A stretch of 64,000 nt of DNA from Sideroxydans lithotrophicus. GTDB taxonomy: Bacteria; Pseudomonadota; Gammaproteobacteria; Burkholderiales; Gallionellaceae. Of this stretch, positions 1 through 64,000 are shown piece by piece (within the stretch, counting starts at the first letter, position 1; every line of letters starts with the position of its first letter). Position numbers and translations under genes: made by a program. Location of the stretch: positions 124,001-188,000 of the forward strand of contig DYJI01000002.1 in NCBI GenBank assembly GCA_020723185.1, read 5' to 3'. Below the pieces are notes generated by a model, which had not been told where the DNA came from, did no database searches, and saw nothing but the letters and a program-made list of their open reading frames with translations.

Positions 1-217
1 CGATTCGCGCAGCCGCAGAAAATGGCGGCGTTTTGACTTCGCCATGCAGCCATACCAGCGGTTTATGCTGTTTGCTCATGGCGTTCAGTCTATGTCGGAA
101 CTGACATATTCGCAAGGCGTTTCTTGGCGAATGGTCTGGGGCGTTGCTTGCCTGGAAACAGCCGTAAATATCTCAGCATCCGATATGCAAAGGACAGTCT
201 CACTTGGCCCCTATCGG

Positions 218-223
218 TATAAT
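218..223 (+). promoter_or_regulatory. candidate -10 box of rlhA (TATAAT)
   Basis: A perfect TATAAT lies ten bases before the chosen rlhA start codon. No good -35 hexamer is present at 16-18 bp, and there is no Shine-Dalgarno sequence between it and the ATG. If it is used, the transcript would start within a few bases of the ATG and be nearly leaderless. Seen: the hexamer and the missing SD. Inferred: its use. Confidence 0.4.
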
Positions 224-232
224 CGCGCCGCC

Positions 233-2185
233 ATGTCAACTCCCCTTTCCACCCTCGAACTCCTCGCCCCCGCCAAGACCGTCGCCATCGCCCGCGAGGC
301 GATCTCGCACGGGGCGGATGCGGTTTATATCGGCGGCCCTTCATTCGGCGCGCGCGACAAGGCTGGCAACAGCCTGGCCGACATCGCAGAGCTGGTGCGT
401 TATGCGCATCGTTTCCACGCCAAGGTCTATGTCACGCTGAACACCATCCTGCACGATGCCGAGCTGGAGCCTGCACGCAGGCTTGCGCAGGACTGCTACG
501 ACATCGGTGTGGATGCGCTCATCGTGCAGGACATGGGGTTGCTGCAACTCGACCTGCCACCCATCGACCTGCATGCCTCCACGCAATGCGACATCCGCAC
601 GCCGGAGAAGGCGAAGTTCCTCGCCGATGTCGGTTTCTCGCAACTGGTGCTGGCGCGCGAGCTGACCATCGAGGAGATCATCAAGGTGCGCGCGGCGGTG
701 CCCAACGACACGGTGATCGAACACTTCATCCACGGCGCGTTGTGCGTGGCCTACTCGGGGCAGTGCAACATCAGCCATGCGCACACCGGGCGCAGCGCGA
801 ACCGCGGCGATTGCTCGCAAGCCTGCCGCCTGCCCTACACGCTGGAAGATGAACAGGGACGCGTCGTTGCGTTCGAGAAACATCTGCTGTCGGTAAAGGA
901 CAACAACCAGACGCAAAACCTGCGCGCGCTGGTCAAGGCCGGCGTGCGCAGCTTCAAGATCGAGGGGCGCTACAAGGATGCGCCGTATGTAAAGAACATC
1001 ACCGGCCATTACCGCCGCCTGCTGGACGAGATCCTGGAGAACCGCCACGACCTGCATGCGGCTTCCAGCGGCACCACGAAACTGTTCTTCACACCGGATC
1101 CGGACAAGACCTTCCATCGCGGTGCGACCGACTATTTCGCCAACGGCCGCCAGATCGACATCGGCGCGTTCGATGCGCCCAGCTTCGTCGGCCTGCCGTT
1201 GGGCAGCATCAGCAAGCTCGGGCCGGACTGGTTCGAGATCGAGACCACCGAACAGCTTTCGAACGGCGACGGCCTCAACTACCAGCACAAGCGCGAGACG
1301 CGCGGCTTGCGCGCAAACACAGTGAAGCAGGTGGGCGCGGCATGGCGCGTGTGGCCGAACGAGAAGATGGCTGAACTGACTGGATTGCGCGTCGGCCTCA
1401 CCATCAATCGCAACAGCGACCACGCTTGGGAGATGGCGCTCAGCAAGAAGTCGGCGGAGCGCAAGATCGGCGTGCACGCCACGCTGGCGGAAACCGCGAC
1501 GGGTTACACGCTGACCTTGCACGACGAGGACGACATCGAAGTCAGCGCGAGCGCCGACTTCGACAAGCAACCCGCGAAGCAACCGGAAGAAGCAGAGGAC
1601 GCCGTACGTGCGCAGCTCGCACGCATGGGCAATACCGACTTCGAACTGGAAGATGCGGACGTGCACTGGTCACAACCGCAGTTCATCCCCTCTTCGCTGC
1701 TCAACACCTTGCGCCGCGATGCCGTGGAAAAGCTGGAGGCCGCGCGCCTGGCTGCGTATGTGCCGCTGCCGCGCAAGGCGGCGGTGCAACCGCCTGCCAC
1801 CTATCCGGAAGAAACGCTCTCCTTCCTCGCCAATGTGTACAACAGCGCCGCGCGCGACTTCTACGCGCAGCACGGCGTGAAGCTGATCGCCGCCGCCTAC
1901 GAGGCGCACGAGGAAGCGGGCGAAGTGCCGCTGATGATCACGCGCCACTGCATCCGCTATTCGCTGAGCCTGTGCCCGAAACAGGCCAGGGGCGTGATCG
2001 GTGTACAAGGCCAGGTGCGCGCCGAGCCGATGACGCTGGTCAACGGCAGCGAGCGCCTGCGTCTGGAATTCGATTGCCGCAAGTGCGAGATGCACGTGAT
2101 GGGCAAGGCGAAGAAGCACATCCTTAAATCACCTCCGCCTTCCATTATCCCGCTCACCTTCCACAAGCAACGGCCGTCCGCCTGA
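233..2185 (+). CDS. rlhA: U32-family 23S rRNA C2501 hydroxylation protein RlhA (YdcP type)
   Basis: This is a 650-residue U32-family protein, close to the roughly 650 residues usual for RlhA/YdcP. That family is required for hydroxylation of C2501 in 23S rRNA. The N-terminal barrel shows LLAPAKTVAIAREAISHGAD and VYIGGPSFGAR. The family signature follows in FIHGALCVAYSGQC and a Cys-rich stretch (NRGDCSQACRLPY) that supplies likely Fe-S ligands. Further cysteines near the C-terminus (LSLCPK, FDCRKCEM) also fit the long U32 subfamily. The ORF track begins 63 codons earlier, but that extension does not resemble the family. The ATG at 233 gives the conserved start (MSTPLSTLELLAPAK) and sits just after a TATAAT. 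It stands alone between a gene-free start of the window and an ATP-grasp-like gene. A second U32 protein (TrhP type) lies at the far end of the window. Confidence 0.88.
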   Translation: MSTPLSTLELLAPAKTVAIAREAISHGADAVYIGGPSFGARDKAGNSLADIAELVRYAHRFHAKVYVTLNTILHDAELEPARRLAQDCYDIGVDALIVQDMGLLQLDLPPIDLHASTQCDIRTPEKAKFLADVGFSQLVLARELTIEEIIKVRAAVPNDTVIEHFIHGALCVAYSGQCNISHAHTGRSANRGDCSQACRLPYTLEDEQGRVVAFEKHLLSVKDNNQTQNLRALVKAGVRSFKIEGRYKDAPYVKNITGHYRRLLDEILENRHDLHAASSGTTKLFFTPDPDKTFHRGATDYFANGRQIDIGAFDAPSFVGLPLGSISKLGPDWFEIETTEQLSNGDGLNYQHKRETRGLRANTVKQVGAAWRVWPNEKMAELTGLRVGLTINRNSDHAWEMALSKKSAERKIGVHATLAETATGYTLTLHDEDDIEVSASADFDKQPAKQPEEAEDAVRAQLARMGNTDFELEDADVHWSQPQFIPSSLLNTLRRDAVEKLEAARLAAYVPLPRKAAVQPPATYPEETLSFLANVYNSAARDFYAQHGVKLIAAAYEAHEEAGEVPLMITRHCIRYSLSLCPKQARGVIGVQGQVRAEPMTLVNGSERLRLEFDCRKCEMHVMGKAKKHILKSPPPSIIPLTFHKQRPSA

Positions 2186-2233
2186 CCGTGACGAGCATGC
2201 GGGTCCGGCATGTTCCCTGTCGCCAAAGCGAAG

Positions 2234-2261
2234 TTGAATCAAGGAATTCCTGCGCTATTCG
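2234..2261 (+). promoter_or_regulatory. possible sigma-70 promoter for the ATP-grasp/serC pair
   Basis: TTGAAT and TATTCG are separated by 16 bp about 60 bases before the ATG at 2321. The -10 is a weak match. This is the best candidate in the 135-bp gap after rlhA. Confidence 0.25.
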
Positions 2262-2320
2262 CGGCACGAAAGCCGTACTTTTCAACTATCCTTGCCCCTC
2301 GCCCTGAATAAAGTAAAGCA

Positions 2321-3547
2321 ATGAACGCCACCACCGAGCAGAACACTTCCGAGACGACCTTCCTGGGACTGGCCCCTTTCCTGCGCGCCAGCGTCTCCGG
2401 ACAAGACCTGAAACCCTATGCCGAAGCCCTGCTCGCCGAAGCGCAGCAGAAGCAGACCGACGGCCCGTTGTGGATGAACCTGTCGGTCGCCATGCAGTGC
2501 ATCGGCCAGCGCGACATCGGCCTGTCCATCCAGGCCATGGCGCTGGAGCAACAGCGCATCTACCGTCTACCGGCGATGCAGCAGCCTGTCCTCACGCGTT
2601 TGCTGGTACTGATGGCACCCGGCGACATCGCGGCCAACACGCCCATCGACTGCCTGCTGGAACGCACGGACGTGGACCTGATCCTGTATTACGTGAGCCA
2701 GCCAGACCCGCTCGCATTGCCCATCCCCGAACACGATGCGGTACTGGTCGCCATCAGCGAATCGGATGCCAACCGCGCCACACTGCTCGCTCTGGAAGAA
2801 AAGTTGCATGACTGGCCGAAACCGGTCATCAACCAGCCGAAGCACATCCCCTGCGTCGGTCGCGATGCGGCCAGCGAACTGCTGCGGGATGTAGCCGGTA
2901 TCGAGATGCCGCCTACACTGCGCTGTGGACGCGAAGTGTTGCAGGCGATCGCCGCAGGCCAGACCACGCTCGCCGCGAACTTCCCCGGCAACGACTATCC
3001 GATCATCGTGCGCCCCTACGACTCGCAAGCGGGACGCGATCTGGCGCGCATCGCCTCGGCGCAAGAACTGGCGGCGTATCTTGCCAAGGTACAGGCAAGC
3101 GATCTCTTCATCGCGCGTTTCGTCGACTACAGCGGCGACGACGGCCTGTTCCGCAAATTCCGCATCGCGCTCATAGCCGGCCAGCCCTACGCCTGCCACA
3201 TGGCCGTGTCCGGCAACTGGATGATCCACTACCTCAACGCGGGCATGTACGAGGACGCGAACAAACGCGCCGAGGAACTCGCCTTCATGGAACACTTCGA
3301 CGACTTCGCGCAACGCCATCGCAATGCGCTGGACGAGATATACCGCCGCACGGGTCTGGACTATCTGCTCATCGACGGCGCCGAGACGCGCGACGGCAAG
3401 CTGCTCATCTTCGAGATCGACCACACCATGGTCGTGCACGCGATGGACCCGGAAGAACTGTTCCCCTACAAACAGCAGCACATCGCCAAGGCGCGCGATG
3501 CCTTCCGCGCCTATCTGCAACGCCTGACCGCGAGCCGCGATGCCTAA
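2321..3547 (+). CDS. ATP-grasp-like protein of unknown substrate
   Basis: A 408-residue protein with no signal peptide or membrane segment. The N-terminal 90 residues are helical and TPR-like (LLAEAQQKQTDGPLWMNLS). The C-terminal half resembles a divergent ATP-grasp fold: YPIIVRPYDSQAGRDL, then FRKFRIALIAGQPYACHMAV, then a terminal GKLLIFEIDH where an acidic metal-binding pair is expected. The usual lysine of the first strand is Arg here and the usual E-x-N is E-x-D, so catalytic competence is uncertain. The gene ends eight bases inside the start of a SerC-family aminotransferase gene, so the two are translationally coupled and probably act on related metabolites. RimK-type ligase is one possible description, but no substrate can be named. 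Seen: motifs and overlap. Inferred: ATP-grasp assignment. Confidence 0.6.
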   Translation: MNATTEQNTSETTFLGLAPFLRASVSGQDLKPYAEALLAEAQQKQTDGPLWMNLSVAMQCIGQRDIGLSIQAMALEQQRIYRLPAMQQPVLTRLLVLMAPGDIAANTPIDCLLERTDVDLILYYVSQPDPLALPIPEHDAVLVAISESDANRATLLALEEKLHDWPKPVINQPKHIPCVGRDAASELLRDVAGIEMPPTLRCGREVLQAIAAGQTTLAANFPGNDYPIIVRPYDSQAGRDLARIASAQELAAYLAKVQASDLFIARFVDYSGDDGLFRKFRIALIAGQPYACHMAVSGNWMIHYLNAGMYEDANKRAEELAFMEHFDDFAQRHRNALDEIYRRTGLDYLLIDGAETRDGKLLIFEIDHTMVVHAMDPEELFPYKQQHIAKARDAFRAYLQRLTASRDA

Positions 3548-4640
3548 GCCCAGCAACCGGCTGAACTTCTCCGGCGGACCGGGTGCGCTGCCCGAGACAG
3601 TGCTGCAACAAGTACAGCAGGCCATCATCGCCGTGCCGGAAGTGGGACTTTCCATCCTCGGCATCAGCCATCGTTCCGACTGGTTCTCTGCCGTCGTGCA
3701 GGAACTGGAAGACAACATCCGCACCCTGCTAGGTTTATCCAAGGACTACCACGTGCTGTTCCTGCAAGGCGGCGCGACCCAGCAGTTCTCCATGATCCCG
3801 ATGACGCTGTTGCGCGGCAAAAAAACGCCTGCGGAATATCTGCACACCGGCTACTGGAGCGGCAAGGCGCTGGCCGAAGCCAGACGCGAAGGCCCGATAC
3901 GCGTGTTGTGGAGCGGCGAGTCCGGGAATTTCAGCCGCCTGCCGACCGATGCGGAACTCGACTACTCGCCGGACGCGCCCTATCTGCACTACATCTCCAA
4001 CGAGACCGTGGAAGGCCTGCAGTTCCAGCGCGTGCTCGGCCGCGACGATGTGCCGCGCGTGTGCGACATGTCGTCCGACTTCCTGTCGCGCCCCTGCGCT
4101 GCGGATCGCTACGCCATGATCTACGCGCATGCGCAAAAGAACATCGGCCCAGCAGGCGTGACCGTGGTCGTACTGCGCGACGAGATACTGAAGGACGCAC
4201 CGGACGACCTGCCCGGCTTCCTCGATTACCGCAGCCACATCAAAGCCCACTCCATCTTCAACACCCCGCCGGTGTTCTCCATCTACGTGGTGCTGCTGGT
4301 GACACGCTGGCTATTGAACGAAGTAGGCGGACTAGAGAACATGGCCGCGCTCAACAGCAGCAAAGCCGAACTGCTCTACCGCACGCTGGACCAGAGCAAC
4401 AACTTCTACCGCGGCCACGCCGCCATCGCCGACCGCTCGCAAATGAACGTCTCATTCAACCTGCCCAGCAAGGAGTTGGAACAACGCTTCCTGCAAGAAT
4501 CTTCCGCAGCAGGCTTCTCCGGCCTAGCCGGACACCGCTCCATCGGCGGCATACGCGCTTCGCTCTATAACGGCTTGACGCTGTCGGCGGCGGAAGAGAT
4601 GGCCGGATTCATGGCGGAATTCAGGGAGGCGAACGGCTGA
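3540..4640 (+). CDS. serC: phosphoserine aminotransferase family protein (SerC-like)
   Basis: A 366-residue class V PLP aminotransferase closely patterned on SerC. It has NFSGGPGALP at the start, ISHRSDWF (the substrate His-Arg region), the PLP-binding lysine at about residue 200 in AHAQKNIGPAG, IFNTPPVFSIY, and GHRSIGGIRASLYN near the end. SerC converts 3-phosphohydroxypyruvate plus glutamate to phosphoserine and also acts in pyridoxine synthesis. The usual partners (gyrA, pheA, aroA) are absent; instead the gene overlaps an ATP-grasp-like gene by eight bases. It may be the housekeeping SerC or a paralogue with another oxo-acid substrate. The family is certain, but exact substrate is not, because the rest of the genome is not visible. 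Confidence 0.8.
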   Translation: MPKPSNRLNFSGGPGALPETVLQQVQQAIIAVPEVGLSILGISHRSDWFSAVVQELEDNIRTLLGLSKDYHVLFLQGGATQQFSMIPMTLLRGKKTPAEYLHTGYWSGKALAEARREGPIRVLWSGESGNFSRLPTDAELDYSPDAPYLHYISNETVEGLQFQRVLGRDDVPRVCDMSSDFLSRPCAADRYAMIYAHAQKNIGPAGVTVVVLRDEILKDAPDDLPGFLDYRSHIKAHSIFNTPPVFSIYVVLLVTRWLLNEVGGLENMAALNSSKAELLYRTLDQSNNFYRGHAAIADRSQMNVSFNLPSKELEQRFLQESSAAGFSGLAGHRSIGGIRASLYNGLTLSAAEEMAGFMAEFREANG

Positions 4641-4669
4641 TCGTCGCCCGGAAACACGCATTTCATCCT

Positions 4670-4700
4670 TGCATATTGAAAGACGAAATTTAAATATGCA
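4670..4700. repeat. 8-bp perfect inverted repeat downstream of serC
   Basis: TGCATATT and AATATGCA are separated by 15 bases in an AT-rich patch 30 bp after the serC stop codon. It could be a weak hairpin or a protein-binding site. There is no T-run that would make it a convincing terminator. Confidence 0.35.
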
Positions 4701-4771
4701 GAACACATCCGGCGTTATCATTGCTGCGCCGGAAGGTCATAACCTCCCTCCTCATCCATCCGGATATTCAT

Positions 4772-4800
4772 TTTGCCGATACCGGCAAAGTCTCTATACT
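4772..4800 (+). promoter_or_regulatory. sigma-70 promoter with palindromic operator over the -35 box
   Basis: TTGCCG (4773-4778) and TATACT (4795-4800) are spaced by 16 bp, about 50 bases before the start codon at 4853. The -35 lies inside a 7+4+7 palindrome (TTTGCCG-ATAC-CGGCAAA, 4772-4789), a plausible regulator site. Both elements are read directly from the sequence; regulation is inferred. Confidence 0.55.
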
Positions 4801-4852
4801 CCGGCCCACGCAATGCAACATTTCCATCGATAGTGGATACAGGGAGTCATTC

Positions 4853-5143
4853 ATGAAAACTTATCTTATGGGTTTGCTTACCGCTGCGATGATGCTGACC
4901 GGGGCAACCGTATTTGCAGCCGGCGAAGAGGGCAGCGGGCATAGCAGCACAGCCACCAAGCTGGACGTTGAAGAGTTGAAGCCGGTTACTGAGGAAGCAG
5001 CGGATAAGCCCACACCGGAAATGAAACCCGCCAAGCCCTACAAACGCAGCACATCGAACAAGCCGCGTGCCAAGGATCTGGATTTCAGGCACTGCCTGGA
5101 ACTGACAGACAACGCCGAGATCGCGCGATGTGCGCAGGAATAA
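4853..5143 (+). CDS. small secreted lysine/proline-rich protein, unknown function
   Basis: A 96-residue protein. The track starts at 4721, but the ATG at 4853 has an AGGGAG Shine-Dalgarno sequence and gives a clean signal peptide (MKTYLMGLLTAAMMLTGATV, cleavage near VFAA-GEE). The mature part is about 75 residues, rich in Lys, Glu, Pro and Thr and probably largely unstructured. It ends with a short segment carrying two cysteines (FRHCLELTDNAEIARCAQE) that could form a disulfide in the periplasm. It is a monocistronic gene behind a good promoter with an operator-like palindrome, and it is followed by a MITE-like element. I do not recognise the family. Confidence 0.65.
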   Translation: MKTYLMGLLTAAMMLTGATVFAAGEEGSGHSSTATKLDVEELKPVTEEAADKPTPEMKPAKPYKRSTSNKPRAKDLDFRHCLELTDNAEIARCAQE

Positions 5144-5178
5144 CAAGCTCGCACTGGCAGGAAAAACCACCGCGCAGT

Positions 5179-5391
5179 CAGGGAAGGTCTGATTAAGTCC
5201 GAAAGCCATGGTTCGATACATTTTCCGTTCGTCCCGATAACCAGCCACTTGCCAGCTTGCTGGCTTAGTGGATTGGCTAGTAGTTTCATCAGTGCCGCGC
5301 TTGCGCGGTGTATCGAGGGAGCGAACGGAAAACGAGCTTGCGAGTTTCGCTTAAATACTCACCACGAACGGACTTAATCAGACCTTCCCTG
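5179..5391. mobile_element. MITE-like element with 23-bp perfect terminal inverted repeats
   Basis: CAGGGAAGGTCTGATTAAGT (continuing CCG) at 5179-5201 is repeated exactly in reverse complement at 5369-5391. The 213-bp unit also has inner inverted matches: TTTTCCGTTCG at 5221 with CGAACGGAAAA at 5322, and CGATACA with TGTATCG. It has no coding capacity. The length, perfect ends and position in the 310-bp gap between two genes (5144-5453) fit a miniature inverted-repeat transposable element. No clear target-site duplication was seen. Apart from this element I see nothing else in the gap. Confidence 0.65.
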
Positions 5392-5453
5392 GCTTCGCAC
5401 CTAATGCGCGCCGTGAAGTTAGCGGCACGCATCAATGATCCGCATCGAACAAT

Positions 5454-6746
5454 ATGACCAAACTCAAACTGCACTGGCAGATCCTCATCGCCCTTTTGCT
5501 GGCCGCCATCGCCGGCTCTGTCGCGGGTACTGACGCCACACTGTTCGGCGTGCGCTGGTACGCGGTGTTCGATTTCATCGGCACGCTGTTCCTCAATGCA
5601 TTGAAGATGCTGATCGTGCCGCTGGTAGTGTCGTCCATCATCGTCGGCATCGCGGGCATCGGCGGGGGCGGCGCGTTCGGGCGGCTGGGCGCAAAAACGC
5701 TGATCTATTACGCGACCACCAGCCTGTTGGCCATCCTGATCGGCCTCGCCATCGTGAACATGACCGCGCCCGGCATCATCGACGGCCAACCGGCGAAGGA
5801 ACGACTCGGCATGGCGCAGGTGAACGAGGAAGTGGTCGCCAGCATGGAAGGCAAAGGTGCGGGCGATCTGGTCGGCATCTTCCTGCGCATGGTGCCGACC
5901 AACATCGTGTCGGCGGCGGCGGACGGGCAGATGCTGGGGCTGATCTTCTTCAGCCTGCTGTTCGGCTTCTTCATGACCAAGATCGAGGAGCCCTATGCCG
6001 AAAGTCAGTACAAACTCTGGAACGGCATCTTCCAGGTGATGATGAAGATCACCGACTGGGTGATGAAGTTCGCACCCATCGGCGTGTTCGGGCTGGTAGC
6101 CAAGGTGGTGGCGGGCACCGGCTTCGCCGCCATCGCACCGCTGGCCTGGTTCTTCTTCAGCGTGCTGGCCGGGCTGGCGATACATTCCCTGCTGGTGCTG
6201 CCCGCCCTGCTGTATTTCGTAGGCGGCGTGAGCCCGCTGCGCCATTACCGCGCCATGGCTCCCGCCCTGCTCACCGCTTTCTCCACCAGTTCTTCCGCCG
6301 CCACCCTGCCGCTGACCATGGAATGCGTGGAGAAACGCGCGGGCGTGTCCAACCGCACCAGCAGCTTCGTGCTGCCGCTGGGCGCGACGGTGAACATGGA
6401 CGGTACCGCGCTGTACGAATGCGTGGCGGCGATGTTCATCGCGCAGGCTTACGGCATCGAACTGGGCTTCGTACAGCAGTTCACCGTCGTGCTGCTCGCG
6501 CTGGTCACCTCCATCGGCGTGGCGGCCATCCCCTCCGCCAGCCTGGTCGCCATCGCCATCATCCTGGGTGCCATCGGCCTGCCGCTGGAGGCCATCGGCC
6601 TCATCCTAGCGGTGGATCGCGTGCTGGATATGTGCCGCACGTCGGTGAATGTCTTCAGCGATTCATGCGGGGCGGTTATCATCGCGCGTCTGGATGGCGA
6701 GGAGAACGTGTTGCCCGACACGCCTCCGTCCGCAGCCAAAGGTTAA
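5454..6746 (+). CDS. dicarboxylate/amino acid:cation symporter (DAACS family)
   Basis: A 430-residue inner-membrane transporter of the GltP/DctA family, which imports glutamate, aspartate or C4-dicarboxylates with protons or sodium. The N-terminus is a hydrophobic helix (IALLLAAIAGSVAG). The family hallmarks are the serine-rich hairpin FSTSSSAATLPLTMECVE, the NMDGTALYE motif that binds cation and substrate, and DRVLDMCRTSVNVFSD near the C-terminus. Length and motifs are standard. The loop before the third helix is long (GIIDGQPAKERLGMAQ), as in many bacterial homologues. Substrate preference cannot be decided from sequence alone. The SD before the ATG is weak. The gene precedes parE by 33 bp, but functional linkage is unlikely. 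Confidence 0.85.
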   Translation: MTKLKLHWQILIALLLAAIAGSVAGTDATLFGVRWYAVFDFIGTLFLNALKMLIVPLVVSSIIVGIAGIGGGGAFGRLGAKTLIYYATTSLLAILIGLAIVNMTAPGIIDGQPAKERLGMAQVNEEVVASMEGKGAGDLVGIFLRMVPTNIVSAAADGQMLGLIFFSLLFGFFMTKIEEPYAESQYKLWNGIFQVMMKITDWVMKFAPIGVFGLVAKVVAGTGFAAIAPLAWFFFSVLAGLAIHSLLVLPALLYFVGGVSPLRHYRAMAPALLTAFSTSSSAATLPLTMECVEKRAGVSNRTSSFVLPLGATVNMDGTALYECVAAMFIAQAYGIELGFVQQFTVVLLALVTSIGVAAIPSASLVAIAIILGAIGLPLEAIGLILAVDRVLDMCRTSVNVFSDSCGAVIIARLDGEENVLPDTPPSAAKG

Positions 6747-6779
6747 TAATCAGCAAGTTGTTCTAATCAGGAGTCTCCG

Positions 6780-8750
6780 TTGAGCGTCAATTACGATGAG
6801 TCGTCATTCAAGGTGCTGCGCGGCCTGGACCCCGTGCGCCAGCGCCCCGGCATGTACACCACGCTGGACAATCCCAACCACATCATCGCCGAGGTGGTGG
6901 ACAACGCCTGCGACGAGGCGCTGGCCGGTTTCTGCAAGAACATCGTCGTCACCGCACACATCGACGGTTCGGTGACGGTATCGGACGACGGGCGCGGCAT
7001 CCCGGTCGGCCTGCATCCGGAGGAAAAGAAGTCCGTGGTCGAGGTCGCCTACACCGTGCTGCACGCGGGCGGCAAGTTCGACAAGGAGAAAGGCGGCGCC
7101 TACCAGTTCTCCGGCGGCCTGCACGGCGTGGGTGTGGCGGTGACCAATGCATTGTCCACCGCGCTCGAGGTCACCGTGTTCCGCGACGGCGGCGAACACC
7201 ATCTTCGATTCGAACACGGCGTCGCGAAGCAGCCGCTGGCGCGCGTGGGCGAATGTCCCAAGCGCAAGACCGGCACCACGGTGCGCGCCTGGCCGGACGG
7301 AAAATATTTCGATGCACCCAACGTCAACCTGGTGCAACTGGAACGCGCGCTGCGCTCCAAGGCGGTGCTGCTGCCGGGTGTGACCGTCACGCTGCTGATC
7401 GAGAAGAGCGGCGAGAAGAAGGAGTGGAACTATCCCGATGGCCTGCGCGGCTACCTGACGCAGGCGCTGGACGCGCAGGAAGACGGCGGCGCATTGATCG
7501 CGCCGGTGTTCTCCGGCGAGCGCTACGTCGGCAAGAACGACGACAACTATGCCGAAGGCGAAGGCGCGAGCTGGGCACTGGCGTGGACCGAGGAAGGCGC
7601 GATCACGCGCGAGTCCTATGTGAACCTGATCCCGACCTGGAACGGCGGCACGCACGATTCCGGCCTGCGCGACGCGATGTTCAACGCGGTAAAGAGCTTC
7701 ATCGAACTGCACGGCATGCTGCCCAAGGGTGTGAAGCTGACTTCGGACGACGTCGCCAACCGCGCCAGCTTCGTGCTGTCCGCCAAGGTGCTCGACCCTT
7801 CCTTCCAGGGCCAGACCAAAGACAGGCTGGTGTCGCGCACCGCGCTGAAACTCGTCTCGACCATGGTCACCGATCCACTGCTGCTGTGGCTGAACGAACA
7901 CGTCGATTACGGCAAGCGCATCGCCGAAGTAGTGATCAAGCAGGCGCAGAGCCGCATGAAATCGGCGCAGAAGGTGGAGAAGAAGAAAGGCTCCGCAGTC
8001 GCCGTGCTGCCGGGCAAGCTGACCGACGCGGCCGACTTCAACCCGGAGCGCAACGAGCTGTTCCTGGTCGAGGGCGACTCCGCAGGCGGCTCGGCCAAGC
8101 AGGGCCGCAACAAGGAGTTCCAGGCCATTCTGCCGTTGCGCGGCAAGGTGCTCAACACTTTCGAGGTGGATCGCAACCGCCTGTTCGCCAATGCCGAGGT
8201 GCATGACATCGCGGTGGCCATCGGCGTCGATCCGCACGACCTGACCGACGACGTCGATCTGTCCGGCCTGCGTTACAAAGGCATCTACATCATGGCCGAC
8301 GCGGACGTGGACGGTTCGCACATCGCCACGCTGCTGCTGACCTTGTTCTTCCGCCACTTCCCGCGACTGGTCGCCGACGGCCACATCTTCCTCGCGCAGC
8401 CGCCGTTGTTCCGCGTCGATGTGCCCGCGCAAGGCAAGAAGCCGATGCGCAAGATCTACGCCCTGAACGAGGACGAGCTGACTTCCATCGAAGACCGTCT
8501 GCGCAAGGACAAGGTGCGCGAAGGGTCATGGAGCATCTCGCGCTTCAAAGGTCTGGGCGAGATGAATCCGGAACAGTTGTGGGACACCACCATGAACCCG
8601 GACACACGGCGCGCGCTGTGCGTGGCGCTGGATGCGGCTAGCAAGGACGACACGCACCGCATCATGAACATGCTGATGGGCAAACAGGAGTCGGGCGCGC
8701 GCCGCGCCTGGCTGGAATATCACGGAAACGAGGTCACAGGCGATGTCTGA
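6780..8750 (+). CDS. parE: DNA topoisomerase IV subunit B
   Basis: A 656-residue type IIA topoisomerase ATPase subunit that pairs with ParC to decatenate chromosomes. The GHKL ATPase part shows [24 protein letters not shown] and [17 protein letters not shown]. The transducer and TOPRIM regions follow with [16 protein letters not shown] and [11 protein letters not shown] (the metal-binding DxD). The short length, without the GyrB insert, identifies ParE rather than GyrB. The start codon is TTG at 6780, preceded by CAGGAG at good spacing, and gives the conserved [19 protein letters not shown]. The last eight bases overlap parC, so the two subunits are translationally coupled. Confidence 0.95.
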
Positions 8751-11127
8751 TCTTTTCGAAGAAGAAGGCGCACAGCCGGAAGAAGCAATGCAACAGGAAG
8801 CAGCGGCAGGCGACGGCGGCGGCAACGCACGCCAGTTCGCCCCGCTGCCCCCGCCGCCGGACGGCGACTCGGTGCCGCTGGCACAGTACGCGGAACGCGC
8901 CTATCTGGAATACGCGGTATCGGTGGTCAAGGGCCGCGCCCTGCCCGACGTGTGCGACGGCCAGAAGCCGGTGCAGCGCCGCATCCTGTATGCGATGCGC
9001 GAGATGGGGCTGGCGCACGACCGCAAGCACGTGAAGTCCGCACGCGTGGTGGGCGAGGTGCTGGGCAAGTTCCACCCGCACGGCGACTCGTCCGCGTACG
9101 AGGCGATGGTGCGACTGGCGCAGGGCTTCTCCATGCGCTATCCGCTGGTGGACGGCCAGGGCAATTTCGGTTCGCGCGACGGCGACAACGCCGCCGCGAT
9201 GCGCTACACCGAAGCGCGTTTGACGCCTATCGCCGACCTGCTGCTGTCCGAACTGGACATGGGCACGGTGGACATGCAGCCGAACTACGACGGCCACTTC
9301 GACGAACCGGCCATGCTGCCGGCGCGCCTGCCCATGGTGCTGCTCAACGGCGCATCCGGCATCGCGGTCGGTATGGCGACCGAGATCCCCTCGCACAACC
9401 TGCGCGAGATCGGCACCGCCGCCGCCATCTGTGTACGCGATCCGAAATGTTCCGACGAGGAATTGCTGGCCTCGATCAGCGGCCCCGACTTGCCCAGCGG
9501 CGGACAGATCATCTCCTCGCCGCGCGAGATCGCCGAGTGTTACCGCAGCGGTCGCGGCTCGCTCAAGATGCGCGCGCGCTGGAAGATCGAAGAACTGGCG
9601 CGCGGCCAGTGGCGCGTGGCGGTGTACGAACTGCCGCACGGCACCTCGGCCAAGAAGATCATGGAAGAGATCGAGGACCTCACCAATCCGAAAGTGCGCG
9701 CCAACAAGAAAGCGCTGACGCAGGAGCAGGTGCAGAGCAAGCAACTGCTGCTGTCGGTGCTGGACCGGGTGACCGACGAGTCGGACAAGGATCAGGCGGT
9801 GCGTCTGGTGTTCGAACCGAAGTCCAGCCGCCAGTCGGTGGACGAGCTGATGACCATATTGCTCGCGCACACCAGTCTGGAAAGTTCGCTGCAACTAAAC
9901 ATGGTGATGATCAGCCTAGACGGCAGGCCGCGCCAGAAGCCGATGGCAGAAGTGCTGCGCGAATGGGCCAGCTTCCGCATCGCCACCGTGCGCCGCCGTT
10001 GCGAACATCGCCTCGCACAGGTCAATGACCGCATCCACATCCTCGACGGTCGCATGATCGTGTACCTGAACCTGGACGAAGTGATCGCGCTGATCCGCGA
10101 ATCGGACGAACCCAAGCCCGCGCTGATCGAACGCTTCGATCTGTCCGACCGTCAGGCCGAGGACATACTCGAAATTCGTCTGCGCCAGTTGGCGAAGATG
10201 GAAGGCATCAAGATCGAGCGCGAGCTCAAGCAACTGAAGGACGAAGGCGAAGAGCTGGGCAAGCTGCTCGGCTCCGATGCCATGATGCGCCGCCGCGTGG
10301 CGAAAGAGATCGACGAAGACATCAAGACCTATGGCGACGACCGCCGCACCCTGATCGAGGAAGCCGAACGCGTGGTGCTGACCACGCAGGTGGTGGACGA
10401 ACCGGTGACAGTCATCGTCTCGAAGAAACACTGGGGCCGCACGCGCCAGGGCCACGGACTCGATCTGGCGGGCATCTCGTTCAAGGACGGCGATGGCTTG
10501 CTGGGCGCGTTCGAATGCCGCACCACCGACCACTGCATCGTGATCTGCAGCAACGGCCGCGTGTGCAGCATCCCCGTGCACTTGCTGCCGGGCGGTCGCG
10601 GCGACGGCGTGCCGCTGGCGACGCTGATCGAAGTGGCGACCGGCGCGAAGATCGTGCATGTGCTGTGCGGCAAGGCGGAACAGCATGTGCTGCTGGCCAC
10701 CGCCGCCGGTTACGGTTTCACCTGCACGCTGGGCAACATGGTGGGCCGCAACAAGGCGGGCAAGCAGTTCATCAGCGTGGAAGGCGAAGCCATCCTCGCG
10801 CCCGCGCTGTTCACGCCGAGCGACAACGCGCTGGTGGTGGCGGCCTGCAAGTCAGGTCGTCTGCTCGCCTTCCTGCTGGCCGAGATGAAACAGCTCGCGG
10901 GCGGCGGCAAGGGCGTGGTGGTGATGGGCATGGCGGACGGCGACGAGCTGGCCGCCGTGACCGTGACCAGCCAACCCAAGGTCAGCGTGATCACCTCCAC
11001 CGGCAGCAAGGAACAGACCGTGCAACTCAACGACAAGGACTTGCAGAACCATTTCGGCAAACGCGCCCGCATGGGAAAAGCGCTGGCACTGAAGGGCAAA
11101 GCTGTCGTGGTCGCATTGCAGGCTTAA
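8743..11127 (+). CDS. parC: DNA topoisomerase IV subunit A
   Basis: A 794-residue DNA-cleaving subunit of topoisomerase IV. A non-conserved acidic/Gly-rich N-terminus of about 45 residues precedes the winged-helix core ([37 protein letters not shown]). The active-site Tyr is at about residue 155 in [11 protein letters not shown] coiled coil and a ParC-type C-terminal beta-pinwheel follow. The GyrA box is not seen, supporting ParC. The ATG overlaps the end of parE. The quinolone-region serine-equivalent lies in [10 protein letters not shown], which appears wild type. It is followed by an inverted repeat that probably ends the operon. Confidence 0.95.
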
Positions 11128-11134
11128 AGCTTTT

Positions 11135-11221
11135 CCACCACAGAGACACAGAGGGGGCACAGAGAAAAACCTAAACCAAGATCGGTTTTGCTTTTCTCTG
11201 TGTCTCCGTGTCTCTGTGGTG
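11135..11221. repeat. long imperfect palindrome of CACAGAGACACAGAG type, possible terminator
   Basis: The left arm CCACCACAGAGACACAGAGG through GCACAGAGAAAA (11135-11167) pairs with TTTTCTCTGTGTCTCCGTGT through CTCTGTGGTG (11192-11221). The arms are about 30 bp with a small internal bulge. It lies seven bases after the parC stop codon and 90 bp before rdgC. Palindromes of this wording are familiar intergenic repeats in proteobacterial genomes. It may terminate parC transcription or protect its 3' end. Confidence 0.6.
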
Positions 11222-11312
11222 AATGCTTTTGATTTTTTCCTTGTTACCTCACTCCGACAGACATCCGCGTTAAACTCCCGCCCCCGTTTTTCTTCACAGT
11301 TCAGGTCAAATC

Positions 11313-12212
11313 ATGTGGTTCAAAAATCTAATCGTCTATCGTCTCAACAAATGGGACGTCACTCCCGAACAACTGGAAGAGAAACTCTCGCAACATGCAC
11401 TGCAACCCTGCTCCGGTCTGGAGCTGCAGCGCGCGGGCTGGATACCGCCCAAGGAGGCTGAGCCGTCCTTCGTGCACACGCTGGGCAAGCAGATGCTGAT
11501 CTGCTTCGGCGCGGAAAAGAAACTGCTGCCCGCCTCGGTCATCAACACCATCTGCAAGGCGCGCGCGGTGGAGATGGAAGAGCAGCAAGGCTACAAGCCG
11601 GGCCGCAAGCAGATGAAGCAACTCAAGGAAGCCGTCACCGACGAACTGCTGCCGCGCGCCTTCGCCGTGCGCCGCCGCACGTATGCATGGATAGACATGG
11701 CTGCCGGTCTGCTGGTGCTGGATGCAGCCAACCTTGCCAAGGCGGATGAACTGGTCGAATTGCTGGTCAAATCGGTGGACGGCATCGCCTTCACGCCGCT
11801 CAAGACGGAAGTGTCGCCCACCACCGCGATGACCGCGTGGCTGGCGGGCGAGGACCTGCCCGCGGTATTCACCGTCGACCGCGATTGCGAACTGCGCGCC
11901 GCGGGCGAGGAGAAGGCCACCGTGCGTTATGTGCGCCATTCGCTGGAAGCGGAAGAGATCGCCAAACACATCAGCGGCGGCAAGGAAGTGACCAGGCTGG
12001 CGATGACCTGGCACGACCGCCTCTCTTTCGTGCTGCACGAGAACGGTCAGATCAAACGCCTGCAAGCGCTGGACCTGCTCAAGGATCAGGCGGACAGCGA
12101 CGCGCAGGACGACGCCTTCGATGCCGACTTCGCGCTGATGAGCGGCGAGCTGAAGAAATTGCTGCCCGCCATCGTCGAGGCGCTGGGCGGCGAGAGCAGA
12201 CCGGCGGCCTAG
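11313..12212 (+). CDS. rdgC: recombination-associated protein RdgC
   Basis: A 299-residue cytoplasmic protein that matches RdgC in length and throughout: MWFKNLIVYRLNKWDVTPEQ at the start, LLPASVINTICKARAVEMEE, GRKQMKQLKEAVTDELLPRA, and a C-terminus rich in acidic residues before LMSGELKKLLPAIVEALGG. RdgC forms a ring-shaped dimer that binds DNA without sequence specificity and limits RecA access. It stands alone between the parC palindrome and a sigma-28-type promoter. Confidence 0.93.
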   Translation: MWFKNLIVYRLNKWDVTPEQLEEKLSQHALQPCSGLELQRAGWIPPKEAEPSFVHTLGKQMLICFGAEKKLLPASVINTICKARAVEMEEQQGYKPGRKQMKQLKEAVTDELLPRAFAVRRRTYAWIDMAAGLLVLDAANLAKADELVELLVKSVDGIAFTPLKTEVSPTTAMTAWLAGEDLPAVFTVDRDCELRAAGEEKATVRYVRHSLEAEEIAKHISGGKEVTRLAMTWHDRLSFVLHENGQIKRLQALDLLKDQADSDAQDDAFDADFALMSGELKKLLPAIVEALGGESRPAA

Positions 12213-12256
12213 TCGTCCCCCGCCCCCCACCCCCAAGGAAGGAGGGTGGGACACAC

Positions 12257-12283
12257 TAAAGCATTATTGTTTCTTGCCGAAAC
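12257..12283 (+). promoter_or_regulatory. sigma-28 (FliA)-type promoter of the MCP operon
   Basis: TAAAGCAT, exactly 11 bases, then GCCGAAAC. The FliA consensus is TAAAGTTT-N11-GCCGATAA, so six of eight positions match in each box with the ideal spacing. It lies 55 bp before the chemoreceptor ATG, the class of gene usually driven by FliA. A weaker sigma-70-like reading (TTGCCG...TATGCT, 12274-12294) overlaps it. Confidence 0.65.
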
Positions 12284-12337
12284 AGGCATATGCTGCACAG
12301 GATTATTGCAGCAAGACCTTATTTCGAAAGGACGGCA

Positions 12338-13525
12338 ATGGCGAACAAGTCCCCCTCCATACTCAAGCAACTGAAGTATTCCTTCCTCGGCTTCGGCCTG
12401 CTCATGGGGTTGATATTCCCGTTCTATGCCAATTTCTTCGTGCAATGGAAGCCCGGCATGCTGGGCTGGTTCATCGTCGGCTGCATCGTGGCGGGCATCA
12501 CCATCGGCATCTTCAACCACCTGCTGCTGGAATGGCTGCTGGTGGGCAAGCTGCGCAAGGTGGCAGTCGCCGCCGAACGCATACGCAACGGCGACCTGCG
12601 CGAGGGATGCGGCATACGCAGCGCGGACACGGTGGGCGAGATCACCGGCGGCTTCGATGCCATGGCCTCCGGCCTGCGCGACACGCTGGGCGAGATGACG
12701 ACATCCGCCAACACCGTGGATGCGACCGCGCGCGAGATCGGCGATTCCATGAACTCGCTCGGTGCCAGCATGGCGGAATACCGCCAGAACGAGCAGGAGA
12801 TCATCAAGGTCATCAACGGCATGGCCGATGCCTCGCGCACCATCCTCGAACTGTCCGACTCGGCGGGCGGCAGTGCCGCCTCCGCCGATGAACTGGTGCG
12901 CAACGGGGTCCGGCATGTGTCCGCGACCGAGCAGGCCATCTCCGTGCTGGATGCGGCCAGCCGCAAGATCTCGGCCAATGCCAACAGTCTGGAGGCCAGC
13001 GCCAGGGAGGTCGAGACGGCGGTCTCCGCCATCCGCGCCATCGCGGACCAGACCAACCTGCTGGCGCTCAACGCGGCCATCGAGGCGGCACGCGCGGGCG
13101 AGCAGGGGCGCGGCTTCGCCGTGGTCGCGGACGAAGTCCGGAAACTGTCCGAGCAGGCGGCGCAGGCGACCACGCGCATCGACGGCGTGCTCAAGCAGGT
13201 GAGCGCCGATGTCGCCTCCACCGTCAGCATCTCCGAAGAGAACGCCAATGCCGTCGTCGACGGCCTGCGCGCCTCCAGACTCTCATCCGAGACCTTCGTG
13301 CAGATCGAACAGGCGACGGCCGCGATGAAGGCTTCGGTGGAGGAAGTGCGCGAAGCGGCAGACGACCAGCAGATGCTGGTGGGGCTGGTACTCAAGCGTA
13401 TCGAGGAGAACCAGCACAGCACCGACGAGACCGCCAAGCTCACATCACTGTGCGTCCGCGAATCGGAGCGGATGATAGACACGGCGCACACGCTGAACGA
13501 GGCCACCCACAGATTCATCGTCTGA
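12338..13525 (+). CDS. methyl-accepting chemotaxis protein with no periplasmic sensor domain
   Basis: A 395-residue chemoreceptor. The ATG at 12338 follows GAAAGGACG; the track start is 16 codons too early. Two closely spaced membrane helices ([19 protein letters not shown] and [19 protein letters not shown]) leave only a few residues outside. A HAMP region and the cytoplasmic signalling domain follow, with the conserved tip [20 protein letters not shown] and [20 protein letters not shown] that contacts CheA/CheW. With no ligand domain it may sense through membrane or cytoplasm, or through a partner protein. It is the first gene of an operon with a periplasmic binding protein (4-bp gap) and a diguanylate cyclase, behind a FliA-type promoter. 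Confidence 0.9.
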
Positions 13526-13529
13526 GCGC

Positions 13530-14588
13530 ATGGCACCTTCCCGCCTCCTCTCGACCTGCCGGAGATGGCTGCTGCCAGTCGTGTCGCTGCTCGTGCTGGC
13601 CTCCGCCCCGGCCGGCGCGGCGCAGCCCGTGTTGCGGGTGCTGGCCTGGCCTGGTTACGCCGAGGCGGAAGTGGTGCGCGCGTTCGAGCAACGGCATGCG
13701 GTGCGGGTCGAGCTGACCGTCGCCACCTCGGACGCCTCGCTGTGGGAGAAGATCAATACCCGCAACTACGACGTGTTCGCCGTCAACGCCGCCGAACTGC
13801 AACGTTATCTCGCAGCCGATCTGGTGCAGCCGCTGCGTCCGGACAGCATCCCCAACACGCGCATGCAACTGCCGCGTTTTCGCACCTTGTCCGCCATCCC
13901 CGGGCTGATGCGCGACGGCAAGGTTTACGCGACCCCCTACACCTATTCGCAGATGGGACTGATCTACGACCGCAAGCAGTTCCGGACACCGCCCCGCTCG
14001 ATCTCCGCGCTGTGGGACGAACGCTATCGCGGCAAGGTCATCGCCTACGACGGCGGCACGCATAGCTTCTCGCTGGCCGCGCAGTCGCTGCGACTCGCCT
14101 CCCCTTTCCGCATCGCGCCCGCCGACCTGCCGCGCACCGCAGAACACCTGATCGGATTGCGGCGCAATGTGCTCGGCTTCTACACTCGACCGGAGGAATC
14201 GGTGCATCTGTTCATGCAACACGGTGCCGCGCTGATGTTCGCCAACTACGGCATGCAGCAGGTGCACATGCTCAAGGATGCCGGTGCGGACATCGGTTAT
14301 GTGATGCCGCAGGAAGGCGCACTGGCCTGGCTGGATTGCTGGAGCATCACGCGCGATGCACGCGACCCGGCACTGGCGCATGCCTGGATCGACCATCTGC
14401 TCGGCCCGCTGGCCAGCCGCTTGCTGGTCGAACGGCAGGGACTGTCCAACACGCTGTCCGACGAGGGCAACGGCCAGCCGGACGGCATACCGGTATGGTT
14501 GCAACCGCCGGAAGACACCGTCCGGCGCGAAAGGCTGTGGGAACGGATACGTTCCGGTGACCGCCTGTCGCGGGTGCTGGCACCATGA
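13530..14588 (+). CDS. PotD/NspS-like periplasmic binding protein without an ABC transporter
   Basis: A 352-residue exported protein of the spermidine/putrescine-binding type. The signal peptide is WLLPVVSLLVLASAPAGAA. The mature start LRVLAWPGYAEAEVVRAFEQ corresponds to the PotD family opening (NW/Y motif), followed by DASLWEKINTRNYDVF, VYATPYTYSQMGLIYDRK and LDCWSITRDARDPALAHAWI. No permease or ATPase gene is near. Instead it sits between a chemoreceptor gene and a membrane diguanylate cyclase, overlapping the latter by ATGA. This is the arrangement of Vibrio cholerae NspS, a PotD-like polyamine sensor that works through the c-di-GMP enzyme MbaA. Ligand identity (polyamine) is inferred from the family; the pairing is seen directly. 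Confidence 0.8.
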   Translation: MAPSRLLSTCRRWLLPVVSLLVLASAPAGAAQPVLRVLAWPGYAEAEVVRAFEQRHAVRVELTVATSDASLWEKINTRNYDVFAVNAAELQRYLAADLVQPLRPDSIPNTRMQLPRFRTLSAIPGLMRDGKVYATPYTYSQMGLIYDRKQFRTPPRSISALWDERYRGKVIAYDGGTHSFSLAAQSLRLASPFRIAPADLPRTAEHLIGLRRNVLGFYTRPEESVHLFMQHGAALMFANYGMQQVHMLKDAGADIGYVMPQEGALAWLDCWSITRDARDPALAHAWIDHLLGPLASRLLVERQGLSNTLSDEGNGQPDGIPVWLQPPEDTVRRERLWERIRSGDRLSRVLAP

Positions 14589-16282
14589 GATTCACCATCG
14601 CCTGGCGTCTCGGTCTGGTGCTGGTCCTGGTCGGATTGCTGGGCACCGGCCTGACCGGTTACTTCGCCTATCAGGCCAGCCGCGAACAGTTGCTGCAGTC
14701 GTCCGAGGAGCGCCTGCTGACCGCGACACAGGTGCTGATGCGCCAGGTGACGGTGGCGTTGAACAATGTGAAGGCAGACGTGCGCCTGGTCGCGCAGCAT
14801 CCGCAGGCCCCGCGCATCCTGCAACGCAGCACCGGCGGTTTCCAGACGCTCAGCGAAGAGAACGTGGCGAAGATATTCGAGGGGATGATGGCGGTGCATC
14901 CGGAATACTTCCACGTGCGCCTGATCGAAGCCGACAATCACGGCCTGGAGCGCATCCGCGTCGACCGCGGCATGCATGGCCTGTTGCGTGTCAGCGGCGA
15001 CGCACTGCAGGAGAAGGGACATTACCCCTATGTGTTCGAGACCCTGCGTCTCCTGCCCGGCAGCATCTATGTCTCGCGCGCCACCATCAACCATGAGATC
15101 GGCGCGCATGCGGGCGAGCATCGTCCCGCCCTGCAGGTCGCCGCCCCCATCCACGATGCGCGGCAGCGCGCCATCGGGCTGGTCGTGATCAACGTCGACC
15201 TGCAAGGTCTGTTCGCCCAGCTGGCTGCCGACCTGCCGCCGGAGTTGGGACTGTATCTGGCGAACCGGCGGGGCGACTATCTGATCCATCCCGACCCGGC
15301 CCTCGGTTTCGCTTTCGACCGTGGCCAGGAGGCGCGCGTGCAGGATGAGTTCCCGGCCGTCTCGGCACTGCTGAAAGATGCCCCGAATGCGGCGTCGCAT
15401 CGCGTGACCACCAGCCTGCCGTCCGCCGCCGAACCACTGGTAGCCGCCTTCGACCAGATCCCCGTGCCCGGCATGGAAGGCGGCGACGGCTTCATCCTCG
15501 GCCTGTCGCAACCACTGTCCAGCGTGATGGCGGAAAGCCGGCAGCTCGCCTCGATCACACTGGGCATCGTGCTGAGTTTCAGCGCCCTGACGGTGCTGCT
15601 CGCCGTGTTCCTGGCGCGCGCCTTCAACCGCCCCTTCTATCACATCGTGGCCGAGATCAGACGTTTCGCGGTGGATGGCAAGATCGGCGCGTTGCCGGTG
15701 GACAGAAAGGATGAGATCGGCGAACTGGCACACAGCATCCAGTTGATGGAGAGGCAGATCCAGCATCAGATCGAGGACCTGCAGCGGCAGCAGGAGATGC
15801 TCGACCACCTGGCCAGCCATGACAGCCTGACCGGCCTGCCCAACCGGCGCATGTTCCTCGACCGCCTGACCCACGCGCTGGCACGCGCCAAACGTCAGGA
15901 CGAACAACTGCTGTTGCTGTTCATCGACCTGGACGGTTTCAAGACCATCAACGACACGCACGGCCATGCTGCGGGCGATGCGGTGTTGCAGGCGGTCGCG
16001 CAACGCCTGCGCGAACTGCTGCGCGAATCGGATACGGCGGCGCGCCTGGGCGGTGACGAGTTCATCATCCTGTTCGAGGGGGCATGGGAGGATGCGCAGA
16101 TCGAACAGATGGTGCGCAAGGTGCAGACCGCGCTGACTGCCCCCATCCCCTACCAGGATATCGAATTGCATTCCGGCGGCAGCATAGGCGTCAGCCGCTT
16201 CCCGCAGGACGGCAGCTCGCCCTCGACGCTGATCGCGGCGGCCGACCAGGCGATGTACCACTCCAAATCGAACGGACGCTGA
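14585..16282 (+). CDS. membrane diguanylate cyclase with periplasmic Cache-like sensor, HAMP and GGDEF
   Basis: A 565-residue sensor enzyme that would make c-di-GMP. In order: a first membrane helix (RLGLVLVLVGLLGTGLTGYF), a large periplasmic domain of about 285 residues with double-Cache features (YVSRATINHEIGAHAGEH, ALQVAAPIHDARQRAIGLVV), a second helix (TLGIVLSFSALTVLLAVFLA), HAMP, and a GGDEF domain. The active site is intact (RLGGDEFIILFE), and an RxxD inhibitory site (RESD) lies exactly five residues before GGDEF, so feedback inhibition is expected. No EAL domain is present. The start overlaps the binding-protein stop as ATGA, implying equimolar production. The best-known analogue, MbaA, also carries EAL; this one is cyclase only. 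Confidence 0.88.
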   Translation: MRFTIAWRLGLVLVLVGLLGTGLTGYFAYQASREQLLQSSEERLLTATQVLMRQVTVALNNVKADVRLVAQHPQAPRILQRSTGGFQTLSEENVAKIFEGMMAVHPEYFHVRLIEADNHGLERIRVDRGMHGLLRVSGDALQEKGHYPYVFETLRLLPGSIYVSRATINHEIGAHAGEHRPALQVAAPIHDARQRAIGLVVINVDLQGLFAQLAADLPPELGLYLANRRGDYLIHPDPALGFAFDRGQEARVQDEFPAVSALLKDAPNAASHRVTTSLPSAAEPLVAAFDQIPVPGMEGGDGFILGLSQPLSSVMAESRQLASITLGIVLSFSALTVLLAVFLARAFNRPFYHIVAEIRRFAVDGKIGALPVDRKDEIGELAHSIQLMERQIQHQIEDLQRQQEMLDHLASHDSLTGLPNRRMFLDRLTHALARAKRQDEQLLLLFIDLDGFKTINDTHGHAAGDAVLQAVAQRLRELLRESDTAARLGGDEFIILFEGAWEDAQIEQMVRKVQTALTAPIPYQDIELHSGGSIGVSRFPQDGSSPSTLIAAADQAMYHSKSNGR

Positions 16283-16285
16283 ACC

Positions 16286-16711
16286 CTACCAGGGCGAGAA
16301 AGCGGGGGAGTACTTCTGCAGGGACGGCTTCATCAGCAGGTCTTCCTTGATGACATGATCGATCAGCCAATTGCGCAGGAAATCGGCAAAGCCTTTGGTC
16401 AGCTCCGGCGACCAGGTCTGTTCCGCATTGACGAAGCCCGACTCCATCTTTCCCAGCTTCTCCATCAGTGACTGGTGCGACTGCTGCAAGCCGGGTGTCT
16501 GCTGGTAACCGACCGCGATGGCGATCTTCTCCTCGCGGTCGAAATGCAGCTGCGAGTAATCATGCAAACGCTGCAATTCCGCCTTCAATGCGGCCATGTC
16601 CTTCTTCGCGAGACAGGTTTCGACCCGATTGATGATCTCGATCAGGTATTTGTGGTCTTCGTCGATGATGTTGTTGCCGACACTCAGTTGCTCCCGCCAC
16701 GCTATCGCCAT
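16286..16711 (-). CDS. bacteriohemerythrin
   Basis: A 141-residue single-domain hemerythrin, which binds O2 at a di-iron centre. The start at 16711 has AAGGAG upstream; the track start is 25 codons too long. Ligand positions visible are His20 (IIDEDHKYL), HFDREEK (His and Glu), a His in QQSHQSLMEKL, and His plus Asp in LIDHVIKEDLLM. The usual second histidine of the HxxxH motif is replaced (H-x-x-x-M), which seems characteristic of a subfamily ending LMKPSLQKYSPAF. Role: oxygen storage or delivery in a microaerophile. It lies 28 bp after an APH/ATPase gene on the same strand and converges with the diguanylate cyclase gene. Confidence 0.88.
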   Translation of the reverse strand: MAIAWREQLSVGNNIIDEDHKYLIEIINRVETCLAKKDMAALKAELQRLHDYSQLHFDREEKIAIAVGYQQTPGLQQSHQSLMEKLGKMESGFVNAEQTWSPELTKGFADFLRNWLIDHVIKEDLLMKPSLQKYSPAFSPW

Positions 16712-16739
16712 GTTCCCGCTCCTTGTTGAAGATGCCCGG

Positions 16740-18338
16740 TCACCGACACGGCCGATCCATGCTGCCAGTATGCGGTCGAATCTCAACCGCCCGGACGCAC
16801 TTTAACAGCGCGCGCCAGCTGCGTGCATTACTTTTCGACCGGGGGGATAGCCCGGTGTCGAATCTCAACGCCGCTTCCCGTTCCCGGAAAGCCAAAGGCT
16901 GCTGCGCCGCCTGCAATCTCGCCAGCACGTTCACATCCGCCTCAGATGCGTCATGGTGACGCTGGCGGATGCGCTCGCGCAATGTCCCGTCGTCCGCCTC
17001 CAGCGTGGCGATGACGAACGGCAACGCAAGTTCCTGCGCCAGCGCGCGGAACATCTCGCGTTCTTCATGGCGCAGGAAAGCCGCATCCACGATCACCGGA
17101 TAGCCCGCCGCCAGCAGGCCGTGCGCCAGCGCCCGCAGCAAGCCGTAAGTCCGAGCGGTCGCATCGCGGCTGTAGATGTCCGTATCCAACTTGCGACTGC
17201 CTTCCAGCGCCGACAAACCGAACAACCTCTTGCGCTCCACATCCGAGCGGATGCGCACTGCACCCAGTTGTTCGATGACGTATTGCGCGAAGGTGGTCTT
17301 GCCTGAACCGGGCAGGCCGTGCGTGATGATCAGCGCCGGTCGCCTGTCGGACAGGCAGCGCTGCGCCAGCGCCAGATGCGCCCTGCATGCCTGCAGATGC
17401 CGCGTGTGTGCCGTGCCGCCACCATCCGGCTGGCGGGCGCGTATGGCGGCGACCTTGGCGCGCACCGTCGCACGATAGGCCAGATAGAAACGCAGCACGC
17501 CCACGCCTGAATAGTCGCCGCTCGCTTCCAGATACGCATTCAGGAAGCGCCAAGCGAGATCGCTGCGACCGTGATGCAGCAGATCCATCATGGTGAAGGC
17601 GACCTCGTCCATCACATCTATCCAGCGCAGCGCTGGCTCGAACTCGATGCAGTCGAACGGCACCGGCACGCCATCGGCGAGCACGATGTTGCCCAGATGC
17701 AGATCGCCGTGACATTCGCGCACGCGGCCTTCATTCCGGCGCGACTCGAAATGCTCTGCGCACGCCAGCCACTCCGCTTCCGTCAGACGTTGCATTGTAT
17801 CGAGCCGCTGCAGATCGGTGCTGTCCGTCAGCAGCGTGCGCATCTGTTCGAAGTTCTGCAGCGCGGCAGCGCGTATCGTCCCGGCGTCACCGTATGCCGT
17901 CCGCGTATCCACAGTCTCTGCCTGTTCGTGGAAACGCGCGACGGCGGCGGCCAGCGCATCGATGTGCGACGGTTCGATGCCGCCGCGGCGCACGCATGCA
18001 TCCATCAGCGCATCCTGCGCGAAGCGACGCATCTTCACCGCGTATTCGATGGCAGGCAGCGTGCCGAACCGGGGCGCAACTGCGCTGCCGCCCAGACTCA
18101 CCACCTCAAGATAGAGGTCGGGGGCAGTACGCCGGTTGAGGCGCAACTCTTCCTCGCAGAAATGTCCTCTGGAAGACAATGATGAATAATCGAGGAAACC
18201 AAGATCGACAGCCTTCTTGATCTTGTACGCGAAGTCGCCGATCAGCAGCACCCATGAGATATGCGTCTCGATCAGCTGCGCCGCATGTGCGCGCTGCAGC
18301 GCGACTACCAGGCGTTGCTGATCGGCAAGCGCAGACAT
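16740..18338 (-). CDS. fused aminoglycoside-phosphotransferase-like and P-loop ATPase protein
   Basis: A 532-residue protein. The track ORF runs 168 codons too far into hslR in another frame. The ATG at 18338, two bases after the hslR stop, gives MSALADQQRLVVALQRA. The N-terminal 330 residues are a kinase-like fold of the APH type (GDFAYKIKKAVDLGFLDYSS, catalytic RVRECHGDLHLGNIVLADG). The C-terminal part is a P-loop kinase with Walker A in THGLPGSGKTTFAQYVIEQL. This two-domain family is widespread and its substrate is unknown; no evidence supports drug resistance. It appears to be in an operon with hslR upstream and a bacteriohemerythrin downstream. Confidence 0.82.
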   Translation of the reverse strand: MSALADQQRLVVALQRAHAAQLIETHISWVLLIGDFAYKIKKAVDLGFLDYSSLSSRGHFCEEELRLNRRTAPDLYLEVVSLGGSAVAPRFGTLPAIEYAVKMRRFAQDALMDACVRRGGIEPSHIDALAAAVARFHEQAETVDTRTAYGDAGTIRAAALQNFEQMRTLLTDSTDLQRLDTMQRLTEAEWLACAEHFESRRNEGRVRECHGDLHLGNIVLADGVPVPFDCIEFEPALRWIDVMDEVAFTMMDLLHHGRSDLAWRFLNAYLEASGDYSGVGVLRFYLAYRATVRAKVAAIRARQPDGGGTAHTRHLQACRAHLALAQRCLSDRRPALIITHGLPGSGKTTFAQYVIEQLGAVRIRSDVERKRLFGLSALEGSRKLDTDIYSRDATARTYGLLRALAHGLLAAGYPVIVDAAFLRHEEREMFRALAQELALPFVIATLEADDGTLRERIRQRHHDASEADVNVLARLQAAQQPLAFREREAALRFDTGLSPRSKSNARSWRALLKCVRAVEIRPHTGSMDRPCR

Positions 18339-18340
18339 AG

Positions 18341-18763
18341 CTAGTCGAAATCTCCCCAGGCGCTCTTGCGCGGCTTGCGATCGCTTTCCACCAGACGCGC
18401 GATCTCGCGCCGGTCGCGTTTGGTCGGCCTCCCCTTGAGGTCGGACTGCGGCAGCAGCTTGTTCTGCTCGGCCTGTATCGCGCGCTTGCGCTTGCTCTCC
18501 TCGGTCTCGCGATACAGCTTCTGTGCGACCGGCGCGGGGCCGCGCTTGCCGGACAGTTCCAGTATCTCCACTTCGTGCTGGTAGGGACCGAGGCGGATCA
18601 CCAGCACATCGCCCACTCCGACCGTCTTGGCCTGCTTGATGCGCGCGCCGTCCATGGTCACCTTGCCACTCTCGACCGCGTCGGCGGCGATGCTGCGCGT
18701 CTTGAAGAAACGCGCGGCCCACAGCCATTTGTCGACGCGTAGTTTTTCTGCCGGTTCGTTCAT
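18341..18763 (-). CDS. hslR: heat shock protein 15, S4-domain RNA-binding protein
   Basis: A 140-residue protein with an N-terminal S4 domain (KLRVDKWLWAARFFKTRSIA, AVESGKVTMDGARIKQAKTV) and a basic C-terminal tail (ESKRKRAIQAEQNKLL, KGRPTKRDRREIARL). This matches Hsp15, which rescues stalled 50S subunits still carrying peptidyl-tRNA. The ATG at 18763 is chosen because the 43-residue track extension is not family-like. The SD is weak. It is the first gene of a minus-strand group with the APH/ATPase gene. Confidence 0.87.
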   Translation of the reverse strand: MNEPAEKLRVDKWLWAARFFKTRSIAADAVESGKVTMDGARIKQAKTVGVGDVLVIRLGPYQHEVEILELSGKRGPAPVAQKLYRETEESKRKRAIQAEQNKLLPQSDLKGRPTKRDRREIARLVESDRKPRKSAWGDFD

Positions 18764-18904
18764 TTCGTTGCCATTGAGAAGTCGGATCCGTGAAGATATG
18801 TAAAGTCTGTGCGGTTGCGGAACCTCTGTCGCATGATCGCATCCGACGCCGCGGATTGTGGGCGAGCCGGGAGCATGCGTCAAACCTGCCATGACCCTTA
18901 CGGT

Positions 18905-18934
18905 TTATTCAAATCGTCCACTATCCTCTATAGA
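18905..18934 (+). promoter_or_regulatory. probable sigma-70 promoter of the NodT-MacAB operon
   Basis: TTATTC and TATAGA with 18-bp spacing, about 48 bases before the chosen GTG start, in the divergent region with hslR. Confidence 0.4.
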
Positions 18935-18981
18935 ATCCCATCCATATCCGGCCTGCCCGGCCGTGCAGCAGAAAGGTGGCA

Positions 18982-20403
18982 GTGAAAGCCCAACTCCGCA
19001 TACTGATGATGATAGCTCCTCTGGCCGGCTGTGCCGTGGGCCCGGACTACGTCAGACCGGATCTCGCCGCCCCAGCGAACTGGCGCGACACGGCTGGGAC
19101 GCGCCCCGCATCGGCGCAGGAAGACATCTCCCGCTGGTGGTTGCGCCTGAAAGACCCTGTGCTGAACGAACTCATCGCCACTGCGCTGCGCAACAGTCCC
19201 GACATGCGCACCGCGCGCGCCAGGCTGCAGGAATCGCGCGCGCGGCTCGACATCTCTGATGCCGCCTTCATGCCGCAGTTGAACGCTGCGCTCGGTGCAG
19301 GGCGCAGCAAGGCCGGCAATGCTTCGCCCTCCAACCAGTTCAACGCCGGTTTCGACGCGAGCTGGGAGATAGACCTGTTCGGCGGCCTGCGCCGCGCTTC
19401 CGAGGCGGCCGAAGCGGACGCCGGGGCGACACTGGCGGATCTTTACCACACGCAGGTATCACTCGCCGCCGAAGTGGCACTCAACTACATGCAACTGCGC
19501 AGCCTGCAGCAGCGCCTCGCCATCGCGCGCAACAATCTGGCGGCGCAGCGCGAGACACTGAACATCACCGAATGGCGCGCGCAGGCCGGGCTGGTGACAT
19601 CGATGCAAGTGGAACAGGCGAACAGCAATCTGCAGCAGACACTGGCCGGCATCCCCACGCTCGCCACCAACCTCACCAAGGCCGAGAACAGATTGGCCGT
19701 GTTGCTGGGACAGTTCCCCACTTCGCTGCACGAGAAGCTTGCCGCACCTGTCGCACTGCCCCCCTTGCCGGATGAGATCGCGCTCAGCATCCCCGCCGAC
19801 ACCTTGCGCCAGCGTCCCGACGTGCAGGCCGTAGAAAGACGCGTGGCTGCGGAGACCGCGCGCATCGGGCAGGAGACGGCGGCGCGTTATCCCTCGCTCT
19901 CGCTCAGTGGCAGTCTGGGCTGGAAGGCGCTCACCGTCGGCGCACTGGGTGACAGCGCCAACCTGACCCGCTCGCTCTCCGCCAGTCTGGCGCAGTCGAT
20001 CTTCGACGGCGGTCGTCTGAGCAGCCGCATCGAGGCGCAGAGCGCCGTGCAGCAACAAGCACTGATCGCCTATGAACAGACCGTGTTGCTCGCACTGGAA
20101 GAAGTGGAGAACGCGCTGACCAGTTATGCCAACAGCCACGAACGCCGCGCCGCCTTGCAGAACGCCACGACCTCCGCGCGCAATGCCGCGTTGATGGCGC
20201 GACAGCGCTACGAAGGCGGCCTGATCGATTTCCAGAGTGTGCTCGATACCGACCGAACCCTGCTTTCCAGTGAAGACAGTCTGGCCAGCGCTGAATTCGA
20301 CGAGCGTGCCGCATTGATCAGTTTGTACAAAGCGATGGGCGGCGGCTGGAGCGAAGATGCCGCACTGCCTGTTGCGCAAACCAACGAAGGTCCACAACCA
20401 TGA
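18982..20403 (+). CDS. NodT-family outer-membrane efflux lipoprotein (TolC superfamily)
   Basis: A 473-residue outer-membrane channel protein. The track start GTG at 18976 overlaps its own AAAGG; the GTG at 18982 has this SD at 5 bp and gives a compact lipoprotein signal (LMMIAPLAGC, lipobox LAGC). The mature start GPDYVRPDLAAPANW is typical of the NodT family. Two OEP repeats of long helices follow (MRTARARLQESRARLDISDA, ALEEVENALTSYANSHERRA). It would form the outer-membrane exit duct for the MacA-MacB-type pump encoded next. It overlaps the adaptor gene by ATGA. Confidence 0.9.
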   Translation: MKAQLRILMMIAPLAGCAVGPDYVRPDLAAPANWRDTAGTRPASAQEDISRWWLRLKDPVLNELIATALRNSPDMRTARARLQESRARLDISDAAFMPQLNAALGAGRSKAGNASPSNQFNAGFDASWEIDLFGGLRRASEAAEADAGATLADLYHTQVSLAAEVALNYMQLRSLQQRLAIARNNLAAQRETLNITEWRAQAGLVTSMQVEQANSNLQQTLAGIPTLATNLTKAENRLAVLLGQFPTSLHEKLAAPVALPPLPDEIALSIPADTLRQRPDVQAVERRVAAETARIGQETAARYPSLSLSGSLGWKALTVGALGDSANLTRSLSASLAQSIFDGGRLSSRIEAQSAVQQQALIAYEQTVLLALEEVENALTSYANSHERRAALQNATTSARNAALMARQRYEGGLIDFQSVLDTDRTLLSSEDSLASAEFDERAALISLYKAMGGGWSEDAALPVAQTNEGPQP

Positions 20404-21677
20404 ATGACACTTCCAACTCCAGCCAGAAATTGCTGCACGCCATCACCCGTTCTTCAGGCGCGAGTCCACGCAAGCGTGCAATGTGGATCGCACTGGTCGT
20501 GGTCGCCGCCCTGCTGATCGGCTGGATGTTGTGGCCGAAGTCGAACGGTTCTGGCAACGGCAGCTACCTCACTGAGGAAGCCGCGCTTGGCGACCTGTCG
20601 GTGACGGTTTCGGCCACAGGCAATCTTTATCCCACCAACCAAGTTGATGTGGGCAGCGAGTTGTCCGGCATCGTGGAGAGCGTGCTGGTGGATGAGAACG
20701 ACCGTATCAAACGCGGTCAGGTGCTGGTGCGGCTCGACCTGTCCAAACTGAACGACCAGGTGGTCAAATCCCAGGCAGCCGTGCTGGCCGCCGAAGCGCA
20801 GGTGGCACAGATGCAGGCGACGGTGAAGGAATCGCGCGCCACGCTGGCACGCCTGCGCCAGGTGGCGGAGCTGACCGGTGGCAAAGTGCCCTCGCGCAGC
20901 GAGCTGGAAGCGGCGGAAGCGGCGGTGACGCGTGCCGAAGCGAACGAAGCCAATGCGCGCGCCGCCGCCGCGCAGGCCTCCGCCAGCCTGCGTTCCGACC
21001 AGACCAATCTTTCCAAGGCCACCATCCGCTCGCCCATCGACGGCATCGTGCTGACGCGCAAGATCGAGCCTGGACAGACCGTGGCCGCCTCGCTGCAAGC
21101 GCCGGTGCTGTTCACCATCGCCGAGGACCTCGCGCGCATGCAACTGCAGGTGGATGTGGACGAAGCGGATGTGAGTCAGGTCAGCATCGGTCAGTCCGCC
21201 TATTTCATGGTCGATGCCTGGCCGGGACGCAAGTATCCGGCCGAGATCTCGCGCGTCGGCTTCGGTGCGCAGACCACCGACGGCGTGGTGACCTACAAGA
21301 CACTATTGAATGTATCGAATGCTGACCTGAGCCTGCGTCCCGGCATGACTGCCACCGCCGAGATCTCTACTGCGAACCTGCATGATGTCTTGCTGATACC
21401 CAATGCCGCGTTGCGCTTCACGCCGGTGACGAAGACCGCTTCCTCAGGCGGCTTCGTCGCCAGCCTGATGCCGCGCCGTCCGCAGCAGCCCAAGCAGGTG
21501 AAAGAGAACGCATCGAACGGCAGCAGCGCGCGCACGCTGTGGGTGCTGCAGGACAACAAACCGGTGCCGGTCGAAGTCAACATCGGCCTCACCGACGGGC
21601 GGCGCACACAGGTCGTCAGCGGTGATCTGAAGGCGGGTGCGCGCGTCATCATCGGCATGCAGAAATCGGCAAAATGA
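20400..21677 (+). CDS. MacA-like periplasmic adaptor (HlyD family)
   Basis: A 425-residue membrane-fusion protein. One N-terminal membrane helix (MWIALVVVAALLIGWMLW) precedes the barrel/lipoyl region (VSATGNLYPTNQVDVGSELS, VDENDRIKRGQVLVRLD), a helical hairpin (residues about 120-200), the second lipoyl half (ATIRSPIDGIVLTRKIEPGQ) and the membrane-proximal domain. A proline/lysine-rich insert (MPRRPQQPKQVKENASNGS) sits near the C-terminus. It would bridge the inner-membrane ABC permease and the NodT channel. It overlaps both neighbours by 4 bp. Confidence 0.88.
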   Translation: MNDTSNSSQKLLHAITRSSGASPRKRAMWIALVVVAALLIGWMLWPKSNGSGNGSYLTEEAALGDLSVTVSATGNLYPTNQVDVGSELSGIVESVLVDENDRIKRGQVLVRLDLSKLNDQVVKSQAAVLAAEAQVAQMQATVKESRATLARLRQVAELTGGKVPSRSELEAAEAAVTRAEANEANARAAAAQASASLRSDQTNLSKATIRSPIDGIVLTRKIEPGQTVAASLQAPVLFTIAEDLARMQLQVDVDEADVSQVSIGQSAYFMVDAWPGRKYPAEISRVGFGAQTTDGVVTYKTLLNVSNADLSLRPGMTATAEISTANLHDVLLIPNAALRFTPVTKTASSGGFVASLMPRRPQQPKQVKENASNGSSARTLWVLQDNKPVPVEVNIGLTDGRRTQVVSGDLKAGARVIIGMQKSAK

Positions 21678-22399
21678 ATGACACCGCGATCACCTTCGAT
21701 CCCGATGCGCTGATCCAGCTGTCCGGCATCACCAAGACCTACGGTCAAGGGCAGGCCGCCTTCCAGGCGTTGCGCGGCGTCGACCTTTCCATACGTCAAG
21801 GCGAGTTCGTCGCCATCATGGGGCCGAGCGGCTCCGGCAAATCCACCGCGATGAACATCCTCGGCTGTCTCGACACGCCGACCTCGGGTGCCTATCTGTT
21901 CGACGGTGTGCATGTGGAAGATCTGTCGCGCGACCAGCGCGCGCTGCTGCGCCGCAACTATCTTGGCTTCGTGTTCCAGGGCTTCAATCTGCTGGCGCGC
22001 ACCTCGGCACAGGAGAACGTGGAACTGCCGCTGCTGTATCGCGGCGAGAGTGCCGAAGCACGCCACGAGAAAGGCATGGCTGCACTGCGCTCGGTCGGAC
22101 TGGAGGCCTGGGCGCATCACACCTCGTCCGAACTCTCCGGTGGTCAGCAACAGCGTGTCGCCATCGCGCGCGCCATCGTCACTGATCCCAAAGTTCTGCT
22201 GGCTGACGAGCCGACCGGCAACCTCGACTCCAAACGCGGCCACGAGATCATGGAACTGCTGGTCAGCATGAACCGCGATCGCGGCATCACCATCCTCATG
22301 GTGACGCATGAACCGGACATCGCCGCCTATGCCAAACGCATCGTGCATTTCGTCGACGGCCAGATCGCACAGGACGACAGCAATGGAGGTACGGCATGA
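21674..22399 (+). CDS. MacB-type ABC transporter ATP-binding protein
   Basis: A 241-residue ATPase of the LolD/MacB type. It has Walker [16 protein letters not shown], the Q-loop in [20 protein letters not shown], signature [15 protein letters not shown], Walker [17 protein letters not shown] and the H-loop MVTHEPDIA. In E. coli MacB the ATPase and permease are fused; here they are two genes overlapping by 4 bp. It powers substrate extrusion from the periplasm. Confidence 0.92.
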
Positions 22400-23607
22400 T
22401 GGGCTGGACCACGTTGTTGCTGGCCTTGCGCGAGATACGCCGCAACCTGATGCGCTCATTCCTCACTGTGCTCGGCATCGTCATCGGCGTAGCCGCCGTG
22501 GTCACCATGGTGACCCTGGGCAACGGCGCGACGCAGTCGGTGTCCGACCAGATATCCAGCCTCGGCAGCAACCTGCTGATGCTGCGCCCCGGGCAGCGCA
22601 TGGGGCCGGGCAGCGGCAGCCTGGGCGCGCCCAGTTTCAAGGCGGAGGATGCGGAAGCGATCCGGGCACAGGTAGGTTCGCTCAAAGCGGTCGCCCCCAC
22701 CGTGAACCGCACGGCCGTGGTGGTAGTCGGCACCAGGAACTGGGCGACCTCCATCACCGGCAGCAACAGCGATTACTTCACCGCCGGCAACTGGACGCTG
22801 GCGGAGGGAAGACTGTTCAATGCCACCGAGGAGCGCGCCGGCAAGGCCGTGTGCATCATCGGCGCGACCGTGCGCAAGGAACTGTTCGAGGCGCACAGCC
22901 CGGTGGGCGATACCATGCGCATCAAACAGTTCTCGTGCGAGGTGATCGGTGTGCTCACCGCGAAAGGTCAGAGCGCGATGGGCCGCGACCAGGACGACAC
23001 GGTGGTGATGCCGCTGCGCACCGTGCAGCGCCGCCTCACCGGCAAGCAGGACGTGAGCACCATCCTCATCTCGATGCAGGATGAGGCGTCGTCCGAACAG
23101 GTGATCAACCAGATCTCGCTGCTGATGCGCGAGCGGCGCAAGCTGTCTGACAACGAGGACGACAACTTCAGCGTGCAGGACACCAAGGAGATCGCCAAGA
23201 CCCTGTCCGGCGCCATCGGCACCATGACCGCGCTGCTCGGCGCGGTGGCGGCGGTGAGCCTGCTGGTGGGCGGCATCGGCATCATGAACATCATGCTGGT
23301 GTCGGTGACCGAGCGCACAAGGGAGATCGGCATCCGCCTCGCCATCGGCGCGCTGGAGAAGGAAGTGCTGATGCAGTTCCTCACCGAGGCGGTGGTGCTT
23401 TCCGCGTTCGGCGGACTGGTGGGACTGTTGCTGGCGGCCATCGCCTGCTACGGGCTGGCCTCCATGCTGTCGCTGCCCTTCCTGTTCAGCCCCGGCATCA
23501 ACCTGCTCGCCTTCGGCTTCTCGGCTGCCATCGGTGTGATCTTCGGCTATGTGCCGGCGCGGCGCGCGGCGCGGCTGGACCCGATCGAGGCGTTAAGGCA
23601 CGAATAA
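22396..23607 (+). CDS. MacB-type ABC permease (FtsX family)
   Basis: A 403-residue permease with four predicted membrane helices. One is near the N-terminus (SFLTVLGIVIGVAAVVTMVT), then a large periplasmic domain of about 220 residues, then three C-terminal helices (GAVAAVSLLVGGIGIMNIML, AFGGLVGLLLAAIACYGLAS, LLAFGFSAAIGVIFGYVPAR). The VTERTREIGIRLAIGA motif and the terminal ARRAARLDPIEALRHE are family signatures. This is the last gene of the NodT-MacA-ATPase-permease operon. Substrates of such pumps include macrolides, lipopeptides and siderophores; none can be chosen here. Confidence 0.92.
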   Translation: MMGWTTLLLALREIRRNLMRSFLTVLGIVIGVAAVVTMVTLGNGATQSVSDQISSLGSNLLMLRPGQRMGPGSGSLGAPSFKAEDAEAIRAQVGSLKAVAPTVNRTAVVVVGTRNWATSITGSNSDYFTAGNWTLAEGRLFNATEERAGKAVCIIGATVRKELFEAHSPVGDTMRIKQFSCEVIGVLTAKGQSAMGRDQDDTVVMPLRTVQRRLTGKQDVSTILISMQDEASSEQVINQISLLMRERRKLSDNEDDNFSVQDTKEIAKTLSGAIGTMTALLGAVAAVSLLVGGIGIMNIMLVSVTERTREIGIRLAIGALEKEVLMQFLTEAVVLSAFGGLVGLLLAAIACYGLASMLSLPFLFSPGINLLAFGFSAAIGVIFGYVPARRAARLDPIEALRHE

Positions 23608-23617
23608 GGCGGCACCT

Positions 23618-25003
23618 TCAAGCTGCCTTGCGTCTCACCTTCTCTTCATACATCTGTTGGTCAGCCATCTTCAAAACCTGGTCCAGCGTGCCGCCCACTG
23701 CGGGGCACATCGCCACACCGACCGACACGCCCACGCGCAGGCTCTGACCTTCGAACATGATGGGCGCCTCGATCTCCCTGCGCAGCCTGTCGACCAGCGG
23801 TTGCAGGGTCTCCGGTTCCACCTCATCCATCAGCACGATGAATTCGTCGCCACCCCAGCGCGCGATCGTATCGTTCGCACGCACGACCTCCTTGGCACGC
23901 TGGGCCACCGCCAGCAACACGGCATCACCGGCCTTGTGACCGTAACTGTCATTGATCGCTTTAAAGCCGTCCAGATCGAGGAACAGGATGGCGCAGGCCT
24001 GCTCTGGCTTGCGCTTGTGCCGTGCGAACACCATCTCTGCACGGTCCTCCAGCAGATGCCGGTTCGGCAATCCGGTCAACTGGTCGTACATGGCAAGTGC
24101 GGCCAGATCGGAACGGCTGCGGATCAGCATGTACATCATCCAGCCGGCGATAGCCGCCAGCGCGATGGACAGCAGACGTATCAACAGGTCCGTCTGATCG
24201 AAGCCGGTGTCGCGCAGCGAGCGCACGGCGATGAGCCACTTGCCGCCCGGGATGTCGATCTCCTGCGTGAAGGCATCGGCCCTGTCGAACAGCGATGCAT
24301 CCCCCAGCACCATACCTCCGTCTGCACCCGCACCGTCGCGGCCGCGTATGGCGAACTCGAACTGTTTTGGATCGACGCCCGATGCGATCACCTCGGTGAA
24401 CGAATCGAGGTCGATGACAGTAGAGAGCAGCCCCCAGTACTTGTTGTCGATATACAGCGGGACGCGATAGATGAGACCGCGCCCGCCCTGCACCAGATCG
24501 ACCGGACCGGCCAGCGCGGGCACACCGCTTTCGGTGATGCGCTTGACCATGCCCCATTGCTTGGGCTGGTCCGGATAATGCAAGCCGATCGCACCTTCGT
24601 TCCCCTCGCGCGGATAGACATATCTCAGGGTGTAGCCGACGGCGACACCGAAGTTGCGGACATGGGCGTTACTCTTGTGCAGGACACCGAGGATGTCGTG
24701 GACTTCCTGCGCCTGCAGATCGTTGTTGCGCACCACCAGATAACTGCCGAGGCCGCTGCTCAGATAGAGCAGGGAATTCAACTCGCTCTCGGTCTGCGCT
24801 CGCAGCTTGGCGTTAAAAGCGACGCTGTCGCGGAAGAACTCTTCCTTCCGGTCTTCGGCACGATTATGCAGAACCAGTTCTCCCATCACCGCAATGAGGA
24901 TGAAAACACCTGCCGCACCTGCCAGTGCAAAGCGATGACTGCGAATGAACAAACCGATCTTGTTTCTCAAACTGCCCCCTGCGGGGAATCTTCCTCTCCG
25001 CAT
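23618..25003 (-). CDS. CHASE-domain diguanylate cyclase
   Basis: A 461-residue membrane protein. The ATG at 25003 is preferred to the TTG at 25006. A membrane helix (FALAGAAGVFILIAVMGELV) is followed by a periplasmic CHASE-like sensor (VHDILGVLHKSNAHVRNFGV, YTLRYVYPREGN, VDLVQGGRGLIYRVPLYIDN), a second helix (LLSIALAAIAGWMMYML) and GGDEF. The active site is RWGGDEFIVLMDE, with an RxxD product-inhibition site (RAND) five residues before it. It would synthesise c-di-GMP in response to an external ligand. It is convergent with the MacB operon and lies 140 bp after the decarboxylase gene on the same strand; that gap shows nothing notable. Confidence 0.87.
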   Translation of the reverse strand: MRRGRFPAGGSLRNKIGLFIRSHRFALAGAAGVFILIAVMGELVLHNRAEDRKEEFFRDSVAFNAKLRAQTESELNSLLYLSSGLGSYLVVRNNDLQAQEVHDILGVLHKSNAHVRNFGVAVGYTLRYVYPREGNEGAIGLHYPDQPKQWGMVKRITESGVPALAGPVDLVQGGRGLIYRVPLYIDNKYWGLLSTVIDLDSFTEVIASGVDPKQFEFAIRGRDGAGADGGMVLGDASLFDRADAFTQEIDIPGGKWLIAVRSLRDTGFDQTDLLIRLLSIALAAIAGWMMYMLIRSRSDLAALAMYDQLTGLPNRHLLEDRAEMVFARHKRKPEQACAILFLDLDGFKAINDSYGHKAGDAVLLAVAQRAKEVVRANDTIARWGGDEFIVLMDEVEPETLQPLVDRLRREIEAPIMFEGQSLRVGVSVGVAMCPAVGGTLDQVLKMADQQMYEEKVRRKAA

Positions 25004-25146
25004 CAAGTGTGGTCAATAGCTTTGCACACTACGGGCATAACGCCACTGCCTGGTACGAGCTGCTCGCCACGTTGGCGAAAGCGTCGACCGTGAGCGTCGA
25101 GATGTCAGCCTGAACTGCCCGGATGACGACGCTCATGGCGTCAGGT

Positions 25147-27393
25147 TCACTTCACGCAGTCGACGAAATAGATGCGCTCGCCGTTCACCTTGTCCGACAC
25201 CAGGCCGTGGATGTCGGTCTCGAAGCCGGGGAAGCCCTTGTTGAAATTGCGCGCGAACTTGAGATAGTCGACGATGGTCTTGTTGAAGCGCTCGCCGGGG
25301 ATGAGTAGCGGGATGCCCGGCGGGTAAGGCGTGAGCAGCACGGCGGTGATGCGGCCCTCCAGCTCATCCACCGGCACGCGCTCGATCTCGTCGTGCGCCA
25401 TCTTCGCGAACGCATCGGACGGTTTCATCGCGGGCTGCATGTCGGACAGATACATCTCCGTCGTCATCTTGGCCACATTGTTGGCCTTGTAGGTGTCATG
25501 GATCTGCTGGCACAGGTCACGCAGGCCGGTGCGTTCGTACTGAGGGAACTTCGCGGCGAACTCCGGCAGGATGCGCCAGATCGGCGCGTTCTTGTCGTAG
25601 TCGTCCTTGAACTGCTGCAGCGCGGTGAGCAGCGTGTTCCAGCGGCCCTTGGTGATGCCGATGGTGAACATGATGAAGAAGGAATACAGGCCACACTTCT
25701 CCACGATCACGCCATGCTCGGACAGGTACTTGGTGACCATCGCAGCAGGGATGCCCGAGTCGGCGAAGTCGCCGTCCACGTCCAGCCCCGGCGTGATGAC
25801 GGTGGCCTTGATGGGATCGAGCATGTTGAACCCTGCCGCCAGTTTGCCGAAACCGTGCCACTTGTCGTCCGGGTTCAGCATCCAGTCGTCGCGCTCGCCG
25901 ATACCTTCCTCGGCGATGTTCTGCGGCCCCCACACCTTGAACCACCAGTCCTCGCCATACTCTTCATCCACCTTGCGCATGGCGCGGCGGAAGTCGAGCG
26001 CTTCGGCGATGGATTCTTCCACCAGCGCGGTGCCGCCCGGCGGTTCCATCATCGCCGCGGCCACATCGCACGAGGCGATGATGGAGTATTGCGGTGAGGT
26101 GGAGGTGTGCATCAGGTAGGCTTCGTTGAACACATGGTTGTTCAGTTTGCGCGTCTCGGATTCGCGCACCAGGATCTGCGATGCCTGCGACAGACCGGCC
26201 AGCAGTTTGTGTGTGGACTGCGTGGCGAAGATCATCGATTCCTTGGCGCGCGGGCGACCGCGACCGATGGCATGCATGCTCTTGTAGAAGTCGTGGAAAG
26301 CGGCGTGCGGCAACCAGGCCTCGTCGAAGTGCAGCGTATCGATCCTGCCATCCAGCATCTCCTTCAGTGTCTCGACGTTGTAGATCACACCGTCGTAGGT
26401 ACTCTGCGTGATGGTGAGGATGCGCGGTTTCTTCTTTTTGTCCTTGATGAACGGGTTGGCGTCGATCTTCTTCTGGATGCTGGCCGGATCGAACTCGGAT
26501 TTCGGGATCGGGCCGATGATGCCGAAGTTGTTGCGCGTCGGCGTCAGGAACACCGGCACCGCGCCGGTCATCATGATCGAATGCAGGATGGACTTGTGGC
26601 AGTTGCGGTCGACGACCACGATGTCGTCCGGCGCCACGGTGGAGTGCCACACGATCTTGTTCGAGGTCGATGTGCCGTTGGTGACGAAGAACAGGTGATC
26701 GGAATTGAAGATGCGCGCCGCGTTGCGCTCGGAAGCCGCCACCGGGCCGGTGTGGTCCAGCAACTGGCCGAGTTCGTCCACCGCGTTGCACACGTCGGCG
26801 CGCAGCATGTTCTCGCCGAAGAACTGGTGGAACATCTGCCCCACCGGCGACTTCAGGAATGCCACGCCGCCGGAGTGGCCGGGGCAATGCCAGGAATAGG
26901 AACCGTCCTGCGCGTAGTCGAGCAGCGCGCGGAAGAACGGCGGCGCCAGCGAATCCAGATAGCTCTTCGCCTCGCGGATGATGTGGCGCGCCACGAACTC
27001 CGGCGTGTCCTCGTGCATGTGGATGAAGCCGTGCAACTCGCGCAGCACATCGTTCGGGATGTGACGCGAAGTGCGCGTCTCGCCGTACAGATAGATGGGG
27101 ATGTCGGCGTTGCGAAAACGCAGCTCGGCCACGAAGGCGCGCAGCGTCTTGAGCGCGGATTCTGTCTCTTCCTTGCTGCCCGCGCCGAACTCCTCGTCGT
27201 CGATGGAAAGCAGGAAAGCCGACGCACGGCTCTGCTGTTGCGCGAACGAGGTCAGGTCGCCGTAGCTGGTGACGCCCAGCACTTCCATGCCTTCTTTTTC
27301 GATGGCATCGGCCAGCGCGCGGATGCCAAGACCGCTGGCGTTCTCGGAACGAAAGTCTTCGTCGATGATGATAACTGGGAACCTGAATTTCAT
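25147..27393 (-). CDS. PLP-dependent arginine/lysine/ornithine decarboxylase
   Basis: A 748-residue fold-type I decarboxylase of the AdiA/CadA/SpeC family. The N-terminal wing domain is receiver-like (VIIIDEDFRSENASGLGIRA). The PLP domain shows YSWHCPGHSGGVAFLKSPVG, FFVTNGTSTSNKIVWHS, LHFDEAWLPHAAFHDFY and the Schiff-base lysine at about residue 396 in QSTHKLLAGLSQ. The C-terminal domain includes VLLTPYPPGIPLLIPGERF. Sequences like this in betaproteobacteria are annotated as arginine or lysine decarboxylases. Substrate cannot be fixed here. It would make a polyamine (agmatine, cadaverine or putrescine), which is relevant because a PotD-like sensor operon lies 9 kb away. The SD (GGAG) before the ATG is good. 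Confidence 0.88.
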   Translation of the reverse strand: MKFRFPVIIIDEDFRSENASGLGIRALADAIEKEGMEVLGVTSYGDLTSFAQQQSRASAFLLSIDDEEFGAGSKEETESALKTLRAFVAELRFRNADIPIYLYGETRTSRHIPNDVLRELHGFIHMHEDTPEFVARHIIREAKSYLDSLAPPFFRALLDYAQDGSYSWHCPGHSGGVAFLKSPVGQMFHQFFGENMLRADVCNAVDELGQLLDHTGPVAASERNAARIFNSDHLFFVTNGTSTSNKIVWHSTVAPDDIVVVDRNCHKSILHSIMMTGAVPVFLTPTRNNFGIIGPIPKSEFDPASIQKKIDANPFIKDKKKKPRILTITQSTYDGVIYNVETLKEMLDGRIDTLHFDEAWLPHAAFHDFYKSMHAIGRGRPRAKESMIFATQSTHKLLAGLSQASQILVRESETRKLNNHVFNEAYLMHTSTSPQYSIIASCDVAAAMMEPPGGTALVEESIAEALDFRRAMRKVDEEYGEDWWFKVWGPQNIAEEGIGERDDWMLNPDDKWHGFGKLAAGFNMLDPIKATVITPGLDVDGDFADSGIPAAMVTKYLSEHGVIVEKCGLYSFFIMFTIGITKGRWNTLLTALQQFKDDYDKNAPIWRILPEFAAKFPQYERTGLRDLCQQIHDTYKANNVAKMTTEMYLSDMQPAMKPSDAFAKMAHDEIERVPVDELEGRITAVLLTPYPPGIPLLIPGERFNKTIVDYLKFARNFNKGFPGFETDIHGLVSDKVNGERIYFVDCVK

Positions 27394-27460
27394 GGTCTAA
27401 CTCCGGTGGAAGCAATGATTGGCGCGGATTGTCGCAGAACGTCGAACGACGGATGATGAA

Positions 27461-27682
27461 TTATTTTTGCCCGGGATACGGACTGGCGAGGGTGGCGACC
27501 AGATTGGCCAGCACCTCACGGAACTGCTGTTCATCGCAGCCCATCAGCACGGCATCTTCCAGCGCATCACGGCAGACCTGGCCGATCTCGACCAGGTTCT
27601 CCTGCATGACTTTGTTCTTCTCATAGCAGGCCACCACCTCGCCTTCGGGTGATTTCCAGACGATGTGCTTGATCTTGTCCAT
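27461..27682 (-). CDS. small conserved protein co-transcribed with dcd, function unknown
   Basis: A 73-residue soluble acidic protein ([20 protein letters not shown], then LEDAVLMGCDEQQFREVLAN). Its ATG overlaps the dcd stop codon (ATGA), so it is almost certainly translated after dcd. There is no recognised domain. The N-terminal strand and helical C-terminal half suggest a small folded protein. The overlap and acceptable codon use support it as a real gene. Confidence 0.65.
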   Translation of the reverse strand: MDKIKHIVWKSPEGEVVACYEKNKVMQENLVEIGQVCRDALEDAVLMGCDEQQFREVLANLVATLASPYPGQK

Positions 27683-28248
27683 CAGGTCTTCGGCAGGGTG
27701 ACGCCGACCTGGCCCTGATACTTTCCGCCACGGTCTTTATAGGAGGTCTCGCACACCTCGTCGCTCTCGAAGAACAACACCTGCGCCACGCCCTCGTTGG
27801 CGTAGATCTTGGCCGGCAGCGGCGTGGTGTTGGAGAACTCCAGCGTCACATAGCCTTCCCACTCCGGCTCGAACGGGGTGACGTTGACGATGATGCCGCA
27901 GCGGGCATAGGTGGACTTTCCCAGACACACGGTCAGCACGTTGCGCGGGATGCGGAAATATTCCACGGTGCGCGCCAGCGCGAAGGAGTTGGGCGGGATC
28001 ACGCAATAGTCAGCCTCGACGCTCACGAAGGAATTCGGATCGAAATTCTTGGGGTCGACGATGGTGCTGTTGATATTGGTGAACAGCTTGAACTCACGCG
28101 AGCAGCGGATATCGTAACCATAGCTGGAAGTGCCGTAGGACACGATCTTGTGGCCGTTCACTTCCTTCACCTGGTTGGGCTCGAACGGGTCGATCATGCC
28201 GGTCTGCTCGGCCATGCGACGTATCCACTTGTCTGACTTGATGCTCAT
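27682..28248 (-). CDS. dcd: dCTP deaminase
   Basis: A 188-residue enzyme that deaminates dCTP to dUTP for thymidylate synthesis. Full-length match: [20 protein letters not shown] at the start, [40 protein letters not shown], the catalytic region [20 protein letters not shown] and the C-terminal [15 protein letters not shown] lid. A GGAATC SD precedes the ATG. It is divergent from metG. Confidence 0.95.
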
Positions 28249-28310
28249 TGCGATTCCTTGCTGGGTTTGTGCGGGCGCGATTTTATCTGATTCCTCGGCG
28301 GTGCGTGGGT

Positions 28311-28321
28311 TTTGCTACAAT
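28311..28321 (+). promoter_or_regulatory. extended -10 promoter of metG
   Basis: TTTTGCTACAAT supplies TGC plus TACAAT, an extended -10. No good -35 is present. Transcription would begin near 28328, so the 120-bp structured repeat at 28344-28463 would form most of the metG leader. Confidence 0.45.
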
Positions 28322-28343
28322 CGCGCCCTCATCGAATTTAAGC

Positions 28344-28463
28344 AAAAGCGAGCGAGACGGATGCAATGCAAGGCGCACGGCGCGCAGGAACCGGAATGCA
28401 CATCAAGTGCATGAGGATTCCGAGCACCGTGCAACGCCGCAGTGCGCCGTCGCAGCCGCTTTT
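28344..28463 (+). repeat. structured repeat, copy 1, in the metG leader
   Basis: A 74-bp core (28367-28440) matches 61981-62054 at 64 of 74 positions by hand alignment. Flanking arms AAAAGCG (28344) and CGCTTTT (28457-28463) close the element. Inside is a hairpin ATGCAC-ATCAA-GTGCAT. The other copy has ATGTAC-ACAAA-GTACAT, a compensatory change in the stem. The 3' arm ends three bases before the metG SD (AAGGAA). See findings. Confidence 0.75.
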
Positions 28464-28478
28464 CAAGGAAGAACCCGA

Positions 28479-30560
28479 ATGACCCGCAAGATATTAGTGA
28501 CCTCCGCCCTGCCCTACGCCAACGGCAGCATCCACCTCGGCCACCTGGTCGAATACATCCAGACCGACATCTGGGTGCGCTTCCAGAAGATGCGCGGCAA
28601 CGAATGCCACTACGTCTGCGCCGACGACACCCACGGCACCCCCATCATGCTGCGCGCCGAGAAGGAAGGCGTCACGCCGGAACAGTTGATCGCCCGCGTC
28701 TGGCAGGAACATTTCGACGACTTCTCCGCTTTCCACGTCAACTTCGATAACTACGGCTCGACCAACTCAGCCGAGAACAAGGAAAGCGCACAGAGCATCT
28801 ACCGTACGCTCAAGGCCAACGGCCTGATCGAGGTGCGCTCCATCGAGCAGTATTTCGACCCGGTCAAGAACATGTTCCTGCCGGACCGTTTCATCAAGGG
28901 CGAGTGCCCCAAGTGTCACGCCAAGGACCAGTACGGCGACAACTGCGAAGTGTGCGGCGCGGCCTACGCCCCCACCGACCTGATAGCACCGTTCTCCGCC
29001 GTGTCCGGCGCCAAACCTGAACTGCGCAACTCCGACCACTACTTCTTCAAACTCTCCGACCCGCGCTGCCAGAACTTCCTGCGCGAATGGACGCGCGGCG
29101 GCTCGCTGCAAGCCGAGGCCGCCAACAAGATGCAGGAATGGCTGGGCGCGGAAGGCGAGAACAAACTGACCGACTGGGACATCTCGCGCGACGCGCCCTA
29201 CTTCGGCTTCGAGATCCCCGATGCACCGGGCAAATACTTCTATGTGTGGCTGGATGCGCCGGTGGGCTACATGGGCAGCTTCAAGCAGCTGTGCGCGAAG
29301 ACCGGCATCGATTTCGACGACTACTGGAAGCAAGGCTCCGACGCCGAGCTGTATCACTTCATCGGCAAGGACATCCTGTATTTCCACGCGCTGTTCTGGC
29401 CGGCCATGCTGCAGCACGCAGGATTCCGCACGCCGACCAAACTGTTCGCGCACGGTTTCCTCACCGTCAACGGCGAGAAGATGAGCAAATCGCGCGGCAC
29501 CTTCATCACCGCGCGCAGCTATGTCGATCACATCAAGAACACCGAATACCTGCGCTACTACTACGCCGCCAAGCTCAACGGCACCATGGAAGACATCGAC
29601 CTCAACCTCGATGACTTCGTGGCCAAGGTGAACAGCGATTTGATTGGCAAGTACATCAACATCGCCAGCCGCTGCGCGGGGTTCATCAGCAAGAAGTTCG
29701 ACGGCAAGCTGGCCGACGTATCAGTAGAAACCGAGATCGACTTCCAGAATGGTTTTCACTCGCTAAATGAAATTGCTCAGGCATACGAACTACGTGATTT
29801 TGCAAAAGCCTTGCGAAATATCATGGCGTTCGCCGATGACATAAACATCTACGTCAATGACAACAAGCCTTGGGAATTAGCGAAGCAAGAGGGGCAAGAA
29901 CAGAAGCTTCATCTAGTGTGCTCTGCCGCACTTGTGTTGTTCAAGCAACTGACTGCAATGCTCAAACCCGTCTTGCCCAAGCTGGCCTTGGATGTTGAAG
30001 CGTTCTTGAACATTAATCCGCTAACTTGGAATGATGCCAAGTCCAAGCTACCCGCCGGCCACACCATCAACGAATACAAACATCTGGCCACCCGCCTCGA
30101 TCCCAAGCTGATCGAAGCGATGGTCGCCGCCAACCAGGAATCGCTGCAGCCGCAGGCGCACTCTGAACAGCGCCATGCCGCACACCAGCAACAGGAAACG
30201 AAGAAAGCCATGACCGAAACTGAAACCACACCATACATCTCTATCGACGATTTCATGAAGGTGGACCTGCGCGTCGCACGCATCGTGGATGCACAGCATG
30301 TGGAAGGCGCCGACAAGCTGATCCAGTTGACGCTGGACATCGGCGAAGAGAAGCCGCGTAACGTGTTCGCCGGCATCAAGTCGGCCTACGCCCCGGAAGC
30401 CTTGAAGGGCCGCCTGACGGTGATGGTCGCCAACCTGGCACCGCGCAAGATGAAGTTCGGCATGAGCGAAGGCATGGTGCTGGCCGCCTCCGGCAGCGAG
30501 CCCGGCCTGTTCATCCTGTCGCCGGATGACGGCGCACAGCCGGGCATGCGCATCAAGTAA
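28479..30560 (+). CDS. metG: methionyl-tRNA synthetase
   Basis: A 693-residue class I synthetase that charges tRNA-Met. The ATG at 28479 follows AAGGAAGAA; the 77-codon track extension runs through a repeat and is not coding. Motifs: HIGH-type [13 protein letters not shown], zinc knuckle [18 protein letters not shown] near residues 144-161, KMSKS in [12 protein letters not shown] near residue 333, helical anticodon-binding domain, and a C-terminal Trbp111-type tRNA-binding domain from about residue 587 ([20 protein letters not shown]). About 300 bp encoding residues 424-522 is much less GC-rich than the rest, suggesting a recombined segment. The leader contains a structured repeat. Confidence 0.96.
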
Positions 30561-30566
30561 TAATGC

Positions 30567-30692
30567 CGTCATTCCGGCGCAGGCCGGAATCCAGTTGATT
30601 GAATATCCCCCGCGCAAGCGGGACTGCATCAAAAGTTGGTCTGCTGCGCAGGATGTGTTTTTTTCTGGATTCCGGTTTTCACCGGAATGACG
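30567..30692. repeat. REP-like paired palindrome (GTCATTCCGGC type) before sthA
   Basis: CGTCATTCCGGCGCAGGCCG (continuing GAATCCAG, 30567-30594) and its inverted partner CTGGATTCCGGTTTTCACCG (continuing GAATGACG, 30665-30692). Each arm is itself a hairpin. It lies six bases after the metG stop and could stabilise or end that transcript. Confidence 0.7.
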
Positions 30693-30723
30693 TAGGTATA
30701 TCACTCATTTGGAGCCCGCCCGC

Positions 30724-32115
30724 ATGGACTACGACATATTGATCATCGGCTCCGGCCCCGCCGGTCAACATGCGGCCTGGCAGGCGGCGCGCATGGGCAA
30801 GCGCGCGGCGATCATCGAGCGCAAGCCCAAGCTCGGCGGCGCGGGCTTACAGACCGGCACCATCCCCAGCAAGGCGATGCGCGAAGTGGCGTATCTGTTG
30901 TCGCGTTCCGGCGGCATGCGTTCCGCGCTCGCGCCGGACAGCCGCAGCCGCCACGGTCTGCTGGCCGACGCGGTGCGCCGCAAGGAAGGCGTGATCGCGC
31001 AGCAGGAATCGGTCATCCTGAAACGTCTGCTGAAACACGGCGTGGCGCTGATCCCCGGCGAGGCATCGTTCGTCGATGCACACACGCTGCAAGTCACCGA
31101 CGCTTCCGGCAACACGCGCAACATCTCGGCGCAGGTCATCCTGCTCGCCGCCGGTTCGCGTCCGCGCCGCCCGGCCGACATCCCCTTCGACAAGAAGACG
31201 GTGCTCGACTCCACCTCCATCCTCAACCTGCGCCATCTGCCCGACAGCCTGCTGGTGGTGGGCGGCGGCGTGATCGCCTGCGAATTCGTGTCCATCTTCG
31301 CCGCGCTCGGCGTGCACGTATCGGTGGTGGATAGCCACAAACAACTGCTCACCTACCTGAGCGAGGATGTGGTCGGCGTGCTGGCCGACAGCTTCCTCGG
31401 CATGGGTGTGGAGTTTTACATGCAAGAACGCGTGGCCGAGATCGTGCGCGAGGACCACGGCGTTTTGACGCGGCTGGCGAGCGGCAAGGAATTCCGCACC
31501 GATGCCGTGCTGTTCGCGCAGGGCCGCGAACCGAACACGGCGGGCCTGAAAGTAGAACAGGCAGGCATCGCGCTGGATGAAGGCTGGGTCACCGTCAACG
31601 CACAGTTCCAGACCAGCGTGCCGCACATCTACGCGGTGGGCGACCTGATCGGCCGCCCCGCACTCGCCTCCACCGGCATGGAACAGGGACGCAGTGCAGT
31701 GCTGCATGCCTTCGGCGGCAGCGAACAGCAGTCTGCCGAGAACCTGCCGATGGCGGTGTATACCATCCCCGAGATCTCCTACGTCGGCAAGACCGAGAAA
31801 GAAGTACAGCAGGCGAACATCCCCTACGTGGTCGGGCGTGCCTATTTCAAGGACAGCGCGCGCGGCCAGATCATCGGCGACGCGCAGGGCTTGCTGAAGC
31901 TGGTGGTGGATGCGCGTAGCGGTAAACTGCTGGGCGTGCACATCGTGGGTGAACAGGCCAGCGAGCTGGTGCACATCGGCCAACTGGTGATGAACCTGAA
32001 CGGCAGCGTGCGCGACCTGATCAGCAACGTTTTCAACTACCCAACGCTGGCAGAATGCTACAAACTGGCGGCACTGGATTGCACACATCAGATGGAGCGG
32101 CACACCAAAGTTTAA
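30724..32115 (+). CDS. sthA: soluble pyridine nucleotide transhydrogenase-like flavoprotein
   Basis: A 463-residue FAD-dependent enzyme of the class I disulfide oxidoreductase family. The ATG at 30724 has GGAG upstream and begins at the FAD-binding strand (MDYDILIIGSGPAGQHAAWQ). The redox region reads LGGAGLQTGTIPSKAMREVA: the CxxxxC disulfide of lipoamide dehydrogenase is absent, as in SthA, and here neither Cys is present. NAD(P) binding is at LLVVGGGVIACEFVSIFAAL, the second FAD contact at HIYAVGDLIGRPALASTGM, and the dimerisation domain ends with VFNYPTLAECYKLAALD. Expected reaction: hydride transfer between NADPH and NAD+. It is flanked on both sides by REP-like palindromes. Confidence 0.8.
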   Translation: MDYDILIIGSGPAGQHAAWQAARMGKRAAIIERKPKLGGAGLQTGTIPSKAMREVAYLLSRSGGMRSALAPDSRSRHGLLADAVRRKEGVIAQQESVILKRLLKHGVALIPGEASFVDAHTLQVTDASGNTRNISAQVILLAAGSRPRRPADIPFDKKTVLDSTSILNLRHLPDSLLVVGGGVIACEFVSIFAALGVHVSVVDSHKQLLTYLSEDVVGVLADSFLGMGVEFYMQERVAEIVREDHGVLTRLASGKEFRTDAVLFAQGREPNTAGLKVEQAGIALDEGWVTVNAQFQTSVPHIYAVGDLIGRPALASTGMEQGRSAVLHAFGGSEQQSAENLPMAVYTIPEISYVGKTEKEVQQANIPYVVGRAYFKDSARGQIIGDAQGLLKLVVDARSGKLLGVHIVGEQASELVHIGQLVMNLNGSVRDLISNVFNYPTLAECYKLAALDCTHQMERHTKV

Positions 32116-32138
32116 TGAAGCTTTGATTAACTCGAATT

Positions 32139-32207
32139 CGTCATTCCGGCGAAGGCCGGAATCCAGTGATTTTATTCAACTGGACACCGGCCTTCGCCGG
32201 TGTGACG
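32139..32207. repeat. REP-like paired palindrome after sthA
   Basis: CGTCATTCCGGCGAAGGCCG (continuing GAATCCAG, 32139-32166) and CTGGACACCGGCCTTCGCCG (continuing GTGTGACG, 32180-32207). The two arms differ by paired substitutions (ATTCCGG/CCGGAAT against ACACCGG/CCGGTGT), so each hairpin is preserved. It belongs to the same family as the element at 30567. Confidence 0.7.
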
Positions 32208-32281
32208 ACTGAATCAGACACTTCTTAACTAGCAACTCAATGCCGTTCGTGCTTATAACGTTTCTCTACAGAAAGGCGCAT

Positions 32282-33187
32282 ATGACTAAGTTACTCGGCT
32301 TGCTCTTACTCCTCCCCGCCCTCGCTTACGCGGCGCCTTTCAACATCGAGAACATCGCCCCCGGCGTGTACGTCCATCGCGGCGAACACAAAGATCTCTC
32401 CGGGCATTACGGCGGCGACATCTGCAACCTCAGCTTTATCGTCGGCAGCAAAGGCGTGGCCGTGATCGACACCGGCGGCTCACCCGCCGTAGGCGCAAGC
32501 CTGCGCAATGAGATACGCAAGGTCACCCAGCTGCCCATCCTTTACGTCATCACCACCCACGTGCATCCCGACCACGCGCTGGGCAGCGCCGCGTTCAAAC
32601 AAGACAAGCCGGTATTCGTCGGGCACGCCAAGCTGGCGAACGAGATGGCGCTGCGCAAAGAAGTCTATCTGCGCAACCAGGCAGAATGGGTGGGCAAGGA
32701 TGCCACCGGCAGCGAACTCATCCCGCCCGATCTGGCAGTCGAGACCACACATGAACTCGACCTCGGCGGACGCACGCTACACCTCACCGCCCACCCCGTC
32801 GCGCACAGCCCCTCCGACCTCAGCGTGCAAGACAGCACCAGCAACATCCTGTGGACCGGCGACCTGCTGTTCATCGAACGCGCCCCGTCAGTGGATGGTG
32901 ACATCCCCTCCTGGCTCACCGTCATCGAGGATCTGCGCAACGTGAACGCCCCCCACCTCGTGCCCGGCCACGGCCCGGTCACTGCGAACGGCGGCGCAGC
33001 ACTGGACGATGAAAAACGCTACCTGACGGCTTTACTGACCGAAGTGCGCGCCGCCATCGAACGCGGCGACAGCATGGAGCAGACCATAGAGACCGCCGCG
33101 CAATCGGAGAAAGATAAATGGCTGCTGTTCGACATCACCAACCGACGCAACATCGCGAGAGTGTTTCCGATGCTGGAGTGGGAGTAG
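32282..33187 (+). CDS. periplasmic metallo-beta-lactamase-fold hydrolase (SoxH / quinoprotein relay type)
   Basis: A 301-residue exported protein. The ATG at 32282 follows AGAAAGG and gives the signal peptide MTKLLGLLLLLPALAYA-APF. The binuclear metal motif is THVHPDHALGSAAF (HxHxDH), with further ligands in HPVAHSPSDLSVQD, NILWTGDLLFIERAP and VPGHGPVTANGG. Close relatives are named SoxH or quinoprotein relay system zinc metallohydrolase and occur near thiosulfate-oxidation or PQQ-enzyme genes. The sox operon lies 1.8 kb away on the other strand. Substrate unknown. Confidence 0.8.
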   Translation: MTKLLGLLLLLPALAYAAPFNIENIAPGVYVHRGEHKDLSGHYGGDICNLSFIVGSKGVAVIDTGGSPAVGASLRNEIRKVTQLPILYVITTHVHPDHALGSAAFKQDKPVFVGHAKLANEMALRKEVYLRNQAEWVGKDATGSELIPPDLAVETTHELDLGGRTLHLTAHPVAHSPSDLSVQDSTSNILWTGDLLFIERAPSVDGDIPSWLTVIEDLRNVNAPHLVPGHGPVTANGGAALDDEKRYLTALLTEVRAAIERGDSMEQTIETAAQSEKDKWLLFDITNRRNIARVFPMLEWE

Positions 33188-33299
33188 TTTTCTCTCCGAG
33201 CGAGCGCAGCCAATAGTTGGCTTACTTTATTTGCCGAACTACGTCAAACAGTTGAGAGTACACTGGGCCAACATTCGATTACACCTTAAGGAGTGGGCC

Positions 33300-33584
33300 A
33301 TGACAAACCAAGACGATTCGCAAATGAACTATGAGTTAACGAGAGAGAATCAATTTTTAAAGATGACTCTTCGTAGCGAGACTCACAAGGTTGCCGACTT
33401 GAAAGTCCAGGTAAGAAAGCTCGAAAGTGGTCATATTGAACTGGTCGTCAAACTGGAGAACGCCAACAAAGAAATCGAGCGCCTTACGATTAAATTGGAG
33501 GATGCAGATAATGAAGTTGGCAGATTAGGCATGGTGCTTCGCCACCAGATTCAAAACCTGGAGTCGGCAAGGAGAAAACTTTAG
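33300..33584 (+). CDS. small coiled-coil protein, unknown function
   Basis: A 94-residue soluble protein. The ATG at 33300 has a strong TAAGGAG; the track start is 23 codons upstream. From about residue 15 to the end the sequence shows heptad-like spacing of hydrophobics with alternating charge (VADLKVQVRKLESGHIELVV, LENANKEIERLTIKLEDADN), so a parallel coiled coil is likely. Its codon use is visibly more AT-rich than the flanking genes, suggesting recent arrival. It converges with the DUF302 gene. No family recognised. Confidence 0.6.
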   Translation: MTNQDDSQMNYELTRENQFLKMTLRSETHKVADLKVQVRKLESGHIELVVKLENANKEIERLTIKLEDADNEVGRLGMVLRHQIQNLESARRKL

Positions 33585-33613
33585 CTGTTCTCAATGAATC
33601 CACCCCACCTTGA

Positions 33614-34108
33614 TCACAAATCCCCCTTACTCGCCGCCACCATCATGTCCTTCATGGCGGCCATCACCTTCTCAGCGCTCTTGCGTGTATCTTCCGGCAG
33701 GGACTTGATCATCTTGAGGTCCATCATCATGGAGATGACCCAGCGCTTGCCTGTCTTGTCTTCGACGATGGCGATGCGGCATGGCATGAAGGCGATCATC
33801 ATGTGGTCGGCGGCGAGCATCTTGTTGGCGGTGAGGCCGTCGCAGAAGTTGAAGATCTCCATGCGTTTGGCGGGCTTGCCGGTGAGGGCTTCGATCTCTT
33901 TGTAGATGGGGTTGCCGCCGACGAACTTGAGGTTGTGCTGGTTGGCGCGCAGTTTGAGCGATTCCACGGCGTCGTCGAAGCTGATGTCGTCCTGCACCTG
34001 AATGTGCGCGATCTGCAGTTGGACGTTGGTGTAGCTGAGCCCTTCTGCGGCGGCGAATTGGGTGACGGCCAGCAGCAGGGTGACGATGAGGGTTTGGAGT
34101 GTTTTCAT
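33614..34108 (-). CDS. exported DUF302-family protein
   Basis: A 164-residue protein with signal peptide MKTLQTLIVTLLLAVTQFAA-AEG. The ATG at 34108 follows AAAGGAAG. The mature domain (DISFDDAVESLKLRANQHNL, RMEIFNFCDGLTANKMLAAD, MIAFMPCRIAIVEDKTGKRW) has the DUF302 pattern, including a conserved Cys-Arg. DUF302 proteins are often found with sulfur-oxidation or redox genes, but no reaction is established. It is the last gene of the minus-strand run that starts at soxY. Confidence 0.75.
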   Translation of the reverse strand: MKTLQTLIVTLLLAVTQFAAAEGLSYTNVQLQIAHIQVQDDISFDDAVESLKLRANQHNLKFVGGNPIYKEIEALTGKPAKRMEIFNFCDGLTANKMLAADHMMIAFMPCRIAIVEDKTGKRWVISMMMDLKMIKSLPEDTRKSAEKVMAAMKDMMVAASKGDL

Positions 34109-34152
34109 TTTGCTTCCTTTCATTGCGTGCGACGTTCGGCGATGGCCGTATG

Positions 34153-34629
34153 CTACGCCAACAGCTTCATGCCCTGCGTACGAAACTGCTCGGCCTTGCT
34201 TTCATCTATGGACAGCTTGATCAGCTTGCAGCAACGCTCCACTGCCTGCACCAGTGCATCGCGAGCATCTTCCGTTTCCTGCAGACGTTGTATGACTTTA
34301 TCCCCGTGCGCGCCGAGCAGGTGCTGCGCCAGCTCGATGAGCCCGGCCCGCCCTGATGCAGAGGGCGCGAATGCGGCTTGAGCCGTTGCGGCAGCGGCAG
34401 CCGCGCCTGCCGGCTTGCCTGCTACCGCAACGAAGCCGTTGTCGAGCAGCCAGTTCAGTTGCTCGCCGAACTCGGGCAGTCCGGCATAACGTTCCAGCAG
34501 GTCTTCCAGGCGGGTCTTGCCGTCGACCATGATGAGGATGGCACGCAGCTTTTGCGGCACTGCGTCGCTGCGCTGCGCCAGCTCTGCCACCCCCTTGTCT
34601 GTTTTGACTAATACAGCGGCGCTATCCAT
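34153..34629 (-). CDS. hypothetical cytoplasmic protein in the sox gene run
   Basis: A 158-residue protein with no signal or membrane segment. The N-terminal part (LRAILIMVDGKTRLEDLLER, EQLNWLLDNGFVAVAG) looks like a small winged-helix-type domain. An Ala-rich linker follows, then a helical C-terminus (LIELAQHLLGAHGDKVIQRL, VERCCKLIKLSIDESKAEQF). Similar short proteins occur in betaproteobacteria without assigned function. A GTG at 34635 is an alternative start that abuts the previous gene. Confidence 0.6.
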   Translation of the reverse strand: MDSAAVLVKTDKGVAELAQRSDAVPQKLRAILIMVDGKTRLEDLLERYAGLPEFGEQLNWLLDNGFVAVAGKPAGAAAAAATAQAAFAPSASGRAGLIELAQHLLGAHGDKVIQRLQETEDARDALVQAVERCCKLIKLSIDESKAEQFRTQGMKLLA

Positions 34630-34635
34630 GAGCAC

Positions 34636-34932
34636 TTAGACAAGTTCTTCGATGACACGGAAGATCAGCCGCACGGTGATCAGCACGTAGATCGCGCCGA
34701 ACAGGAAGATCAGGGCCACGAACATGTTGATGATGTTGGGCGGCAACTGGGTGAAGAACGGTGTGACGAAATAGCCCGCCGTGAACACCGTGACCATGAA
34801 GGTCAACAGGCCCCACTGCTTGCCCACGACACCGCCGGGTATCTTGCTGCGCAGCGAGTACACCAGATACATACAGATCAGCATAACGCCGATGGCCGCG
34901 ATGTTAATTCCCAGGACAACTTGTGATTCCAT
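34636..34932 (-). CDS. small three-helix membrane protein in the sox gene run
   Basis: A 98-residue protein with three hydrophobic helices (INIAAIGVMLICMYLVYSL, GLLTFMVTVFTAGYFVTPFF, IINMFVALIFLFGAIYVLIT). A good SD (AGGGGAG) precedes the ATG. It lies 54 bp after soxB on the same strand, with no terminator seen between. Function unknown; an electron-transfer or assembly role for Sox is only a guess from position. Confidence 0.65.
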   Translation of the reverse strand: MESQVVLGINIAAIGVMLICMYLVYSLRSKIPGGVVGKQWGLLTFMVTVFTAGYFVTPFFTQLPPNIINMFVALIFLFGAIYVLITVRLIFRVIEELV

Positions 34933-34986
34933 TTGATTCTCCCCTTTCGTTTCACTTCATCGTTAACAATGGATATCCGGTGCTTC

Positions 34987-36708
34987 TCAAACCATGCCCG
35001 GATTACCCGCCACTCCCTTCAGCTTCGGCACGTTGGGTGTCGAGACCTTGACCACCTTCTCGTTGCGCAAGTGACGCGCGACCAAGTCCCAGATCGGTTC
35101 GCCGCCTTTGTCACGCGCGGCTTCGGTGACGGGTGCCCAGCCGGCGACCTTGTAGGTCTTGTTCGCGTCCAGCGGTTTGCCGTTCAGGCGCATGTCCTGG
35201 ATGCGCTTGCCCATGGCTGCGCCCGGTTCGCAGGTGTAATCCAGTCCGCCCACGCGCACCATGTCACCACCCTGCTGGTAATACGGATCGGGGTTGAACA
35301 GGTTGTCGCCCACGTCTTCGAGTACGTTCTTGATCTGTGCGCCGGTCATCTCGGTGAGCGTGCTGTACGGGTAGGTGATCGCCGTCTGGTTGAGCACGTC
35401 TTCCATGGTGATGGCTGCACCGGGCAGCAGCGAGGTGCCCCAGCGGAAGCCGGGCGAGAAGGCGATGGGCGCATCCTTCTCTTTCATCATCGCATCGAGG
35501 ATGAGCTGGTCGAAGCTGCCGTTGAAGTTGCCGCGACGGTAGAGCAGACCGTCGGTGGTGGCGAGCTTCTCGTCCAGCTTGGCGGCGTAGGGTGCGCGAT
35601 GTTTCTGGATCAGCGCGGTCATATCCTTGTCCGCCGCGAGCAGGTTGGAGAACACCGGCAGCAGTTTGTATTGGAAGCCTTTGACCTTGCCGCCCTTCAC
35701 ATCGAAGTCGAGCACGCCGAGGAACTTTCCGTTGGAGCCTGCGTTGGTCACCAGCGTGATACCGCCGGCGTTCTTCACCGGGATGGGTGCGGGGATACCG
35801 TCGTGCGTGTGGCCGCCGAGGATGGCGTCGAGGCCGGTGACACGCGAGGCGAGCTTGAGGTCTACGTCCATGCCGTTGTGCGACAGCAGCACGACGACCT
35901 GCGCGCCTTTGCCGCGCGCTTCGTTGATGACCTCTTGCAGGTTGTCTTCCTGGATGCCGTAGGACCAGTCCGGCACGAAGTAGCGCGGGTTGGCGATGGT
36001 GCTGTAGGGGAAGGCCTGGCCAATGATGGCGACCGGCACGCCATTCATCTCTTTGATGACGTAAGGCTTGAACACGGGGTCGCCGAAATCGGTGGTCTTC
36101 ACGTTGTGCGCGACGATGTCCATCTTGCCTTGCAGTTGCTCTTCGATCTCTTTGACGCGGTCCGCACCGTAGGTGCATTCCCAGTGCATGGTCATCACGT
36201 CCACGCCGAGTTGCAGACAGGCGTCGACCATGTCCTGGCCGTTGGTCCACAGCGCCTGCCCCGTGCCTTGCCAGGTGTCGCCGCCGTCCAGCAGCAATGC
36301 GCCGGGACGCGCGGCGCGCACTTGTTTGACCAGCGTGGCCAGATGCGCGAAGCCGCCGACCTTGCCGTAGTGGCGCGCGGCTTCGATGTAGTCGAGGCTG
36401 GTATAGGCATGCGCTTCGGGCGAGCCGGGCTTGACGCCGAAGCGCTTGAGCAGCGCGTTGCCGACCAGATGCGGCGCTTGTCCGCTCATGGCGCCGATGC
36501 CGAGGTTGATCTCAGGCTCGCGGAAGAAGATAGGGTTCAGTTGCGCGTGGCAATCGGTGATGTGCAGCAGACTGACGTTGCCCTTGCGCGGCAAGTCGTA
36601 CATGCGCGAGGCATCTCCGGCCGCCCAGGATTGGTTGCTGTTCAGCACAAAGCCGCCCGCCGAGGCGATGGCCAGTATCTGCAGGAATTCGCGTCGATTC
36701 ATACCCAT
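34987..36708 (-). CDS. soxB: thiosulfohydrolase SoxB
   Basis: A 573-residue periplasmic dimanganese hydrolase that releases sulfate from the SoxY-bound sulfane adduct. A twin-arginine signal (MGMNRREFLQILAIASAGGF) indicates Tat export. 5'-nucleotidase-type metal motifs are visible: LLHITDCHAQLNP, LLDGGDTWQGTG, VVLLSHNGMDVDLKLAS and ILGGHTHDGIP. The C-terminal substrate domain includes GGLDYTCEPGAAMGKRIQDM. The ATG at 36708 has AAGGAA at 6 bp. It is the fifth gene of soxYZAXB. Confidence 0.95.
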   Translation of the reverse strand: MGMNRREFLQILAIASAGGFVLNSNQSWAAGDASRMYDLPRKGNVSLLHITDCHAQLNPIFFREPEINLGIGAMSGQAPHLVGNALLKRFGVKPGSPEAHAYTSLDYIEAARHYGKVGGFAHLATLVKQVRAARPGALLLDGGDTWQGTGQALWTNGQDMVDACLQLGVDVMTMHWECTYGADRVKEIEEQLQGKMDIVAHNVKTTDFGDPVFKPYVIKEMNGVPVAIIGQAFPYSTIANPRYFVPDWSYGIQEDNLQEVINEARGKGAQVVVLLSHNGMDVDLKLASRVTGLDAILGGHTHDGIPAPIPVKNAGGITLVTNAGSNGKFLGVLDFDVKGGKVKGFQYKLLPVFSNLLAADKDMTALIQKHRAPYAAKLDEKLATTDGLLYRRGNFNGSFDQLILDAMMKEKDAPIAFSPGFRWGTSLLPGAAITMEDVLNQTAITYPYSTLTEMTGAQIKNVLEDVGDNLFNPDPYYQQGGDMVRVGGLDYTCEPGAAMGKRIQDMRLNGKPLDANKTYKVAGWAPVTEAARDKGGEPIWDLVARHLRNEKVVKVSTPNVPKLKGVAGNPGMV

Positions 36709-36787
36709 CGTGTTTCCTTATATAGAAAGCAGCGTGATGAGGAGAAGGGCCGCCCCGCCGCGAACGGGCGGGGCGGACTGCTCAGTC

Positions 36788-37414
36788 TTACTTGTTGACG
36801 GGTGATTCCGGGTCCAGCAGCAATGCCACCAGATCCTTCATCTGTGCTTCAGTAAGGATGCCCATGTGACCGAAACGCGGCATGTTGGCGCATGCATTGC
36901 CGGCTTTGGCGTTGTAGATGCGGGCATAGGCGTAGCGCTGGATGTCTTCGCCGTTGCCGCGCGTCTTGCCGAAGTTGAGCAGGCTGGGACCGATGGTGCC
37001 GTAGGCGATCTCGCTGGAAGACAGCTGGTGGCAGTTGTAGCAGTTGCCGCCGTTCGGGTCGCCTTCCTTGTCGCTCCAGGTCATACCCCGGCCGCTCTGG
37101 GCCAGCTTCTCGCCGGCCTTCCAGTCGCCCATGAACTTGCCATCGGCAGGCCACTTGATGGCTTCGGCTTCCTTGGCTTCCAGTTTGGCCTTCAGCTTCT
37201 TCGGCAGATTGTCCACGTATTTGCTGCACGCGGCTTGTAGCTCATCCTGCTCCACGCGTGTCGCCTTGGCGATGCCTTTGTCGCGGAAATCGCGTTTCAC
37301 GATCATGGCGGTCTTGGCGTCCAGATCCTTGGACGCATCACCCGCCTGCGACGGTGCAGCAACCATGGCCAGCGAGAGACTGACCGCGAATCCAATCATC
37401 GATTTAGTATTCAT
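36788..37414 (-). CDS. soxX: sulfur oxidation c-type cytochrome SoxX
   Basis: A 208-residue monohaem cytochrome c. The start at 37414 has AGGAG at 9 bp, better than the track start. The signal peptide is MIGFAVSLSLAMVAAPSQA-GDA. The haem site is GGNCYNCHQLS, with a distal Met likely in CANMPRFGHMGILTEAQMKD. It forms SoxAX with the product of soxA, which oxidatively joins thiosulfate to SoxYZ. The N-terminal insert of about 80 residues before the haem marks the longer SoxX type. Confidence 0.93.
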   Translation of the reverse strand: MNTKSMIGFAVSLSLAMVAAPSQAGDASKDLDAKTAMIVKRDFRDKGIAKATRVEQDELQAACSKYVDNLPKKLKAKLEAKEAEAIKWPADGKFMGDWKAGEKLAQSGRGMTWSDKEGDPNGGNCYNCHQLSSSEIAYGTIGPSLLNFGKTRGNGEDIQRYAYARIYNAKAGNACANMPRFGHMGILTEAQMKDLVALLLDPESPVNK

Positions 37415-37426
37415 GTTCGTCATCTC

Positions 37427-38248
37427 CTAGCGTTTCAGACCTGGGCCGACATACTCTGCGCCGTTCGCGCTGACTGCCAGATAGGTGGTCAATGCGATGG
37501 TGGCTTCGGATGCGAACTTCGGTTCCGGGAAGCGTTGCTGGCGGAAGCAGTCGTTCAGACGCCACTGGAAGGAGCGGGTCAGACCCTGCGACACGCGATA
37601 GGCAGGCCAAGATGTGTAAGCCGCCTGGGCGTCCTTTTTGCTGCTGCGCATGTTGGGCAGGTCCTGCATGCGGATGCGCACGCCGCTGGTGGCATGGCAG
37701 GTGGAGCAGGCGAAGTCATACGGACCGGCGCGATAATTGAAGATGCGCTTGCCGATCTCGTAGGCTTCTTTCTCCTTGGGGTGCTTGGTCGAGACCTTCA
37801 TCTTCATGCCTTTGGATTGACCGACAACGTAGGTGGCCAGCGAAGAGATATCGGACTCTTTCTTCTCGGAAGCGAATGGCTTGGCGGTGATCTGCTCTTC
37901 CGGGATGCCCTGCAAGGTGGTCATGCAGGTGAGCAGACGCGATTCCAGGTCCTGCACCATCTTCGTATCCTTGAAGTATCGCGGCATCTCTGCATAAGCG
38001 CCCTTCACCACGCCCGGGCCTTTGCCCAGATCGCACTTCTCCAGGCTGACATTCTTCGGACCGCCCGGTGTCTTCCACAGCTCTTCGCCGCGCATCTCGT
38101 CGAACTCGGCGGGGTTGCCGTCGCTGATCATTTCGCGGTATTGCTCGATGCGATCCGAATCGGTGACGGCTTTCTCTTCCGCCACCGCCGTCAGGCTGGT
38201 CGACAATGCCAGCACCATCACTGCCCTGCATATTTGATTGGTGTTCAT
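37427..38248 (-). CDS. soxA: sulfur oxidation c-type cytochrome SoxA
   Basis: A 273-residue periplasmic cytochrome, catalytic subunit of SoxAX. The signal peptide is AVMVLALSTSLTAVA-EEK. Only one CxxCH is visible (DFACSTCHATSGVR), so this is the monohaem form. Other cysteines are in LEKCDLGKG and LLTCMTTLQG. The active-site cysteine that carries the persulfide is probably in RLNDCFRQQRFPEP. AGGGAG precedes the ATG. It lies between soxZ and soxX. Confidence 0.93.
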   Translation of the reverse strand: MNTNQICRAVMVLALSTSLTAVAEEKAVTDSDRIEQYREMISDGNPAEFDEMRGEELWKTPGGPKNVSLEKCDLGKGPGVVKGAYAEMPRYFKDTKMVQDLESRLLTCMTTLQGIPEEQITAKPFASEKKESDISSLATYVVGQSKGMKMKVSTKHPKEKEAYEIGKRIFNYRAGPYDFACSTCHATSGVRIRMQDLPNMRSSKKDAQAAYTSWPAYRVSQGLTRSFQWRLNDCFRQQRFPEPKFASEATIALTTYLAVSANGAEYVGPGLKR

Positions 38249-38305
38249 TTGTTCTCCCTGATAAAAAAATGGCCATGCAGTCGCATAGCCAATTCATCTT
38301 TACTT

Positions 38306-38620
38306 TTATGCCGAGATCGTCACCTCGTCGCTGCGGGAGTCGCCCTTGTTGTCGACCCAGCTGACTTTGACCTTCTCACCCGCGCTGCCCCCTTTGAAGC
38401 TGAACATCAGGTAAGGGTTCTTGGAGATCGATTGCCCGAACTGGGCATCGAGCACGATGCGTCCCTGGTATTCCGCCTTGACCTCGGTGATGAACCAGGC
38501 CGGGATCAGGGAACCGTCCGCATCCTTGCGCAGGCCGGTCTCCATCTCGTGCTGCATCAGGATCTTGACTTCGGTCATGCCGTCCTTGACGGAGGCACGT
38601 ATCTTCATTGGTTTGCCCAT
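38306..38620 (-). CDS. soxZ: thiosulfate oxidation carrier complex protein SoxZ
   Basis: A 104-residue immunoglobulin-fold partner of SoxY with no signal peptide, as expected, since SoxYZ is exported through the SoxY Tat signal. Motifs: MKIRASVKDGMTEVKILMQH, PAWFITEVKAEYQGRIVLDA and FSFKGGSAGEKVKVSWVDNK. The ATG at 38620 follows AAGGAAG; the track extension is out of family. Confidence 0.95.
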   Translation of the reverse strand: MGKPMKIRASVKDGMTEVKILMQHEMETGLRKDADGSLIPAWFITEVKAEYQGRIVLDAQFGQSISKNPYLMFSFKGGSAGEKVKVSWVDNKGDSRSDEVTISA

Positions 38621-38660
38621 GTTGTCTTCCTTGTGCGTATTGAGTGAGTGTCCGCTACGG

Positions 38661-39140
38661 TTAGCCGCCGCAGCCGCCTGCCGTGACTTTGACTTCTTTC
38701 GAAGTGCGGTAGTACTTGCCGTCGGCCTTGACCAGCGCCACCACATGGGCCGTCTTACCCATCTTCACTCGCGTCGTCACTTCGGCTGCTGTGCCTGCGG
38801 GGATATTGAACACGGCCGCCAGCACGTTGGGGTTCTTGTCCACCATGATGGCGATCTGCTCGACATTGGGAAGTGAACTGGAGATACCGACCGGCACCAC
38901 CGAGCCGTTCTCGGCGATCTCGGGTACGGTCAAGCGGATCAAGGTGGAATTCTCTTCCGGGTTGGTCGCCCCCAGCGAGCCCAAGGCTTCGTCCACTGCT
39001 TTGGATGTGAAGGCTTTCTGATTCCATTCGGCCAGTGCCTGGCCCGGGCGCAACAGGGCCGCACCGCCGAACAGGGCCAGCAAACCTATGCCCCCGGTGG
39101 ATAAAGCCTTGCGACGTCCCAGATCTATCTCTTTACTCAT
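38661..39140 (-). CDS. soxY: thiosulfate oxidation carrier protein SoxY
   Basis: A 159-residue periplasmic carrier. Tat signal MSKEIDLGRRKALSTGGIGL; the ATG at 39140 has GGGAG at 7 bp. It ends with the swinging-arm motif KVTAGGCGG, whose Cys holds the sulfur intermediate during Sox thiosulfate oxidation. It is the first gene of the operon, with a strong promoter upstream. A decayed copy of its 5' end lies at 44345-44509. Confidence 0.95.
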   Translation of the reverse strand: MSKEIDLGRRKALSTGGIGLLALFGGAALLRPGQALAEWNQKAFTSKAVDEALGSLGATNPEENSTLIRLTVPEIAENGSVVPVGISSSLPNVEQIAIMVDKNPNVLAAVFNIPAGTAAEVTTRVKMGKTAHVVALVKADGKYYRTSKEVKVTAGGCGG

Positions 39141-39241
39141 CAAGATTCTCCCTTTCCCGTTTCGTTGTTAAAACAAGGACTGCACACTCGCTGCGTTTTC
39201 CACCGTGGACGGATATCACCGTCCTCGGAGCAGAGCCGAAC

Positions 39242-39269
39242 CGTATACCTGACAAGATTACGGTGTCAA
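39242..39269 (-). promoter_or_regulatory. sigma-70 promoter of the sox operon
   Basis: On the minus strand TTGACA, 16 bp, TATACG, about 100 bases before soxY. The -35 is consensus. An inverted repeat ACCCAT-N11-ATGGGT (39272-39294) lies immediately upstream of the -35 and may be a regulator site. Confidence 0.6.
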
Positions 39270-39441
39270 TAACCCATACGTAGCCCGAATGGGTAGTGAA
39301 TACAACTATTAAGTGTGATTTTTAACAACGGCTAATATGCCGGCGAAGCGGCCGACACGATAGATGTTGCGGGTGCTGACGCACCCGGTGGAGGCAAAGA
39401 CTAAGCAGCGGATCAGACGCCTAAAAGGTGCAGTTGGGTGG
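39270..39441. other. gap between sox promoter and cheBR-type gene
   Basis: Holds the ACCCAT/ATGGGT inverted repeat and a perfect 7+4+7 hairpin (CGGGTGC-TGAC-GCACCCG, 39370-39387) 55 bp after the stop codon of the gene at 39442. The hairpin has no T-run, so it is at best a weak or Rho-assisted end point. No ORF is supported. Confidence 0.5.
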
Positions 39442-42400
39442 TCACTGCAAGACCGCATCCTTGCCGTAACTGGCGACCAATTCCTTGCTGCTCAGCGGAT
39501 GCGCGAACAGGTAGCCCTGACCGATGTCGCAGCCAGTGCTGCGCAACACTTCCAGCTGTTCCGCCGTCTCGATGCCCTCCGCCACGACGCTGAACCCAAG
39601 CGTCTGCGCCATCAGCAGGATGGTCTTGGCGATCGCTTGCGCATCCGAGTTGTTGGCGATGTCGATAACGAAATGCTGGGCAATCTTCAACTCGTGGATC
39701 GGCATACGTTGCAGATAGGCCAGCGAGGAATAACCGGTACCGAAATCGTCGATGCTGAGTTTGATGCCGAGCGCCTTCAACTCCTGCAACATCTGTTGCG
39801 CCTGCTCGGTATCTTCTGCCAGCGCGCTCTCGGTCAATTCCACCATGACGCGGCCGGCATCGAGCTTGTGCTGGCTGAGCAGGCGCAGCATCAGCGCCGG
39901 GATGTTGCTGCGGCGGAACTGGTAGGGCGAGACGTTGATGGACACGCGCGGGATGTCATGGCCGTGTTTCACCCATTCCGCCATCTGTTTGCAGGCGGTC
40001 GCGGCAACCCACTCGCCGAGGCGGTCGATGATGCCGGTCTTCTCGGCCAGCGGGATGAACTTGGACGGCGGGACCAATCCCTCTGTCGGGTGCTGCCAGC
40101 GCACCAGCGCCTCGACACCGACCAGCCTTCCGCTGGCGATATCCACCTGCGGTTGATAGAGCAGGTACAGTTCATTGCGCTCGATCGCACCGCGTAACTC
40201 GGTCTCCAGTTTCAGGCGCTCGTCGGCGATGCGCTTGAGTTCGTCGGTGAAGAAGTGGTGCGAGCGCTTGCCGCCGTCCTTGGCTTGGTACATGGCGCTG
40301 TCCGCGTTCTTGAGCAGCGTCTCGGGATCGAGGCCGTCATTGGGATACAGGCAGATGCCGATGCTGGCACCAGGGTAGATGTTCTGGCGGCCGATCGAAT
40401 GCGGACGCAGCATGGCGTCGCTGATGCGGTGTGCGGTCATCTCCGCCTCGGCCACGGTCGCCTCTTCGATCAGCAGCGCGAACTCGTCGCCGCCAAAGCG
40501 CGCCACGGTGTCACCGCCGCGCACGCAGTCGCGCAGGCGTGCGGAGATCTCCTTGAGCAGATCGTCGCCGGCGGCATGTCCCATCGAGTCGTTGATTACC
40601 TTGAAGTTGTCCAGGTCGATGAACAGTACGGCGAATGAGTTCTCGCTACGCTCGGCATGCGCGATGGCCTGACGCAGGCGGTCGAGGAACAGCGCGCGGT
40701 TGGGCAGGCCGGTCAACTCGTCGTGCGTGGCCAGGAATTCCACCTTGCGCTGCGATTCCTTGACCACCGAGATGTCGCTGAAGATGCCGACGTAATTGAT
40801 GATGTTGCCTTCCGGGTCGTTCACCACATTGATGGTGAGCCATTCAGGGTAGATCTCGCCGGATTTGCGCTTGTTCCAGACTTCGCCCTGCCACCAGCCA
40901 TGGGTCTCCAGATGGGACCACATGCTCTTGTAGAACGAGGCATCCTGTTTGCCGGACGACAGCATCTTGGGCGTCTGACCGACGGCTTCCTCGGGCTCGT
41001 AGCCGGTCACCTGCGTGAACGCGCTGTTGACGGTGAGGATGCGCTGGTGCGCATCGGTGACCACGATGCCTTCACCGGAACGGTCGAACACGCGCGCCGC
41101 CAGACGCAACTGGTCCTCGGCACGCTTGTGCTCTGTGACATCGGCGGACTGCGTGCAGATGCTGTATACCACGCCGTCCTCGGTCAGCAGCGGGAAGCGG
41201 ATGGAATGCAGGAAACGTTCCTGCCCGTTGGAAAATGCGAGGTGATCCTCGAACTCCAGCGAGGTGCGCAGACGCACCACATCCAGTTCCTTGGAACGGA
41301 AGTCGTCGGCGATCTTGCGCGGCAACACCTGGGCATCGGTCTTGCCCAGCACGTCCGCCGACACCAGCCCGAAGAACTTCTCGAACTCCCGGTTGACGAA
41401 CTCGTAGCGGCCGGCCAGATCCTTGAGTGCGATGATGGAGGTGGAGTTATTCATGATCGCCAGCAGGATCTCGCGGTTCTTGCGCACATCGCGTTCGGCC
41501 ACCAACCGTTCGGTATGGTCCAGCAGCACGATGATCGCGCCGCGGTTGCCGCTCATTTTCGTCTCGTAAGGGGAGACATGCAGCAGGTAGTGACGCTCGC
41601 TGGAGAAGATATGCGTCTCGTCCACTCGTTTGTTGGCGATCGCGCCCTGCACCGCCGCCGAGAAATCCTTCATCCCGACCGGCAAACGCATACTGGGCAA
41701 CTGCTGCTTGAGGGATGCGTTGGTGAGCGAGAACAAGGATGCGGCTGGGCTGTTGAAGCGCACGATCTCCAGATGTGCATTGCACACGATGATGGGGAAT
41801 CCGGCACTATTCTGGATGTTCTCCAGATCGTTCAACAACTCTGCCAGTTCTCCGGAACGTACCTGCAATTCCTCGTTTACCGTGGTCAATTCCTCGTTGG
41901 TGGATTGCAACTCTTCGTTCGCCGCCTCCAACTCCTCGTTGGAAGATTGCAGCTCTTCGTTGGCCGCCACGACTTCCTCGTTGAGTGCCTGCATCTCCTC
42001 GTTAGAGGTCTCCAGCTCCTCGATCACGGTCTGCAGACGCTCGCGCGTGGAGATCAACTCCTCCTCGAGCTCGCGGACATTTCGCCCCTCGGCGCTGAGC
42101 GGCGGGACCTCGCCATCCCCTTCGCGCGCGATCGCCGGCGGCATCACTTCGAAACTCACCAGGAACAACATACTGTTGATGCCGCGCTCCATCGGATGCA
42201 CGGCGATGCGCACGCTTCGCGTCTCTTCTCCAATCTTTATGGCGTGCGGACGACCCACAGCGGACTCGTGCTTATGATCGGCATGATGCTGTAGCAATTG
42301 CAGATCAGCGCGCAGCTCCCGCCTGAGCAGATGCTGCAGATTGAAGTTGGGTTTTCCGGGCAGAACGAGCAGATACGGGCTGACATCCCCATGGATATGC

Positions 42401-44055
42401 AGGATATCGAATGAGCTGTTCACCAACACGGTGGCCGGCACATAGCGGCGCACCGCCTCGTCCATCAGTCTCGACTCGGAATCCGCCACTGACTTGGGCA
42501 GGATGCGCTCGGAGGTGTCCGGCAACCTGAATGCCGGCACATTGAGGCGCGACTCGCCAGGCATGCGGCGGTAGATCCGTGCGCCCTTGTCGATGACCTC
42601 GAACAATGCCTCCTGCTGGAAGATACCCTCGGACTTACCAAGGAACAGGACTCCACCCGGATTCAAACTGTAATGGAATGTCGACAGTACCTTTGCTTGC
42701 AGTTCGTTCTGCAAGTAAATGAGCATGTTCCGGCAGCTCACCAAGTCCAGCCTGAGGAACGGCGGATCCTGTATCAGATCCTGTCGTGCCACCACGACCA
42801 TGTCGCGCAGGACGCGCGACACCTCAAGTCGATTACCTACCTTCACGAAATAGCGGATCGCCAATCCCGGCTCCAGATCGGCCAGCGCACTCTCGGCATA
42901 GGACCCCTTGCGCGCAATCGCCAGAGCGTTGATGTCGATGTCGGTGGCGAATATCTGGATGCGGAACTGGGACAAGTTTGGCCCCAGCAGCTCGGCCAGC
43001 AGGATGGCCATCGTATAGGCCTCTTCGCCCGTGGCGCAGGCTGCGACCCAGATGCGGATCTCATCACCCGGTCGCTTGTTCTGGATGATGCCTTGCAGCA
43101 TCCTTCTTAACGCATCGAACGACGATGCGTCACGGAAGAATGCAGTGACCGAGATCAGGATGTCCTTGCCCAGGTGCTCCAGCTCTTCGGGGTTGCTATC
43201 CACCAGAGCCAAGTAATCGTCCAGATCGTTCACATGGCAGGCTGCCATGCGCCGCTCGATGCGCCGCCACAGCGTGCCTTCCTTGTAGCCCGAGAAATCG
43301 ATGCGCGTGTGCTGCTTGACCTTGATCAGCAGTTTCTTAAGCGTAGTTGCGGCAATGGGCGGCTTGTTGGTGACCGTGACGCTGCCATGCGAGCGCGCGA
43401 TGACGGCGATCTCCTTGGCGATACCTTCCGGAGACAACACCCAGTCCACGCAACCGGTGTCGATGGCCGATTGCGGCATACCCGCATATTTTGCCGTCTG
43501 CGGATCCTGCGCAAAGGTGTAGCCACCCGCCGCCTTGATATCTCGCAATCCGGCAGCACCATCGCTTCCTGTTCCGGAAAGGATCACACCGATGGCATCT
43601 TCTATCTTCTCTTCGGCCAGCGAAGTCAGGAACAGATTGACCGACGGTCGCGGTGTCGCTTCGCGCGGTCCCTCGATCAACTCAAAACAGCCATCCTTCA
43701 GTTTTACATTGCTGCTGGCTGGCGCGACATAGATCGTGTCCGGCTCGGGTTGCACGCCGTTCTCGACTTCCTGCACGGCCATCGCGGTCTCGCGGCCGAG
43801 CAACTGCGCCATCATGCTGCGGTGGGTAGGGGAAAGATGCTGAAGCACGACGTAGGAGATGCCCAGATCGGTCGGCAGTGCGGCGATGAGTGCGGACAAC
43901 GCTTCCAGACCGCCCGCAGAAGCTCCGATGCCGACCAAATATGGGCGTAGCGGAACCACTGCATCTATCTGAGCCGCCTTCTTCTTCGTCTGTTTAGCCG
44001 TTGACACTCTGGGCGGTTTAGCCACCGCGACCTTGCTCTTTTTTTCCGGAAGCAT
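39442..44055 (-). CDS. CheB-CheR-PAS-GGDEF-EAL hybrid signalling protein
   Basis: A 1537-residue cytoplasmic protein. The ATG at 44055 follows GAGGGGAAAC. Domain order: basic leader; CheB methylesterase without receiver (catalytic Ser in VGIGASAGGLEAL, His in VVLQHLSPTHRSM, Asp in SGTGSDGAAGLRD); CheR methyltransferase (LWRRIERRMAACHVNDLDDY, SAM-binding IWVAACATGEEAYTMAILL, LVSCRNMLIYLQNELQ); a NEEL-rich coiled coil (residues about 655-740); three PAS units; GGDEF with intact RFGGDEFALLIEE; EAL with intact VGVEALVRWQHPTEG and SIDDFGTGYSSLAYL. It could modify chemoreceptor methylation and turn over c-di-GMP in one polypeptide. It lies between soxY and a soxY remnant. Confidence 0.9.
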   Translation of the reverse strand: MLPEKKSKVAVAKPPRVSTAKQTKKKAAQIDAVVPLRPYLVGIGASAGGLEALSALIAALPTDLGISYVVLQHLSPTHRSMMAQLLGRETAMAVQEVENGVQPEPDTIYVAPASSNVKLKDGCFELIEGPREATPRPSVNLFLTSLAEEKIEDAIGVILSGTGSDGAAGLRDIKAAGGYTFAQDPQTAKYAGMPQSAIDTGCVDWVLSPEGIAKEIAVIARSHGSVTVTNKPPIAATTLKKLLIKVKQHTRIDFSGYKEGTLWRRIERRMAACHVNDLDDYLALVDSNPEELEHLGKDILISVTAFFRDASSFDALRRMLQGIIQNKRPGDEIRIWVAACATGEEAYTMAILLAELLGPNLSQFRIQIFATDIDINALAIARKGSYAESALADLEPGLAIRYFVKVGNRLEVSRVLRDMVVVARQDLIQDPPFLRLDLVSCRNMLIYLQNELQAKVLSTFHYSLNPGGVLFLGKSEGIFQQEALFEVIDKGARIYRRMPGESRLNVPAFRLPDTSERILPKSVADSESRLMDEAVRRYVPATVLVNSSFDILHIHGDVSPYLLVLPGKPNFNLQHLLRRELRADLQLLQHHADHKHESAVGRPHAIKIGEETRSVRIAVHPMERGINSMLFLVSFEVMPPAIAREGDGEVPPLSAEGRNVRELEEELISTRERLQTVIEELETSNEEMQALNEEVVAANEELQSSNEELEAANEELQSTNEELTTVNEELQVRSGELAELLNDLENIQNSAGFPIIVCNAHLEIVRFNSPAASLFSLTNASLKQQLPSMRLPVGMKDFSAAVQGAIANKRVDETHIFSSERHYLLHVSPYETKMSGNRGAIIVLLDHTERLVAERDVRKNREILLAIMNNSTSIIALKDLAGRYEFVNREFEKFFGLVSADVLGKTDAQVLPRKIADDFRSKELDVVRLRTSLEFEDHLAFSNGQERFLHSIRFPLLTEDGVVYSICTQSADVTEHKRAEDQLRLAARVFDRSGEGIVVTDAHQRILTVNSAFTQVTGYEPEEAVGQTPKMLSSGKQDASFYKSMWSHLETHGWWQGEVWNKRKSGEIYPEWLTINVVNDPEGNIINYVGIFSDISVVKESQRKVEFLATHDELTGLPNRALFLDRLRQAIAHAERSENSFAVLFIDLDNFKVINDSMGHAAGDDLLKEISARLRDCVRGGDTVARFGGDEFALLIEEATVAEAEMTAHRISDAMLRPHSIGRQNIYPGASIGICLYPNDGLDPETLLKNADSAMYQAKDGGKRSHHFFTDELKRIADERLKLETELRGAIERNELYLLYQPQVDIASGRLVGVEALVRWQHPTEGLVPPSKFIPLAEKTGIIDRLGEWVAATACKQMAEWVKHGHDIPRVSINVSPYQFRRSNIPALMLRLLSQHKLDAGRVMVELTESALAEDTEQAQQMLQELKALGIKLSIDDFGTGYSSLAYLQRMPIHELKIAQHFVIDIANNSDAQAIAKTILLMAQTLGFSVVAEGIETAEQLEVLRSTGCDIGQGYLFAHPLSSKELVASYGKDAVLQ

Positions 44056-44344
44056 CTGTTTCCCCTCGTGATGGACCGTGGCCCCGCCTCTGCCTGCCGG
44101 GCCTCCCTTGCCCCAGTCAGATTCTGTGATCCAATTCACTCAACGCCGCACAACATCGAACTTGATGCGCGCACGTTCTATGTGTGATGCGCACAATAGC
44201 GCAAAACTACCAACGAGGAGAAAGAAAAACCCGTATTTTCTGAAATGTTATTCGGGCAGGGCAACCTGGATATCAAACAACACGTCGCTTATTGCCGGTC
44301 AATTTGGAAGGAATTCGGTTCCGGTACCTGTTCCTTCTGTGTTG
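44056..44344. other. upstream region of the CheB-CheR hybrid gene, no gene seen
   Basis: Part of a 591-bp gap (44056-44646). This part contains the SD of the hybrid gene, no convincing promoter boxes and only shadow-quality ORFs. The right-hand part carries the soxY remnant described separately. The last about 135 bp before 44647 show nothing recognisable. Confidence 0.5.
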
Positions 44345-44509
44345 ACAGGGCCAGCAAACCTTGCCCCCCGGTGGATATGCCTTGCGACGTCCCTGATCTA
44401 TCTCAAGGATTGCACATTCGCCTGAGTATTCCAGCGTGAGCTGATATCGCCACCAGAAGCCAACTTGCAGCCAGTAAGATCAATGAATACAAACATTCAT
44501 TGAGATTTT
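44345..44509 (-). pseudogene. decayed copy of the soxY 5' end and leader
   Basis: On the plus strand 44345-44404 (ACAGGGCCAGCAAACC through GATCTATCTC) matches 39071-39131 inside soxY in about 55 of 61 positions. It covers the codons for EIDLGRRKALSTGG, but single-base indels break the frame. The SD and start codon (about 43 bp) are deleted. The match resumes at 44405-44456 against 39175-39226 and again near 44484-44509 against 39297-39322 (TGAATACAA). The orientation is the same as soxY, 5.2 kb away. Confidence 0.75.
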
Positions 44510-44646
44510 CGAGCGCAGCAGGCACCGTCGGCGGCTCTTTACGGCCACCCATCGAGCGGTATTTGCGGTGAACCCGTGTGCTTAGAGATAGAGGATCTCC
44601 AGCCGAAGTATTGCACCTCTCAAAGAATCCAAGGCTGCTCGCGGAG

Positions 44647-47346
44647 TCATCGATGGAATGCCAGTACGCCGTTCACGGTCGTGGCACTGTTCTGGAAGCC
44701 GTAAACCACCCCGGCACCGGTCGCGCCGATGCCGGTGAACGATCCGCCCAATCCGCCTTGGATCGCCACACCATTGGCAGTAGCAGTGAATGTTCCGCCA
44801 CCACTCCCATCGCCGAATACTGTTTGCTGGATCGGAAGATTGGTGCCGGTCGCCACGTAGTTTGTGCCAGCCACTGTCGCATTCACGCCCACGTTCACTG
44901 TCATGGCGGAAAAGTCAGCCTTCAATGTCGCACCGTTCAGTGTGCCTACATTACCCAGATTGTCGGTCGGGCTGGTACCGCCACCCAGCGTGTAGTTATA
45001 CGTGCCCGAGGCGGGCAAGGTCACTGGCCCGTTCATCACTGGCGCAGCAAGCCAGTGCAGACTGCTGCTCGTGTTGCTGACAGAAGCCAGAGCGGTGTTG
45101 GTCACACGGTCGGTGACGTCCAGACTGCCCCCTTGCCAGCGCCCCCAACTGATACCCGAAACAGGGTCTTTCCCCAAGTTGGTGGCTGTGGCCGTTCCGA
45201 TGGAGATGATGTTGGAATTCATGCTGACTATCGTGCCGCCCTGCGTCGACCCGCCTTTATTCGACCCCATATCGAAGCGCGTCAGATTGCCTGCCGCGTC
45301 TCTGATCACGCGCCCTGCGTTATTGAAAGCCCCGTTGATGTCGTAATAACTGCTGCCGCTGCTGGAGACGCCGAGAGGGTCGTACCTTGAGATCGCCACC
45401 AGTTGGTACGGCGTAGCCAGATTCACCGTCGTCGCGGGCGAGCCGTTGAAAGTTTCAAGCCTGAACGCTGCGGCACCGCTGATACTTTGCGCCAGAGTGT
45501 CGCTGAAGTAGTACTGCAGGAATGCGCCGTTGATGCCATTGCCGGTGATCTGCCCGGAAATATAACCCTGCCCCGAATTCGTTCCGTCCATGACGATATT
45601 CAAGGTGCCACCACCGTAGGTATCAAAATGCGAGCGGGAATTACCCACGCCGCTATTGGATGTCAGCGGCATCCCGGTGGCTGCGGCTGTCCAGCTGTGT
45701 CCGCCGCCGCTTACCGCAAGATTCGCCCCCACGGATTGATTGGTGAAATTCACCGACAGGCTGGCCGAGCCAATAGCACCGGTCACCCCTGCCTGTGTGA
45801 CTGGGACGGTTCCGCCGTCGAATACATAAGTCGCGGTACCGACCAATGCTTCCGGCAAGTAGAAGGGATTCACACCGGGCCCGGTGATCCAGCTTCCGTA
45901 GCCGCCGGAGAATGTCTGGGTGAACGAAGTTGAAGGCGAGCCTGCGTACGAAATGGTAGTGGTCAGTGTCGGCACTACGGCATAGCGTCCGTACTTGATC
46001 CCTGTGGAAGTCACACTATTCGCAGCGCCCGTCACGGCACCTGTTGCACCTGTCAAAGTATAGGTCGCCCCCGTACTGCACGGTGGCACTGAACAAGTGC
46101 CTCCCCAAGTCACCGTGAAGCTCGGATCGGTTGCTAACGGAGAGATGGCACTCGGCAAGGTTTCAAAATTGTATGGCTGCCAAAAGGAGGTGAGCATCAA
46201 ACTATCCGTAACCAACAATGAAGTGACCACATAAGGATTCGTCACCGGCGTCGTCACCAGCGTGTTCAATGTCGTGGTCGTCCCCTCCTGCAATAGTGTC
46301 TGTGTGGTGGAATTCAATGTGGCACCGGTAGTGGAATTGACCAGCACGACAGGAACGAGCAACGGCGGTGGAGCGATAGCTGGCAACGGTTGCAGAGCAC
46401 CGACCGGCGGAGGGGGCATTAAAGCACCGGGACGCACAGGTGCAGCATCAGCTGCTGCGGTCCTGATCGGAGCAGGACCGGCCGCCCCCTTTGGCGCACG
46501 CTCACCAGCCCCTTCCCGACTCTGCTTCCCCTCCCCGTTCTGGGGCGGTTGGTCGCCATCGTTTCGCGCCTGTTTTGCATCACCCTCCTGTGGCTTTTTT
46601 CCGCCATCCTGCTGCCCCGAAGCGCCTTGCCCCGTTTTGCCGGCATCACCTTCTTCATTCTCCTTGACGGTTTTGCTTGGTGCTGCAGCTACCGTGAAGA
46701 TATTGGTATTGATCGGAGCCAATACAGGCAGCGCATTCAGTCCGCTTGAAAAACCCATCTGATTCGGCAGCACATTTACAGTGCCCAAGTTCGTCGTGAG
46801 CGTCGTTTCACCCACGTTCACTTTGCTATATGTCCCCGGCGGTGGACCGGGGGGCGGGCTGCCGGCGGGACCGCCGACCGGTCCCAAAGGAGGCACAACA
46901 TATGATTCGTGATCGGTACCACGGATACCGATAGTGGCCGATGGTGTCTTGATGCTGTAGTTGTGCTTGTTCTTGGATCCGATCAGGCCGGTCACCGCCC
47001 TGAAGCCGCCCTTGAGCAAGGAGAAGATGCTGCGCTCACTGCCGTCCTGCTTGCCTTTGAATATGAACTGGTCGAACTTCATCTGCGTATTCGGGCGGAT
47101 CGCGACAAAGCCGCCATCCAGCATCTTGATCTGCGCCGAAGATGACACCGCAGTGGAGATGAAGTCCCCCTCGGACACCCTGTCGCCCTTCCTCAGGACT
47201 CGTGTCACACCCTCAGTCGTGACCTTCACATTGCCGTGTACGAACTGGACACTGCCCGCCACGGACGCTTCTGCCGCTTGAGTAGAAAGCATCAGACTGG
47301 CCGATGCGAAGGCCAGAAGGAATTTGATTTGCCTGGTGATATTCAT
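44647..47346 (-). CDS. large secreted FecR-domain protein with tandem C-terminal TbpB-like barrel repeats
   Basis: An 899-residue exported protein. The ATG at 47346 has GAGG at 6 bp. Signal peptide: IKFLLAFASASLMLSTQAAEA, with no lipobox. Residues about 30-150 are a FecR domain (VQFVHGNVKVTTEGVTRVLR, LLKGGFRAVTGLIGSKNKHN, TPSATIGIRGTDHE). A Gly/Pro/Lys-rich low-complexity linker follows (GASGQQDGGKKPQEGDAKQA). The C-terminal 450 residues are Gly/Ser/Thr-rich beta structure. They contain two related units ending ISGQITGNGINGAFLQYYF...GAAAFR and IQGGLGGSFTGIGATGAGVV...GVLAFHR, a pattern like the TbpB-type barrel of type XI secretion cargo. It lies 34 bp downstream of a DUF560-like outer-membrane gene. 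FecR is confident; the cargo role is inferred. Confidence 0.7.
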   Translation of the reverse strand: MNITRQIKFLLAFASASLMLSTQAAEASVAGSVQFVHGNVKVTTEGVTRVLRKGDRVSEGDFISTAVSSSAQIKMLDGGFVAIRPNTQMKFDQFIFKGKQDGSERSIFSLLKGGFRAVTGLIGSKNKHNYSIKTPSATIGIRGTDHESYVVPPLGPVGGPAGSPPPGPPPGTYSKVNVGETTLTTNLGTVNVLPNQMGFSSGLNALPVLAPINTNIFTVAAAPSKTVKENEEGDAGKTGQGASGQQDGGKKPQEGDAKQARNDGDQPPQNGEGKQSREGAGERAPKGAAGPAPIRTAAADAAPVRPGALMPPPPVGALQPLPAIAPPPLLVPVVLVNSTTGATLNSTTQTLLQEGTTTTLNTLVTTPVTNPYVVTSLLVTDSLMLTSFWQPYNFETLPSAISPLATDPSFTVTWGGTCSVPPCSTGATYTLTGATGAVTGAANSVTSTGIKYGRYAVVPTLTTTISYAGSPSTSFTQTFSGGYGSWITGPGVNPFYLPEALVGTATYVFDGGTVPVTQAGVTGAIGSASLSVNFTNQSVGANLAVSGGGHSWTAAATGMPLTSNSGVGNSRSHFDTYGGGTLNIVMDGTNSGQGYISGQITGNGINGAFLQYYFSDTLAQSISGAAAFRLETFNGSPATTVNLATPYQLVAISRYDPLGVSSSGSSYYDINGAFNNAGRVIRDAAGNLTRFDMGSNKGGSTQGGTIVSMNSNIISIGTATATNLGKDPVSGISWGRWQGGSLDVTDRVTNTALASVSNTSSSLHWLAAPVMNGPVTLPASGTYNYTLGGGTSPTDNLGNVGTLNGATLKADFSAMTVNVGVNATVAGTNYVATGTNLPIQQTVFGDGSGGGTFTATANGVAIQGGLGGSFTGIGATGAGVVYGFQNSATTVNGVLAFHR

Positions 47347-47380
47347 CATCAACCTCATTCAAGAATGTTGCGCGCGCAAA

Positions 47381-48820
47381 CTATTTAAAATCCCTGCGTA
47401 CCGTCATGGATGCATCGACACGATCAAAACTGTAAATGGCTATGTTGGATCTGTTGCGCGAGTAACCAACCTGGGGGCGGAAGGTCCATAGCTGTGCAAA
47501 ATGCCAGTTGGCACCCAATGTTGCGTCGGACTGCTTGTCATCGCGCTTGGCCAGGAAAGCAAGATTCTCTTTGTCATACCGCCCCCTCTGATAACCGACA
47601 CTGGCAAACACCTCGACCGCTTCGCCGAATGGAGTTTGTCCGCCGAGCCTAAGGCCATAGCCGGTTTTGCTTCCGTCAGCCCGGTCATGTACCGCGCCTT
47701 CTTTTAGTCCATTGATACTGACAAACAATGCGGATCTTCCATCGTCCAGGATATGCAGCATCCCCGCACCAATGACTACTTGATTGAAATCGTTCACTCG
47801 ATAGGTAGGGTCCGAATATCGATTCTTCCCGTATTGCCCAAACACACTGAACTGGTTCTTTGGATCGAAATTGTGCTGCCATCCCCCTGTGAACCCGTAG
47901 GAATTCCTGTTCTTCAGGTGTGCCTGCTCATAGAATCCCCAAGTGATTCCCAGTCGGAAAACTTCATTGCCTGTTGCATAGGCAGCTCCGGCTCTGGCAT
48001 CCAGGCTTCCAAAATCATAGGTATGCATCTTGTTATTGTTGCGCTGCCGCAGATCGAGACCGCCATTTACACGCCACCGGTCGTCGAAGGCATGCTCAAC
48101 CTCCCAGCCTGTTGCGCCCATATAGTAAGTTGCTGGCGTTTTCAGACTGGTGGGACTCAAAGTGAATACCAAATCACCGAACGCGGGGATGGCCACATCC
48201 GATTGGCTGGTGGAGTTATTGACGTTCGTGTCACGGCCGATCGTCCCCTCCACATAGGCTGAATAACGCGTCCTCTTTGCCTCCTCGGCCGAGTCGATCG
48301 CCGCAAGATATTTCTCGATGGTGATACGCGCGGCTTCCGGCGGCTCCTGCTTCATCACCATTTCCAGTTCAGTCTTGGCACGGGGAAGATCACCCAGATG
48401 GAAATACGCTCGAGCCATATCCAGTCGCGCACCCGCGAAATTCGGATCGACCGCCAAAACACGTTCCAAGGCAAGCGTTGCCTTGTCCGGATGGCCGCTA
48501 TCCAGCGCGGCCACACCCAACAGATAGTCGAATTCAGAATTGCCGGAGTATTCAAAATCCTTAGCCTCCAGCAGCTGGTATGCCTCCTCTGCTTTTCCGG
48601 CATTGAGCAGTGCCTCTGCCTCTCGAAGCAAATGGTCAGGCACCTCGACACTACCCACCCGCATCGGATTGGTTGCGTTTTGAACCTCCGATGTTGCAGG
48701 GATCGGTACTGCCGAAAAGGCCCGAATGACCACGCCCCCCCTGGCGTAGGCAGCCTCGTGCATCCCGACACACAAGCAAAAGACTGCGGTTATCAAACTT
48801 CGCGAAGTCGCACTTCCCAT
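47381..48820 (-). CDS. TPR plus beta-barrel outer-membrane protein (DUF560 / SLAM-like, type XI secretion candidate)
   Basis: A 479-residue exported protein. The ATG at 48820 follows AAAGGGG. The signal peptide ends near HEAAYA-RGG. Residues about 65-175 are TPR helices (REAEALLNAGKAEEAYQLLE, ALERVLAVDPNFAGARLDMA, AYFHLGDLPRAKTELEMVMK). From about 185 to the end is an amphipathic beta-barrel starting with the DUF560-like GTIGRDTNVNNSTSQ and ending VDASMTVRRDFK with a penultimate Phe. DUF560 proteins (Slam) move cargo with TbpB-like barrels across the outer membrane. The next gene encodes a protein with such repeats. It is slightly more AT-rich than neighbours. Confidence 0.7.
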   Translation of the reverse strand: MGSATSRSLITAVFCLCVGMHEAAYARGGVVIRAFSAVPIPATSEVQNATNPMRVGSVEVPDHLLREAEALLNAGKAEEAYQLLEAKDFEYSGNSEFDYLLGVAALDSGHPDKATLALERVLAVDPNFAGARLDMARAYFHLGDLPRAKTELEMVMKQEPPEAARITIEKYLAAIDSAEEAKRTRYSAYVEGTIGRDTNVNNSTSQSDVAIPAFGDLVFTLSPTSLKTPATYYMGATGWEVEHAFDDRWRVNGGLDLRQRNNNKMHTYDFGSLDARAGAAYATGNEVFRLGITWGFYEQAHLKNRNSYGFTGGWQHNFDPKNQFSVFGQYGKNRYSDPTYRVNDFNQVVIGAGMLHILDDGRSALFVSINGLKEGAVHDRADGSKTGYGLRLGGQTPFGEAVEVFASVGYQRGRYDKENLAFLAKRDDKQSDATLGANWHFAQLWTFRPQVGYSRNRSNIAIYSFDRVDASMTVRRDFK

Positions 48821-48964
48821 GCTCACCCCTTTGATTTTTCATGACGACACAGACGTGCACCGTCACCTGAAGATACACCTCGCCTCTCAACCGGCGCTTG
48901 GTTTATGGGGCCATTCTATTACCTGACTCAGCATGTGTCGTCACGTTTTGGTCACGCCAAATGC

Positions 48965-48994
48965 AAAAAGCCCACCGTTGCGGGTGGGCTTTTT
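48965..48994. terminator. bidirectional Rho-independent terminator
   Basis: AAAAAGCCCACC-GTTGCG-GGTGGGCTTTTT is a 12-bp perfect stem with T-runs in both directions. It lies just downstream of tRNA-Phe on the minus strand and ends that transcript. Confidence 0.9.
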
Positions 48995-49001
48995 CGTATT
49001 C

Positions 49002-49077
49002 TGGTGGCTCGGGGCGGAATCGAACCACCGACACGCGGATTTTCAATCCGCTGCTCTACCAACTGAGCTACCGAGCC
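49002..49077 (-). tRNA. tRNA-Phe (GAA)
   Basis: The minus strand reads GGCTCGGTAGCTCAGTTGGT, an anticodon arm GGATT-GAA-AATCC, the T-arm GGTTCGATTCC, then CCGAGCC-A-CCA. It is 76 nt with the CCA encoded. The acceptor stem GGCTCGG/CCGAGCC pairs perfectly. A strong terminator follows directly. Confidence 0.97.
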
Positions 49078-49154
49078 GTTTTTGTCTTCCTTCCCGGACG
49101 GGTCGGTCAAAACGAAGGCGCGCATTGTAGCCATAAGCTGCGTTACGGGCAACA

Positions 49155-49187
49155 CAAAAAACAAACCCCGCATCACGCGGGGTTTGT
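49155..49187 (-). terminator. Rho-independent terminator of groESL
   Basis: On the minus strand ACAAACCCCGC-GTGAT-GCGGGGTTTGT followed by TTTTT. The stem is 11 bp and perfect, 34 bp after the groEL stop codon. Confidence 0.9.
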
Positions 49188-49220
49188 CGGGTGCGGCATC
49201 GAACCTTACAGCAGGTTCGA

Positions 49221-50870
<1,650 letters not shown>

Positions 50871-50896
50871 TTATTTCTCCTGAATTCGTTGAATGC

Positions 50897-51187
50897 TTAG
50901 GCTTCGATGATGCCAATGATGTCGTCTTCACGCATCTGCAGATATTCCACGCCGTCCATCTTGAACGCTTGGCCGGAATATTTGCCGAACAGCACCTTGT
51001 CGCCGACCTTGACGTTCATCGGGCGCACCTTGCCGTCGTCACCGATCTTGCCGTTGCCCACAGCGATGATTTCGCCTTGGTCCGGCTTCTCGGTCGCAGC
51101 GTCGGGGATGACGATACCTGAAGCGGTCTTGCGCTCTTCTTCCATGCGCTTGACGATGACGCGATCATGCAAAGGACGAATCTTCAT
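50897..51187 (-). CDS. groES: co-chaperonin GroES (10 kDa)
   Basis: A 96-residue co-chaperonin lid. [20 protein letters not shown], mobile loop [20 protein letters not shown] and [15 protein letters not shown] at the end are standard. AGGAG precedes the ATG. It is the first gene of groESL behind a CIRCE operator and a heat-shock-type promoter. Confidence 0.98.
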
Positions 51188-51236
51188 GCTTATTTCTCCT
51201 AAAATCAGTGAGTTGATGATTTGCGTCGGCGGGAGA

Positions 51237-51263
51237 TTAGCACTCGCCGCCAGCGACTGCTAA
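51237..51263. promoter_or_regulatory. CIRCE operator (HrcA binding site)
   Basis: TTAGCACTC, nine bases, GACTGCTAA. The CIRCE consensus is TTAGCACTC-N9-GAGTGCTAA, so only one base differs and the spacing is exact. It lies 50 bp before groES and just downstream of the -10, where HrcA would block transcription. Confidence 0.9.
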
Positions 51264-51294
51264 TGATAGGGGCGCGCCCCACTCAATTCAAGGG
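51264..51294 (-). promoter_or_regulatory. groESL promoter, sigma-32-like with overlapping sigma-70 reading
   Basis: The minus strand reads CCCTTGAA, 14 bp, CCCCTATCA, which fits the sigma-32 pattern (CTTGAA...CCCCAT). The same bases give TTGAAT, 17 bp, TATCAT as a sigma-70 promoter. It abuts CIRCE. Confidence 0.65.
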
Positions 51295-51318
51295 CACGCA
51301 GGTAATTTCTTTTTTGCG

Positions 51319-52215
51319 TCACCCCAGAATGGCGCGTAAAGCGGATTCCAGGTCGGGGTAGCGGCATAGCATGCCCTTGGCTTCCAGTCGCGCCGGCAGC
51401 ACGCGCTGCCCTTCCAGTACCAGCGCCGCCCGCTCGCCCATGGCCAGTTTGAGCATGGCGACCGGGGCGGACAGCGGAGCCGGACGATGCAAGACCATGG
51501 CTAATATGCGAGTGAACTCGGCATTAATTACCGGCTGCGGCGAGGTCATGTTGAACGGGCCGCTGAGCTGTTCGTCGTTCAGCAGGCGTTGCAGATGCCG
51601 CACATAGTCATCGATGTGGATCCAGCTCATCCATTGTTTGCCGTCGCCCAGCCGCGCACCCAGCCCCAGCCGGAACGGCGGCAACATGCGCGCCAGCAGG
51701 CCGCCATCCTTGCTCAGGATGAGCCCGGTTCGGAGCAGGCAGACGCGCACCCCGTATCGCTCGGCCTCGATCGCGGCGGCCTCCCAATCGATGCAAAGCT
51801 GTGCGGGAAAGTCGTCACCCGGCCCGGAAGTCTCCACCAGCTCCTGATCGCCGCGACCGCCGTAATAGCCGATGGCGGAACCAGACAACAGCACGGCGGG
51901 TTTCTGTTCGGACCGTGCGATACGTTCGACCAACTGCCGCGTCAGCGCGATGCGGCTGTCCCGCAATATCTTTTTGCGACGATCGGTCCAGGCCGCATCG
52001 ACGATGGGTTCGCCCGCCAGATTGATGACGGCATCGAAATGCCGTTGCGGCGTCCAGTCATCGAGCGAGGCCAGTGCCTGCACTGCGGCACCGCATTTGT
52101 CGGCCACTGTCTCCGGATGTCGGCTGAATACAGTCAGGGTATGCCCTTCGGCATGCAGGACACGGCACAGGGCGCGACCGATCAGGCCCGTACCGCCAGT
52201 GATGAGGATGTTCAT
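51319..52215 (-). CDS. TIGR01777-family SDR/epimerase-like protein (YfcH type)
   Basis: A 298-residue extended short-chain dehydrogenase-like protein. NAD(P)-binding MNILITGGTGLIGRALCRVL, the FDAVINLAGEPI motif, and the C-terminal DUF1731-like ending (LPARLEAKGMLCRYPDLESA) define the family related to YfcH and cell-division-linked SulA-like epimerases. GAGGAGG precedes the ATG. No substrate is established for the family. It lies downstream of groESL's regulatory region and is divergent from bioA. Confidence 0.87.
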   Translation of the reverse strand: MNILITGGTGLIGRALCRVLHAEGHTLTVFSRHPETVADKCGAAVQALASLDDWTPQRHFDAVINLAGEPIVDAAWTDRRKKILRDSRIALTRQLVERIARSEQKPAVLLSGSAIGYYGGRGDQELVETSGPGDDFPAQLCIDWEAAAIEAERYGVRVCLLRTGLILSKDGGLLARMLPPFRLGLGARLGDGKQWMSWIHIDDYVRHLQRLLNDEQLSGPFNMTSPQPVINAEFTRILAMVLHRPAPLSAPVAMLKLAMGERAALVLEGQRVLPARLEAKGMLCRYPDLESALRAILG

Positions 52216-52266
52216 GGCTGCCTCCTCGTATCGGTTGAGGCTTCATCTTACGTTATGATTGCCCGC

Positions 52267-53583
52267 ATGACATCCAACATCGAATTGCTGACGCGCAGCC
52301 TTTCCGCCGTCTGGCATCCCTGCACCCAGATGAAGCGCCACGAGACCCTGCCGCTGGTCCCGATCGCGCGCGGCAAAGGCGTGTGGCTGTACGACTTCGA
52401 AGGCAAACGCTATCTGGATACTGTCAGCTCCTGGTGGGTGAACCTGTTCGGCCATAGCGAGCCGCGCATCAATGCCGCCATCACCGACCAGCTCGGCAAA
52501 CTCGAACATGTGATGCTGGCCGGCTTCACCCACGAGCCGGTGGTGCAACTGTCGGAACGATTGCGCGAACTGGCTCCCGCCGGTCTCGGCCATTGCTTCT
52601 ACGGCTCGGACGGCGCGTCGGCTACCGAGATCGCGCTGAAGATGAGTGCGCATTACTGGCGCAATTCCGGCCGCCCTCATAAGACTGAATTCATCAGCCT
52701 GCAGAACAGTTATCACGGCGAGACACTGGGTGCGCTGTCGGTGACCGATGTCGCCTTGTTCCGTGATGCCTACGGCACGCTGATCCGGCAGAACGCTACC
52801 GTACGCAGCCCGGACTGGCGGATCGCAGAGGAAGGTGAAAGTCCGGAGTCTTTCGCGCTGCGTTGCGCCGCCGATCTGGACCAGCACCTGCAACAGCACC
52901 ATGCGCACGTCGCCGCGTTGATCGTGGAGCCGCTCATTCAGGGGGCTGCGGGCATGGCGATGTACCACCCGGCGTACCTGAAACGCGCACGCGAACTATG
53001 CACGCGCTACAACGTGCATCTGATCGCGGACGAGATCGCAGTCGGCATGGGGCGCACCGGCACCCTGCTCGCCTGCGAACAGGCGAACATCCGCCCCGAT
53101 TTCCTGCTGCTGTCCAAAGGCATCACCGGGGGTTATCTGCCCTTGTCGGTGGTGATGACGACCGACGACATCTATCAGGCTTTCTATGCCGACGAGACGG
53201 CACGTGGTTTCCTGCATTCGCATTCCTACACCGGCAACCCGCTGGCCTGCCGCGCCGCGCTGGCGACGCTGGATATCTTCGTGCAGGACGATGTGCTCAC
53301 CGCGAACCGCGCCAAGGCCGCCTTCCTGAACCGCATCGCGCAGCCGTTGCGCGACCACCTCGCCGTGCGGAACTTCCGCAACACCGGCATGGTCTGGGCG
53401 TTCGAAGTCGAATCGTCGCATACGGATTTCGCGCAACGCTGTTTCAGCCTGGGCCTGCGACATGATCTGCTGCTACGACCGATGGGCGACACGGTATATT
53501 TCATGCCACCGTATGTCATCACCGAAGAAGAGATGCAACTGATGGTCTCGCGCACTCTGAGCGTCATCAACGAACTTACATGA
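52267..53583 (+). CDS. bioA: adenosylmethionine-8-amino-7-oxononanoate aminotransferase
   Basis: A 438-residue class III PLP aminotransferase that makes 7,8-diaminononanoate in biotin synthesis using SAM as amino donor. The track start lies far upstream in another gene; the ATG at 52267 gives TSNIELLTRSLSAVWHPCTQ, the BioA opening. Also seen: TVSSWWVNLFGHSEPRINAA, GSDGASATEIALKMSAHYW, IADEIAVGMGRTGTLLACEQ and the PLP lysine at about residue 284 in LLSKGITGGYLPLS. An in-frame ATG at 52255 is an alternative. No other bio genes are nearby. It overlaps dacB by ATGA. Confidence 0.93.
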   Translation: MTSNIELLTRSLSAVWHPCTQMKRHETLPLVPIARGKGVWLYDFEGKRYLDTVSSWWVNLFGHSEPRINAAITDQLGKLEHVMLAGFTHEPVVQLSERLRELAPAGLGHCFYGSDGASATEIALKMSAHYWRNSGRPHKTEFISLQNSYHGETLGALSVTDVALFRDAYGTLIRQNATVRSPDWRIAEEGESPESFALRCAADLDQHLQQHHAHVAALIVEPLIQGAAGMAMYHPAYLKRARELCTRYNVHLIADEIAVGMGRTGTLLACEQANIRPDFLLLSKGITGGYLPLSVVMTTDDIYQAFYADETARGFLHSHSYTGNPLACRAALATLDIFVQDDVLTANRAKAAFLNRIAQPLRDHLAVRNFRNTGMVWAFEVESSHTDFAQRCFSLGLRHDLLLRPMGDTVYFMPPYVITEEEMQLMVSRTLSVINELT

Positions 53584-55031
53584 AACTGCTTCTGACCCTG
53601 CTCGCCGTCCTGACCTTTCCCCTAACTGCCGGGGCGGCCCAGCTTCCGGCGGCCGTCACCCAAGCATTGAAGGATGCTGGGATCCCGACCTCTGCCGTCT
53701 CCATCGTAGCCCGCGAAGTCGGTCACAAGGACAGCCTGTTCAGCCTGAACGCCCAGCGTGCCATGAACCCCGCTTCCAACATGAAGCTGCTGACCACCTA
53801 TGCCGGACTGGACCTGCTCGGTCCGGCCTATACATGGAAGACCGAGGCTTACATCGACGGTGAGTTGACGGACGGTGAGCTGTACGGCGACCTGATCCTG
53901 AAAGGCTACGGAGACCCCAAGTTCACGGTCGAGCAGTTCTGGTTGTGGCTCTCCGATCTGCGCGCGCGCGGTTTGCGCGACATCAAGGGCGACCTGGTAC
54001 TCGACCGCAGCTATTACGACCTGCAACCTCACGATCCCGCCGAATTCGACAACGACCCGTTGCGCGCCTACAACGTGGGGCCTGATGCGCTGCTGCTCAA
54101 TTTCAACATCGTACGCCTGCGTTACCTGCCCAACGGCGAGAATCTGAAAGTCGTGACCCTGCCGCCAGTGTCTGGATTCTCGCTGGAGAACCAGCTCGCG
54201 CCGGCCAGCGGCAAGTTCAACTGCAGTGACTGGGACGGCCGCCTGTCGGTGCAACCCGGCGGAGACAGCGTGGTATTGCAGGGCGATTACCCCATCGAAT
54301 GCGGCGAACGCGAACAGAGCCTGTCCGTGATGCCGCACACGCGCTACGTGGAGGCCGTCTTCAGGGCCATCTGGCAAGAGCTGGGCGGCACGCTCAACGG
54401 CATACAACGCGAAGCCGCCGTCACACCGACTGCACGACTGTTCTCCACACATCGTTCTGAACCGCTCAGCACCGTGATCCGTGATATCAACAAGTACAGC
54501 AACAATGTCATGGCGCGCCAATTGTTCCTGACACTGGGTGAGACCCTGCCCTTGGAGAACGAACCCGGCGACATGCCGGCAGTATTCTCTGGCAGCGAGA
54601 CCAGCCGACGCATGGGCATCGAGCGCAGCATCTTCGCCATGCAGAACTGGCTATCGCGCGCGGGCATGGATTTCCCCGAACTGGTGCTGGAGAACGGTGC
54701 CGGGTTGTCGCGCATCGAACGCATCAGCGCGGCGCACATGGCACAGTTACTGGAACATGCCGCCGCGCATCCGCTGAGTGCCGAGTTGCGCGCCTCGCTG
54801 CCCATCATGGGCGTGGACGGCTCCGTACAGCAGCGGTTGAGTGACAGCCCGGCCGCCCGCCGCGCGCATCTCAAGACCGGCACGCTGGAAGGCGTGAAGA
54901 CCCTCGCGGGATATGTGCGTTCCAAGCACAACAAGGATTGGGTAGTGGTGTTCTTCATCAACCACCCAAATGCCAAACTCGGCCAGGATGCACAGGATGC
55001 GCTGATCGAGTGGCTCGCCACCACACACTGA
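53580..55031 (+). CDS. dacB: D-alanyl-D-alanine carboxypeptidase/endopeptidase (PBP4 class)
   Basis: A 483-residue periplasmic peptidoglycan hydrolase. Signal peptide MKLLLTLLAVLTFPLTAGAA. The penicillin-binding triad is intact: SxxK at Ser66 in NPASNMKLLTT, SxN in INKYSNNVMARQL, KTG in AHLKTGTLEGVKTLAGYV. A large insert between the first two motifs is typical of PBP4. It trims stem peptides and cleaves cross-links. The start overlaps the bioA stop. Confidence 0.93.
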   Translation: MKLLLTLLAVLTFPLTAGAAQLPAAVTQALKDAGIPTSAVSIVAREVGHKDSLFSLNAQRAMNPASNMKLLTTYAGLDLLGPAYTWKTEAYIDGELTDGELYGDLILKGYGDPKFTVEQFWLWLSDLRARGLRDIKGDLVLDRSYYDLQPHDPAEFDNDPLRAYNVGPDALLLNFNIVRLRYLPNGENLKVVTLPPVSGFSLENQLAPASGKFNCSDWDGRLSVQPGGDSVVLQGDYPIECGEREQSLSVMPHTRYVEAVFRAIWQELGGTLNGIQREAAVTPTARLFSTHRSEPLSTVIRDINKYSNNVMARQLFLTLGETLPLENEPGDMPAVFSGSETSRRMGIERSIFAMQNWLSRAGMDFPELVLENGAGLSRIERISAAHMAQLLEHAAAHPLSAELRASLPIMGVDGSVQQRLSDSPAARRAHLKTGTLEGVKTLAGYVRSKHNKDWVVVFFINHPNAKLGQDAQDALIEWLATTH

Positions 55032-55052
55032 AACCGACCTGCGACCGGCACC

Positions 55053-55847
55053 ATGCTCCGACACCATCCCCTTGCCATTGCCTTCACCGGTTTGATGATT
55101 TGTTCGCCCGCCCATACTGCCAGCCTGACCCCGGGGGGCAACGATTTTGGCGTGTCGCTTGGGCAATACCGCTATGAAGAGCCGGGATTGATGTCACTGG
55201 ACGGGCTGAAAGGCGGATTAGAGTTGCGGATGACAAGGACCTACCCCGCTCGCCGCACGTTCCTGCGCGGGGAGTTACGCTATGCAGGCGGTACCGTGGA
55301 CTACACGAGCAATGGCACGGGCCGCAGCAGTGGTGAACCTGACTGGTATATCGAGGGGCGGGCGCTGATCGGGAATGACTGGCCGTTGACCACCGCGACC
55401 GTCTCCACCTATGTCGGGCTCGGCTACCGCTTCCTGCTGAACGATGGCCGGGGCATCACCAGCACGGGGCACGCCGGCTACAGAAGAGAGAGCACCTATA
55501 TCTATCTGCCCGCGGGTGTCATCCTGCGCACCAGCCTGGATAGCGGTAACGAAGTCATCGGCTCATTCGAATACGACCATCTGCTTTCCGGCAACCAGTT
55601 CACAAAGTTATCCGACACCGGCCTGGGATACAGCGACCTCGACAGCAAACAGAGCGAGGGGTATGGCCTGAAGCTGCGGTTGAGCTATGTGACGCCACGC
55701 TGGTCGGCGGGGCCATATCTGCATCATTGGAACATCGCTGATTCGGCGATCAATCCGATCTACCGGAACGGCGTGCTGAATGGATATGGATTGGAACCCC
55801 GGAACCGCAGCACGGAGGTCGGCGTGGAACTGACCCGACCTTTCTGA
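55053..55847 (+). CDS. outer-membrane beta-barrel protein, unknown function
   Basis: A 264-residue exported protein. Signal peptide HPLAIAFTGLMICSPAHTA-SLT. The mature part alternates polar and hydrophobic residues in short strands (LRGELRYAGGTVDYTSNGTG, YVGLGYRFLLND, STYIYLPAGVILRTSL, YGLKLRLSYVTPRWSAGPYL) and ends in Phe (VGVELTRPF), the hallmark of BAM-assembled porin-like barrels. About ten strands are likely. It lies 21 bp after dacB, so it is probably in the same transcript. No family recognised. Confidence 0.7.
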   Translation: MLRHHPLAIAFTGLMICSPAHTASLTPGGNDFGVSLGQYRYEEPGLMSLDGLKGGLELRMTRTYPARRTFLRGELRYAGGTVDYTSNGTGRSSGEPDWYIEGRALIGNDWPLTTATVSTYVGLGYRFLLNDGRGITSTGHAGYRRESTYIYLPAGVILRTSLDSGNEVIGSFEYDHLLSGNQFTKLSDTGLGYSDLDSKQSEGYGLKLRLSYVTPRWSAGPYLHHWNIADSAINPIYRNGVLNGYGLEPRNRSTEVGVELTRPF

Positions 55848-55851
55848 TCGC

Positions 55852-57315
55852 TCACAGCCCCAGCTCGCCCCACATCGCATCCACCTTCGCCTTGACCGCC
55901 GCATCCATCACGATGGGCGTGCCCCATTCGCGCTGCGTCTCACCCGGCCATTTGTTGGTCGCATCCATCCCCATCTTGCCGCCGAGGCCGGAAACAGGCG
56001 AAGCGAAGTCGAGATAGTCGATAGGCGTGTTCTCCACCAGCAGGGTGTCGCGCACCGGGTCCATGCGCGTAGTGATGGCCCACATGACTTCCTTCCAGTC
56101 GCGCGTGACGATATCGTCGTCCACCACGATGATGAACTTGGTGTACATGAACTGGCGCAAAAAGCTCCATACGCCGAACATCACGCGCTTGGCGTGCCCG
56201 GCGTATTGCTTCTTGATGCTGACCACAGCCATGCGATAGCTGCACCCTTCCGGCGGCAGGTAGAAATCGACGATCTCGGGGAACTGCTTTTGCAGCAGCG
56301 GCACGAACACCTCGTTCAGCGCCACGCCGAGCATGGCCGGCTCGTCGGGCGGCTTGCCGGTGTAGGTGGAGTGATAGATCGGGTTAGAGCGCATCGTGAT
56401 GCGCTGGATGGTGAACACGGGAAACTTGTCCTGCTCGTTGTAGTAGCCGGTGTGGTCACCATAGGGGCCTTCGAGCGCCGTCTCGCCGGGATGGATGACG
56501 CCTTCCAGCACGATCTCGGCGGAGGCCGGCACCTGCAGGTCGCTGCCGATGCATTTCACCAGCTCGGTCTTGCTACCGCGCAACAGTCCGGCGAACTGGT
56601 ATTCGCTCAAAGAGTCGGGGACCGGCGTCACCGCACCGAGGATGGTCGCCGGATCAGCGCCGATCACGACCGACACCGGGAACGGTTGTCCCGGATGCTT
56701 TTCGCAATGGTCTCGGAAATCCAGCGCACCGCCGCGATGCGCCAGCCAGCGCATGATGACCTTGTTCGGTCCCAGCACCTGCTGGCGGTAGATGCCCAGG
56801 TTCTGGCGCGGCTTGTTCGGGCCGCGCGTGACGACCAGGCCCCAGGTGATGAGCGGCGCGACATCGCCGGGCCAGCAGTGCTGGATGGGCAGTTTCGACA
56901 AATCGACCTCCGCCCCTTCCCACACCACTTCCTGACACGGTGCTGACGACAGCACCTTGGGCGACATGGTGATGACCTGTTTGAGGATGGGCCATTTGTC
57001 CCATGCATCCTTCAATCCCTTGGGTGGCTCCGGTTCTTTCAGATAGGCGAGCAACTTTCCCACCTCGCGCAATGCTCCGATGTCTTCCTCACCCATGCCC
57101 AATGCCACGCGGCGCGGAGTGCCGAACAGATTGGCCAGCACCGGCATCTTGTGCCCGGCGACGTTCTCGAACAGCAGCGCCGGTCCCTGCGCACGCAACA
57201 CACGGTCGCAGATCTCGGTCATCTCCAGATGGGTGGAAACAGGCGCAGTGACGCGTTTGAGTTCGCCCAGCTTTTCCAGTTGCGAGATGAAATCGCGCAG
57301 GTCTTTATATTTCAT
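55852..57315 (-). CDS. ubiD: 4-hydroxy-3-polyprenylbenzoate decarboxylase UbiD
   Basis: A 487-residue prenylated-FMN-dependent decarboxylase of ubiquinone synthesis. The ATG at 57315 (after GGAGAGG) gives [20 protein letters not shown]; the track extension runs through a repeat. Conserved regions: [40 protein letters not shown], the active-site region [20 protein letters not shown], and KHAKRV-type tail [20 protein letters not shown]. It converges with the barrel gene (4 bp apart) and follows two acyltransferase genes on the minus strand. Confidence 0.94.
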
Positions 57316-57330
57316 TGCCCTCTCCCCTGT

Positions 57331-57354
57331 CCCTCTCCCGCACGCGGGCGAGGG
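57331..57354. repeat. CCCTCTCCCG palindrome between acyltransferase gene and ubiD
   Basis: CCCTCTCCCG-CACG-CGGGCGAGGG, a 10-bp stem with one mismatch, in the 46-bp gap before ubiD. Short palindromes of this wording are common dispersed repeats in proteobacteria. Confidence 0.5.
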
Positions 57355-57361
57355 GGATGTC

Positions 57362-58231
57362 TCAATAGAATCTCGCCTCGCCCTCGGGACGCGTCTTGAA
57401 GCGCTTGTGCAACCAGAAATACTGCTCCGGCATCTCCAGCACACGTTGTTCGATGAATTCGTTCATGCGCCGCGCGTCGGCGACGTCATCACCGCTCGGA
57501 TAGTTCTCCCATGCCGGATAGAAGGTCAGCACATACCCCTCACCGCCCGGCAGCACGCGCGTGATGCTCGGCACCACCTTGGCGCCTGTCATCTGCGCGA
57601 TGCGCGGCAACGAAGTCATGGTCGCAGCGGGTACGCCGAAGAAAGGGATGAAAGCTCCGTCCTTCACGCCCTGATCCTGATCGGGCGGATAGATGAAAGG
57701 CAGATTGTCGCGCATGCCCTTCAGGATCGGACGCAGCCCCTGCTGACGCGAATACAGGCGCTGGTTGCGGAAACGGGCACGCTTCTGCAACAACAATTCC
57801 GTCAGGTAGGCGCTCTTCTGGTTGGCATACATGCACACGGTATCCACCTGCTGCGCCACCCACTGTCCGCCCGCATCCATGCCGACGAAATGCGGGGTGA
57901 GCAGGATCATGGGTTCACCCTTCACGGCCTCGAAATGTTCGATACCTTCCACGCGGATCAGCGAATTGATGCGCGCCGCACTGGACCACCACAGGATGCA
58001 GCGCTCGACCAGACCGCGAAAGAACATCATGAAGTGGGCACGCAGCAATCGCTTGCGCGCCGCCGCATCCATAGCCGGGAAACACAGTTTGAGATTGATG
58101 TCCCCGACGCGACGACGCTCTCCGGCCAGCAGAAAGACCAGCATACCCAGTGTATTGCCGATAGCAACGATCACACGGAAAGGCAGAAAGTGGATCAGCC
58201 ACAGGATGAATACGCCCGACCTTGCCAACAT
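57362..58231 (-). CDS. lipid A biosynthesis acyltransferase family protein (LpxL/LpxM type), second gene
   Basis: A 289-residue inner-membrane acyltransferase. The ATG at 58231 shares one base with the upstream stop (TGATG). An N-terminal helix ([20 protein letters not shown]) is followed by the catalytic HxxxxD in [15 protein letters not shown] and the family elements [20 protein letters not shown] and [19 protein letters not shown]. It would add a secondary acyl chain to lipid A from acyl-ACP. Whether it is the first or second late acyltransferase cannot be told from sequence. Confidence 0.87.
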
Positions 58232-59094
58232 CAATGCCCCACTTCCGCCGCGGGAGGGTTCGCCCCGCGCGGCACTTTATAACGGTTATAGCTCCATAGA
58301 TATTGCTCTGGATGCTGGCGTATAAGTGTCTCCAGTGCAGCATTCAGTTGCATTGGCACAGAGCGACCTGGCTCGAATTCAAAGGGGGAGAAATGCAGTG
58401 AATATCCCGCGCCGCCGGGCAGTCGCTCTCCGATACACATTACCACCGACGCACCACTTGCTTCGATCAAGCGGCCCAGCAAGGTCATGGTGTAGGCGGG
58501 CCGCCCGAAGAAGGGCACCCACTCTCCTTCTCCGTTGCTCGGTGCCTGATCGGGCAGCACACCGATGACCTCACCGCGCCGGAGTGCCTTGAGCAACAGA
58601 CGCACACCGCCCAGATCGGTCGGTGCAAGCTTCATATGCCCGCGCTCGCGCCCCTGATGCATCATCCTGTCCAGCGCGGGATATCGCGGCGGACGGTACA
58701 TGCAGGTCATCGGATACTTCTCTGCAACATACAGACCGATCACTTCGAAGCAGCCGATATGGGGTGTCAGCATAATCACACCCCTACCCTGCGCGCGCGC
58801 AACCTCGAAATGTTCCCAGCCATGGCATGCCGACACGCTGCCGACCACCTGCTGCAGGGGACGACGCCATACCCAAGGCAGTTCCAGCACACTCCTGCCC
58901 GCTTCGCGGATATTGGCATGCAGCAGCTTTCGATAGGCCGCCTCCGAATGCGCGACCCCGGCCCGGCGCAGATTCTCCCGCAATCGTGCCGCATAGCGCC
59001 CTGACGACCAGTACACCAGCCAGCCGAACGGGCCACCCAGGCGATAAAGCAAGGGCAGCGGCAGGCGGGCAAGAATGTCGAACAGCAAGGTCAT
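58231..59094 (-). CDS. lipid A biosynthesis acyltransferase family protein (LpxL/LpxM type), first gene
   Basis: A 287-residue paralogue of the next gene. N-terminal region LLFDILARLPLPLLYRLGGP; catalytic motif in MLTPHIGCFEVIGLYVAEKY, with Glu instead of Asp in HxxxxE; then VLPDQAPSNGEGEWVPFFGR and HPEQYLWSYNRYKVPRGAN. The tandem pair, coupled through TGATG, suggests the two late acylations of lipid A are co-expressed. No clear SD is seen before the ATG. Divergent from metK. Confidence 0.87.
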   Translation of the reverse strand: MTLLFDILARLPLPLLYRLGGPFGWLVYWSSGRYAARLRENLRRAGVAHSEAAYRKLLHANIREAGRSVLELPWVWRRPLQQVVGSVSACHGWEHFEVARAQGRGVIMLTPHIGCFEVIGLYVAEKYPMTCMYRPPRYPALDRMMHQGRERGHMKLAPTDLGGVRLLLKALRRGEVIGVLPDQAPSNGEGEWVPFFGRPAYTMTLLGRLIEASGASVVMCIGERLPGGAGYSLHFSPFEFEPGRSVPMQLNAALETLIRQHPEQYLWSYNRYKVPRGANPPAAEVGH

Positions 59095-59111
59095 GCAAGA
59101 AAACCCATAAA

Positions 59112-59137
59112 TTGACTTGAGGGGGATTTGATATACT
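59112..59137 (+). promoter_or_regulatory. probable metK promoter with extended -10
   Basis: TTTGATATACT supplies an extended -10 (TGA-TATACT, 59132-59137). TTGACT lies 14 bp upstream, shorter than ideal, so the extended -10 is the main support. It is 40 bp before the metK ATG. Confidence 0.5.
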
Positions 59138-59176
59138 GCGCGCCCATTTAACTATTGAAGAAGTGATCGGAGAGCC

Positions 59177-60340
59177 ATGAGCGAGTTTTTCTTTACATCC
59201 GAATCCGTGTCCGAGGGCCATCCGGACAAGGTTGCAGACCAGATCTCCGATGCCATCGTGGACGCGATTCTAGCGCAGGACAATCATTCCCGCATCGCAG
59301 CCGAGACGCTGGTCACCACCGGACTGGTCGTGCTCGCCGGCGAGATCACCACCAATGCACAGGTGAACTACGCCAAAGTCGCGCGCGAAACCATCCGCAA
59401 GATCGGTTATGACGACCCCAGCCTGCGCTTCGATGCAGACGGCTGCTCGGTCCATGTCTGCTACGGCACGCAAAGCCCGGACATCGCACAGGGTGTGGAC
59501 AAGGCTTACGATGACAACATGGACCAGGGTGCTGGCGACCAGGGCTTGATGTTCGGTTACGCCTGCCGCGAGACCGATGTGCTGATGCCGCTGCCCATCC
59601 ACCTGTCGCACCGTATCGTCGAGCGTCAGGCGCAATTGCGCCGCGACGGCCGCCTGGGCTGGCTGCGTCCGGATGCCAAGTCGCAAGTCACTGTGAAGTA
59701 TGTGGACGGCGTACCGGATCGCATCGACACCGTGGTGCTGTCCACCCAGCACACGCCCGACATCACGCTGGAGCAGATCCGCGAAGCCGTGATCGAAGAG
59801 GTCATCAAGCCGGTGTTGCCCAAAGAACTCATCAAAGGCGACATCAAGTATCTGGTGAACCCGACCGGTCGTTTCGTCATCGGCGGCCCGCATGGCGATG
59901 CAGGCTTGACCGGCCGCAAGATCATCGTTGACACCTACGGCGGCGCAGCCCCGCACGGCGGCGGCGCATTCTCCGGCAAGGACCCGTCCAAGGTCGACCG
60001 TTCCGCAGCCTATGCAGGCCGTTATGTAGCAAAGAACATCGTCGCCGCTGGTCTGGCCGATAAGTGCCAGGTGCAGGTCAGCTACGCCATCGGCGTGGCA
60101 CAACCCACCAGCATCATGGTCACCACCTATGGCACCGGCAAGATCTCTGACGAGAAGATAACCGCACTGGTCAGGAAACATTTCGACCTGCGTCCGAAAG
60201 GCATCGTCAATATGCTCGACCTGCTGCGCCCGATCTACCAGAAGACCGCTGCATACGGTCACTTCGGTCGTGAAGAACCGGAGTTCCGCTGGGAAGCGAC
60301 AGACAAAGCTGCAGCATTGCGCGCTGACGCAGGACTGTAA
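59177..60340 (+). CDS. metK: S-adenosylmethionine synthetase
   Basis: A 387-residue enzyme making SAM from methionine and ATP. Landmarks: [57 protein letters not shown] and [20 protein letters not shown]. Standard length. The SD GGAGAG precedes the ATG. It is followed by the SAH riboswitch and ahcY, forming a methyl-cycle cluster. Confidence 0.98.
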
Positions 60341-60354
60341 TCCGTATCACCCAT

Positions 60355-60440
60355 CCCGCCGAGGGGCGCTGCAGCAGTCACCACATGGTGAATCTGTCAG
60401 GCTCGGCGGAGATGGCTCAACATGTAGCAACGGCGCCCAT
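60355..60440 (+). promoter_or_regulatory. S-adenosylhomocysteine (SAH) riboswitch
   Basis: The leader of ahcY matches the SAH riboswitch consensus (GAGG-GCGCTGC, GGCTCGG, CAACGGCGC). P1 is CCGCCGAG (60356-60363) with CTCGGCGG (60402-60409), perfect. A small hairpin TCACC-ACAT-GGTGA (60378-60391) forms the second stem. The pseudoknot is GGGCGC (60364-60369) with GCGCCC (60433-60438), also perfect. Known role: turns on ahcY when SAH rises. Confidence 0.93.
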
Positions 60441-60471
60441 TCATTAACTTACCAAATGAATGGAGTGCTTT

Positions 60472-61875
<1,404 letters not shown>

Positions 61876-61951
61876 TTAACGACTTGCAGGTATGATGGCG
61901 AGGGGCGGACGTCAGGTTCGCCCCTCTTAACTTGTAAAAATGGAGAGGGCG

Positions 61952-62083
61952 CCTCGAAAAACCGTAGCGAGCAGTTTGAGTGCAAGGCGCACGGCGCGCA
62001 GAAGCCGGAATGTACACAAAGTACATGAGGATTTTGAGCACCGCGCAACGCGGCAATCAGACTGCGCAGTAGGTTTTGCGAGG
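61952..62083 (+). repeat. structured repeat, copy 2, between ahcY and the membrane-protein gene
   Basis: The core 61981-62054 matches 28367-28440 (64/74). Outer arms CCTCGAAAAACC (61952-61963) and GGTTTTGCGAGG (62072-62083) are complementary except at one position. The right arm contains AGG of the AGGTGA Shine-Dalgarno of the next gene, so pairing of the arms would cover it. The internal hairpin is ATGTAC-ACAAA-GTACAT. Confidence 0.75.
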
Positions 62084-62090
62084 TGAACAT

Positions 62091-62480
62091 ATGCTGCTAC
62101 GACTGCTACTGATCTGGAGCCTGAACTCACTGGCATTGATCGCCGTGGCGAGCTTCGTGCCGGGCATCCATGTGGACGGCTTCATGGCCGCCTTCGTGGC
62201 GGCGCTGGTGCTGGGGCTGGTGAACACCTTGATCAGGCCGATCTTTCTGGTGCTGACTTTGCCGGTCACCGTGCTGACGCTGGGGCTGTTCATCCTGGTC
62301 ATCAACGGCCTGATGTTCTGGTTCGCGGGCTCCATCCTGCGCGGCTTCGTGGTCGACAGTTTCTGGCATGCCGTGCTGGGTGCCCTGCTGTTCAGTATAT
62401 TTTCATGGGCGCTGTCCGCAGCCGCCGCACAACTATTGGTGAGGAAACATGGGAAACCCAACCACCCCGATCAGCTTTGA
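62091..62480 (+). CDS. four-helix membrane protein, 'phage holin family' / PF04020 type
   Basis: A 129-residue protein with four hydrophobic helices (LLIWSLNSLALIAVASFVPG, FMAAFVAALVLGLVNTLIRP, LTLPVTVLTLGLFILVINGL, FWHAVLGALLFSIFSWALSA) and the conserved NTLIRPI. The ATG at 62091 has AGGTGA. Databases often label this family holin-like, but it is a common chromosomal protein of unknown role and no phage genes are near. It overlaps metF by 32 bp. Confidence 0.82.
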   Translation: MLLRLLLIWSLNSLALIAVASFVPGIHVDGFMAAFVAALVLGLVNTLIRPIFLVLTLPVTVLTLGLFILVINGLMFWFAGSILRGFVVDSFWHAVLGALLFSIFSWALSAAAAQLLVRKHGKPNHPDQL

Positions 62481-63291
62481 ATTCTTCCCTCCGCAAACGC
62501 CGGAGGGTGCCTCCAAACTGACTGCCGCGCGCCAGCGTCTGGCCGCGTTCCAGCCGGAGTTCTTCTCCGTCACATTCGGCGCGGGCGGCTCCACGCAGGA
62601 TCGCACGCTGGAGACCATCCGGCTGATCCACAGCGAAGGTCACAGCGCCGCGCCGCACCTGTCCTGCGTGGGCAGCACGCGCGAGAACATCCGCGGGCTG
62701 CTGCACATCTATAAGGATATGGGCATCAAGCGCATCGTCGCACTGCGTGGCGACCTGCCTTCCGGCATGGCCAGCATCGGCGAGTTCCAGTATGCCAACG
62801 AGCTGGTGAGCTTCATCCGCGCGCAGACCGGCGAGCACTTCCACATCGAGGTCGCCGCCTATCCCGAGTTCCACCCGCAGGCGAAGTCTGCGCGCGACGA
62901 CATGCTCAACTACAAACGCAAGATCAACGCAGGTGCGAACTCGGCCATCACGCAGTATTTCTACAACGCCGACGCCTACTTCCGTTTCGTCGACGAGACC
63001 CGCAAGCTCGGTGTCGAGGCACCTGTCGTGCCCGGCATCATGCCCATCGTGCGTTACTCGCAACTGGCGCGCTTCTCCGACATGTGCGGCGCCGAAATCC
63101 CGCGCTGGATGCGCAAGACCATGGAAGGCTATGGCGACGATGTGGAATCGGTGCAGAACTTCGGTCTGGATGTCGTGACTGAACTGTGCGAAAAACTGAT
63201 CGCAGGCGGCGCACCCGCGCTGCATTTCTACACATTGAACCAGGCCAAGGCTTCCATCGATATCCTGCAACGTCTGGGTTATCACGCATAA
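62449..63291 (+). CDS. metF: 5,10-methylenetetrahydrofolate reductase
   Basis: A 280-residue FAD enzyme reducing methylene-THF to methyl-THF, the methyl donor for homocysteine remethylation. Landmarks: PISFEFFPPQTPEGASKL, FFSVTFGAGGSTQDRTLETI, IVALRGDLPSG, IEVAAYPEFHPQAKSARDDM and APVVPGIMPIVRYSQLARFS. Completes the local SAM cycle set with metK and ahcY. GAGG precedes the ATG inside the end of the upstream gene. Confidence 0.96.
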   Translation: MGNPTTPISFEFFPPQTPEGASKLTAARQRLAAFQPEFFSVTFGAGGSTQDRTLETIRLIHSEGHSAAPHLSCVGSTRENIRGLLHIYKDMGIKRIVALRGDLPSGMASIGEFQYANELVSFIRAQTGEHFHIEVAAYPEFHPQAKSARDDMLNYKRKINAGANSAITQYFYNADAYFRFVDETRKLGVEAPVVPGIMPIVRYSQLARFSDMCGAEIPRWMRKTMEGYGDDVESVQNFGLDVVTELCEKLIAGGAPALHFYTLNQAKASIDILQRLGYHA

Positions 63292-63310
63292 ACGAAAGCC
63301 AGTTGAAACC

Positions 63311-64000
63311 ATGAAGAGACCGGAACTCCTGTTACCCGCCGCCTCACTGGAAAAGATGCGCACCGCCTACGCCTACGGTGCGGACGCGGTGTATGCCGGT
63401 CAGCCGCGCTACTCGCTGCGCGTGCGCAACAACGAATTCATGATGGAGCAGCTTTCCCAAGGCATCGAAGAAGCACACGCGCTGGGCAAACAGTTCTACG
63501 TCGCCAGCAACCTGATGCCGCACAACGCCAAGCTGAAGACCTACATGGCGGACATGGAACCCATCATCCAGATGAAGCCGGATGCGCTGATCATGGCCGA
63601 CCCCGGCCTGATCGCCATGGTGCGCGAGCGCTGGCCGGAACAGGTGATCCACCTGTCGGTGCAGGCCAACACCGTCAACTACGCGGCGGTGAAATTCTGG
63701 AAGTCCATCGGTCTGTCGCGCGTGATCCTGTCGCGCGAACTGTCGCTGGACGAGATCGAGGAGATCCGCCAGCAATGCCCGGACATGGAGCTGGAGGTGT
63801 TCGTGCACGGCGCGCTGTGCATCGCCTATTCCGGCCGCTGCCTGCTGTCCGGCTACTTCAACCATCGCGATGCCAACCAGGGTACCTGCACCAACTCCTG
63901 CCGCTGGGATTACAAAGTGGAGAATGCCGCTGAAGACGGCACCGGGCACATCCAGAAGATCGACTTCGATTTCGACAAGGCGCTGGGTGAGAGTGCGCTG
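63311..64000 (+). CDS. trhP: U32-family tRNA hydroxylation protein TrhP (YegQ type), partial
   Basis: An open frame runs from the ATG at 63311 to the window edge (230 codons, no stop), so it is absent from the ORF track. MKRPELLLPAASLEKMRTAY, YGADAVYAGQPRYSLRVRNN, the U32 signature FVHGALCIAYSGRCLLSGYF and Cys-containing NQGTCTNSCRWDYKV match YegQ/TrhP, needed for 5-hydroxyuridine formation at the wobble base of tRNAs. Family length is about 450 residues, so roughly half is outside the window. It lies 19 bp after metF. Confidence 0.9.
   Translation, partial: MKRPELLLPAASLEKMRTAYAYGADAVYAGQPRYSLRVRNNEFMMEQLSQGIEEAHALGKQFYVASNLMPHNAKLKTYMADMEPIIQMKPDALIMADPGLIAMVRERWPEQVIHLSVQANTVNYAAVKFWKSIGLSRVILSRELSLDEIEEIRQQCPDMELEVFVHGALCIAYSGRCLLSGYFNHRDANQGTCTNSCRWDYKVENAAEDGTGHIQKIDFDFDKALGESAL

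Follow-up and report, generated by a model that had tools for sequence, protein, structure and literature searches.

A widespread DUF560 and FecR-barrel gene pair as a candidate type XI secretion system in Sideroxydans and other Betaproteobacteria

Type XI secretion systems (T11SSs) carry proteins across the outer membrane through members of the DUF560 family, which falls into ten clusters; verified cargo is known only from the animal-associated cluster 1, and the other nine come mainly from water and soil organisms, without characterised proteins (PMC8406197, PMC12282271). In a stretch of 64,000 nucleotides from a 2.6 Mb genome of Sideroxydans lithotrophicus (hereafter the window), two minus-strand ORFs at 44647-48820, with 22-34 bp between them according to the start codon chosen, raise the question of whether a DUF560 outer-membrane protein (OMP) and a FecR-containing neighbour form such a pair in an environmental branch (Table 1). 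Among named relatives, those nearest to the OMP are 73-86% identical and come mostly from Sideroxydans metagenome-assembled genomes, so the host is an iron oxidiser of the Gallionellaceae. The pair is bounded upstream by a tRNA-Phe/groEL stretch and downstream by a same-strand gene, 3′ of the cargo gene (39442-44139), whose 1565-aa product reads from its sequence as a CheB-CheR-PAS-GGDEF-EAL fusion. A promoter scan around the two genes gave no excess over shuffled sequences.

Table 1 Features of the gene pair in the window, with the evidence for each.
Feature	Position	Strand	Length or evidence
T11SS-like outer-membrane protein (DUF560/SlipAM), upstream gene	47381..48820	-	479 aa from ATG 48820 (481 aa from GTG 48826)
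Periplasmic TPR region of OMP, aa 64-183	48278..48637	-	TPR_19 E=7.4e-13; helices in AF2 model
Predicted 14-stranded barrel of OMP, aa 186-480	47387..48271	-	14 long strands in AF2 model
FecR-barrel putative cargo protein, downstream gene	44647..47346	-	899 aa from ATG 47346 (903 aa from ATG 47358)
Cargo Sec signal peptide, no lipobox	47266..47346	-	cleavage between AEA and SV, read by eye
Cargo FecR module, aa 33-215	46714..47262	-	PF04773 E=1.3e-9; 35-member alignment, 50% mean column identity
Cargo low-complexity Pro/Gly/charged linker, about aa 216-376	46231..46713	-	sequence
Cargo unit A: predicted handle + eight-stranded barrel, aa 377-640	45439..46230	-	repeat test; AF2 model
Unit A barrel, about aa 508-637	45448-45837	-	AF2 model
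Cargo unit B: predicted handle + eight-stranded barrel, aa 641-903, conserved terminal unit	44650..45438	-	AF2; Foldseek; conservation
Unit B barrel, about aa 786-902	44653-45003	-	AF2 model

An earlier note, made from the letters alone, had read the upstream gene as TPRs followed by a DUF560-like barrel that begins with DTNVNN. The ORF is in place, its residues 193-480 match the SlipAM family (PF04575; E=2.3e-10, score 40.9 bits, cut-off 22) over positions 6-288 of the 288 in the Pfam profile, and the motif lies at residues 199-204. When a 17-member OMP profile was compared with five Neisseria-type OMPs of PF04575 using hhalign, the two aligned with 99.8% probability (E=6.8e-29) through the TPRs, the NxNN motif and the barrel. 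The AF2 model (pLDDT 85.9) combines an array of TPRs with 14 long strands, matching the strand number given for T11SS OMPs (PMC8406197). By these sequence comparisons the OMP is a full-length Slam homologue of the DUF560/SlipAM family, rather than a barrel of some other family, an outcome for which the earlier note had allowed. The nearest structure in a Foldseek search with the OMP model was BcsC, a polysaccharide exporter with TPRs, followed by many general barrels, an order to be expected of a TPR-barrel protein from a family that may lack a structure in the PDB.

The downstream protein was correctly anticipated as a partner with a Sec signal, a FecR domain and a low-complexity linker, and the 899 residues given for it correspond to the start at ATG 47346. 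Its signal peptide, read by eye, ends between AEA and SVAG with no Cys after the site; the lipobox Cys that marks strict Slam surface lipoproteins is thus absent from the window cargo and likewise from its relatives, in which Cys motifs sit within signal peptides having AxA sites. FecR (PF04773, residues 66-149) is the sole Pfam match above cut-off. The two C-terminal units (381-640 and 641-903) are related, with 29% identity (blastp E=3e-17) and a Smith–Waterman score of 165 that none of 1000 shuffles reached (maximum 109). Modelled together by AF2 (pLDDT 84.8, pTM 0.85), they are predicted to form two units, each a handle and an eight-stranded barrel, the strand number on which the earlier reading depended.

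The fold comparison agrees with the resemblance to TbpB that had been proposed from short motifs. All of the best 50 PDB matches to the two-unit model are TbpB, LbpB, hemophilin/HphA or fHbp, that is, Slam-dependent cargo or its relatives; TbpB reaches E=1.5e-9 at best, and several matches cover both lobes. TM-scores over the full model stay low (about 0.25), since the lobes are placed differently with respect to each other. At the level of sequence the link is fainter: the Pfam family TbpB_B_D (PF01298) gave no match to the window cargo. PF01298 is nevertheless the family that the units match most often, weakly (3 of 65 units, best E=0.055), an alignment of the 65 units matched a single chain among PDB profiles, that of TbpB (E=0.015), and when the unit profile was compared with a single TbpB sequence by hhalign, the right region aligned, with low probability. 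This gap is closed by locus L202, where an OMP that matches the window OMP is followed by a lipase-like protein that matches both TbpB_B_D (E=3.4e-10) and the cargo unit profile. We describe the C-terminal units as predicted eight-stranded barrels of the TbpB/hemophilin kind. In its own right, the L202 pair (L202:4506-7921), a DUF560-like OMP and then a lipase-like protein with a TbpB_B_D barrel at its end, presents a candidate type XI enzyme cargo.

To assess how general the pairing is, 150 genomes of the order were sampled without bias; 35 of them carry 44 PF04575 matches, corresponding to 43 genes. The neighbourhoods of these genes were scanned with OMP, FecR and unit profiles built from family members, whose scores are not independent of the family, as opposed to the Pfam check, which is. 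A FecR gene adjoins the DUF560 gene in 27 of the 43 cases and, among OMP genes of the window type (profile score >150 bits), in 27 of 30; with few FecR genes per genome, adjacency by chance is expected in less than about 1% of cases, by a coarse estimate. Among 80 loci collected from GTDB species genomes, FecR neighbours the OMP in at least 73, and a contig end interrupts most of the others. Beyond the order the pairing holds in 15 of 27 loci, and Pfam confirmed FecR in distant partners. The two-gene cassette is widespread in Betaproteobacteria and apparently undescribed.

Within this family the partners differ in size and in the number of barrels, from 0 to at least 5 copies in proteins of up to >2300 aa. 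Terminal units are 44% identical between proteins, as opposed to 37% for the best inner pair, and exceed that pair in 91% of 818 comparisons. The divergence of the OMP correlates with that of FecR (rho 0.74), the last unit (0.60) and the first unit (0.28); shared ancestry inflates all three values, and the contrast within one protein is their informative part. Both the conservation of the terminal unit and this contrast fit a terminal secretion signal followed inwards by variable units, an organisation proposed for TbpB (PMC12282271). The barrel is not obligate, given that 14 partners in the 80 loci are FecR-only proteins of 273-311 aa and that several others, in other classes outside the order (L183, L185, L187, L191, L197), have Gly/Pro-rich low-complexity tails and no recognisable barrel. 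Across this OMP subfamily no partner is as constant as FecR, the barrels included, and the present type XI model does not account for this constancy.

The arrangement of FecR and barrels also varies in other ways. The cargo that follows a family OMP at L180 and L181 has three barrel units and lacks FecR. At L066:376-5584, L153, L034 and L157, FecR and the barrel array occupy two abutting or slightly overlapping ORFs, through either a true split or a frameshift; L034 has masked bases at the ORF junction, and the second ORF of L157 retains a weak FecR match.

We consider the DUF560 OMP and its FecR-barrel partner to be a type XI (Slam/DUF560) secretion pair, with a probability of about 0.7. The full-length Slam homology, the 14 predicted strands, the Slam-cargo folds, the gene pairing, the conservation of the terminal unit and the tracking of divergence all argue for it; the missing Pfam match to TbpB_B_D, the partners without barrels, the non-specific likeness of FecR to LapA and the rank of BcsC in the fold search weaken it. 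From the homology, predicted folds, pairing and terminal-unit conservation we infer transport, surface display and ligand binding as follows. The cargo would be exported by Sec, cut by signal peptidase I and held unfolded in the periplasm, where the DUF560 protein would recognise the C-terminal handle-barrel unit. The C-terminal region would then pass the outer membrane through the DUF560 protein, and the barrel units would fold there. The terminal unit would serve as the secretion signal, and the inner units, variable in number and sequence, would be the displayed, ligand-binding part. The role of FecR is hypothetical: placed after the signal peptide, it would most likely act as a stop, in the periplasm or docked to the OMP, and so hold the non-lipidated cargo back, with the linker spanning the pore and the barrels facing outwards.

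That role is suggested by retention modules, which stay in the periplasm and keep adhesins in the channel that spans the outer membrane (PMC13090378). All 35 FecR modules match NF033682, the NCBI model for LapA retention modules, and the window cargo scores 20.3 bits as a whole protein and 25.1 for its module, below the model's cut-off of 50. The FecR profile also matches PDB chain 5ix9 (E=1.1e-5), listed as an antifreeze protein, which we take to be the N-terminal part of MpIBP, an ice adhesin. Unlike the window pair, LapA and MpIBP are type 1 secreted adhesins and use another secretion machine. LapG-type release was set aside, as a search for the LapG protease (PF06035) found none in this genome. 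The NCBIfam matches to Lsa33, LipL45 and retention_LapA were likewise discounted as general FecR similarity, since FecR proteins unlinked to the OMP match equally well or better. For these reasons we suggest only tentatively that the FecR module holds the non-lipidated cargo at the cell in place of a lipid anchor. Just as speculatively, the family might be a large, undescribed type XI branch in which FecR is a periplasmic retention plug, the DUF560 translocon doubles as anchor, and one to at least five TbpB-like barrels are displayed.

The best-surviving alternative keeps type XI secretion but has FecR exported too and active beyond the cell, for instance in binding to a ligand or to wall material, with the protein released or otherwise bound to the surface. 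Soluble, non-lipidated T11SS cargo is known in HrpC (PMC8406197), and the surface proteins Lsa33 and LipL45 carry FecR domains; export of FecR leaves unexplained why its divergence tracks the OMP best, although shared ancestry could account for that, and we hold it to be possible but doubtful. It is improbable that the FecR protein instead senses or regulates from the periplasm, with the OMP as its signal receptor, as in FecA–FecR signalling. The domain is named after that system, and the persistence of FecR beside the OMP even in barrel-less forms would suit it, but the protein has a cleavable signal peptide, not a transmembrane anchor, a sensor would not need long barrel arrays, and no sigma-factor gene was seen in the neighbourhoods inspected. 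Least probable, and very unlikely, is export of a polysaccharide by the OMP in the manner of BcsC or PgaA with the FecR-barrel protein as a matrix or accessory protein, a reading suggested by the BcsC fold match and by the past capture of PgaA-like proteins by PF04575 (PMC8406197), but opposed by a barrel of 14 strands rather than the 16 of PgaA, the full-length profile match to Slams, the Slam-cargo domains of the partner and the finding of no polysaccharide synthase gene beside the pair in the loci inspected.

Read as a type XI pair, the two genes can be set beside known systems. Similar to Slam1/2 with TbpB, LbpB and fHbp in Neisseria, a TPR and 14-strand DUF560 OMP stands beside a cargo with a C-terminal handle-barrel, and TbpB has two lobes, as does the window cargo. 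Unlike the Neisseria cargo, that of the window is not lipidated, has an N-terminal FecR module and linker, and contains units that have diverged beyond the reach of the TbpB_B_D model of Pfam; no TonB receptor adjoins the pair in the neighbourhoods inspected. The soluble cargo of HrpB–HrpC/hemophilin shares the signal peptidase I site and the handle-barrel fold (HphA is among the fold matches), whereas the window cargo is much larger, with several units and a FecR module. In T11SS proteins of Sphingomonas and Psychrobacter, two to three TbpBBD units follow a repeat-rich N-terminal part (PMC12282271), with Pro-Thr or PTD repeats where the window family has FecR and up to at least five units.

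The earlier note had called both the FecR module on such a cargo and the duplicated barrels unfamiliar. The first holds, and the second does not, given the two handle-barrel lobes of TbpB and LbpB and the two to three of the Sphingomonas and Psychrobacter proteins; the novelty lies in the FecR module and in how large this OMP subfamily is. Two T11SS surveys (PMC8406197, PMC12282271) make no mention of a conserved N-terminal FecR module, and no paper joining FecR with DUF560, SlipAM or T11SS was found in the main texts of the open-access literature searched. The pairing supplies one environmental DUF560 branch with a candidate cargo that is consistent and has clear gene neighbours, and it points to putative surface proteins of iron-oxidising Gallionellaceae undescribed in that literature. 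It also makes two questions testable: what the OMP recognises in a cargo whose terminal unit is conserved, and how a non-lipidated cargo stays on the cell.

Further genes accompany some members of the family. In L039, L040, L041, L042, L044, L050, L061 and L064, but not in the window, a third gene codes for a glycosyltransferase with TPRs, from family GT41 (PF13844; E=1.8e-94 in L040). It mostly accompanies single-barrel cargos, usually lies immediately 3′ of the cargo gene and perhaps encodes a cargo glycosylase (compare HMW1C). At L043:5884-7131 and L045:4159-5796, FecR proteins encoded some 0.7-0.8 kb away from a divergent family OMP end in an S74 endosialidase-chaperone domain instead of a barrel, recognised in L043 by a Pfam match and in L045 by visual reading of the same motif.
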